Made by a program: the position numbers and the translations under genes
Notes under the pieces: generated by a model
Told to the model about the DNA's origin: nothing
Databases searched by the model: none
What the model saw: the letters and a program-made list of their open reading frames with translations, nothing else
Shown: positions 1 through 37,560 of the stretch, in pieces
Position numbering within the stretch: position 1 is the first letter of the stretch
Layout: each line of letters starts with the position of its first letter
Assembly: GCA_903939735.1 (NCBI GenBank)
Contig: CAJAIA010000010.1
Location: 1 to 37,560 of the forward strand
Length of the DNA stretch: 37,560 nucleotides
Source of the DNA: an uncultured Ignavibacteria bacterium
Lineage (GTDB): Bacteria > Bacteroidota > Ignavibacteria > Kapaibacteriales > Kapaibacteriaceae
Direction: 5' to 3'

Positions 1-148
1 CGTCTGCAAGGCGCTCAGAGATCTGCGTCTTGATTTGATCGTTGATCTGGCGTGAGCGCAACCCCATGGCTACGATGGACTTGTAGATCGAGCCCTTTGC
101 AGACTCGTCTGCGCGGACCTTCACAGGATTTACGATGTACGTGCTCAT
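1..148 (-). CDS. rpoZ: RNA polymerase omega subunit (RpoZ/RPB6-like), 3'-truncated by window edge
   Basis: Only the first 49 codons are inside the window. The peptide begins MSTYIVNPVKVRADESAKGS and continues with a segment IYKSIVAMGLRSRQINDQIK. This resembles the conserved N-terminal helix of bacterial omega, which binds around the beta-prime C-terminus and helps assemble RNA polymerase. The ATG at 146-148 is preceded by a GGAG Shine-Dalgarno about 8 bases upstream. A perfect TAnnTTTG -7 box lies at 190-197 on the same strand, so the gene probably has its own promoter even though it sits at the end of a long minus-strand run. The family call rests on the short SIVAMGLRSRQIN-type segment only, so some doubt remains. 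Confidence 0.72.
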   Translation of the reverse strand, partial: MSTYIVNPVKVRADESAKGSIYKSIVAMGLRSRQINDQIKTQISERLAD

Positions 149-189
149 AGGGATACTCCAGAGGGAGATTGGGTCATAAAGAGGGACCG

Positions 190-197
190 CAAAGATA
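190..197 (-). promoter_or_regulatory. Bacteroidota-type -7 promoter box (TATCTTTG) for rpoZ
   Basis: Read on the minus strand, the octamer TATCTTTG matches the Bacteroidota housekeeping -7 consensus TAnnTTTG exactly. It ends 41 bases before the rpoZ ATG. The 11-mer TATCTTTGCGG also occurs unchanged upstream of panB (6787-6797). I do not see a good TTG -33 element at the expected distance. Confidence 0.55.
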
Positions 198-226
198 TGA
201 AGATTGGGCGGAATATTCGCCCCCCC

Positions 227-631
227 CTACAAAAAACGGGCTCGTTCCTCTGGGGTGGGCACCCGGCAGGTGCTGCGCTTGCCGAACCAGCGGTAGCGGT
301 TTCGGGAGGTCCATTGGTAGATGGTGTTACGCAGGCCCCGAGGGACAATGCGTATGATCTGTGCGGCCGCGCGCCAGGGTCCGCCGAGGATGGTGCCGAG
401 GTGGATCATGGCATCGCTCTCGACGACGAGCATGTCGGTGCGTGTAATCACGTAGACCGTGGTGGGCGGACCCACCACGCCGTGCGATGCAAGGAGTTCT
501 TCGCCGATGGGCGACTGAAACGACGCAAAGCGAAACTCGCCGGATGGGTCGTGACGCATCAGAAAGTCAACGGTGTGGTTGCACAACGTGCACACGCCGT
601 CAAAGATCACGATGGTGTAGTCGCGTGTCAT
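227..631 (-). CDS. DCC-family thiol-disulfide oxidoreductase-like protein (DUF393)
   Basis: A 134-residue protein, the usual length of the DCC family. The signature is the N-terminal strand followed by FDGVCTLCN near residues 10-18, i.e. the D-G-x-C-x-x-C motif that names the family. It continues with an FRFASFQSPIGEELL segment and a C-terminal R-x-R-Y-R-W-F stretch, also typical. The family is predicted to have a thioredoxin-like fold, but its substrate is unknown. The gene follows the rRNA methyltransferase by 14 bases and is probably co-transcribed with it. No signal peptide is visible, so it is likely cytoplasmic. The family call is firm; the biochemical role is not. Confidence 0.85.
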   Translation of the reverse strand: MTRDYTIVIFDGVCTLCNHTVDFLMRHDPSGEFRFASFQSPIGEELLASHGVVGPPTTVYVITRTDMLVVESDAMIHLGTILGGPWRAAAQIIRIVPRGLRNTIYQWTSRNRYRWFGKRSTCRVPTPEERARFL

Positions 632-645
632 GCGGTCGTTACGCG

Positions 646-1716
646 TTAGCGCGTTCGTGTAAGACGTGCCACATAGAACCCATCTCCGCCGTTATCGCCA
701 GGTAGGGTACTCCACTCCGAAGCGAGCGTAAATGCCGCGCCTTCGTCGGATGCGCAGAACTGTTCGATCTGCTGCTTGCCCTCGGAGGGAAGGATGCTGC
801 ACGTTGCATAGACAACGCTGCCGCCCACGCGGACAATCCTGGCGTTGCGACGAAGGATCTCTGCTTGAACGGTGATGAGCTCGTTGAGCATCTGCTCGTT
901 GAGATTCATGAGAATGTCTGGGTTCCGACGAATCACACCAGTGCCGCTACATGGCACGTCGATGAATACGCCATCTGCAGAGTCGGCCAGACGCTTCACG
1001 GTTTTTGTGGACGTTATGGGGCGTGCATCGACGATATCTACGCCTGCGCGAATGCATCGCTGCTTGAGCGCGGCAAGCTTTTCACTGCTCGTGTCGAGCG
1101 CGATGATGCGTCCGCGATTCTTCATCGCTGCTGCAAACAGCAACGTCTTCCCACCAGCGCCTGCACATGCGTCAACAATGCGCTGACCCGGCTCGACGTG
1201 GAGTTCATGTCCTGCTCGCTGTGATGTAATGTCTTGCTGCTCAAACCAGCCATCGCGAAACGCCTGTGATGTAAACAACCCGAAGGGCGATGCAATGCGT
1301 ACGGCATCGTCTTCAACAATCGTAGGTTGATACTCAGTCAGGGCCGCCACACATTCCTTCACCGTCGTCTTGAGCGTGTTCACGCGAATGAACGTTGGCG
1401 CATCCGCGAGTAACGCCGCGATCACGCTCTGTGCAGCATCGCCGTATGCCTGTGTGATGCCATCGCGCAGGAGCTGCGGAAGTGCAGCACGATCGGGATC
1501 GATCAGACCGTCGAGGTCGCCGCGGAGCGCCGCATCGATGTCGGCGTAGCGCACAGCCTGAATGAGCACTGTGCGAATAGCGCGTGCATCATCAGCTGAC
1601 GGACGCAATTCACGGAACAGATGTTCGAATGCCGTGGAGAGATGTCGACCTCGATGCACGACATCATCGAATGATGTGCGCACCGCATCGTGCAGAGATG
1701 CGGGTAGTTGGTTCAC
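646..1716 (-). CDS. rsmB: RsmB/Sun-family 16S rRNA (cytosine-C5) methyltransferase
   Basis: A 356-residue SAM-dependent RNA m5C methyltransferase. The N-terminal part is a NusB-like helical region. The catalytic domain has the SAM motif VDACAGAGGKT (around residue 180), then the acidic ALDTSSEKL strand. It carries both family cysteines: DVPCSGTGVIRRNPD (motif IV) and YATCSILPSE (motif VI), one as the nucleophile and one for product release. Translation appears to start at a GTG whose last two bases begin the TGA stop of the upstream Rieske gene, a four-base GTGA overlap implying translational coupling. The protein is somewhat shorter than E. coli RsmB. Another RNA target within the NOL1/NOP2/Sun family is possible. 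Confidence 0.88.
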   Translation of the reverse strand: MNQLPASLHDAVRTSFDDVVHRGRHLSTAFEHLFRELRPSADDARAIRTVLIQAVRYADIDAALRGDLDGLIDPDRAALPQLLRDGITQAYGDAAQSVIAALLADAPTFIRVNTLKTTVKECVAALTEYQPTIVEDDAVRIASPFGLFTSQAFRDGWFEQQDITSQRAGHELHVEPGQRIVDACAGAGGKTLLFAAAMKNRGRIIALDTSSEKLAALKQRCIRAGVDIVDARPITSTKTVKRLADSADGVFIDVPCSGTGVIRRNPDILMNLNEQMLNELITVQAEILRRNARIVRVGGSVVYATCSILPSEGKQQIEQFCASDEGAAFTLASEWSTLPGDNGGDGFYVARLTRTR

Positions 1717-2189
1717 GCAGTAATAGTCAGAATGTTCGTTGACGAATTAAACGCCGATGGGAATCGCTTGAGATCAGTTGCGCTACCGGTATTCGGTTGA
1801 CGCTTCACTGCTCCGTCGGCAGCAGCAAATTGTGCACCGTGGCAGCTGCAGATGATGTCGGCTCCGGCAGCAGCAGGAGGGTTTACTTCACAGCCTGCGT
1901 GCGTACAAATCGAGCTGAAGACAACAAACGTGTTGGACGCGATCCGTGATATGAACACCGGTGCGCCACCGTTGAGTCCGGCAATCAGACGCAGCGTGAT
2001 GCCACCCACGTTTGCGAGTTCAGGAACAGCAGCAACATCGACGGTAAATGTTGTGCCTGATGGTGTTGGGTTCGACTCATCAGTTTCGCAACCAGCGACA
2101 AGTGTCGCTACGGTAGCAGCCGACATGGCGAGTCCGATCGATGCAGCGGCGCTGCGGAGGAAATGCCGTCGTGATGATGGTGATGACAT
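1713..2189 (-). CDS. Tat-exported Rieske [2Fe-2S] lipoprotein
   Basis: A 158-residue protein starting MSSPSSRRHFLRSAA, a twin-arginine Tat signal, followed by a hydrophobic stretch ending LVAGC, a plausible lipobox. The Rieske cluster motifs are CTHAGC and CSCHG, about 20 residues apart. They supply the two Cys and two His ligands plus the extra cysteine pair that forms a disulfide in bc1/b6f-type Rieske proteins. This suggests a fairly high-potential centre held on the outer face of the inner membrane or at the outer membrane. No cytochrome b gene is adjacent, so it need not be part of a bc complex. It lies 10 bases after a small membrane protein and overlaps the methyltransferase start, so one operon is likely. 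Confidence 0.88.
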   Translation of the reverse strand: MSSPSSRRHFLRSAAASIGLAMSAATVATLVAGCETDESNPTPSGTTFTVDVAAVPELANVGGITLRLIAGLNGGAPVFISRIASNTFVVFSSICTHAGCEVNPPAAAGADIICSCHGAQFAAADGAVKRQPNTGSATDLKRFPSAFNSSTNILTITA

Positions 2190-2199
2190 GCCTAATCCC

Positions 2200-2499
2200 T
2201 TACGATTGTTTCGAACGAAGCTTCCACCATCCCAACCCGATCAGCACGAGCGAGGTTCCCGCAACGAACGCAAGGCTTGCCGGAATTGCCTGGGGCGTTG
2301 CATCCAGAGGGAGCAAGCCGAAGCGGAAGCGTGGTTCATAGGTAACCTGCTTCGTTTCTGTACCAAAGAGAGGATCCTTGACGATCGTCACAATCTCTTC
2401 ACGATCCTTCGAGAAGATCTGCCGTCCGTCCTTGAACCATAGGCCGCCCCCTACGAGGATGCCAACGATGCCGATGATGATGAGCAAGCGCCAAATCAT
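2200..2499 (-). CDS. Small two-helix membrane protein, function unknown
   Basis: A 99-residue protein I do not recognise. It starts MIWRLLIIIGIVGILVGGG, a first transmembrane helix. A polar region of about 45 residues follows (KDGRQIFSKDREEIVTIVKD). A second helix (IPASLAFVAGTSLVLIGLGW) ends in a short basic tail, KLRSKQS. The N-terminus is probably in the periplasm or just inside, and the central loop faces one side only. It sits between the heme-bearing barrel gene (9-base gap) and the Rieske gene (10-base gap). A role in assembling or anchoring that redox group is possible but is inferred from position alone. Confidence 0.7.
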   Translation of the reverse strand: MIWRLLIIIGIVGILVGGGLWFKDGRQIFSKDREEIVTIVKDPLFGTETKQVTYEPRFRFGLLPLDATPQAIPASLAFVAGTSLVLIGLGWWKLRSKQS

Positions 2500-2508
2500 G
2501 TGCGTGCC

Positions 2509-3714
2509 TTAGTAGAAGAGGTGAAGTTGGAGATTCCAGCGATTGGCCGTGCCTTCCTTCCAGGTGTCCCAGATGCGGTACTCGGGACGAAGCTCGACGT
2601 AGGGAAGCACGAAGATCTGTGCGCCGAACACGGCTGCATTCGCAGCAATCGTACCCGGTGCGAGTTCCTGGTCGGTGCTGTAGCGCTCATAGCGCGCATA
2701 GACGAGCAACGGCGAATACACTTGATAGCCGAGCTCTGCCATAAAGTTGCTCGTGCGTATGGCATCGTCGAGTTCTGTGGTGGTATAGTCGAGCATCAGT
2801 GAGAGGTGGTCGCTCAAGCCAATACCGGCAAACGCACTCGTCATGCGGAAGTCGCCGTTCATCAGCATCGAACCGCCGAACCACATGTTAAGCATGTCGT
2901 TAAACGCGCGAGGCCACACGACTGCTCGCGCTGTAAGTGTCGGACTGTTGCCTTGAATCACAGATTGTGATGCTAGTCCGTTGCTGACGCGCAGACGTGA
3001 GAGTGCTTCAGAGCCGAACACGCCAGCTTGTACCGAGAGCCATTTGAGTGATTCGTAATTCAACTCAGCACCAAACTCCGACCAATCAGGCGCGAGATAT
3101 GTCTGACGCAGGGATGTGTTGGCCCAGCTGTACGGCGCCATGGTGTGATCGTCGTAGCGCATACCGATTGACGGACGAAACAAGCCGGCGCGAATCAAGG
3201 GGAGTGACGCATCTGGCTGGAAGAGCACCGATGCCGATCCCATGCGCTGTCCGGGATAGGTGCTGCGTGTAACATCATTGATGCGTAGCGCAGCAAGATT
3301 GAATGTGCCCTCGACGGTAACGGCTTTTACGGGCGTTACTGCAGCGTACAAGCTTGCTTGCATGGGGAATGTTGCGCGCGACGATCCTTCGAGAAACTGT
3401 CGTGTGCTCTGCACACGCATGTCCATGCCAACGGTGAGCAGACCGTCGAAGAACTGGTTCGACTCATCTTCGGGATATGCCCAGGAAATCAGGGACGACT
3501 TGCGTGGCACCATGCTGACGTCGTACCAGCTGTACCATCCGAGTTCGTTGCGGAGTCCGCCACCGGTTGGGCTCACATGACAGTTGATGCAGCGGTTACC
3601 AGTGAGCGCTGAAAACTGCGGGATCGCCATAGCCGCGGACGAACCGGCAATCAGCAGAGCGACCACGATCGCTCGTGCGATGTTAGAGTGTAATGGCAAC
3701 AAGGGATGACTCAA
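2509..3714 (-). CDS. Predicted outer-membrane beta-barrel with an N-terminal CXXCH heme motif
   Basis: About 401 residues from a TTG start. The N-terminus has a signal peptide (ARAIVVALLIAGSSAAMA). The mature protein begins IPQFSALTGNRCINCHVSP, placing one c-type heme motif (CINCH) right after the cleavage site. The rest alternates hydrophobic and polar residues in short strands, has many aromatic residues, and ends LQLHLFY, a barrel-type C-terminus with a final aromatic. This layout, one heme motif ahead of a barrel, resembles porin-like cytochromes found in electron-transferring bacteria; the exact family is not certain. The start is ambiguous: TTG codons at 3714, 3702 and 3699 could all serve. 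The gene overlaps the preceding lipoprotein gene by up to 32 bases. Conduit, porin and heme sensor are all open. Confidence 0.72.
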   Translation of the reverse strand: MSHPLLPLHSNIARAIVVALLIAGSSAAMAIPQFSALTGNRCINCHVSPTGGGLRNELGWYSWYDVSMVPRKSSLISWAYPEDESNQFFDGLLTVGMDMRVQSTRQFLEGSSRATFPMQASLYAAVTPVKAVTVEGTFNLAALRINDVTRSTYPGQRMGSASVLFQPDASLPLIRAGLFRPSIGMRYDDHTMAPYSWANTSLRQTYLAPDWSEFGAELNYESLKWLSVQAGVFGSEALSRLRVSNGLASQSVIQGNSPTLTARAVVWPRAFNDMLNMWFGGSMLMNGDFRMTSAFAGIGLSDHLSLMLDYTTTELDDAIRTSNFMAELGYQVYSPLLVYARYERYSTDQELAPGTIAANAAVFGAQIFVLPYVELRPEYRIWDTWKEGTANRWNLQLHLFY

Positions 3715-4393
3715 GAATAGAAGTAGCTCGTTGATTTGTGGCCGTTGTTGTGACCACGCGCGTCTGGCGCTGCCGCACGATTCCGAAACCAGGTGCTAAC
3801 CATAACTCATCAGTTGTCTGTGTTCGTTGCGTCTCGGTAGATGTTGTTGCTTGCATGCGAATCAGAGCGCACGAAACAAACACGCGTACCGGGGTAGCAA
3901 CCGTATCAACGCAGGTCACGATAGTGTAGATGTTCGTCGGCTCGGTGCCTTCGCGAGTACGCCGTGGGAACGTTGTGCCTGGAGCCAGCGGGGCGGCCAG
4001 GCGACGGCGTCCGACGGTATCAGTTGCGCGTTCAAACGTGATCAACTCAGAGGCATCAGCCCAGTGATACGTGGTATCGACGATTGTAACGCCACCCTGT
4101 GTGGTCTCGCGTTGCACGGCAAGAGCTTTCTTTTGCGGCGCAACGGACACAGCAGTGTCGATGACGGTAAATCGATACGTCGCATACGGAGTGATCGATG
4201 TGTCACCCGATGGTGTAATGTCGGTAGTGGTGTACACCAGCGTTGTCGATGTACCAATACGCGCCGCGAGTAGGTAATCTGGTATGCGATACGTTGTAAC
4301 GGACGGACCCGATGGGTCTGGCAGTACCGGAGTGCCCGCGCATGCTCCAAGCAGGAGTGCTGTTACTGTGGCGATGAGAGCGATGCGAAGCAT
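3683..4393 (-). CDS. Lipoprotein of unknown function
   Basis: I chose the ATG at 4391-4393, giving 236 residues, because it begins MLRIALIATVTALLLGACAG, a clean lipoprotein signal with lipobox LGAC and the acylated cysteine at residue 18. A longer reading to 4489 would add an implausible N-terminus and run into the upstream gene. The mature part is rich in threonine and beta-strand pattern (TYRIPDYLLAARIGTSTTLV, then repeated short polar strands). It looks like a compact beta domain in the periplasm or on the outer membrane. No clear Shine-Dalgarno is present. It lies 68 bases after the PsbP-like lipoprotein and overlaps the barrel gene. I do not recognise the family. Confidence 0.75.
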   Translation of the reverse strand: MLRIALIATVTALLLGACAGTPVLPDPSGPSVTTYRIPDYLLAARIGTSTTLVYTTTDITPSGDTSITPYATYRFTVIDTAVSVAPQKKALAVQRETTQGGVTIVDTTYHWADASELITFERATDTVGRRRLAAPLAPGTTFPRRTREGTEPTNIYTIVTCVDTVATPVRVFVSCALIRMQATTSTETQRTQTTDELWLAPGFGIVRQRQTRVVTTTATNQRATSILESSLVAITL

Positions 4394-4461
4394 GGGCACA
4401 AAATAGCGAACGCGCGCCAGCCAGGGGCCGACGCGCGTTCGTTGCTGCGTTGCTGAGGAGG

Positions 4462-5517
4462 TTACTTCAGGTTCATTGATGTTACGCACTGCTCAAAGAG
4501 AGGCAGGTAGACTGCTTGCTCATCCTTGAACCAGTTCAGCGTAATACGGAACATCTTGTCGCCCTTCACCGTGAAGTACGCGCGGGATCCAACGTTTGCA
4601 CCGCCGGCATAGTTGAAGTAGTACGCCTTCTGTCCGTTGACTGTTGTTGGTGTAGCCTTTGCGCCGTTATAGCGAGCCTTGTTCTGCTCGATGATCTTGT
4701 CGAGGTTCTTCTGATCCTTCGCATCGAACACATCAACTTGAATTGTGCAGTCGAGTCGTGAACCGGCAAAGCTCATCGACGACAGACCCTTTGAGCTGCC
4801 CTTCGTGCCCTGGAAGTTGTCTGGGATCTTGATCGAGAAGTCAGCAGCTGCGTACGCGCGGAGTGTTGTCGATGGTGGCTCTGGTCCGGCCGGTGCTGCA
4901 GTGTCGACCTTTGGTGCAACAACAACCTTTTGCGCAAGCTTTACCGACTTAATGATCTCTGCGAATTCAGCTTCGTAGTCTTGGAACGTGTTGCCAAATG
5001 CAGCGAGCGTGAGCGTTGTCACGAGCGAGTCATTCTCGGCGAAATACATCTCCATGCGGCACTTGCCGTCGATCTGGTCGAACTCAACGGAGAGCTTCTT
5101 GCCAACCTTGCCACCAAACGTTGTGGCTTCGTCGAGGTACATCGGAACCGGTGAATCGCTGATGTCCTTTGGCTTTGTTGTGTCGCGCTCGAATTCAAGC
5201 TTCGACTTTTCGATGATGGCAGCCATCGTTGGGTTGACACTATCGATCGGAATCACACGAAGCTCAATCTTCGCTCCGCCTTCACCCTTGCCGAAGGTGT
5301 TGAAGCGGCTTGCAGCCGACTTCGATGATGTGGCAAGGATCATGCTGCCCTTGCGCGTTTGAATGTTCCAGTTTGCCGGAACCTTGACTTCGAACTTGCG
5401 TGCATCGTCGGTGACAACCTTGAGCGACTCAATTGGCACCGGACGAACCTTAGGCTCGCATCCGATCACGACAACGAGAGCAAGAAGACCGAGGAGAAAA
5501 CTGCGTGCAACAACCAT
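4462..5517 (-). CDS. Lipoprotein with two PsbP-like domains
   Basis: A 351-residue protein. The ATG at 5515-5517 is chosen because a GGAG lies about 8 bases upstream; a TTG five codons earlier overlaps that site. The signal MVVARSFLLGLLALVVVIGC makes residue 20 the lipidated cysteine. The mature protein holds two related halves (about residues 35-200 and 220-351). Each opens with a strand pattern like KFEVKVPANWN or DFSIKIPDNFQ and ends with a helix such as EFAEIIKSVKL or LPLFEQCVTSMNL. This is the PsbP/DUF-type fold common in non-photosynthetic bacteria. A linker rich in Pro and Ala joins the halves. Function is unknown. It follows the heme lipoprotein by 33 bases. Confidence 0.75.
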   Translation of the reverse strand: MVVARSFLLGLLALVVVIGCEPKVRPVPIESLKVVTDDARKFEVKVPANWNIQTRKGSMILATSSKSAASRFNTFGKGEGGAKIELRVIPIDSVNPTMAAIIEKSKLEFERDTTKPKDISDSPVPMYLDEATTFGGKVGKKLSVEFDQIDGKCRMEMYFAENDSLVTTLTLAAFGNTFQDYEAEFAEIIKSVKLAQKVVVAPKVDTAAPAGPEPPSTTLRAYAAADFSIKIPDNFQGTKGSSKGLSSMSFAGSRLDCTIQVDVFDAKDQKNLDKIIEQNKARYNGAKATPTTVNGQKAYYFNYAGGANVGSRAYFTVKGDKMFRITLNWFKDEQAVYLPLFEQCVTSMNLK

Positions 5518-5550
5518 GGTAGGGAACTCCAAGAAAAAACGCTACGAATG

Positions 5551-5949
5551 CTAATTGTTGAGAGCACCTTCAGCAACCCACCGACGCATACCAACCACGT
5601 GATTCGACGTTATGCGCTGGTCGAGGCCGCCAAACGGATGGGGAAGAACGCCCTCGAGAACCTGAATAATCACGCTCTCGCTTGGACGGTTAGGGACGAT
5701 GAGATTTGGTCGATCGAACATGATCGATGAATACGACGTCAGACGAATGCCCGCGGCAGCCGTAATGTCGGAGTGGCAACCGCCATTGGCGCAGGTGACC
5801 GTGAGAAACGGCTGCACATGACCGCGGAAACGCACGTTCGAATCCGGGAACACAACGTCCTGTGGATTCGTGATCACATTGCTCGAGCATGCGCAGAGCA
5901 ATGCGACCGCACAGAGTGTCACGACAATAACCTGCGGCGCCAGAGTCAT
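5551..5949 (-). CDS. Small lipoprotein with a CX4CH heme-like motif
   Basis: A 132-residue protein with lipoprotein signal MTLAPQVIVVTLCAVALLCAC (acylated cysteine at residue 21). The mature part has FRGHVQPFLTVTCANGGCH, with cysteines 53 and 58 and histidine 59. This is the sequence environment of a c-type heme site (as in FxxxVxPxLxxxCxxCH proteins), but with four residues between the cysteines instead of two. The C-terminus (HVVGMRRWVAEGALNN) matches the helix that ends small cytochrome c folds. The start codon follows directly on the panB stop codon with no gap, so the two are translated from one message. It may be a periplasm-facing electron carrier. Heme binding is unproven because of the unusual spacing. 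Confidence 0.72.
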   Translation of the reverse strand: MTLAPQVIVVTLCAVALLCACSSNVITNPQDVVFPDSNVRFRGHVQPFLTVTCANGGCHSDITAAAGIRLTSYSSIMFDRPNLIVPNRPSESVIIQVLEGVLPHPFGGLDQRITSNHVVGMRRWVAEGALNN

Positions 5950-6768
5950 TTAGTAGCTCTCCTCCGGACCCGGGAACTCGTGTTTGCGCACGTCTGCGAC
6001 GTACCGCTGCACGGCCGACGTCATGACGTCGTGCAGTTCGGCATAGCGACGAACGAACCTCGGACGAAACTCGGTTGACATGCCCATCATGTCTGTCCAC
6101 ACAAGGATCTGTCCGTCGCAGTCAGGTCCAGCACCGATACCAATCGTTGGGATCGAGATACTCGCGGTGACTTCTTTCGCGAGATGCGACGGTACCTTTT
6201 CAAGAACAACAGCGAACGCACCAGCTTGTTCGAGTGCGATTGCATCGCGCTTGATTTGTGCTGCTTCTTCGTCGGTAGCACCACGCTCCTTGTACGAGCC
6301 AAACTGGTGGATGCTCTGTGGAGTTAGGCCAAGGTGCGCCATCACCGGGATGCCACTCTCGGTCATCAATCGCACAGCTTCCAGTACACGCTGTCCACCC
6401 TCGAGCTTCACCGCGCCGCATCCAGCTTCCTTCATCAGTCGGCCGGCATTGCGGAAAGCCTCCTGCGGAGACACCTGGTAGCTCATAAAGGGCATATCGG
6501 TAACGATGAGCGCGTGATTAACTGCACCCACAACGGTCTGGGTATGGTAAATCATGTGCTCAAGCGTCACGGGGATCGTTGTGTCGTGACCCTGCACGAC
6601 GTTCCCTACGGAGTCGCCTACAAGCAACACATCAACACCGGCAGAATCAAGAATGCCGGCCGTGATAGCATCGTATGCCGTCAGGCATGCAATAGGCGTG
6701 CCCTTGGCCTTCATCTCGATGAGGCGTCGGGTGGTTACGCGCTTACGTGTTGTGTTGGTAACAGACAT
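5950..6768 (-). CDS. panB: 3-methyl-2-oxobutanoate hydroxymethyltransferase (ketopantoate synthesis)
   Basis: A 272-residue enzyme that makes ketopantoate from 2-oxoisovalerate and methylene-tetrahydrofolate, the first step of pantothenate and coenzyme A synthesis. It has the family motifs [49 protein letters not shown] and the catalytic-glutamate segment VLEKVPS, ending in [11 protein letters not shown]. Length is normal. I use the ATG at 6766-6768, which has AGGA a few bases upstream; an extension to 6792 would cross that site. A perfect -7 box at 6790-6797 places the transcript start just ahead, making panB the head of the minus-strand run that carries the envelope redox genes. It is divergent from the LpxH-like gene. 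Confidence 0.96.
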
Positions 6769-6789
6769 AGGATTCCTGATCTGGACCCG

Positions 6790-6797
6790 CAAAGATA
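6790..6797 (-). promoter_or_regulatory. Bacteroidota-type -7 promoter box (TATCTTTG) for panB
   Basis: On the minus strand TATCTTTG matches TAnnTTTG perfectly and is followed by GCGG, the same 11-mer as upstream of rpoZ. It ends 21 bases before the panB ATG, leaving room for a short leader with the AGGA ribosome site. The -33 element is not obvious. Confidence 0.6.
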
Positions 6798-6820
6798 GCC
6801 CGCGCCGACCTTCCCGGCGT

Positions 6821-6828
6821 TATCTTAC
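6821..6828 (+). promoter_or_regulatory. -7-like box (TATCTTAC) abutting the lpxH-like start codon
   Basis: TATCTTAC keeps the TAnnTT core of the Bacteroidota -7 element and ends four bases before the ATG at 6833. If used, transcription would begin at or next to the start codon, giving a leaderless or nearly leaderless message. No Shine-Dalgarno is visible. The match is partial, so confidence is modest. Confidence 0.4.
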
Positions 6829-6832
6829 CGTT

Positions 6833-7633
6833 ATGCTCAACCCCGTGGTCTCGGTTCGATCGCTCTCGTTGGACGTTCCGGATGGCAAGGTTGTGACGTT
6901 CATCTCGGACGTCCATCTTGGCCTAGGGGACCGTGCCACGGATCGTCGCCGGGAGCAACACCTGGTGTCTCTGCTCCGTTCCGCGGCCACCCGCTCGGCC
7001 CACATCGTTATCGTGGGCGATCTCTTTGATCTGTGGTTCGATTACTCCTCGGTTATCCCTCGCTGGCATGTCCGCACACTTGCGGCCCTGGCCGAATGCC
7101 GGGATGCTGGCGTTCCGATCTCCTATCTGATCGGAAATCATGATTTCGGACACCACACCTACTTCCGCGACGAGCTGGGTATCGAGGTCGATCTTGGTGA
7201 TGTCGATCTGACCATCGGTTCAACCCGACTGTACATCAGCCACGGCGATGGCAAGGCACATAACGACACGGGATACCTGATGCTTCGAGGCATCCTTCGT
7301 AATCGTGTCGCACAGTTGCTCTACCGCTGGATTCATCCAGATCTGGGCATCGGTCTTGCATCGGCCACCTCGCGAACTAGCCGCGATCATACAAGCGCGA
7401 AGGATTATGGTCCGCACGACGGACTACGCGACTTCGCAGCGCAGCAGACGGCACGCGGATACGATTACGTGGTGATGGGGCATAGGCATCGCGCTACCGT
7501 CGAAACGGTCGGCAGCGGCACCTATATCAATCTCGGACATTGGCTTGGCGAGCAAGCAACGTATGGTGAATACGATCCACGCTCGGGCTTTGCGTTGAAG
7601 CACTGGCCCCCTGACACAGCAGCAACACTCTAA
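6833..7633 (+). CDS. lpxH: LpxH-like UDP-2,3-diacylglucosamine diphosphatase (calcineurin-type metallophosphoesterase)
   Basis: A 266-residue metallophosphoesterase. Metal-binding motifs appear in order: SDVHLG (D26, H28), VGDLFDLWFD, IGNHDFG, ISHGDG and MGHRH, the set of the LpxH/LpxH2 group. Such enzymes cleave UDP-2,3-diacylglucosamine to lipid X in lipid A synthesis at the inner membrane. The gene's ATG at 6833 is the first after a promoter-like box; a longer frame to 6653 would run through panB and is rejected. The protein is a little longer than E. coli LpxH, as usual in Bacteroidota. No other lpx gene is adjacent, so a different pyrophosphate substrate cannot be excluded. Histidine ammonia-lyase follows after 21 bases. 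Confidence 0.8.
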   Translation: MLNPVVSVRSLSLDVPDGKVVTFISDVHLGLGDRATDRRREQHLVSLLRSAATRSAHIVIVGDLFDLWFDYSSVIPRWHVRTLAALAECRDAGVPISYLIGNHDFGHHTYFRDELGIEVDLGDVDLTIGSTRLYISHGDGKAHNDTGYLMLRGILRNRVAQLLYRWIHPDLGIGLASATSRTSRDHTSAKDYGPHDGLRDFAAQQTARGYDYVVMGHRHRATVETVGSGTYINLGHWLGEQATYGEYDPRSGFALKHWPPDTAATL

Positions 7634-7654
7634 CAGCACTCTGGAATACAATCG

Positions 7655-9178
7655 ATGGTAGTGGTTCTTGACGGTGAGACGTTGACAATTGACACACTTG
7701 TTCAGGCTGCATACGATGCGTCGGTGCGTATCGAGCTGAGCGCCGAAGCTCGCGCACGCGTTGATCGCGCACGTGGCGTGGTGGATCGCTGGATTGCCGA
7801 GGGTCGCGTCGTGTACGGACTTACAACTGGCTTCGGTGAGTTCGCCAACGTTGTGATTCCTCCGGCAGATGTGCATGCACTGCAAGAGAACCTCATCATC
7901 TCGCATGCAGCAGGGATGGGTCCGCTGCTACCACCAGAGATCGTTCGTGCAATGATGATGTTGCGTGTGAATGCTCTTGCAAAGGGGCACTCAGGTGTAC
8001 GCAGCTCAACGCTTGATGCGTTGATTGCCATGATCAATGCAAACATCATTCCCGTTGTTCCATCGCAGGGTAGCGTTGGTTCAAGTGGCGATCTCGCACC
8101 GCTGTCGCATCTGGCCCTTGCTCTCATCGGACGCGGCGAGTGTGTTGTCGAAGGGGCTCGCATGCCAAGCGCCGACGTCCTGCGTGCGCATGGCATTACG
8201 CCTGTGGTGCTTGAAGCAAAGGAAGGCTTGGCGTTGATCAACGGCACACAAATGATGTGTGCATTCGGTGCGCTGGCGCTGCACCGCGCGATGAATCTCG
8301 CGGCGCATGCGGATATCATCGGCGCGTTGTCGTGCGATGCGTTGCGCGGTACCGACAATGCATTCGATCCACGACTGCACGCCACACGCCCACATCCGGG
8401 TCAGATCCAGTCCGCAGCAAACCTGCGTGCGTTGATGCAGGGTAGTGCCATCCGAGAGTCGCACCGTACGAACGACACGAAGGTGCAGGATGCGTATAGC
8501 TTGCGATGCATGCCGCAGGTGCATGGTGCAACGCGTGATACGCTTGCGTTTGCCAAGGGTGTGATCGAGCGCGAGATGAATGCTGTAACAGACAATCCGC
8601 TCATCTTCCCTGACGATGACATCCATGTTGAGGGTGGCAACTTCCATGGTCAGCCCCTTGCCTTAGTACTCGACTATTTGGCGATTGCCGTCGCAGAGCT
8701 TGCGAATATCTCCGAGCGACGCACCGAGCGCATGGTAAACCATGCGCTGGGCGGATTGCCACGGTTCCTCACACCGAAGGGTGGACTCCACTCCGGGATG
8801 ATGATTGCGCAGTACACTGCTGCAGCACTCGTGAGTGAGAATAAGATTCATGCACATCCTGCGAGTGTTGATAGCATCCCTACGTCAGCGAATCAAGAAG
8901 ATCACAACTCGATGGGGAGTATCGCTGCACGTAAGCTCTGGACTGTTGTGACGAACGTTGAGAATGTCCTGGGCATTGAACTTCTCTGTGCAGCACAAGG
9001 TATCGACTTGCTGCGTCCACTCACATCGAGTGCGCCGCTGGAGCGCGTCGTTGCACACGTGCGGGAAGTAGTTCCGTTTGCTACGGAAGATCGTGTGCTC
9101 TATCACGACATGGAAGCGACGCGCGCAATTGTTGCGAGCGGACATCTTCGAACGCTGGTTGATCTTGTGCACGCATGA
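7655..9178 (+). CDS. hutH: Histidine ammonia-lyase
   Basis: A 507-residue enzyme of the aromatic amino acid lyase family, full length. It converts histidine to urocanate plus ammonia. Diagnostic segments include the active-site loop YGLTTGFGEF (Y54), the cofactor loop GSVGSSGDLAPLSHLALALI (S143-S144-G145), ITDNPL-type AVTDNPLIFPDDD, and HGGNFHGQP-like EGGNFHGQP. The MIO cofactor forms from a tripeptide that is usually Ala-Ser-Gly; here it is Ser-Ser-Gly, a variant permitted by the PROSITE pattern PS00488 as I recall it. Other hut genes (urocanase, imidazolonepropionase) are absent from the window, so the rest of the pathway must be elsewhere or the lyase has another role. The stop overlaps the ATPase start by four bases (ATGA). 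Confidence 0.93.
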   Translation: MVVVLDGETLTIDTLVQAAYDASVRIELSAEARARVDRARGVVDRWIAEGRVVYGLTTGFGEFANVVIPPADVHALQENLIISHAAGMGPLLPPEIVRAMMMLRVNALAKGHSGVRSSTLDALIAMINANIIPVVPSQGSVGSSGDLAPLSHLALALIGRGECVVEGARMPSADVLRAHGITPVVLEAKEGLALINGTQMMCAFGALALHRAMNLAAHADIIGALSCDALRGTDNAFDPRLHATRPHPGQIQSAANLRALMQGSAIRESHRTNDTKVQDAYSLRCMPQVHGATRDTLAFAKGVIEREMNAVTDNPLIFPDDDIHVEGGNFHGQPLALVLDYLAIAVAELANISERRTERMVNHALGGLPRFLTPKGGLHSGMMIAQYTAAALVSENKIHAHPASVDSIPTSANQEDHNSMGSIAARKLWTVVTNVENVLGIELLCAAQGIDLLRPLTSSAPLERVVAHVREVVPFATEDRVLYHDMEATRAIVASGHLRTLVDLVHA

Positions 9179-11850
9179 GCGATCATGGACATCGTGACTG
9201 GCATACGCTTGACTGCCCAACAGTCGAGCAGCTAACGCGATCATCCACCGTTCATGGTATTGCATCGGAAGACGCAGCATCGCGGCAGGCAACGTTGGGT
9301 AGGAACGAACTTCCATCGGGTACGATCGAATCGTGGTGGAAGCGTCTCGGACGTCAGTTCATAGCCCCGCTCGTGCTTCTGCTACTTGCGAGTGGTGTAC
9401 TTGCGCTCCTGCTGGGCGAACTCGTCGATGCCTCCGTTGTCTTTGGCATTGTCTTCATCAACGCACTCATTGGATTCGTTCAAGAGGGTCGTGCGCAATC
9501 TGCCATGCGTGCGCTGCAGCGGAGTGTGCACGGAACAGCTACGGTGATTCGCGCGGGCGTGCAGCAGACGCTTGATCGTCGGGACATTGTGGTGGGTGAC
9601 CTTGTGGTGCTGCATGAAGGCGACACCGTGCCGGCTGATCTACGGCTGGTCTGGACGCGCGAATGTTCTGTTGCTGAAGCCGTGCTGACAGGTGAATCAG
9701 TTGCAGTGGCAAAGCACACCGACGCAATCGATGCTGATCGCATCGTTGCTGAACGCACGAACATGGCGTACGCATCCACAACAGTTGTGCGTGGCAGTGC
9801 CCGTGGTCTTGCAATTGCCATTGGCGCAGACACAGAAGTTGGACGTGTGTCGCAGCATCTTGCGGAGCCCGTCGACATCGAGACGCCAATTACGCGACGT
9901 ATTCAGCGGTTCAGCGTGTTGTTGTTGCGTGTCACACTCGTTGTTGCTGCCGTGACGATAGGCATTGCGCTGCTTCGTGGCTATACGTTTACCGATGCAG
10001 TGATGGCTGCCGTTGCGCTCAGCGTTGGCGCGATACCTGAAGGTCTGCCGGCTGCTGTCACCATCATCCTTGCCATCGGCGTGCATCGCATGGCCCAACG
10101 CAAGGCAATCATCCGACGTCTTCCAGCGGTTGAGACGCTGGGTTCGACCACAGTGATTTGTACGGATAAGACAGGTACGCTCACCGAAAATCAAATGACG
10201 GTCGTCGCTGTGGCGACACCAACGCATGCGTATACGGTGGAAGGGCGCGGCTATGCACCACATGGCACGATCGATGTCGCGCAGGATGCAGCCTACCGTG
10301 GAACTGTTGCATGTGGTGTTCTGTGCTCGACCGCCTCGATAGCGGAAGATCAGGGTCAGTGGAAGGTTGTCGGCGATCCAACCGAAGCGGCACTCGTCGT
10401 TCTTGGAGCCAAGGCCGGCATGCAGCGCGACGAACTCCATCGCACGCTGCCGCAGTTGGATGTGATTCCGTTTTCGAGCGACCGACAGTACATGGCGATG
10501 TCGTTTGCCAATGGCACGGCATCGCTCGTCTACATGAAGGGCTCGGTTGAACGTGTGCTCGTACACTGCACCGATCAACTCCGTGACGACGGAACGACTG
10601 AGCCGTTGGATGTTGATGCGATCCATGCGCGCGAACACGCCTATGCCGAGCAGGGATATCGTGTGCTTGCATGCGCACAGGTACGGCACGAGCCACTGCG
10701 ATCAGCGCTGCACGAGAGCGACCTCCAGTCGATGACGTTTCTCGGACTTGTTGCGATGACAGATCCACCGCGTGCCGATGTGCAGCATTCGATTGCCATA
10801 TGCCACCGTGCAGGGGTTGCGGTGAAGATGATCACTGGGGATCATCGTGCAACTGCTGAGGCGATTGCACGATCACTTGGCATCGGTGGTGCTGAACTTG
10901 TCTCGTACACTGGTCGCGAACTCGAGGCGATGTCAGATGATGCGCTGCGACAGGCAGCTACGCGCGGCTCGGTGTTTGCACGTGTCTCGCCTGAGCAAAA
11001 GTACCGTCTTGTGCTGGCGCTGCAGCGGGAAGGACATGTTGTTGCGATGACCGGTGATGGTGTGAATGATGCACCAGCACTACAGGCCGCTGACATTGGT
11101 GTAGCGATGGGACGCTCGGGTACGGATGTCGCCAAGGATGCATCAGCAATGGTGCTCACCGATGATAACTTTGCAACGATTGTTGCAGCGATTGAAGAAG
11201 GTCGCACGGTGTACGACAACATTCGTTCGTATGTGACCTTTGCGATCTCGACCGATGTAGGCGAGGGCCTTGTTGTGCTCACTGCAGTTGCACTCGGCAT
11301 AGCCTTGCCAATTATGCCTGTGCAGATTCTGTGGATCAATCTTACCACTGGTGTTATCCTAGGCTTGCCGCTTGCAGTGGAGCCCCCTGCGCCGCACATT
11401 ATGCGTCGATCACCTGCAGAGTCGCACGAAGAGCTGCTTGGTGGCTTCCTGATCTGGCGCACGATCTCCGTTGGTGCATTCCTGTTGGCATCGGCGTTCG
11501 GACTCTACATGTACGAGATGTCGCAAGGATCGACGATTGAACATGCGCGTACCGTTGCAGCAACAGCGTTTGTCGTAATGCAGATGTTCTACATGGTAGC
11601 ATGCAGGTCGCACACGCGGCCCGGACATCACGGACTCATTGAGCAGCGAGTGCTGTGGGCGAGCGTCACTGGGATGCTCGCGTTGCAGGCTGTGTTCGTC
11701 TATGCGCCTTTTGCGCAACAGTTCTTCGGTACAGCAGCGATCGATCTACGGTCGTGGCTTGTAGTTGTGCTACTGGGTGTGGTGCTCTACGCCGGTGTCG
11801 AGCTCGAGAAGTACGTCCGTGTTAGGCGAGTACAACGGGCACATCGATGA
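9175..11850 (+). CDS. P-type cation-transporting ATPase (P2A/SERCA-like)
   Basis: An 891-residue P-type ATPase with the N-terminal cation-ATPase domain, actuator motif VLTGESVAV, phosphorylation motif [13 protein letters not shown] (D331), KMITGDH and hinge [12 protein letters not shown]. About ten membrane segments are visible. Transport-site residues: TM4 has AIPEGLP, as in calcium pumps. TM5 has [10 protein letters not shown], keeping the SERCA E771 position. TM6 has [18 protein letters not shown], where the SERCA D800 position is Gly (G726). The ion is therefore uncertain: calcium, or another cation as in related bacterial pumps that lack this aspartate. The start is coupled to hutH through ATGA. 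The last 29 bases overlap the convergent pirin gene. Confidence 0.93.
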
Positions 11851-12535
11851 TCAGCACGCGCGCTGCAGACTGTGCATGGATTGTCACCGTCGACGCATCG
11901 TAAAGTCCGATTGCATCCCGACGTGCAAGCTGCGTGTTGTTCACCAGCAATGAGCCCTCGATCGGCATCACAAACGTTCCGACTCCGGGAGCGCGCTGTT
12001 CGCGTTGGAGCGAAGCGCCTTCCGTAAGATCCGCCAGACTCAGCCATGCATCTTGATGGATCCACATCGCGCCGGCGTGGCCGTGTGGCGCGATGATGGT
12101 GTGTTCAACGTTTGGTGTGAGCGTGCCGACATTGACTTCGTCGTAGCGTGGTTCCACGTTGCGCGTGTGTGGGACGATCCAGATCTGCAGAAACTTCAAT
12201 GCGTCTGTTGCAGATCCATTGTACTCCGAGTGTGTCAAGCCGCTACCGGCCGACATCACCTGAACGTTGCCAACATGGAGTGCCTGCTCCGAACCCATGC
12301 TGTCGCGATGCATCATTGTCCCTTCAAGAGGGATCGAAATGATTTCCATGTTGTGATGCGGATGCGTGCCGAAGCCTTCGCCCGGTGCTACGGTATCATC
12401 GTTGAGCACGCGAAGTGCACCAAAGTTCATGCGATCCGGGTTCATGTAATTGCCGAAGCTGAACGTATGGTACGAGTCCAGCCAGCCAAAGAATGCATGA
12501 CCCCGCTCGTGTGCACGAATGACCATCGGATCCAT
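11822..12535 (-). CDS. Pirin family protein (YhhW-type bicupin)
   Basis: A 237-residue pirin. The N-terminal cupin has the HPHHNMEI motif (H58, H60) and the THSEYN motif (H102, E104), which together form the single metal site seen in pirins and in the quercetinase YhhW. Opening segments such as WLDSYHTFSFGNYMNPDRMN are typical. Such proteins bind iron or other metals; some act as quercetin 2,3-dioxygenase, others as redox-linked regulators. It lies 4 bases after the FMN reductase gene, so they are likely one transcript related to redox stress. It runs tail to tail into the P-type ATPase gene with a 29-base overlap. Substrate is unknown. Confidence 0.9.
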   Translation of the reverse strand: MDPMVIRAHERGHAFFGWLDSYHTFSFGNYMNPDRMNFGALRVLNDDTVAPGEGFGTHPHHNMEIISIPLEGTMMHRDSMGSEQALHVGNVQVMSAGSGLTHSEYNGSATDALKFLQIWIVPHTRNVEPRYDEVNVGTLTPNVEHTIIAPHGHAGAMWIHQDAWLSLADLTEGASLQREQRAPGVGTFVMPIEGSLLVNNTQLARRDAIGLYDASTVTIHAQSAARVLIIDVPVVLA

Positions 12536-12539
12536 CGTG

Positions 12540-13097
12540 TTACTCCGCAGATTGCGTTTGATGTGTGCGAATGAACGTGCCGAACTTCTCGAGCATTGCT
12601 GTGAGCATTGCGTGCGTTGCTTCGTCAGTCAAGCGCCGATCATCATCAAACTTCAGCTTCGCTTGTGGAATCGCAATCTCAGGCTTTGGCAGAACATGTG
12701 CTCCAATGCTGTGCATCAAGCGACGCAGATCGGTCTGCGCGCGAATGCCTCCGAAGTTGCCGGGACTCACCGAGAGTGTAGCGACTGGCTTTTCGGCAAA
12801 GGGGCGCACAGGCCCCCGCGATGCCCAATCGATGGCATTCTTCAGAACACCTGAGTACGAGAAGTTGTACTCCGGTGTCGAGATGATCACACCATCGGCA
12901 TCGGCGATCTGCTGCTTCAAGGTTGCTACTGCAGGGGGCAAACCAGTCGTTTCAAGATCCTCATTGAACAGGGGAATGTCGGCAATCGATGCCTCACTCA
13001 CCACGATTCCCTCTGGCGCGATCTGCGCGAGCGAGCGGAGCAAGCCCGTGTTGAATGAGGTAGCCTTGAGTGAACCTGAGATTGTGATGATGTTCAT
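12540..13097 (-). CDS. NADPH-dependent FMN reductase (flavodoxin-like fold)
   Basis: A 185-residue protein from the ATG at 13095-13097, starting MNIITISGSLKATSFNTGLL. The loop SGSLKATSFN binds the FMN phosphate. The segment TPEYNFSYSGVLKNAIDW is the hallmark of the NADPH-dependent FMN/chromate/azo reductase family. The length fits the family. A frame extension to 13130 adds twelve residues with no fold content and is not used. No Shine-Dalgarno is visible. It likely acts in the cytoplasm as a dimer reducing quinones or other electrophiles with NADPH. It is paired with the pirin gene four bases downstream, a combination that suggests defence against reactive aromatic compounds. The exact substrate cannot be read from the sequence. 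Confidence 0.9.
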   Translation of the reverse strand: MNIITISGSLKATSFNTGLLRSLAQIAPEGIVVSEASIADIPLFNEDLETTGLPPAVATLKQQIADADGVIISTPEYNFSYSGVLKNAIDWASRGPVRPFAEKPVATLSVSPGNFGGIRAQTDLRRLMHSIGAHVLPKPEIAIPQAKLKFDDDRRLTDEATHAMLTAMLEKFGTFIRTHQTQSAE

Positions 13098-13156
13098 GCG
13101 TGGTATGGTCGTAGTTGGAGAATGCGTCAACGGACGACAAAACTACGATCCAGATC

Positions 13157-13816
13157 TTAGCGACGGTCTGGACGGTCGCCGTCATCATCGTTGACGGCCT
13201 GCTCGAGTGTGCCATCCCACAGGATGAAGCGGAGTGCCGCCTTTCGTCCGTCGCCACCGAGGAGTGCTAAGCCGCCCATGTTCTTGCGGGGACGGTCGCC
13301 TTCGTCGTCGTGACGTGCATGCCATGCGTCGACGATCTTGCGCGACTCGTCACGCCATGTCTCAAGTTGTGTCTCGTTCTTGTCGAAGAGGCCGCGTAGG
13401 AATGTGCGGGATGACTTTGCAATTGGTGTGACGCGATCGATGATCGATTTCATCGTTGTGCGATAGTCGTCGCGAATGTCCTCCGCGAGGTCGCGACGTT
13501 CACCACGTGGAGCTGTGAGCAGCTTTGTGAGACCATCTTCGAGACGTTCACGTGCTTGACGTGATTCCGTGCGAAGCTGCTGAAGTGTTGCGCGATCGGA
13601 TGCAGAAAGCTGCGCATCATATGCGTCGTGCCATTGCTTCATCGTTGGGTAGACGGACTTCGTAAACCACGTGCGAAGTTCGGTGCGAAGCTCGGTACGC
13701 GCCTTGCGCGCTTCCTTGCCACGTCCGCGCTCGCGCTGTGCTGAGGCCGATGTGGTGAGTGCTCCGAGAGCAAGCATCGAAATGATCAAAAGGCGAAGGA
13801 TGGGCGTTGTTGTCAT
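13157..13816 (-). CDS. Secreted, highly charged helical protein of unknown function
   Basis: A 219-residue protein from ATG 13814-13816. The N-terminus MTTTPILRLLIISMLALGAL followed by TTSASAQ is a signal peptide. The mature chain is almost entirely charged helix: RERGRGKEARKARTELRTEL, then LSASDRATLQQLRTESRQAR and LAEDIRDDYRTTMKSIIDRV. The LSxxDxxxLxxLR spacing recalls the periplasmic CpxP/Spy and metal-resistance helical proteins that bind unfolded proteins or metals, but I see no definite family motif. The C-terminus carries a DDDGDRPDRR acidic tail. It is on the same strand as the FMN reductase, 59 bases away. Function is unknown; an extracytoplasmic stress role is only a guess. Confidence 0.7.
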   Translation of the reverse strand: MTTTPILRLLIISMLALGALTTSASAQRERGRGKEARKARTELRTELRTWFTKSVYPTMKQWHDAYDAQLSASDRATLQQLRTESRQARERLEDGLTKLLTAPRGERRDLAEDIRDDYRTTMKSIIDRVTPIAKSSRTFLRGLFDKNETQLETWRDESRKIVDAWHARHDDEGDRPRKNMGGLALLGGDGRKAALRFILWDGTLEQAVNDDDGDRPDRR

Positions 13817-13887
13817 AGCGTTCTCACAAGTAGTTCGTGGTCGAATGTGGGCGTTCGACAGCAAACACGGTGGGTTGGTTTAATGCG

Positions 13888-14592
13888 TTACTCTGCTGCC
13901 ACTGCACGCTGGCGTGCTAGGCGTGCTTGTCGACGAGCACGGAGCGAGCCATCGCGGAGCTTGGCTTGCAGGATCATCATCACATCAGTGAGCGTGCGAT
14001 ACGGATGATGCGGGATGCCTCGCTCGGTGCATGATGCTGCAAGAATACCCTTCGCAAAGACAACATCGCAGTATTCCACGGCACATGCATCGCTGCGTCC
14101 GTCGCCCACATAGATCAGTACATCGTCCATCGCGCTGCGCACGAGGAGTGTGTTGCGCTTGCATGATGCGCAAAAGCATGCGCATGATTCCGTTGCACCA
14201 GGAAACACGGGAAGAAGTCCTGTCTCCGTTTCCTGCAGCGTATTGCACGCAAGGTCGACGTGTGTGCGTATGCCTTCGCGCTCGAGCAGTGGCTCGATGT
14301 AGCGGTCGAAGCCATCGCTTACAACCACAGTCGGAATACTCTCGCGCACAGACCATGTGATGAGGTCCCGCGCTCCGGAGTCGAGCTCCTGCGCTGCAAG
14401 AAATGTCGCAACGGCGGTGTCGCTCATATCGCGTACGGAAGCGGCTGAACGTCGGTAGTACTCGGCAACAGAGTACTCGCCGCGTAGAAGCTCGGCGTGC
14501 AGACGTTCGAAGTCGCCAAAGGTGCGGAAGAATTCGTCGCCAACATCGTTCACGGCGATCGTTCCGTCGAAGTCGAGAAACAGGCGAATCAC
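13888..14592 (-). CDS. HAD-IB family phosphatase (MtnX/PSP-like)
   Basis: About 234 residues from a GTG at 14590-14592, placed seven bases after the upstream stop. The nucleophile motif FLDFDGTIAVND is at the very N-terminus (D7, D9), then VVVSDGFDRYIEPLL (motif II), a lysine in CKRNTLL, and VYVGDG-type IYVGDGRSDACAVEY (motif III). This is the layout of the phosphoserine phosphatase/MtnX branch. The cysteine cluster CACFCASCK before the lysine is also seen in PHOSPHO-type and MtnX-like relatives. Candidate substrates are phosphoserine or the methionine-salvage enediol phosphate; neither is supported by a neighbour. A frame extension to 14652 would overlap the upstream gene and is not used. 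Confidence 0.8.
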   Translation of the reverse strand: MIRLFLDFDGTIAVNDVGDEFFRTFGDFERLHAELLRGEYSVAEYYRRSAASVRDMSDTAVATFLAAQELDSGARDLITWSVRESIPTVVVSDGFDRYIEPLLEREGIRTHVDLACNTLQETETGLLPVFPGATESCACFCASCKRNTLLVRSAMDDVLIYVGDGRSDACAVEYCDVVFAKGILAASCTERGIPHHPYRTLTDVMMILQAKLRDGSLRARRQARLARQRAVAAE

Positions 14593-14599
14593 AGGGTGA

Positions 14600-15466
14600 T
14601 CACGCGTAGGTAAAGAACCCACGACCAGCCGCTTTGCCTGTCCAGCCAGCACGCATCATTTGTTTGAGCAGCACGCACGGACGGTATCGCTCTTGCTCGT
14701 ATTCGCGACGCAGGCCATCAAGAATGAGCGTAACGACGCCGATGCCGATCTCGTCGGCCCACGCGAGAAGCCCCTTAGGATAATTCACACCAAGACGCAT
14801 CGCGTTATCGATGTCTTCGGGTGTGGCCAGACCCTCCATGACGGAGAATGCAGCCTCGTTGATGAGCATCGCAAGGACACGAATCTGGACCAGGCCCACA
14901 CGGTCCTCGACGAGTTCGACGCCATAACCGAGATGTGTCAGCAGGGCGCGTGCATGCTCCACGTGCGACTGCTGCGTGTTGAGTCCTGCACAGAAGTCAA
15001 TCGTTGTTGCTGTCGACATCACACTTGGAACGAGCGTTACACCGACGATGCGTTGTCCGATGTTGGCTACCATGCCGAGTTCAGTGGCGGTATTGGTAAG
15101 CACAGAAGCGATCACAGTTGCGCGTGGGTTCACCGAACTTGCGATCTCAAGCGTGATCTTTCGATCGAAGTGCGCCGCAACCGACAGTTCGATGATGTGC
15201 GAGTAACTGCCGGCAGATGCACGAATGTCCGAGAGGACACGATCGGCGTACGCGCCATAGGCTGCACCATCAGCGATATCGCCGGGCGATGAACGCTCGA
15301 GGAGTTCAAGCTCGATGTCCAACTCGTCGATCTCATCGAGCGACGGCAGAATGTTGAACGGCACATTGTGTCGATCAAGAATGGTGGCAAACTCCAGAAC
15401 GAAATCTGGGTCGCCAGTAAGGAGTACGTTGAACGACTCCTTGTCGGGGAGATTATACACCGTCAT
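14600..15466 (-). CDS. Degenerate 3-hydroxyacyl-CoA dehydrogenase homologue (3HCDH C-terminal domain intact)
   Basis: A 288-residue protein from ATG 15464-15466. The C-terminal half is a clear 3HCDH domain: VEDRVGLVQIRVLAMLINEA, then ATPEDIDNAMRLGVNYPKGL and a GFFTY end. The N-terminal Rossmann half keeps the general pattern but has lost the nucleotide-binding GxGxxG (here LLTGDPDFVL, residues 15-24). It also lacks the catalytic GMHFFNP loop (here VGVTLVPSV, with Thr at residue 144 in place of His). It probably cannot act as a normal NAD-dependent dehydrogenase. Binding of an acyl-CoA or a structural role is possible. It is divergent from cdsA, with both promoters squeezed into 28 bases. Confidence 0.8.
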   Translation of the reverse strand: MTVYNLPDKESFNVLLTGDPDFVLEFATILDRHNVPFNILPSLDEIDELDIELELLERSSPGDIADGAAYGAYADRVLSDIRASAGSYSHIIELSVAAHFDRKITLEIASSVNPRATVIASVLTNTATELGMVANIGQRIVGVTLVPSVMSTATTIDFCAGLNTQQSHVEHARALLTHLGYGVELVEDRVGLVQIRVLAMLINEAAFSVMEGLATPEDIDNAMRLGVNYPKGLLAWADEIGIGVVTLILDGLRREYEQERYRPCVLLKQMMRAGWTGKAAGRGFFTYA

Positions 15467-15472
15467 AGGATG

Positions 15473-15490
15473 CGAAAGTACGTAGCTTCG
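15473..15490. promoter_or_regulatory. Back-to-back -7 boxes forming a near-palindromic bidirectional promoter
   Basis: The 28-base space between the divergent 3HCDH-like gene (ATG at 15466, minus) and cdsA (ATG at 15495, plus) contains CGAAAGTACGTAGCTTCG. On the minus strand, 15480-15473 reads TACTTTCG. On the plus strand, 15483-15490 reads TAGCTTCG. Both fit TAnnTTnG. The 18-mer agrees with its own reverse complement at 14 of 18 positions. The boxes end 6 and 4 bases from their start codons. Confidence 0.45.
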
Positions 15491-15494
15491 CGTC

Positions 15495-16373
15495 ATGACG
15501 AATCTCGGAAAACGTGTTCTTGTTGGAGCGGTCGGCATTCCGCTGGCCGTGAGCCTTGTGTATGCAGGCAGCTGGTTCTTCATTGTTGCCCTTGTGGCCA
15601 TTGCATTGCAGGCCTTGCGGGAGTTCTACCATCTGGCCGATAGCAAGCATGCCAGCCCAAATCAGGCGGTGGGAATTCTCGTGACCTCGGCGATGCTTCT
15701 GGGCGTCGGGTACATGGTTGTAGGGGATGGCGCACGGGGTCTGATGGCATCAGCCTCGGTAATCGGACTCGTGATGATGGTCGGTACGATCCTGACGCTC
15801 ACGATCGAGCTCTTCCGAGCCAAAGAGAATGCCGTCTTCAATACATCAACGACGATGTTCGGTGTAACCTACATCGGCATATCGATGGCATCGCTGATCG
15901 GACTCCGCTTCACGAAGCAGCCAGAGCTTCTCGGCACATGGGGTGCAGAGGGCTGCTCGCTCGTCGTCACACTCTTCGTTTCGGTTTGGATGGCAGACAT
16001 CGCCGCCTACTTCGTTGGCCTCACTATTGGTCGACACAAACTGTTCCCGCGCGTTAGCCCGAAGAAATCCTGGGAGGGGGCCATCGGTGGTCTCGTAGGT
16101 TCAACGGCCGGATTTGGGGTGCTTTCGATGTATCTCATGCCATCGCTCGATCTCACGACTGCGCTCATGTGTGGTGCAGTTGTCGGCATCGTCGGTCCAC
16201 TCGGTGATTTATCTGAGTCCCTACTCAAGCGCGACGCCACAGTAAAGGACTCTGGGGAGTTGCTTCCCGGACATGGCGGCGTATTCGACCGGTTCGATTC
16301 GATGCTCTTCGCTGCACCCGTGGTGTTTCTGATCCTTCACGCTGACCACATCGTCAAGCTCTTCACACGCTAA
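15495..16373 (+). CDS. cdsA: Phosphatidate cytidylyltransferase (CDP-diglyceride synthase)
   Basis: A 292-residue integral membrane enzyme that makes CDP-diacylglycerol from phosphatidate and CTP, the branch point of phospholipid synthesis at the inner membrane. Several transmembrane helices start from the N-terminus (VGAVGIPLAVSLVYAGSWFF). The C-terminal third has the family signature: SPKKSWEGAIGGLVGS, then GPLGDLSESLLKRDATVKDS, and PGHGGVFDRFDSMLFAAP. Length is typical. The TAA stop shares its last A with the ATG of the CDF transporter, so translation is coupled. A -7-like box ends four bases before the ATG, and there is no Shine-Dalgarno. Confidence 0.95.
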   Translation: MTNLGKRVLVGAVGIPLAVSLVYAGSWFFIVALVAIALQALREFYHLADSKHASPNQAVGILVTSAMLLGVGYMVVGDGARGLMASASVIGLVMMVGTILTLTIELFRAKENAVFNTSTTMFGVTYIGISMASLIGLRFTKQPELLGTWGAEGCSLVVTLFVSVWMADIAAYFVGLTIGRHKLFPRVSPKKSWEGAIGGLVGSTAGFGVLSMYLMPSLDLTTALMCGAVVGIVGPLGDLSESLLKRDATVKDSGELLPGHGGVFDRFDSMLFAAPVVFLILHADHIVKLFTR

Positions 16374-17308
16374 TGTTCATGCACGTTCACATGGGTGGAC
16401 ATGACCATCATCATGGTCATGATCACCACCATCACGAGCATCGCGATATTCGCCCCTTGCGCATCGCGATTGCCCTCACATCAACCGTATTCATTGCGCA
16501 GGTTGTTGGCGGATTCTACTCTGGAAGTCTCGCGCTTCTGTCTGACGCCGGCCACGTGCTTGTCGATCTCGCATCGCTCCTGATTGCATTCTTCGGGTTG
16601 CGACTAGCAGCCAGGGCGCGGGCGCAGCATGATGTGCGCTACACCTTTGGGCTGCGTCGCATCGAGATTCTTGCCGCACTTACCAATGGATTTCTGCTCA
16701 TTGGCATTTGTATCTACATCGTCATCGAGGCGATACGGCGTCTCGCTGGTGATGATATACACGTGCACGCAGAATCGATGCTCGCAATTGCGATTATTGG
16801 CTTCATCGCCAACGCAATTAGCGCGTTGTATCTCCATCGATCCGAACATGTCACAACGCGCAGTGCTTATCTGCACGTGATGACTGACTTGCTTTCGAGC
16901 GGAGGTGTGATCATTGGTGCAGTTATTCTGTCGGTAACACACTGGGAGTGGATTGATCCCGTGATCTCGATGGTGATTGCAGTGCTGATCACGCGTGGTG
17001 CGGTGTCAGTTATCCGGCAGTCAAGTGTGATCCTCATGGAGTCTGCACCTGACGATGTGCAGCCTGCCGATGTAACCGCCGCGTTGATGTCGATCGATGG
17101 CGTAACGAACGTGCACGATGTTCACATTTGGCAGCTTAGCGTTGGTAGCACAACGGCAACTGTGCACGTCGTTTCCGAACGAAACAGCGACGACGTTGTT
17201 CGCGATGTTCAGAACGTGCTCCGCGAACGATTCAGTATCGCACATGCAACCGTGCAGGTTGAGAGCACACACCTGCATGATGATGGAGGGTGTGGCGCAT
17301 GCGAATGA
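16373..17308 (+). CDS. CDF-family divalent metal exporter (CzcD/ZitB-like)
   Basis: A 311-residue cation diffusion facilitator, probably exporting zinc, cobalt or similar ions from the cytoplasm in exchange for protons. The N-terminus is histidine-rich (HVHMGGHDHHHGHDHHHHEH), a likely cytoplasmic metal sensor or buffer. Six membrane helices follow. TM2 carries LLSDAGHVLVDLASL and TM5 carries LHVMTDLLSS, together giving the H-D/H-D transport site expected for zinc CDFs. The C-terminal cytoplasmic domain has the ferredoxin-like fold (DGVTNVHDVHIWQLSVG) and ends with a CGACE cysteine pair. The ATG overlaps the cdsA stop by one base. The start gives normal family length. Confidence 0.94.
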   Translation: MFMHVHMGGHDHHHGHDHHHHEHRDIRPLRIAIALTSTVFIAQVVGGFYSGSLALLSDAGHVLVDLASLLIAFFGLRLAARARAQHDVRYTFGLRRIEILAALTNGFLLIGICIYIVIEAIRRLAGDDIHVHAESMLAIAIIGFIANAISALYLHRSEHVTTRSAYLHVMTDLLSSGGVIIGAVILSVTHWEWIDPVISMVIAVLITRGAVSVIRQSSVILMESAPDDVQPADVTAALMSIDGVTNVHDVHIWQLSVGSTTATVHVVSERNSDDVVRDVQNVLRERFSIAHATVQVESTHLHDDGGCGACE

Positions 17309-17823
17309 ACGCTCTCTCGCAATGGTTTATGGCCATCGTTCTTACGCTGGCCGCTGGCTTGGTAACGAAGGTGCTTGGTGGCGCTGAGCATCTCCTGGCG
17401 CATGCCGTCGCTTCGATTCTGCTTGAGCTCGCTGTGCCCGGTTTGTACATGGCGCATCTTGCAAGTGAGTTTTTCCCGCCACAACGTGCGCGTGCTATAC
17501 AGTGGCTTGTGTGCGGCGGAATTCTTGCGCTGCTTGTCGTTGTGGTCGTTGCCTTTGTCGTGCCTGCACTATCGATGCCGCTCGTGCATGTTCGCATATG
17601 GAGTTATGTGGCACTCCAGCTGGGCATCGTACTCGGCGTTGTAGCGCTGGGAACAACCATGGCCATGAATTATCTCCGTGTGCCATCAGGTCGATTCCGT
17701 GGTATCACGCTATTGGTGATGGTTGCGCTCGCCGCATCAATTCCATGGGTGTCATGGGATGTTGCCGCCATGCTTGCGGTGCTCCTATTGACCGTCCGTG
17801 TAGTGACGTATCAGCGCGGGTAG
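17299..17823 (+). CDS. Multi-pass membrane protein of unknown function
   Basis: A 174-residue hydrophobic protein with about five transmembrane helices, for example FMAIVLTLAAGLVTKVLGG, GGILALLVVVVVAFVVPAL and LQLGIVLGVVALGTTMAM. I do not recognise the family. I start it at ATG 17299 because GGAGG lies at 17285-17289, nine bases upstream. A GTG at 17290 is too close to that site, and the next ATG (17305) would overlap the CDF stop as ATGA but sits too far. It therefore overlaps the CDF gene by ten bases. The three-gene order cdsA - CDF exporter - this protein suggests one operon, but no shared function is apparent. Confidence 0.75.
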   Translation: MRMNALSQWFMAIVLTLAAGLVTKVLGGAEHLLAHAVASILLELAVPGLYMAHLASEFFPPQRARAIQWLVCGGILALLVVVVVAFVVPALSMPLVHVRIWSYVALQLGIVLGVVALGTTMAMNYLRVPSGRFRGITLLVMVALAASIPWVSWDVAAMLAVLLLTVRVVTYQRG

Positions 17824-17858
17824 TGTCAATCGCAGGATAATGCCAATGGCAGCCTACG

Positions 17859-18488
17859 TCATACAACTCGGAAGATGTCACTCTTCTTGAGTTCCTCAGC
17901 GGAGTGTATCTGCAGCTTGCGATAGATGTTGCGCACGTGCGTGCGCACTGTTTCCACGCTGATGAACAGGGTAGTCGCAATCTCTTTGTAGCTGCGTCCC
18001 GTCACGAGGATGTGCAGGATCTGCTGTTCCCGATCTGAGAGCTTGCCTACGGGCATCTGTGGTTTGACGATGTTGTGAAACGCCTGAATCACCTTGCGAG
18101 CTATCTGGCTACTCATCGGAGAACCACCGGCATGAACTTCACGAATGGACGTTGCCAGTGCGCCGGTCATGTAGGCTTTACCGAGATATCCGACCGCACC
18201 GGCGAGAATCGCGCCGTAAATGCGATCGTAGTCCTCGTATGCTGAGAGCACAAGGAAGTCTGTAGTCGGGAGTTCCGAGCGAAGTGCGGCGATCAACGAA
18301 CTGCCGCTTCCATCAGGGAGCACAAGGTCGATGATGACGACATCTGGAGTGGTTGAGAGCAAGCCAAGCCGCGCCTCTGCAACGGAGGAAGCAGACCCAA
18401 CGACGGTGATGTCTTCCTCGCGCGCAAGCTCGTTGCTGATGCTCTCGCGCATGAGCGTATGGTCGTCGACAACAAATACACGAATCAT
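17859..18488 (-). CDS. NarL/FixJ-family response regulator (REC + LuxR-type HTH)
   Basis: A 209-residue two-component regulator. The receiver domain (1-120) begins MIRVFVVDDHTLMRESI with acidic DD at 8-9, phosphoacceptor D54 in VVIIDLVLPDGSG, S82 in VLSAYED and K104 in YLGKAY. The DNA-binding domain holds LSDREQQILHILVTGRSYKE and a recognition helix in FISVETVRTHVRNIYRKL. Family members dimerise when phosphorylated and control transcription. No histidine kinase gene is adjacent, so it is an orphan here. An AGGGAGGGG Shine-Dalgarno precedes the ATG. It lies tail to tail with the membrane-protein gene (35 bases apart) and head to head with the arsenosugar-type operon across 284 bases, which makes it a candidate regulator of that operon. 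Confidence 0.93.
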   Translation of the reverse strand: MIRVFVVDDHTLMRESISNELAREEDITVVGSASSVAEARLGLLSTTPDVVIIDLVLPDGSGSSLIAALRSELPTTDFLVLSAYEDYDRIYGAILAGAVGYLGKAYMTGALATSIREVHAGGSPMSSQIARKVIQAFHNIVKPQMPVGKLSDREQQILHILVTGRSYKEIATTLFISVETVRTHVRNIYRKLQIHSAEELKKSDIFRVV

Positions 18489-18772
18489 GAAGACCCCTCC
18501 CTATGATGCATACACGAATCTCGTTTACGACCCCAACAACCACAACGGCTTGTCTCTACGCTGGTAAATCTGCGTAACATTTACGTACAACGTGCAGAGA
18601 TCTGACAAAACCTTGCGGGTAACAGACACCGTACCACAAAACTACCCAGTCCGTAGTTCTACTCTGAGCTCTTGAAGGGTGAGAAAAGTGTGAGTTTGTC
18701 GGTCGAACGGTGCTACGGTAACTTGTCGTCTCGAATTGTTACAGATCGACCACGCAAGGAACAGCTGACTCT
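18489..18772. other. Longest gene-free stretch; divergent regulatory region
   Basis: The 284 bases between the divergent response regulator and the AhpD-like gene contain no convincing coding region. They must hold promoters in both directions. I see the regulator's Shine-Dalgarno near 18491-18499 and an AAGGA at about 18756-18760 ahead of the AhpD-like ATG, but no clear -7 box, no strong palindrome and no ArsR-type operator that I can identify. Confidence 0.5.
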
Positions 18773-19105
18773 ATGTCCTCATATTACAACCCCGCCGATC
18801 TCGGCAAGTTTGGTGCAATTGCAGACTTCCAGCCACAACTGGCAGAGAAGTTCTTCGCCTGGTATGGCGATGTATTCGCCGAAGGCGCTCTTACGCAACG
18901 TGAGAAGTCGTTGATCGCCCTCGCGGTAGCGCACGCCGTACAATGTCCGTACTGCATCGATGCGTACACAACCGACAGTTTGCAGAAGGGAGCAACGGAG
19001 CAGATGATGATGGAGGCTGTGCACGTTGCTGCAGCCATTCGCGGCGGTGCATCGCTGGTGCACGGCGTGATGATGATGAACAAGGTTAACGACGTGTCGA
19101 TGTAA
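18773..19105 (+). CDS. AhpD/CMD-like protein of the arsenosugar-associated peroxidase-like family
   Basis: A 110-residue small alpha-helical protein of the carboxymuconolactone decarboxylase/AhpD superfamily. The redox pair is C58 and C61 in HAVQCPYCIDAYTTD. The AhpD proton-relay histidine after the second cysteine is replaced by tyrosine. From memory, this fits the subfamily found beside arsS (TIGR04029, arsenosugar biosynthesis-associated peroxidase-like). The ATG is preceded by a weak AAGGA 12 bases upstream. ArsS starts two bases after its stop, confirming the pairing. It probably has a peroxidatic or disulfide-reductase role, perhaps protecting or reducing arsenic intermediates. The exact reaction is not known. 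Confidence 0.82.
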   Translation: MSSYYNPADLGKFGAIADFQPQLAEKFFAWYGDVFAEGALTQREKSLIALAVAHAVQCPYCIDAYTTDSLQKGATEQMMMEAVHVAAAIRGGASLVHGVMMMNKVNDVSM

Positions 19106-19107
19106 CG

Positions 19108-20163
19108 ATGGCACTGGCTACAACCTCACTTCTTCGTCGCGGATCGGAGCTCTCCGATACATCGTATCAACTTCGCGTGCTGCGCTCGCACGAGGGCACG
19201 GCGCATCTGCCAACGTTTACGCAATCACTGCGGGCGCATGGAATAGCCCCCTTGCAACCCGTAGAGCCTCGTGTGTTCCAAGTGAACATGGGCAAGATGT
19301 GCAACCAAGCATGCAAGCATTGTCACGTCGATGCAGGACCCGATCGCACCGAGATTATGTCGCGCGAGACGCTCGAGCAGTGCTTGACATTCCTTGCAGC
19401 GACCTCGATCCCTGTGGTCGATCTTACAGGGGGCGCTCCCGAGATGAACCCGCACTTCAGATGGTTCGTCGATGAAGTCGTGAAGCTTGGTCGCACCTTG
19501 ATGGTGCGGTGTAATCTGACAATCATCGTGGCAAATCCGAAGTACAACGACTTGCCGCAGTTCTATGCAGAGCGTGGCGTCCACGTTGTGTCGTCGCTTC
19601 CATTCTACGATGCAGCACACACGGATCGTCAGCGCGGCGGTGGCGTGTTTGATGATTCGATTGCTGCAATGCGCATGCTCAACGATGCGGGCTATGCCCA
19701 GCCGGATAGTGGCTTGCTGCTCGACCTTGTGTACAATCCTGTTGGTGCGATTCTGCCCGGACCCCAAGCACTGCTCGAGAACGACTTCAAGCGTGCGTTG
19801 TCGACAAAGCATAGCGTACAGTTCAATTCGTTGATCTGCATCACGAACATGCCCATCTCACGCTTTCTCGAGTTTCTGATTTCGCGTGGACTCTACGAGC
19901 AGTACATGCAGACGCTTGTGCAAGCGTTCAATCCCGCTGCAGCGCAAGGTGTGATGTGTCGTGATACCATCTCCATCGGATGGGACGGCATGGTGTATGA
20001 TTGCGATTTCAATCAAATGCTCGATCTACCAGTGGCGTGCTCGAGCACACATATCTCATCGCTTACACCAGAGCAGCTACGTGCGCGCACGATCGTTGTC
20101 GACCAGCATTGCTACGGATGCACAGCAGGCGCAGGATCGAGCTGTGGAGGACAACTCGCATGA
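19108..20163 (+). CDS. arsS: Arsenosugar-type radical SAM protein ArsS
   Basis: A 351-residue radical SAM enzyme. The cluster motif is C65-x3-C69-x2-C72 in GKMCNQACKHCHVDAGPD, with the CHVDAGP extension typical of ArsS, followed by VVDLTGGAPEMNPHF. The C-terminal domain has MCRDTISIGWDGMVYDCDFN and ends HCYGCTAGAGSSCGG, likely a second iron-sulfur or metal site. ArsS homologues form the carbon-arsenic bond between dimethylarsenite and the 5'-deoxyadenosyl group of SAM, an early step to arsenosugars. The usual partner ArsM, which makes the methylated arsenic, is not in this window. Translation is coupled to the next gene through ATGA at 20160-20163. Confidence 0.88.
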   Translation: MALATTSLLRRGSELSDTSYQLRVLRSHEGTAHLPTFTQSLRAHGIAPLQPVEPRVFQVNMGKMCNQACKHCHVDAGPDRTEIMSRETLEQCLTFLAATSIPVVDLTGGAPEMNPHFRWFVDEVVKLGRTLMVRCNLTIIVANPKYNDLPQFYAERGVHVVSSLPFYDAAHTDRQRGGGVFDDSIAAMRMLNDAGYAQPDSGLLLDLVYNPVGAILPGPQALLENDFKRALSTKHSVQFNSLICITNMPISRFLEFLISRGLYEQYMQTLVQAFNPAAAQGVMCRDTISIGWDGMVYDCDFNQMLDLPVACSSTHISSLTPEQLRARTIVVDQHCYGCTAGAGSSCGGQLA

Positions 20164-20729
20164 GCGTGCATCGGTGTGGATGGTGCGAGAAGGACGATCT
20201 GTACATCCAGTATCACGATCGTGAATGGGGCGTCCCTGTGCACGATGAACGTACGTTGTTCGAGTTCCTCATTCTCGAAACCATGCAGGCCGGACTCAGC
20301 TGGCATACCGTGCTCAAGAAGCGCGACGCGTTTCGTGCAGCATATCACAACTTCGATGTCAACACCGTCGCGCGCTTCACGTCCAATGATGTTGAACGCC
20401 TCATGCTCGACGCTGGCATCATTCGCAATCGCGCGAAAATCACTGCATCAATTGCCAATGCGCAAGCCTTTCTGCGCGTCGCAGAAGAATGGGGCAGTTT
20501 CGACGCCTATATCTGGAACTTCGTCGATGGTCGACCAGTTATCAATGCGTGGTCAGCGCTTTCCCACCTTCCTGCTACAACCCCATTGAGTGATCGCATT
20601 TCGAAGGATCTCCGCGCACGCGGCTTCGCCTTTGTCGGCAGCACCGTGGTGTATGCGCACATGCAAGCAACAGGGATGGTGAACGACCATCTTACATCGT
20701 GCTTTCGCTACGTAGAGGTGCAGCAATGA
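20160..20729 (+). CDS. tag: DNA-3-methyladenine glycosylase I
   Basis: A 189-residue glycosylase that removes 3-methyladenine from DNA to start base-excision repair. It matches Tag closely: HRCGWCEKDDLYIQYHDREW at the N-terminus, ILETMQAGLSWHTVLKKR with E40, and the C-terminal VNDHLTSCFRY. The structural zinc ligands C6, H19, H177 and C181 are all present. The ATG at 20160 overlaps the arsS stop (ATGA). A frame running from 20001 would extend into arsS and is rejected. Its place inside the arsenosugar-type operon is odd. It may reflect genes turned on together under alkylating or methylating stress, or just operon growth. Confidence 0.95.
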   Translation: MSVHRCGWCEKDDLYIQYHDREWGVPVHDERTLFEFLILETMQAGLSWHTVLKKRDAFRAAYHNFDVNTVARFTSNDVERLMLDAGIIRNRAKITASIANAQAFLRVAEEWGSFDAYIWNFVDGRPVINAWSALSHLPATTPLSDRISKDLRARGFAFVGSTVVYAHMQATGMVNDHLTSCFRYVEVQQ

Positions 20730-21181
20730 TGGACGTCCTTGTAAACCTCGGCATCCTGTGCGCCGGCATCATCGGCATGGAGTTCTTCGTGATTGCATTC
20801 CACCGCTACGTAATGCACGGTGTGTTGTGGCGTATTCACCACTCGCATCACGTACCAACAAAGCATCCACTCGAACTCAACGATGTGTTTGTGGCATTCT
20901 TCATGAGTATTGCTCTTACGCTCATCGTGGTAGGGGGCTTCACCGCCTGGACGTTTTGGGTTGGCGCTGGTGTTGCGGTGTATGGTATGGCCTACTTCGT
21001 GATGCACGACATGGTCATTCACAAGCGGTTCCTACGTCAGCCCCTTCCATCGAACAGGTACCTCCAAGCGGTCTATCGCATGCACATGGCACATCACCGT
21101 CATGTTGCCAACGACACTGGCGAAGCGTATGGGATGTTCCTTGTCTGGCCGCGCTATTGGAACCGTTCAACGGCACAATGA
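20726..21181 (+). CDS. CrtZ-like fatty acid hydroxylase-superfamily protein (beta-carotene hydroxylase-like)
   Basis: A 151-residue membrane protein with the di-iron histidine set of the sterol desaturase/fatty acid hydroxylase superfamily: HRYVMH (H26, H31), HHSHH (38-42), HDMVIH (H94, H99) and HMAHHRH (H120, H123, H124). Spacing and length match bacterial CrtZ, which hydroxylates beta-carotene rings. Transmembrane helices surround the boxes. The start overlaps the tag stop by four bases. No other carotenoid gene is nearby, so in this operon the substrate could instead be a membrane lipid or an arsenolipid precursor. That is inference from position. The start could also be the next ATG codon, one residue later. 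Confidence 0.85.
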   Translation: MMDVLVNLGILCAGIIGMEFFVIAFHRYVMHGVLWRIHHSHHVPTKHPLELNDVFVAFFMSIALTLIVVGGFTAWTFWVGAGVAVYGMAYFVMHDMVIHKRFLRQPLPSNRYLQAVYRMHMAHHRHVANDTGEAYGMFLVWPRYWNRSTAQ

Positions 21182-21765
21182 TGCACGCATCCGTCTGCAT
21201 CGTCATGTGCAAAGCACCCGAGCTCGGGAAGGTCAAAACACGTCTCGCAGCAGAGATCGGCAACGCGCAAGCACTGCGTGTGTACGAAGCACTGCTAGGC
21301 ATCACGCTGCACGCAGCCACGTCCTCCAAATGGGAAACAGTCCTCGCCGTTGATGGTGATCACTCGCGTATGCCAGGACATTCGCATCGCACCGTCGCGC
21401 AGCGAGGCGACGAACTCGGCGTGCGCATCTGCAATGCCATCAACGATGTCGGCAACTACGAACGCATTGTCGTGATTGGTGCAGATGCGCCACGTGTTAC
21501 ACATCACCACATCGCGCAAGCATTCCACGCACTTGATACACACGACGTCGTACTAGGTCCTGCAACTGACGGCGGCTATTGGCTCATCGGCATGCAGCAG
21601 CTCCATCCCGACCTCTTCGCCGATATCCCATGGAGCACCGATCGCGTGCTCACACGCACACGTGAGCGCTGTGAACAACACGCTCGCACTATCGCGCTCC
21701 TCGAAACACTCTCCGACATCGACGTGCGTGCGGACTTGGAACAGCTAATGCCGGACACGATGTAG
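21178..21765 (+). CDS. TIGR04282/DUF2064-type glycosyltransferase-like protein of arsenosugar clusters
   Basis: A 195-residue Rossmann-type protein. It has VMCKAPELGKVKTRLAAEIG near the N-terminus, IGADAPRVTHHHIAQAF, LGPATDGGYWLIGMQQL and IPWSTDRVLTRT. These are the conserved blocks of the DUF2064/TIGR04282 family, labelled arsenosugar biosynthesis glycosyltransferases. The fold is a nucleotidyl- or glycosyl-transferase GT-A type. In the pathway it could add or process the sugar part of the arsenosugar, or act on a nucleotide sugar. Substrate is inferred from neighbours only. The ATG at 21178 overlaps the previous stop (ATGA), with a second in-frame ATG directly after. It is on the small side for a glycosyltransferase. 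Confidence 0.82.
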   Translation: MMHASVCIVMCKAPELGKVKTRLAAEIGNAQALRVYEALLGITLHAATSSKWETVLAVDGDHSRMPGHSHRTVAQRGDELGVRICNAINDVGNYERIVVIGADAPRVTHHHIAQAFHALDTHDVVLGPATDGGYWLIGMQQLHPDLFADIPWSTDRVLTRTRERCEQHARTIALLETLSDIDVRADLEQLMPDTM

Positions 21766-21774
21766 TTTGCGTCC

Positions 21775-22923
21775 ATGCGTATCGCAATCATTGGTAATGG
21801 TAGGGCGGGATCGACCACAGCACGTGTTCTTCGGGAGACGTATGGCTGCGATGTGGACGTGTTCTCCGATGAGGGAGCGCTTCATTATTCGCGACCAGCA
21901 CTGATGTATGTGTCAATGGGCACTGTTGATGCATCGGTTGTTGTTGCAGCACTCCCCGATGCGCAGCACCGCACAATCGGCAGCCTTGATGAACTCGATG
22001 GATACGACGCCATTGTGATCGCTACTGGCTCGATACCTGCGCTGCCAAATTGGTGCGCAATGGTCGATGAACACGTCCAATGCTATACGCAATGGAGCGA
22101 TGTTGCACACCTTGAGCATGTGATTGTATCGAAGAAGCGGTGCGTTGTGATTGGTGGCGGACTGCTCGGAGCAGAAGTCGCGGAAGTTCTGCATCATCGC
22201 TCGGCGCACTATCAGTGGCTTTTGCATGATGGCGGGGTGTTCGCTGATGTTCTTCCTCGGGAAGAGTCGGAACTCATCACGCGACATATGCAGGGTGACG
22301 GAATTCGTATGGCGCTTAATGCAGACGTTGTATCGATCGTGCGTGAAGGCATTCGCGTTACGGGAGTACAATTGCATTCGGGCGAGATCGTTCCATGCGA
22401 TCATGTCATCATGGCCACGGGTGCTCGTCCGTCGATTGCATTGGCTCAGCGTGCTGGAATACCGACTGACGTGGGTATCGTCGTCGATGCGTCATTCCGA
22501 ACGTCACGACCGAACACCTACGCCGTTGGCGATTGTGCCCAACCGCCATGGGGTCTGCGCGCGACCTGGCACGATGCACGTGCGCAGGGCGAACATGTAG
22601 CACATGTGATTGCCGGCACGGCGTCGGCGTATCTACCACAGCTTCCATCGATGCAGGCGAAGTTTCTCCGAAAAGAGTGGTACTCCGTTGGTGCGATCGA
22701 TGCATCAACGTCATCATGGTATTGGGAAGATCCAGTTCATCAGCGTAGCGTGCGATTGCACCATATCGATGGCACCCTTGTAGGTGTGCAGACGGTAGGC
22801 GTGCGCCTGAACCGCGAAGTATGTGAGGAATGGATTCGTCAAGCTCGCACCGTCGACGACGTGCGCGGTATGTTTGCGCATGCCGTCGTCGATCCAGAGT
22901 TCACACCGAAGGTGACGTTATGA
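21775..22923 (+). CDS. FAD-dependent pyridine-nucleotide oxidoreductase (rubredoxin-reductase/NirB-like)
   Basis: A 382-residue two-dinucleotide-binding-domain flavoprotein. FAD site: IAIIGNGRAGSTTARVL at the N-terminus, YAVGDCAQPPWGL near residue 250. NAD(P)H site: VVIGGGLLGAEVAEVL around residue 125. The order and the ATGARPS segment are typical of the group that includes rubredoxin and nitrite-reductase-associated flavoproteins. There are no redox-active CxxC cysteines of the disulfide-reductase type. It is followed by a membrane iron-sulfur protein through an ATGA overlap, so the pair may pass electrons between NAD(P)H and a cluster protein. In this operon ArsS is a possible client, but that is inference. 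Confidence 0.85.
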   Translation: MRIAIIGNGRAGSTTARVLRETYGCDVDVFSDEGALHYSRPALMYVSMGTVDASVVVAALPDAQHRTIGSLDELDGYDAIVIATGSIPALPNWCAMVDEHVQCYTQWSDVAHLEHVIVSKKRCVVIGGGLLGAEVAEVLHHRSAHYQWLLHDGGVFADVLPREESELITRHMQGDGIRMALNADVVSIVREGIRVTGVQLHSGEIVPCDHVIMATGARPSIALAQRAGIPTDVGIVVDASFRTSRPNTYAVGDCAQPPWGLRATWHDARAQGEHVAHVIAGTASAYLPQLPSMQAKFLRKEWYSVGAIDASTSSWYWEDPVHQRSVRLHHIDGTLVGVQTVGVRLNREVCEEWIRQARTVDDVRGMFAHAVVDPEFTPKVTL

Positions 22924-24005
22924 ACCTCGTGCAGATCACACTCCCAGATGCGCCAACTCGCTCGCCGTGGTCATTACGCTACCGAGGTATCGCATCATAT
23001 GCCCTAGCGCTGGTGCTCACTGCACTCTACGTCTGTATCTACTGGTTCCCTGAGGCAATTGCGCCCCTTATCCAACTACTCGATCCACTCGCTCTGCGTG
23101 TTCGTGGTGCAGTCGCCGATCAGTGGTTCTTCTACGGGACGCTCTACACGGCAGCAGTGCTGTTTATGGGCGTACGTATGCTGGTGAAGTACCGACACGA
23201 GCGGTACCATGTGTATCGCACGAGTGTGTTGATGATTGTGCAGCTTCTGTTCGCGTATCTGCTGCCAGCAAGCTTCGAGCGCATGGGACATCAGGCGTTT
23301 TACCTGACGTATTTCTGGCCCCTTAAACCGGAGTATTTGTTTCCGGGATCGATTGATGTGTTGCTCGTGAATTCCGACCGACTCTATGTATTCGTGGGAT
23401 GGTGGATGTTGCTGTGCACGTTTGTGGCAACACCTGTGCTCACGTTTTACTTCGGCAAGCGATGGTATTGCTCGTGGGTATGTGGCTGCGGTGCGCTAGC
23501 CGAGACAGCGGGGGATCCGTTCCGACATCTCAGTAGCAAGAGCGAGCGATCGTGGAAGCTTGAGCGATGGCTGATCTATTCGGTGCTCGTCTGCATCGTT
23601 GTCATCACAGCATTGCTATGGTGGGCAAACGACAGCACGAACGTGTCGATTGCGAATGTGGCACACGTGGCAAATCGCTGGTATGGATTTGCGATTGGTG
23701 CGGTGTTTTCTGGCGTGATTGGCGTTGGGTTCTACCCGCTCCTCGGATCCCGCATCTGGTGTCGCTTTGGATGTCCGATGGCTGCTGTGCTCGGCATTCT
23801 TCAGAAGTATGCATCGCGCTTCCGCATTACGGTACAGAAGGATCAGTGCATTTCGTGTGGCAACTGCAGCACGAATTGCGAGATGGGTATTGATGTGCAG
23901 CAGTATGCAGAGCGAGGCGAGACGTTCAACCGCGCATCGTGCGTGGGGTGTGGCGTCTGCTCGAGTGTGTGTCCGCGTGGTGTGCTGCGCCTGGATCAGC
24001 GATAG
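22920..24005 (+). CDS. Membrane-bound 4Fe-4S protein (NapH/NosR/CcoG-like)
   Basis: A 361-residue protein with about six transmembrane helices and iron-sulfur motifs. The first cysteine group is WYCSWVCGCGALAETAGD (C184), a second is RIWCRFGCPMAAVLGI, as in NapH/NosR/YccM-type polyferredoxins. The C-terminal part (from C310) has two ferredoxin motifs: CISCGNCSTNC and CVGCGVCSSVCP, each for a 4Fe-4S cluster. It likely moves electrons between the quinone pool and a cytoplasmic acceptor. ATGA couples it to the flavoprotein gene, suggesting a two-component reductase. The stop overlaps the convergent S10 peptidase gene by ten bases. The direction of electron flow and the true partner are unknown. 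Confidence 0.85.
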   Translation: MNLVQITLPDAPTRSPWSLRYRGIASYALALVLTALYVCIYWFPEAIAPLIQLLDPLALRVRGAVADQWFFYGTLYTAAVLFMGVRMLVKYRHERYHVYRTSVLMIVQLLFAYLLPASFERMGHQAFYLTYFWPLKPEYLFPGSIDVLLVNSDRLYVFVGWWMLLCTFVATPVLTFYFGKRWYCSWVCGCGALAETAGDPFRHLSSKSERSWKLERWLIYSVLVCIVVITALLWWANDSTNVSIANVAHVANRWYGFAIGAVFSGVIGVGFYPLLGSRIWCRFGCPMAAVLGILQKYASRFRITVQKDQCISCGNCSTNCEMGIDVQQYAERGETFNRASCVGCGVCSSVCPRGVLRLDQR

Positions 24006-25495
24006 AAGCCGCGAGCATCCTTCTTCATCTGTACGAGCTCAGTCTTGAGCAGATACATCATGTGTCCAGCCGCGTAATACGACATCTGCACGTTCTTCGT
24101 GAGCGGTTGGGGGATGCCCATGTGCTCAAAGGTGTACTCGGCGCCGTAGAAGGGTGTAGCGAGATCGTAGTAGCCGTTGAGTACCCATACACGCAGATCA
24201 GGATTCATCTGCATTGCATTGCGCAGCTTTGGCGCAACATTGAGATACTCGTTCTGTGCATTGCTGTAATCCCATGGCCAGACGCGTCCTGTGAGGACTT
24301 CATAGGGGAGTGTTGTTTTGACGTTGAGCTCACGACCGAGGTAGTCGTTGATGCACGTTGAGAAGCATCCTGCGATCGTTGGGTGATGTGATGGATCGCG
24401 TTCCATCGACTCGCCAAGGCGATCAGCAATCGTGCCAGTATAGCGGCTGTCGAAGCGACCGATTACTTGCCCCTTGTCGCGGAGCAGTTCTTGGCAGAAG
24501 CGGAAGATGATCGGACGAAGTTCTGCTTTGTCGATGTACTCTTCGCGCAGACCTGTGAACTGCGCAATACGTGTGATGATAGCTGCGCGCTCGGCATTCG
24601 TAAGACGCGTGCCTTTCATCAGTGCTGTTGAATAGTCGTTGATTGCAAACTCGCGAGCTTCAGTCACGACTTGTTCAAGGGTCTTCGACTGCATTGCAGG
24701 TGAAAGGCGCTTATGGTACCACGCAGTCGCTGCATATGTCGGCAAGAACGTTGCGAATGGCAGATCGTTGCCGTCAGCGAAGTCGATCGACTGGAAATTG
24801 AGAACTGCGCTCACGAGGATGACGCCGTTGAGATACATGCCGTAGCGATTCTGAAGATGCTCCGACAATCCACTCGCGCGCGTTGTGCCGTAGGATTCGC
24901 CAATCAAATACTTCGGTGAGGCCCAGCGCTTGTTGTCTGATGTCCAGCGACGGATGAACTCTCCGACTGATTCGATGTCTTGATTGTATCCGTGGAACTG
25001 CTTCGCGTCTTTTTCGTCGCTTGCGCGCGAGAAGCCTGTGCTCACCGGGTCGATGAACACGAGATCGCTGAGATCCAGCCACGACTGATCGTTATCGACC
25101 AGCTTGTATGGAGGTGCGAGCGTTGTGCCGTCGTCGTTCATTGCCACGCGACGTGGTCCGAGAACGCCCAAGTGCAGCCACACGCTCGACGAGCCGGGTC
25201 CGCCATTGAATGAAAACGTCAGCGGACGTGATGCGGGATCCTTTACTCCTGTGCGCGTGTAGGCGATGAAGAAGACCTTGGCACGAGGCGTACCATCTTC
25301 CTTGAGCATCGTCAGGTGTCCGGCCGTTGCTTGATAATCAATGCGCTGACCGTCGATCACCACGCTGTGGGATGTTGTGACGGGATCCTGGAAGATTGCT
25401 GCTTTTGCTGAGAGGGAGTCAGCAGCAGAAGAGATCGTGCAAGCGAAGCACGCAAGAGCAACGAGAACGAAGCAACGAACGAAAGCTGTGAGCAT
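23996..25495 (-). CDS. Secreted serine carboxypeptidase-like protein (peptidase S10)
   Basis: A 499-residue exported protein. The signal MLTAFVRCFVLVALACFACT follows an ATG at 25493-25495; the only longer start is a TTG that adds no signal. Family motifs are FSFNGGPGSSSVWLHLGVLG, the catalytic LIGESYGTTRASGLSE (S201), an Asp in VWVLNGYYDLATPFYGAEYT and a His in YYAAGHMMYLLKTE. This gives an intact Ser-Asp-His triad of the S10 alpha/beta-hydrolase family, which removes C-terminal amino acids, usually at acid pH. Bacterial S10 proteins are common in Bacteroidota and Acidobacteriota. It lies 29 bases after the YbdK gene, probably co-transcribed. It converges on the Fe-S gene with a ten-base overlap. 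Confidence 0.9.
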   Translation of the reverse strand: MLTAFVRCFVLVALACFACTISSAADSLSAKAAIFQDPVTTSHSVVIDGQRIDYQATAGHLTMLKEDGTPRAKVFFIAYTRTGVKDPASRPLTFSFNGGPGSSSVWLHLGVLGPRRVAMNDDGTTLAPPYKLVDNDQSWLDLSDLVFIDPVSTGFSRASDEKDAKQFHGYNQDIESVGEFIRRWTSDNKRWASPKYLIGESYGTTRASGLSEHLQNRYGMYLNGVILVSAVLNFQSIDFADGNDLPFATFLPTYAATAWYHKRLSPAMQSKTLEQVVTEAREFAINDYSTALMKGTRLTNAERAAIITRIAQFTGLREEYIDKAELRPIIFRFCQELLRDKGQVIGRFDSRYTGTIADRLGESMERDPSHHPTIAGCFSTCINDYLGRELNVKTTLPYEVLTGRVWPWDYSNAQNEYLNVAPKLRNAMQMNPDLRVWVLNGYYDLATPFYGAEYTFEHMGIPQPLTKNVQMSYYAAGHMMYLLKTELVQMKKDARGFYR

Positions 25496-25524
25496 AACGC
25501 GTACGTGAATGATGTGCAATGAAG

Positions 25525-26727
25525 TTACTCTGCTGTTGGCGCACGGAACTCGTCGATGAACGGTGTGACGTCGTCGAATAGACCCGTCATAGACTCTGTG
25601 TGGATGTACTTGGCGACTTCCTCCATGCTACCCGTTTCACGGAACACGCGTAGTTGGCGATCAGCGCCCGACCCATTCTCGAGGATGTTGTAGACGTATT
25701 CGAGATCTTTTCGCGATCCGAGATCGTCCACCACATCGTCGACGAAGGCAAGCAGTTCAAGAATCAACGCACGGGCGGACATCTCGCGCTGCTTTCCGAA
25801 ATCAATGAGTTTTCCGTCGAGACCATACCGTACGGCGCGCCACTTGTTTTCCATCAGCAAGCTGCGACGGTAGTGACGGAAGGACAAGTTCTTTTCGTAG
25901 AGCGAGAATAGCTTCGCTGCAATTGCCTGACACAGCGCGGCAATGGCAATCGTCTCCTCGACCCGCATCGGCAAATCGCAGATGCGAACTTCCAGTGTTG
26001 GGAAGTGTGGATGCGGACGTATGTCCCACCAGATGCGCTTTGGATTGTCGATGCATCCTGTTTGAATCAGCAGCTGCACGTACGATTCATACTCGCGCCA
26101 GCTCGCAAACGAGTCGGGGAGTGCCGTACGAGGAAAGCGTTCAAACACCTTTGATCGGTACGACTTCAGACCTGAATCAACACCTTCCCAGAAGGGTGAA
26201 TTCGTCGAAATTGCAAGAACGTGCGGCATGAAGTAGCGCATCTCGTTCATCAGCTGAATCTGCGTTTCGCGATTCTCGATACCGATGTGAATATGCATGC
26301 CGAAGATCAGCAGCGATCTCGCTAGAAGCTGCATGTCTTCGACCATTACCGTGTAGCGCTCGTCCGGATAAATCTCTTGATCCTGCCATCGCGCAAACGG
26401 GTGCGAACTCGCCGCGCCAATGAGGATGTTGTTCTGCTTTGCCAGGTGGGCCACAATCGAGCGGATCTTCCGCACCTCGAATCCGGCCTCGGTGGTGTTA
26501 CGACAAATGCCGGTGCCGATCTCCAGCATCGAGCCGTGCATTTCTGGTTTGATGTGTTCGTGGAGCAGTACGCGCCCCTTGCTCAGCAGACCCAAATTCA
26601 CGTGCGACTTCAGATCGTACGTTGTGGGGTCGAGTACCATGTACTCCTCTTCGATCCCGAGCGTAAAGCTTGGTCGCTCATAGGGGTTGCTCGGATCGAA
26701 GCTCACGCCAATATCATCGCCTGCCAT
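25525..26727 (-). CDS. Carboxylate-amine ligase, YbdK family (glutamate-cysteine ligase type 2-like)
   Basis: A 400-residue enzyme of the GCS2 superfamily. The active-site segment is FTLGIEEEYMVLDP (E26-E28), then MHGSMLEIGTGICRNT, FGMHIHIGIENRE and a metal-binding PHPHFPTLEVRICDLPM. This is the YbdK layout: ATP-dependent ligation of an amine to a gamma-carboxylate, with weak glutamate-cysteine ligase activity in some members. The ATG at 26725-26727 is preceded by AGAGGA at good spacing and is preferred over a longer frame to 26784. A TATCTTCG -7-like box lies at 26753-26760. The natural product is unknown; gamma-glutamyl-cysteine synthesis for a thiol buffer is possible but not shown. Confidence 0.92.
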   Translation of the reverse strand: MAGDDIGVSFDPSNPYERPSFTLGIEEEYMVLDPTTYDLKSHVNLGLLSKGRVLLHEHIKPEMHGSMLEIGTGICRNTTEAGFEVRKIRSIVAHLAKQNNILIGAASSHPFARWQDQEIYPDERYTVMVEDMQLLARSLLIFGMHIHIGIENRETQIQLMNEMRYFMPHVLAISTNSPFWEGVDSGLKSYRSKVFERFPRTALPDSFASWREYESYVQLLIQTGCIDNPKRIWWDIRPHPHFPTLEVRICDLPMRVEETIAIAALCQAIAAKLFSLYEKNLSFRHYRRSLLMENKWRAVRYGLDGKLIDFGKQREMSARALILELLAFVDDVVDDLGSRKDLEYVYNILENGSGADRQLRVFRETGSMEEVAKYIHTESMTGLFDDVTPFIDEFRAPTAE

Positions 26728-26752
26728 GGTATCCTCTTGCGGGTTTCTGCAT

Positions 26753-26760
26753 CGAAGATA
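26753..26760 (-). promoter_or_regulatory. -7-like box (TATCTTCG) for the YbdK-S10 pair
   Basis: On the minus strand the octamer matches TAnnTTTG at all but one fixed position and ends 25 bases upstream of the YbdK ATG. It fits a short leader containing the AGAGGA ribosome site. Confidence 0.4.
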
Positions 26761-26806
26761 CAGGTTTGTGAGCTCGGGGTGCAACCAACGGCCCCGATGT
26801 TCGTCG

Positions 26807-26814
26807 TAATATTG
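26807..26814 (+). promoter_or_regulatory. -7-like box (TAATATTG) abutting the 26818 start codon
   Basis: TAATATTG matches TAnnTTTG at five of six fixed positions and ends three bases before the ATG at 26818. If used it gives a leaderless message; it would argue against an alternative in-frame ATG at 26797. Confidence 0.4.
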
Positions 26815-26817
26815 ACT

Positions 26818-27300
26818 ATGCCTGAATTCAGTATCGAAGGAAATGGTCGTCTCGAGAAGACGGCTATCTACTACAACGGTGAACAGCTCGACGGTGTGCG
26901 TGAGGTGTTCCTCAACATCGACGAGCAGGGAACGTTCGATGCGCTGCTCATGTACATGGGTACGGATGGTCGATCCTACACGAAGAACATCTTCACCGAC
27001 TATCTCGAGAATGTTCGAACGGAGCCGCCGGGGTTTACCGACGAGGATGCACGTCAGCTATCCATGCTTACGGTGATCAGCGATGGTGATCTGGAGTCGA
27101 CGGTCGTTGCGAGGAATAACGAAGAGCAGTTCGGCGTCGTGAGTGTGTTCGTCCACATCAAGGCGCCGTCGGTGCCGGAGGGGGGCGGGCTTCGGGCGTT
27201 CTTCGGAGGGTCAAAGCAGATCCCCGACGCAACAGAATTTCGCGCGGAGATCGTCTACCGCGAAGACAATGGCGATTTGACGACAGAAGGAGTATTCTAA
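26818..27300 (+). CDS. Hypothetical cytoplasmic protein
   Basis: A 160-residue soluble protein I do not recognise, beginning MPEFSIEGNGRLEKTAIYYN. It has mixed alpha/beta character, is acidic, and carries no signal peptide or membrane segment. Notable stretches are VFLNIDEQGTFDALLMYMGT and FTDEDARQLSMLTVISDGDL. Start: ATG 26818, with a promoter-like box three bases ahead; an ATG seven codons earlier is also in frame. A much longer frame upstream would read through the YbdK gene and is rejected. It is two bases ahead of the secreted Gly/Ser/Arg-rich protein, so they likely share a transcript. No function can be assigned. Confidence 0.72.
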   Translation: MPEFSIEGNGRLEKTAIYYNGEQLDGVREVFLNIDEQGTFDALLMYMGTDGRSYTKNIFTDYLENVRTEPPGFTDEDARQLSMLTVISDGDLESTVVARNNEEQFGVVSVFVHIKAPSVPEGGGLRAFFGGSKQIPDATEFRAEIVYREDNGDLTTEGVF

Positions 27301-27302
27301 CG

Positions 27303-28001
27303 ATGCAACAACTACACCGTTTCGGCCTGATTGCAGTGCTTGCTGCACTTGTCTTTATGATCGTCCCACTCGATGCGTTCGCGCAGCGTCGTGGAGGGGG
27401 CTCGTTTGGCGGCAGCCGCGGACGCGGCTTTTCGGGTCAGCGCTCATCGCCAGGTGGATCGTTCGGAGGATCGCGAGGATCTTCACGTGCTACGCCACCA
27501 CGCAGTGGTCGCGACGGCGGTGCTAGTCGCTTCGGCAACGCACCAACGACGCGCAACTCGTTCGGTGGATCACGCCTGAATTCTTCTGGTGACTACGTCG
27601 GACGCTACGGTGCACCGCGTGCAACGGAACGTCGAACGATGGCAGGTGCAAATGGCAACACGAACTACACCATCAACCGCTATGGCGGCATGGGTGATGG
27701 CTTCATGATGGGCTACATGATGGGCAGCATCCCATGGTACTGGTCGATGCCATTCCATCCAGCATACTATTTCTCACGTCCAGCTACCGTTGTTAATCCC
27801 GACGGCACCACGGCGGTCTACCCCGGTACCTTCCAGTGGGGAACGCTCTTCATCACGCTGCTCGTGGTAGGGGGCATCGTATACATCGGCTACGTGTGGT
27901 TGCGTAATCGTCGCCGTCGTATGGCCTATACGACATCCGGGACGATGGCCGCGTCGTATGACGATGACCAACGTCCCGGAGCACAAAGTTCGTTTATGTG
28001 A
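27303..28001 (+). CDS. Secreted Gly/Ser/Arg-rich protein with one C-terminal transmembrane helix
   Basis: A 232-residue protein. The N-terminus MQQLHRFGLIAVLAALVFMI and a DAFAQ cleavage site form a signal peptide. Residues about 30-110 are low complexity, with repeated RGGGSFGGSRGRG-type and PGGSFGGSRGSSRATPP units. A methionine/glycine/tyrosine-rich patch (GGMGDGFMMGYMMGSIPWYW) follows. A helix WGTLFITLLVVGGIVYIGYV anchors it, with basic RNRRRR on the cytoplasmic side and a polar tail. The topology suggests an exported flexible domain attached to the inner membrane. I do not recognise a family; similar low-complexity secreted proteins are common in the FCB group. It meets the convergent subtilase gene two bases downstream. 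Confidence 0.75.
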   Translation: MQQLHRFGLIAVLAALVFMIVPLDAFAQRRGGGSFGGSRGRGFSGQRSSPGGSFGGSRGSSRATPPRSGRDGGASRFGNAPTTRNSFGGSRLNSSGDYVGRYGAPRATERRTMAGANGNTNYTINRYGGMGDGFMMGYMMGSIPWYWSMPFHPAYYFSRPATVVNPDGTTAVYPGTFQWGTLFITLLVVGGIVYIGYVWLRNRRRRMAYTTSGTMAASYDDDQRPGAQSSFM

Positions 28002-28003
28002 TC

Positions 28004-31000
28004 TTACCGCTGGATCACGATCGGCATCGTGCGCATGCCCGCGCCGTGCATCATGATAAGCGTGTACATGCCTTGTGGGAACGAGCGTACATCGAGACGT
28101 GATTCGCCAGGCTGCACATCATAACGAGCGACAAGCTCACCCTTTGAGCTGACCAAGCTAACCGTCATCGGAACAAAGGCGCGTACGCTGAGCTCCGTTG
28201 TTGCTGGGTTTGGCCATGCTGTTGCTGCGCCCATAGCCATCACGTCTTCAGTTACAGAGACAGGTGGTGTGACGATTGCCGTGAGTGCGAGTTCAACGAC
28301 AGACGGCGTGCCGTCGGATGTCATGCGCAGTTTACCGTTATAGGTGCCAGGTGTTGTGCCCGTGCAACGAAGTGGGATGCTGATGCTGGCGCCCGATGAG
28401 ATCGTCGTCTTCGGTGTCGACGTGATTGAGAACGCGTCTGCGGGTGTTGTACCGTCTGAGACCGTTTCGAACTTCGATACGGTGATGTCTGACGTGCCAT
28501 TGTTGCGCACCGACGCGGTACGAGTCTTGTTCTGTCCCGACTCCATTGAACCGAAGTTGAGAAGTGTTGTTGTAAACTCTGGGAGCTTCGTTCCGTTCGG
28601 ACCCGAGTAGCGGTACTCGAGCTCGCCGAGGGTCGTGCCTGCAACATAGAGCGTTGGTCGTGACGCAACGACTGCACGAGTGGTTGCAACAGTGCCCGCA
28701 GTCATCGTCAGAATCGTCTGCCACGCGCCACCATTGTTATCGGATCCAAGCACCTCGCCGCTATTGCCGATAATAAGGTGATGTCCGGTGTTCGCATTAA
28801 CACCCACGGGCGTAATGCCGAGGTTGAGATCGGCAGCACCTGCACGCCAATTTGCTCCACCATTCACTGAGGATGCGACACGGAATGGCGAGTCGCTGCT
28901 CACGCCCGTGCGATAGAGAAGAACACCATTTGTGCTATCGCGGAACGCAAGTCCAACAATCGAGGCGCCGCTAATACCAAGCGAGCCTTGTGACCAGGAC
29001 TGTCCCTTGTTGAGTGAATAGATCACGCGATTCGTCGACGTCGCAAACCAGACCGCATCGCCGCGACCGAAGCATCCACCACGCACGATGCGCTCGCTGC
29101 CGGTTGACAGTGGTGCAGTGCCGACGGCCGTCCACGCAGCGCCACCGTTTGTTGTGCGAACCACACCAAACTTGCCCGATACCGGATTGCCGACCGCTAC
29201 ACCATTCGTTGCGTCGAACATATAGATGCCTTCAACAGAGGCAAGGTTCGTGCTCACATTGATGCCGCTCCAGCTCGTGCCGCCGTTAGTTGTGCGACTG
29301 ACCGTTGGAACGTTGTTGTTGAGGCCGCCAATGAGTGCAGTTGAGTTGTTCACTGAGCGCAGAGCAGTTGGTACAAAGGGTGGCGTGACGTAACCGCCCG
29401 AGCCACTCGCCGTAACGCGCACCAGGATGCGCTGACCGAACACTGTGCCGGCAGCATACATCGTTTGATCTGAGCTAACGTCGATCAAATTCCAACTTGC
29501 GCCCACTTGATCGACAATGCTTGTGTAGGCATTCGTTGTTGGGAGATCGACAGGCACATAGATCGAAGCATAGTTCGCATACGTGCCGCTTGAAATGCGG
29601 AGTCCAACGCCAATCTCGCTCTTGTACCATGGGTACGACGACTTCAGCTGAATGTCGAAGGTGCCACTTACTTCGCCGTTGCGCGTAATCGTGCCAAGTG
29701 AGATTGTCGGAGTGCCGAAGTATGTGACGTTTGGATCAAGTATCACTGGCGTGATGATCACATTGGATGCATCATGCAGCACATTCTTCACGGTAAAGCG
29801 AACGGTTGTGCGCTCGTACGTTGTGATACGCCCACTGATGGAACCGCCTACAGCAAGTTCCTTCATGATTAGGCCTGGCATGCGCTCGCCGCTTGTGAAG
29901 GACGCATTGATCTTGACGGCACGCTCGGCATTGACGCGTCCCCAGTACAGTGGGCGTGTATCGAACGTCACGCCAATAAGTGGGTCAACGGTACCACGAA
30001 GCTGCGCGCGGATCATCTCCGGTGTCCAATCCGGGTGAATGGCCTTTACAAGACCAGCGACACCCGCTGTAAGTGGCGATGAAAACGATGTGCCAGAGAG
30101 TGCGCGATACTGATTGTTTGGATATGTGCTCAGGATGTTCTCACCTGGAGCATAGACATCAACATTCCGTCCGTAATTCGAGAAACCCGATACGCGGTCA
30201 GCAGCTGTGCTTGCGCCGACGCTGAGCACACCGTCAAGGCTTGCAGGCGATTGCAGATAGAGATCGTTGTTGAGGCCGTCGTTGCCCGATGCAGCTACAA
30301 CGAGTGAGCCCTTAGCCGTTGCATAATCAACAATGTCCTGCGCCGCAGGATCAATGCCTGGGCCGCCCCATGAGCAGTTGATGATGTGTGCACCGAGGTC
30401 TGCTGCATACGCGATTGCATTATACCCGCGGAGAATGCCGGCGAAGTTTGGATTGTCAGACCCGCATTTGATCGCGATGATGCGGCAGTTGAAACCGGCA
30501 CCTGCAACGCCCTTGCCATTGTTCGTCGATGCAGAAGCGCAGCCACCAACGACTGTGCCGTGTGATGTTCCGTCGTTGATCGTGCCGCCAGGTGCTGGAT
30601 CGTTGTCGGGGCGAAGAATTCCTTGCTGCGCATCAGCAGAAGAGATGTTTCCCACGAAATCCCAACCACGTACATCGTCGATCAGACCATTCTTATCGTC
30701 GTCGATGTTGTTGCTCGGAATCTCTTTCGGATTTGTCCAGATGTTCGCCGAGAGATCCTCGTGCTTCCAGTCGGTGCCCGAGTCGATAATCGCGATGACC
30801 ACTGAGCTAGCGCCCTTGGTGACATCCCAGGCCTTGTCGACCTTCATCAGGCCCATCCATGTTTGGGTGCTGTAGCGGGGGTCGTTTGGCGTGAAGCTCA
30901 AACGATGAATAGGCATTGGCACGGCATACTCAACGTCTGGATTGTCCATCAAGCGTGCGCAGACGTCGAAAGGGTCGGTACCCGCATCGTAGCGAACCGT

Positions 31001-31363
31001 GTACATACGGTCCAGCCCAACGGATACGGCGAGTGCAGCATCGGCTGGGGCAGGGAACATCGAATTAACTTCCTGGAGGTTCAGGTTCATCAGGTCGCGA
31101 TTGACCGGGCTCGACATCAGCGTTTGGTGCTGCCGGGCGATGCCATGCTGTTGCCGGGTCTTCACGATGATCGTTCCCGGGACGTAGGTTCCGGGTGCAG
31201 GGCGTTGGACCATGATGTCCTGTGCCGAGCGGCTTACGCCATTCGGTAACCCCATGGCATCACGGCGGATACGGTAGGCGTCCTGTCCCGGCAAGAGCCC
31301 TGCCCACGACGTAACGGCGAGAAGAATGAACGAGAGAACGAGTGCGGTTAAACGTGCGGTCAT
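28004..31363 (-). CDS. Secreted subtilisin-like protease with T9SS C-terminal sorting domain
   Basis: A 1119-residue S8 peptidase from ATG 31361-31363, which begins the signal MTARLTALVLSFILLAVTSW. A propeptide-like segment leads to the catalytic domain: VIAIIDSGTDWKHED (D194), DGTSHGTVVGGCAS (H268), VAASGNDG (oxyanion N361) and LSGTSFSSPLTAGVAG (S426). The middle has several TTNGGTSW-type beta-propeller repeats of the YCF48/BNR kind. Near the end is an ASPM/HYDIN-like beta domain (LLNFGSMESGQNKTRTASVR). The last ~75 residues (AWPNPATTELSVRAF to the final MPIVIQR) form a type A sorting domain for type IX secretion and cell-surface attachment. A longer N-terminal reading lacks a signal and is rejected. 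Confidence 0.93.
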   Translation of the reverse strand: MTARLTALVLSFILLAVTSWAGLLPGQDAYRIRRDAMGLPNGVSRSAQDIMVQRPAPGTYVPGTIIVKTRQQHGIARQHQTLMSSPVNRDLMNLNLQEVNSMFPAPADAALAVSVGLDRMYTVRYDAGTDPFDVCARLMDNPDVEYAVPMPIHRLSFTPNDPRYSTQTWMGLMKVDKAWDVTKGASSVVIAIIDSGTDWKHEDLSANIWTNPKEIPSNNIDDDKNGLIDDVRGWDFVGNISSADAQQGILRPDNDPAPGGTINDGTSHGTVVGGCASASTNNGKGVAGAGFNCRIIAIKCGSDNPNFAGILRGYNAIAYAADLGAHIINCSWGGPGIDPAAQDIVDYATAKGSLVVAASGNDGLNNDLYLQSPASLDGVLSVGASTAADRVSGFSNYGRNVDVYAPGENILSTYPNNQYRALSGTSFSSPLTAGVAGLVKAIHPDWTPEMIRAQLRGTVDPLIGVTFDTRPLYWGRVNAERAVKINASFTSGERMPGLIMKELAVGGSISGRITTYERTTVRFTVKNVLHDASNVIITPVILDPNVTYFGTPTISLGTITRNGEVSGTFDIQLKSSYPWYKSEIGVGLRISSGTYANYASIYVPVDLPTTNAYTSIVDQVGASWNLIDVSSDQTMYAAGTVFGQRILVRVTASGSGGYVTPPFVPTALRSVNNSTALIGGLNNNVPTVSRTTNGGTSWSGINVSTNLASVEGIYMFDATNGVAVGNPVSGKFGVVRTTNGGAAWTAVGTAPLSTGSERIVRGGCFGRGDAVWFATSTNRVIYSLNKGQSWSQGSLGISGASIVGLAFRDSTNGVLLYRTGVSSDSPFRVASSVNGGANWRAGAADLNLGITPVGVNANTGHHLIIGNSGEVLGSDNNGGAWQTILTMTAGTVATTRAVVASRPTLYVAGTTLGELEYRYSGPNGTKLPEFTTTLLNFGSMESGQNKTRTASVRNNGTSDITVSKFETVSDGTTPADAFSITSTPKTTISSGASISIPLRCTGTTPGTYNGKLRMTSDGTPSVVELALTAIVTPPVSVTEDVMAMGAATAWPNPATTELSVRAFVPMTVSLVSSKGELVARYDVQPGESRLDVRSFPQGMYTLIMMHGAGMRTMPIVIQR

Positions 31364-31575
31364 GGGGATGTGTCCAACGTGTTGTTGCAGCAGTGGCATG
31401 AAAACTGCCTGCATGTTACTGAAAGCAGGAATTTTTCGAGGGATGCGATTTTTTTTCGCTGAACATGTAACCAAGCTCAGGGGGCGGGTTTCTTGCTCAT
31501 GTACACGGTCTGAACAGCTGTGACATAACCAGGCAGAACAACTATCATTCATGTACGTTTTTTTTGGAGTTTCTC
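31364..31575. other. Gene-free divergent region between subtilase and lipoprotein
   Basis: The 212 bases hold promoters for both genes. Runs of T occur at about 31450-31457 and 31557-31565, the second just ahead of the lipoprotein's GGAG. The word TCATGTAC appears at 31497-31504 and 31549-31556, and CATGTA again at about 31464. A weak -7-like TATCATTC is at 31543-31550. None of these is strong enough to name a regulator. Confidence 0.4.
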
Positions 31576-32295
31576 ATGAATAAGCGCAATCTGATGACGA
31601 CACTGTTCGTCGCGATGATGGCAGCGATTTCATTCGGCCTGACGGCTTGCTCTGACAACGGTGTAACACCGGTTGATGCAGCAGGTATCTCAGTCGATAT
31701 GTCAACATCGTTCGATCTCAATGCATTCCCGATGGAATTTTCGGATGCATCGCTGGACCAGCCAATGATGGAGCGTCCAGATCCGAAGTCGGATAAGGGT
31801 GGCCGTGTTCGCACACCATTTGGCGATCTTCTTGCTCGTCTCAACCTCACAGCTGAGCAAAAGACAGCAGTTGAAGCACTCCTCGTATCACACAATGACT
31901 GTGTGAAGACAGCACTCGAAGCTCTCCGCGCTGCAGAGAAGGCAATCCTCGAAGCAGCTAAGGCTGAAGAGAAGGCAATCAAGCAGCAAGCAAAGGATAG
32001 CGTGATCACACGCGAAGAAGCACGCACGCAACTGCGCGCTCTCAATCAGCGTACACGTGAGGCCCTCAAGGCTCTCCCAGGTCGTGAAGAAGCACGTGCA
32101 GCTGTGAAGGCATGCGACGATGCATTCATCGCAGCTCTTCGTGGTCTTCTTGATGAAAAGCAGACAGGCATGCTTAACTCATGGCTCGAGCGCCGTGGCA
32201 AGAAGCCGTCAGACGGTGACAAGGGTCCACGCGGTGGCGATAGCACAGGTAACGGTGGTCGCGGACCAAATGGTGGTGGCACAGGTCGCGGATAA
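31576..32295 (+). CDS. Abundant helical lipoprotein, Spy/CpxP-like in character
   Basis: A 239-residue lipoprotein with signal MNKRNLMTTLFVAMMAAISF and lipobox GLTAC. ATG 31576 has GGAG and a T-run just upstream; a TTG four codons earlier overlaps the ribosome site. The body (residues 80-190) is a long charged helical stretch: LNLTAEQKTAVEALLVSHND, then EAAKAEEKAIKQQAKDSVIT and RTREALKALPGREEARAAV. This is similar in style to periplasmic Spy/CpxP chaperones. The tail is Gly-rich (GGDSTGNGGRGPNGGG). Codon choice favours ACA, GCA, TCA and CTC as in groEL, unlike the neighbouring genes, so high expression is likely. A strong terminator follows at 32317-32360. Confidence 0.78.
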   Translation: MNKRNLMTTLFVAMMAAISFGLTACSDNGVTPVDAAGISVDMSTSFDLNAFPMEFSDASLDQPMMERPDPKSDKGGRVRTPFGDLLARLNLTAEQKTAVEALLVSHNDCVKTALEALRAAEKAILEAAKAEEKAIKQQAKDSVITREEARTQLRALNQRTREALKALPGREEARAAVKACDDAFIAALRGLLDEKQTGMLNSWLERRGKKPSDGDKGPRGGDSTGNGGRGPNGGGTGRG

Positions 32296-32316
32296 TTCTG
32301 ATCTGAATTAGTCATT

Positions 32317-32360
32317 CGATGCCCATCGTCACCCGTTGACGATGGGCATCGTTGTATTTT
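32317..32360 (+). terminator. Rho-independent terminator of the lipoprotein gene
   Basis: CGATGCCCATCGTCA (32317-32331) and TGACGATGGGCATCG (32337-32351) are exact inverted copies: a 15-base-pair stem with loop CCCGT, followed by TTGTATTTT. It closes the lipoprotein transcript and shows that the permease after it begins a new one. Confidence 0.8.
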
Positions 32361-32362
32361 AC
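32355..32362 (+). promoter_or_regulatory. -7-like box (TATTTTAC) abutting the mlaE start
   Basis: TATTTTAC keeps the TAnnTT core and ends three bases before ATG 32366. It overlaps the T-tail of the preceding terminator, as in the groEL terminator region before the 35390 gene. Confidence 0.35.
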
Positions 32363-32365
32363 CGC

Positions 32366-33148
32366 ATGATTGGTTCCTTGTTCGCTCGTATCGGTCGACT
32401 CTCCCTGGGGTTTCTCGCTGAAGTCGGGCAGATCGCCCTCCTTGTCTCGGGGATTGTCCGCTACATCCCTCGCGTGTTTCGCGACCGTGCCCTTGTGCTC
32501 GAACAGATGAAGATCGTTGGGTCGGACTCCTTGCCGCTGGTGATCCTTGTTGGTTCATTTACGGGCGCTATTGCTGCGCTTCAAGCAACGAATCTTTTTG
32601 CGAAGTTCAATCTCATCGGTATCGCGCGGCCCTTCATTGGTGGGTCGATCGCAACCGTTGTATTCACAGAGCTTACGCCCGTTCTCACCGCGCTGGTCAT
32701 TGCCGGACGCGTCGGCGGTGCTATCGCTGCACAGATCGGCACCATGAAGGTGTCTGAACAGATCGATGCGCTTGATATGATGGCGATCGACAAGGACCGG
32801 TACCTTGGCATGCCTCGCGTTATGGCTGCTATTACCATGATGCCCGTTCTTGCCGTCTTCTCGAGTGTGGTAGCGCTTGTTGGTGCATACATCCTGACCA
32901 ACTTTATGTTCGGCTTTAGCCCGAGTACGTTCTTTACCTCAGTCCAGGCGTTTTTCAATATGGGCGAGATTGCGCGCGGACTGCTTAAGTCGCTTGTATT
33001 TGGTGGGTTTACGGCCCTTATCGGGGTTCACGTGGGCTTCCGAACCGAAGGTGGTGCCGAAGGTGTCGGCAACTCCACTGTGCGCGCATTTACAATCTCT
33101 GCAGCCAGTATCCTGGTGATCGATGCCCTTTTTGGCGTCGTCTTGTAG
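32366..33148 (+). CDS. mlaE: MlaE-family ABC transporter permease
   Basis: A 260-residue inner-membrane permease of the MlaE/YrbE family, which with an ATPase (MlaF) and an MCE protein (MlaD) moves phospholipids between the membranes. The family signature runs from PLVILVGSFTGAIAALQATN through VFTELTPVLTALVIAGRVGG and AAQIGTMKVSEQIDALDMMA. About five hydrophobic helices follow. I use ATG 32366 because an upstream start at 32336 lies inside the terminator hairpin. No mlaF or mlaD gene follows; the next gene is groES behind its own promoter, so partners must be encoded elsewhere. There is no Shine-Dalgarno, and a -7-like box sits three bases ahead of the ATG. Confidence 0.92.
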   Translation: MIGSLFARIGRLSLGFLAEVGQIALLVSGIVRYIPRVFRDRALVLEQMKIVGSDSLPLVILVGSFTGAIAALQATNLFAKFNLIGIARPFIGGSIATVVFTELTPVLTALVIAGRVGGAIAAQIGTMKVSEQIDALDMMAIDKDRYLGMPRVMAAITMMPVLAVFSSVVALVGAYILTNFMFGFSPSTFFTSVQAFFNMGEIARGLLKSLVFGGFTALIGVHVGFRTEGGAEGVGNSTVRAFTISAASILVIDALFGVVL

Positions 33149-33185
33149 TTATCGTTACTGTCAACTTGGCAGGGGCATGACGTCT

Positions 33186-33204
33186 TTGGCAGACATCTTG
33201 CCAA
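33186..33204 (+). promoter_or_regulatory. TTGGCA-N7-TGCCAA dyad, also a sigma-54-like -24/-12 element
   Basis: TTGGCAGACATCTTGCCAA forms a six-base-pair dyad. The same bases match the sigma-54 promoter pattern TGGCA...TTGC, with GG and GC separated by exactly 10 bases. A direct copy of TTGGCAG lies 20 bases upstream at 33166-33172. It may be a second groES promoter, a regulator site or a weak terminator of mlaE; the sequence alone does not decide. Confidence 0.35.
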
Positions 33205-33212
33205 TCTTTCAC

Positions 33213-33243
33213 TTGACTGTAGCCCCCTAGCCCTCTAATTTCG
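33213..33243 (+). promoter_or_regulatory. Housekeeping promoter of groES-groEL (TTG-N20-TAATTTCG)
   Basis: TTG at 33213-33215 and TAATTTCG at 33236-33243 are 20 bases apart, matching the Bacteroidota -33/-7 arrangement (TTG, 19-21 bases, TAnnTTTG) with one mismatch. TTGACT...TCTAAT could also be read as a sigma-70 promoter but with short 15-base spacing. The start of transcription would fall just before the CIRCE operator. Confidence 0.55.
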
Positions 33244-33260
33244 CGTCCCCATCGACGATG

Positions 33261-33287
33261 TTAGCACTCACACACGAAGAGTGCTAC
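33261..33287 (+). promoter_or_regulatory. CIRCE operator (HrcA repressor site)
   Basis: TTAGCACTC, nine bases (ACACACGAA), GAGTGCTAC. It differs from the consensus TTAGCACTC-N9-GAGTGCTAA only in the last base. It lies in the groES leader between promoter and start codon, where HrcA binding blocks transcription until heat shock draws GroEL away. The hrcA gene is not in the window. Confidence 0.93.
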
Positions 33288-33344
33288 CATGTTCGTCAAT
33301 GGCCATCGTTGAACTCACACACATTTCATTGATTGGAGGATTCT

Positions 33345-33632
33345 ATGAATCTCACACCATTGCACGACCGCGTACTGGTGAAGGCAGCGGAAGCAGAAGA
33401 AGTGACAAAGGGTGGCATCATCATTCCTGACACGGCGAAGGAAAAGCCGATGCAAGGTGAAATCGTTGCTGTCGGCAACGGCAAGCAGACGGAGGACGGA
33501 AAGGTCACGCCGCTTCAGGTGAAGGTTGGCGATAAGGTCCTGTACGGCAAGTACGCTGGCACAGAGATCAGCGTCGACGGTGGCGAGTATTTGATCATGC
33601 GTGAAGCAGACATCTTCGCCATCATCAAGTAA
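33345..33632 (+). CDS. groES: Co-chaperonin GroES
   Basis: A 95-residue co-chaperonin that caps the GroEL ring as a heptamer. It begins [20 protein letters not shown], with the mobile loop [20 protein letters not shown] and the C-terminal [17 protein letters not shown]. Length is normal. The ATG at 33345 is set by a strong GGAGGA at 33335-33340; a start at 33333 would place the ribosome site inside the gene. It is the first gene of the CIRCE-controlled operon, 51 bases ahead of groEL. Confidence 0.98.
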
Positions 33633-33680
33633 GCCCATCACTCACGAATTCCATTCGCAACACAACCACATAGGATTTAA

Positions 33681-35312
<1,632 letters not shown>

Positions 35313-35336
35313 TCCGTAACGACTGAGCTTTTTTCA

Positions 35337-35377
35337 CCGCCAGATGTTCCGCATGGAGCATCTGGCGGTTCTTTTTT
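35337..35377 (+). terminator. Rho-independent terminator of groES-groEL
   Basis: CCGCCAGATGTTCC (35337-35350) pairs with GGAGCATCTGGCGG (35355-35368), a 14-base-pair stem with one G-U pair and loop GCAT, followed by TTCTTTTTT. It lies 24 bases after the groEL stop. Confidence 0.9.
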
Positions 35378-35378
35378 G

Positions 35379-35386
35379 TATTTACG
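35379..35386 (+). promoter_or_regulatory. -7-like box (TATTTACG) abutting the 35390 start
   Basis: TATTTACG is a partial match to TAnnTTTG and ends three bases before ATG 35390, directly after the groEL terminator. No Shine-Dalgarno fits in the remaining space, so a leaderless message is likely if this promoter is real. Confidence 0.35.
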
Positions 35387-35389
35387 CGC

Positions 35390-35797
35390 ATGATCTCATC
35401 TAGCACACGTCAAGTTCTCGGCATTGTTGCAGGCATTGTAACGGCTATGGCCGTGATCCTGCTTGTAGAAACAGCTGGCCATGCGATCTCGGGTGGTTCA
35501 GCCATGCCGGATGTGAATAATGTTGAAGCGCTAGCTGCATATGGCGCATCATTGCCGCTCGGATCGCTGCTGTCCGTGCTCGTTGCATGGGTTGGTGGAA
35601 CCGCGGCGGGTGTTATCGCTGGATCGATTATCGCTCCGGGCCGGTCCATGTTTATTGCCAGCGTTGTCGGTGCGGTGGTCCTGCTATCGGCGATCGCGCA
35701 GGTGCTGCAGTTCCCACACCCCACATGGCTGGTGGTATCGAGCATGATTGGAATTCCCGTCGCAGCCTTCCTCACTGCACGTGCGATGCAGCGATAG
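35390..35797 (+). CDS. Four-helix membrane protein of unknown function
   Basis: A 135-residue protein with four hydrophobic helices, such as VLGIVAGIVTAMAVILLVE, LLSVLVAWVGGTAAGVIAGS and FIASVVGAVVLLSAIAQVL. Small integral membrane proteins of similar size and GG/AG-rich helices are common in FCB genomes, but I cannot name a function. The ATG follows a promoter-like box by three bases. The TatD gene begins 64 bases downstream on the same strand, so read-through into it is possible. Confidence 0.75.
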   Translation: MISSSTRQVLGIVAGIVTAMAVILLVETAGHAISGGSAMPDVNNVEALAAYGASLPLGSLLSVLVAWVGGTAAGVIAGSIIAPGRSMFIASVVGAVVLLSAIAQVLQFPHPTWLVVSSMIGIPVAAFLTARAMQR

Positions 35798-35861
35798 GTA
35801 CCACACATTTTTCTTAGCTTACGAACCAACACAGACTACGGTTTTTCTACACGCCCTTCCA

Positions 35862-36518
35862 ATGCAGTACGTCGACGCACATACGCATCGCAGATCACCA
35901 AGTGATTCGGTGACCTCACTGGTCAATATTCGCATCACGAGTGCCACCGAAGTTTTCGAAACAGATGGGATCTGTACAGTTGGTCTGCATCCATGGGATG
36001 TCGCAGAGGACTGGCGTGACGCTGTCGATATCGTTGAGGAATTGAGCGGCGAAGAGTTGGTACTGGCGATTGGAGAGTGCGGCCTCGACCGAGCGGTGAA
36101 TGCACCGTGGATACATCAGGTTGATGCCTTCGAATACATCGCTGATCTTGCTGAGCGCGTTTCAAAGCCCCTTGTTATTCATTGTGTGAAAGCACACGAC
36201 GAACTGCTCCGCGTCCATAAGTTTATCGACCCAAATCAGCCATGGGTGCTGCACGGCTTTGTGAAGGGGGCTGATCTGGCCCGCCAATGCCTTGATGCTG
36301 GAATGATTCTTTCATTTGGCGCAGCGGTGCTCAAAGAGTCGTCATCTCTCGCCGAAGCGGTACGTTTGTGTCCGCCCGATCGCTTCCTCTTGGAGACGGA
36401 TACGGACGACGTGGAGATTCGTGATATCTATGCCGCAGTCGCAACGATGCGCGGTGTACCGCTCGAGGATTTATGCGCGACCCTGCAGCAGACTTTCGAC
36501 AACGTCTTCAAGCGATGA
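35862..36518 (+). CDS. TatD-family metal-dependent hydrolase/DNase
   Basis: A 218-residue TIM-barrel hydrolase. Metal ligands of the TatD family are present: DAHTHR (H7, H9) at the N-terminus, GECGLD, VIHCVKAHDEL, VLHGFVKGAD and ETDTDD near the end. Such proteins have 3'-5' DNase activity in E. coli and may act in repair or RNA quality control. The protein is about 40 residues shorter than E. coli TatD, with a compressed region after the first motif; this short form is common in Bacteroidota. I use ATG 35862, since the longer frame begins inside the previous gene. The stop overlaps the tcdA start by four bases. Confidence 0.85.
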   Translation: MQYVDAHTHRRSPSDSVTSLVNIRITSATEVFETDGICTVGLHPWDVAEDWRDAVDIVEELSGEELVLAIGECGLDRAVNAPWIHQVDAFEYIADLAERVSKPLVIHCVKAHDELLRVHKFIDPNQPWVLHGFVKGADLARQCLDAGMILSFGAAVLKESSSLAEAVRLCPPDRFLLETDTDDVEIRDIYAAVATMRGVPLEDLCATLQQTFDNVFKR

Positions 36519-37240
36519 CCGATGCGGGATGGACTTCCCGCACACGCCTCCTCCTGGGTGATGACGCTGTCGATCGATTTGCGCGATGTCATGTTCTGAT
36601 TGTCGGCATGGGCGGCGTTGGCTCCTACGCAGCAGAGTTTATTGCACGCGCTGGTGTTGGTCGCATGACGATTGTAGATGGCGACGTCATTGACCCCTCA
36701 AACCGTAATCGTCAGCTTCCAGCGTTAACCACCACCGAGGGTCTCTACAAGGTGGATGTGATGCGTGAACGTCTGCGCCTGATCAACCCGGAACTACAGA
36801 TTGTGCCGATCAAGGAATTCATTACACCGGATCGTATCGACCGACTTCTTGCGGGATCATACGATTACATTGTTGACGCGATTGACTCGCTGGCACCAAA
36901 GGTGATGCTCTTAACACGTGCGCATCAGAAGAACATGAAGATTGTGAGCTCGATGGGTGCAGGGGGCAAGACAGATCCATCCATGCTGCGGGTCGCTGAT
37001 ATCGACGAGACGCAGAAGTGTAAGCTCGCACGATTTGTGCGGAAGCGACTGCATCGTGTTGGAATTCGGACAGGTATCACTGCTGTGTACTCACTCGAAG
37101 AAACGCAGGTTGATTCACTGATGTTTACCGATGGTACGAATTACAAGAAGTCGGCCTTCGGCACAGTTCCCTATATGCCCGCTGCGTTCGGCGGCGCATG
37201 TGCAAGCGTTGTGATTCGCGATCTCGCGAAGCAGCCATGA
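36515..37240 (+). CDS. tcdA: tRNA threonylcarbamoyladenosine dehydratase (TcdA/CsdL, E1-like)
   Basis: A 241-residue ThiF/E1-superfamily enzyme that cyclises t6A to ct6A at position 37 of ANN-decoding tRNAs, using ATP. The nucleotide-binding motif is HVLIVGMGGVGSYAAEFIAR (31-36 GMGGVG), followed by IVDGDVIDPSNRNRQLPAL with the conserved arginines. VDAIDSLAPKVMLL and SSMGAGGKTDPSML match TcdA closely. The length is slightly below E. coli TcdA, with no extra C-terminal domain. It begins with an ATGA overlap on tatD and ends with an ATGA overlap on the next gene, so the three are translated together. Confidence 0.92.
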   Translation: MTDAGWTSRTRLLLGDDAVDRFARCHVLIVGMGGVGSYAAEFIARAGVGRMTIVDGDVIDPSNRNRQLPALTTTEGLYKVDVMRERLRLINPELQIVPIKEFITPDRIDRLLAGSYDYIVDAIDSLAPKVMLLTRAHQKNMKIVSSMGAGGKTDPSMLRVADIDETQKCKLARFVRKRLHRVGIRTGITAVYSLEETQVDSLMFTDGTNYKKSAFGTVPYMPAAFGGACASVVIRDLAKQP

Positions 37241-37560
37241 TTCGACACGCACATATCAGAGGTTTCGGTTTGGCCGGAGCCTTAGTGATGCACGAACTCC
37301 GTAAGTCTGGTGTTCGTGTAACGATTGATGATCATCATGATCCAGAGTCGTCGTCGAACGTTGCAGCAGGAATGATCACGCCGATTACGGGACAGCGCTT
37401 GAAGCCAACGTGGCGTGGCGAGGAACTCACGGCGCACGCACAGGCTACATATGGCGAACTCGCACGTGATCTTGGTGTGCCGTTATGGAAGGACTGGTCG
37501 CTTGTGCGTGTGTTTCGCACGGAGATGATGCGCACGTGGTTCGAGCAACGCCGCGATCGC
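37237..37560 (+). CDS. FAD-dependent oxidoreductase (DAO family), 3'-truncated by window edge
   Basis: Only 108 codons are visible, starting at ATG 37237 and overlapping the tcdA stop (ATGA). The N-terminus IRGFGLAGALVMHELRKSG is a Rossmann FAD-binding loop (GxGLAG), followed by VTIDDHHDPESSSNVAAGMI and TPITGQRL. The AAGxIxPITG block is characteristic of a Bacteroidota group of DAO-like flavoproteins, possibly related to MnmC or to amino acid oxidases. The adjacent tRNA gene tcdA makes a tRNA-modification role tempting but unproven. The active-site half lies beyond the window. Confidence 0.85.
   Translation, partial: MIRHAHIRGFGLAGALVMHELRKSGVRVTIDDHHDPESSSNVAAGMITPITGQRLKPTWRGEELTAHAQATYGELARDLGVPLWKDWSLVRVFRTEMMRTWFEQRRDR

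What the first reader, a model, noticed from the sequence alone, without database searches (positions are those of the whole stretch)
18773..24005. Seven-gene arsenosugar-type operon with unexpected members and no ArsM
Seen: an AhpD-like CPYC protein, an ArsS-type radical SAM protein, Tag, a CrtZ-like hydroxylase, a TIGR04282-type transferase, an FAD oxidoreductase and a membrane 4Fe-4S protein, joined by 4-base ATGA overlaps or gaps of at most 9 bases. Known: ArsS attaches the SAM-derived 5'-deoxyadenosyl group to dimethylarsenite, which ArsM normally supplies; ArsM is not here. Inference: the last four or five genes may extend the pathway beyond the arsenical nucleoside (sugar transfer, oxidation or hydroxylation, electron supply), or the operon may process a different substrate.
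Basis: partly seen in the sequence, partly recalled or inferred. Interest (0 to 1): 0.68.

Follow-up and report, generated by a model that had tools for sequence, protein, structure and literature searches.

The report
Arsenosugar operon with redox companions
This is a real arsenic-sugar-type gene cluster in an uncultured Ignavibacteria bacterium; most of it is of a known kind, but it includes a pair of electron-transfer genes that, across a sample of relatives, accompanies the sugar-activating enzyme of the cluster even where the arsenic enzyme itself was not found.

Summary
The radical SAM protein is ArsS by its curated model (428 bits, cut-off 300). The full seven-gene order occurs in 4 of 15 ArsS carriers of the family; A, B, E, F, G lie on one contig in 11 of 15, and in the other 4 the contig ends inside the cluster. 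ArsM is absent from the operon but present elsewhere in the genome (356 bits, cut-off 263). Tag and the CrtZ-like gene look like passengers: each is the genome's only copy found, and carriers exist without them. Gene E, named a glycosyltransferase, has a nucleotidyltransferase fold. F and G are a recurrent FAD/Fe-S pair. In 247 genomes of the phylum G occurs with TIGR04282 (E) in 61 of 62 cases, and among TIGR04282 carriers is independent of ArsS (odds ratio 1.0). So: a variant of a known locus. The new lead is a redox pair tied to the sugar-activation gene rather than to ArsS.

The parts
18773..19105 (+). Gene A: AhpD/CMD-like protein, TIGR04169 'arsenosugar biosynthesis-associated peroxidase-like protein'
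   Evidence: TIGR04169 182.7 bits, cut-off 120; PF02627
19108..20163 (+). Gene B: ArsS-family radical SAM protein with DUF3641 C-terminal domain
   Evidence: TIGR04167 428.4 bits, cut-off 300; PF12345 and PF04055; C65, C69, C72 invariant in 15 aligned sequences
20160..20729 (+). Gene C: Tag, 3-methyladenine DNA glycosylase I; probably a passenger
   Evidence: TIGR00624 239.2 bits, cut-off 232.5; aligns to solved Tag structures; only Tag found in the genome
20726..21181 (+). Gene D: CrtZ-like membrane di-iron hydroxylase type; probably a passenger
   Evidence: No library match of its own; relative 36% identical in a crt cluster of G011 matches PF04116; only copy found in the genome
21178..21765 (+). 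Gene E: TIGR04282/DUF2064 protein with nucleotidyltransferase fold
   Evidence: TIGR04282 191.7 bits, cut-off 134; AlphaFold model pLDDT 95.7 matching 3cgx and 7p97
21775..22923 (+). Gene F: FAD-dependent pyridine nucleotide oxidoreductase, about 30 residues shorter than most relatives
   Evidence: PF07992 149.4 bits; both nucleotide-binding glycine motifs kept, only invariant cysteine C254
22920..24005 (+). Gene G: NapH-like membrane protein with two C-terminal 4Fe-4S motifs
   Evidence: TIGR02163 66.4 bits, below cut-off 213.05; Fer4_5 and Fer4 domains; cysteine motifs invariant in 15 sequences

Best explanation
A lineage-specific version of the known ArsS (arsenosugar-type) locus. Shown: A and B are the usual TIGR04169-ArsS pair; the genome has an unlinked ArsM; E has a nucleotidyltransferase fold; F and G form a recurrent flavin/Fe-S pair that accompanies E. 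Inferred: ArsM methylates arsenite; ArsS adds the 5'-deoxyadenosyl group; an unlinked phosphorylase of the PNP superfamily frees the arsenical ribose as a 1-phosphate; E activates it as a nucleotide sugar; F (NAD(P)H side) and G (membrane Fe-S side) pass electrons for a step at or after E. The final transferase is not identified. Tag and the CrtZ-like protein are passengers, each the genome's only copy found, doing DNA repair and carotenoid hydroxylation.
For: Curated model scores. Order kept in the family. ArsM on contig C11, 356.3 bits; three PF01048 phosphorylases elsewhere. In named genomes ArsS loci carry A in 77 of 80, TIGR04282 in 37, an ArsM-like gene in 31, and clusters whose scanned representative is PNP in 29, DUF547 in 22, TIGR04283 in 20, rhodanese in 15 of 80. 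G011, which has A-B-Tag-E-F-G, also has a dedicated AsSugarArsM with a PNP less than 1 kb downstream on another contig. E fold. G with TIGR04282 in 61 of 62; F directly before G in 30 of 32 loci.
Against: No TIGR04283 over its cut-off anywhere in family f1 (own best 91.1 bits, cut-off 182), so the last step lacks an enzyme. 4 of 17 ArsS carriers have neither ArsM type over the cut-off. The standard ArsM is not clearly commoner with ArsS: 11 of 17 against 11 of 23 (Fisher p 0.35). E and its cassette occur without ArsS in 50 of 152 genomes. G166 has F-G beside A-B with E on another contig. Nothing here shows that arsenic is the substrate.
Confidence: 0.55

Rival explanations
1. F and G are the dedicated electron source of ArsS: electrons from NAD(P)H or quinol reach its 4Fe-4S cluster, or reduce dimethylarsinate to the trivalent substrate.
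For: F-G sit in the ArsS operon in the family; F-G directly precede A-B in G166 and lie two genes after ArsS in L098. In G058 and G097 a fused FAD/Fe-S protein heads an operon with DUF547, A and ArsS. Strong G within 25 kb of ArsS in 11 of 35 genomes that have both. ArsS and G co-occur before conditioning on TIGR04282 (35 of 52 against 68 of 195).
Against: Among 152 TIGR04282 genomes G and ArsS are independent (41 of 61 against 61 of 91; odds ratio 1.0); 20 of 62 G genomes have no ArsS match (one of them, G006, because its contig may be cut next to E).
Confidence: 0.25
2. Tag acts in the pathway: as an N-glycosylase it removes adenine from the arsenical nucleoside, in place of the PNP seen at other ArsS loci.
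For: Tag lies directly after ArsS in 7 of 15 family members and is the only Tag found in each; PNP is a frequent gene at other ArsS loci (29 of 80).
Against: Tag aligns closely with solved DNA glycosylases over its length. Carriers G002, G010, G013, G015 and G016 have no Tag at E<=1e-20. G011 has both operon Tag and an ArsM-linked PNP. No Tag at the 80 named ArsS loci.
Confidence: 0.07
3. The operon is a loose run of co-oriented genes: A-B is one unit and C to G have no role in arsenic metabolism.
For: Tag and D come and go. In G029 and G031, outside the family, A-B stand without E, F or G in the stretches fetched. E occurs without ArsS in 50 of 152 genomes.
Against: ArsS occurs with TIGR04282 in 102 of 103 genomes. 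E-F-G stay with A-B in every family contig long enough to show it. GT2-DUF2064 and FAD-Fe-S fusions stand in ArsS operons of another family.
Confidence: 0.13

Closest known systems
ArsM-ArsS arsenosugar pathway of Synechocystis (Xue 2019 and Cheng 2021, neither held; stated in passages of PMC8552651 and PMC12159101)
   Same: ArsS family by curated model; an ArsM in the genome
   Different: ArsM unlinked and of the general NF008823 type, not NF038099; extra genes C to G in the operon
Bacteroidota ArsS loci named 'arsenosugar biosynthesis' by NCBIfam
   Same: TIGR04169, ArsS and TIGR04282
   Different: No linked ArsM, PNP or DUF547; no TIGR04283 over cut-off in the genome; Tag, D and F-G present. 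F-G occur at 9 of 80 named loci, Tag at none, D-like at one
CofC/FbiD-type nucleotidyltransferases
   Same: Fold of E over its whole length: 7p97 Z 20.5, 2i5e Z 19.7, 6bwh Z 18.2
   Different: Only 14-21% identity; E scores 41.9 on CofC TIGR03552, cut-off 105; substrate unknown
NapH/MauN membrane ferredoxin-type proteins
   Same: Fer4_5 region and paired C-terminal 4Fe-4S motifs
   Different: Far below the NapH cut-offs (66.4 against 213.05); partner is a FAD reductase-type protein

Membership tests
ArsS (TIGR04167) | Score over the curated cut-off | tested here: met
   428.4 bits, cut-off 300
ArsS (TIGR04167) | CxxxCxxC radical SAM motif | tested here: met
   C65, C69, C72 invariant in 15 sequences
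ArsS (TIGR04167) | Adenosylates dimethylarsenite | not testable with these tools
   Needs an assay
Arsenosugar locus as annotated by NCBIfam | TIGR04169 partner beside ArsS | tested here: met
   182.7 bits, cut-off 120
Arsenosugar locus as annotated by NCBIfam | TIGR04282 gene in the locus | tested here: met
   191.7 bits, cut-off 134
Arsenosugar locus as annotated by NCBIfam | Dedicated ArsM NF038099 in the genome | tested here: not met
   Best own match 104.6 bits, cut-off 400; it is the general ArsM
Arsenosugar locus as annotated by NCBIfam | TIGR04283 glycosyltransferase in the genome | tested here: not met
   Best own match 91.1 bits, cut-off 182
General ArsM (NF008823) | Score over the curated cut-off, in the same genome | tested here: met
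   356.3 bits, cut-off 263, contig C11
Tag (DNA-3-methyladenine glycosylase I) | Score over the curated cut-off and alignment with solved members | tested here: met
   239.2, cut-off 232.5; 2ofi E 2.3e-62
CrtZ-type hydroxylase | Family model match or carotenoid context | tested here: inconclusive
   No own library match. Of 8 relatives' copies outside ArsS operons, 2 (G011, G033) lie near crtI
Nucleotidyltransferase fold (gene E) | Whole-length fold match | tested here: met
   Model residues 2-195; 3cgx Z 25.9, 7p97 Z 20.5
Nucleotidyltransferase (gene E) | NTP-dependent activity on a phosphate | not testable with these tools
   Needs an assay
NapH (TIGR02163) | Score over the curated cut-off | tested here: not met
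   66.4 against 213.05

The most novel reading that the evidence does not exclude
E, F and G belong to an ArsS-independent module that turns nucleoside-derived (ribo)sugar phosphates into activated sugars, with a membrane flavin/Fe-S pair as its redox arm. Arsenosugars are one use of it, made when ArsM and ArsS feed an arsenical nucleoside into it. Support: 50 of 152 TIGR04282 genomes have no ArsS match and G is independent of ArsS among the 152; rhodanese-E-PNP-DUF547-TIGR04283 (G209) and DUF547-rhodanese-E-PNP (G081) stand in genomes without an ArsS match. Not excluded: secondary loss of ArsS; G209 still has an A-like gene close by.
Probability: 0.25. Interest if true: 0.65.

Novelty: new variant of a known kind. 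Interest (0 to 1): 0.45.

Why it matters
As far as I know (recalled), the steps from the arsenical nucleoside to arsenosugars and arsenolipids have no assigned enzymes. The data suggest a testable order (phosphorolysis, nucleotidyl activation, transfer), change the likely chemistry of TIGR04282, and add a flavin/Fe-S pair as a candidate component. They also show that a TIGR04282 gene alone is weak evidence for arsenosugar synthesis: 50 of 152 carriers in the sample have no ArsS match, yet it is counted as an arsenic trait in two papers whose passages I saw (PMC11237643 by model number, PMC13077682 by the annotation name).

Tried and rejected
Rejected: absence of ArsM from the organism; Tag as a required PNP substitute. 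Thought unlikely but not excluded: D as a dedicated arsenic-pathway hydroxylase. It is the only such gene found in the genome, the genome has two crtI-family genes on other contigs, and 2 of 8 copies outside ArsS operons lie near crtI. Against that reading, D recurs in the ArsS operon in 6 of 15 carriers, and a different family of membrane hydroxylase (PF04116) lies at 9 of 80 named ArsS loci.

Led nowhere: Rfam gave no match in the window. Literature searches listed no held paper that, from its listing or the passages read, treats F-G or the chemistry of TIGR04282; subscription papers are mostly not held, and the two key ArsS papers are not. Passages only were read in PMC12159101, PMC13171826, PMC9312934, PMC8801600, PMC8552651, PMC11009773, PMC7345539, PMC11237643, PMC13188914 and PMC13077682; all others were seen as listings.

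Limits: neighbourhoods come from my own longest-ORF script and BLAST. It lost G in L047, although one search shows it, and lost E in L275, L281, L283 and L289, although one search places it there. Of the clusters one representative each was scanned. The 80 named loci are the best of 592 relatives of a capped scan, differ in length, and two (L061, L062) have the contig lengths of G002 and G010. Tests ignore relatedness; the chance rate of the binomial was my guess and I do not use it. Where a genome has two TIGR04282 copies only the better was placed. Other ars genes (acr3, arsC, arsR) were not searched in G000.
Full report
What is there. The window is contig C10 of a 2.47-Mb genome in 45 contigs, estimated 100% complete. 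The lineage is Ignavibacteria: contigs of congeners G002 and G010 (13,222 and 129,937 bases) have the lengths of public contigs with that label. Seven genes A to G run on the + strand from 18773 to 24005 with four 4-base overlaps and gaps of 2 and 9 bases. Model scores are in the observation check.

Is the order conserved? Of 40 genomes (own included), 17 have ArsS over the cut-off; 15 of these are in family f1, which has 23 genomes in the sample. In those 15 (window), A-B are adjacent in 15, E is present in 13, F in 12 (one cut by a contig end) and G in 11. The gaps are G001, G009, G015 and G016, whose contigs end inside the cluster. Tag is present in 7, D in 6, all seven genes in 4 (G000, G003, G005, G007). 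Some members have an outer-membrane-type protein, an Omp28-like protein or a CRP-like protein between E and F (named by eye or by weak matches). In G006, which has no ArsS match, the contig ends next to E-F-G, so its ArsS may be unassembled. G029 and G031, outside the family, show A-B without E, F or G in the stretches fetched.

ArsM. NF008823 finds ArsM over the cut-off on contig C11 (356.3 bits), just after a gene that by eye looks like another methyltransferase. Of the 17 ArsS carriers, 11 have this type, 2 more (G011, G029) have the dedicated NF038099 type, and 4 (G001, G013, G016, G017) have neither over the cut-off; G016 is 86% complete. The general ArsM is not clearly commoner with ArsS: 11 of 17 against 11 of 23 (p 0.35).

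Named genomes. A lies near ArsS in 77 of 80, TIGR04282-like in 37, ArsM-like in 31, F-like in 11, G-like in 9, D-like in 1, Tag in none. Clustering added PNP in 29, DUF547 in 22, TIGR04283 in 20, rhodanese in 15 and FA_hydroxylase in 9, named from one scanned representative each. These loci are ranked by likeness to the window protein and are not a random sample.

Tag and D. Tag aligns over residues 4-183 of 189 with a solved Tag (2ofi, E 2.3e-62) and is the only Tag found in the genome (E<=1e-20). D is the only such gene found (E<=1e-4). A D relative in G011, 36% identical, stands beside crtI- and phytoene-synthase-type genes, and another in G033 lies about 1.6 kb from crtI; the other 6 of 8 copies outside ArsS operons do not share a contig with a listed crtI match. 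G000 has two crtI-family genes elsewhere. The simplest reading is that two ordinary genes joined the operon in part of the family.

E. TIGR04282 is called a glycosyltransferase, but the AlphaFold model (pLDDT 95.7, pTM 0.91) matches nucleotidyltransferases over its whole length: 3cgx, a structural-genomics protein of the same sequence family (E 1.4e-50; Z 25.9), 3-phosphoglycerate guanylyltransferase 7p97 (Z 20.5), MM2497 2i5e (19.7) and Rv2983 6bwh (18.2). Fold does not prove activity, and glycosyltransferases of the GT-A type have a related fold (recalled).

F and G. F directly precedes G in 30 of 32 loci where the script found G; 20 of the 34 loci given to it were chosen for G and the rest were ArsS loci. 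F keeps both nucleotide-binding glycine motifs and has a single invariant cysteine among 12 aligned relatives, so no conserved redox disulfide. In G058 and G097, of another family of the class, one 826-residue protein has an N-terminal FAD-reductase domain and C-terminal Fe-S domains like G's, and heads an operon with a GT2-DUF2064 fusion, DUF547, A and ArsS. Its match to the G profile is weak (211 and 214 bits), so it is a distant or parallel fusion.

Co-occurrence. Three searches over the same 247 genomes gave TIGR04282 in 152 (151 over cut-off), ArsS in 103 and G in 62 (52 strong, 10 weak). ArsS goes with TIGR04282 in 102 of 103 and G with TIGR04282 in 61 of 62; the exception both times is G001, whose ArsS contig ends inside Tag. 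Without conditioning, G and ArsS are associated (42 of 62 against 61 of 185). Within the 152 they are independent (41 of 61 against 61 of 91; odds ratio 1.0). Proximity does not separate the two readings: strong G lies within 25 kb of TIGR04282 in 18 of 50 genomes (21 of 60 with the weak ones, in five families, f30 giving 12) and within 25 kb of ArsS in 11 of 35. In G166, F-G adjoin A-B and E is on another contig. So the case that the pair belongs to E rests on co-occurrence, uncorrected for relatedness.

Genomes without ArsS. From 20 TIGR04282 stretches of genomes without an ArsS match (50 such genomes in all), 4 showed no E to BLAST. Of the other 16, TIGR04283 is directly beside E in 6 (L274, L276-L280), two (L292, L293) have rhodanese, PNP and DUF547 with E, and 8 show none of these. 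Either ArsS was lost or the cassette also works without arsenic; this is the basis of the novel case.

Mechanism. The order ArsM, ArsS, PNP, E, transfer is inferred from family chemistry and neighbourhood. The transferase is not identified in this genome (no TIGR04283 over its cut-off), which of the three PF01048 proteins would act is untested, and the direction of electron flow through F-G is unknown. The verdict 'variant of a known kind' is firm; the assignment of F-G to E is a lead.

Noticed in passing
L048:1457-2998, L052:8874-10553, L053:7208-8788: In G002, G004 and G012 gene E reads in frame into an outer-membrane-type protein (526-559 codons in one open frame) with a signal-peptide-like stretch in the middle; a real fusion or a shared frame.
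   Followed up: no
L047:7580-8269 and L051:1968-2702: A second, divergent DUF2064-like gene lies just upstream of A in G017 and G016; similar weak extra copies occur at some named ArsS loci.
   Followed up: no
L167:7135-11095: In G011 a PiT-type permease (by eye), the dedicated AsSugarArsM, a DedA/TVP38-like protein (by eye) and a PNP lie in a row on a contig other than that of ArsS.
   Followed up: partly
window:16373-18488: Upstream of the operon lie a cation-efflux-type gene (16373-17308), a 177-residue membrane-type protein (17290-17823) and a divergent response regulator (17859-18488); the efflux gene sits upstream of A in most family loci long enough to show it. Identities by eye.
   Followed up: partly
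window:21775-22923: F of the window, G003 and G005 lacks about 30 residues found in the other relatives after the SRPALMY motif and has diverged faster than G (33-44% identity to other relatives).
   Followed up: partly
ArsS carriers G001, G013, G016, G017: These have ArsS but neither ArsM type over its cut-off: they may take up methylated arsenic, use another methyltransferase, or have assembly gaps.
   Followed up: no
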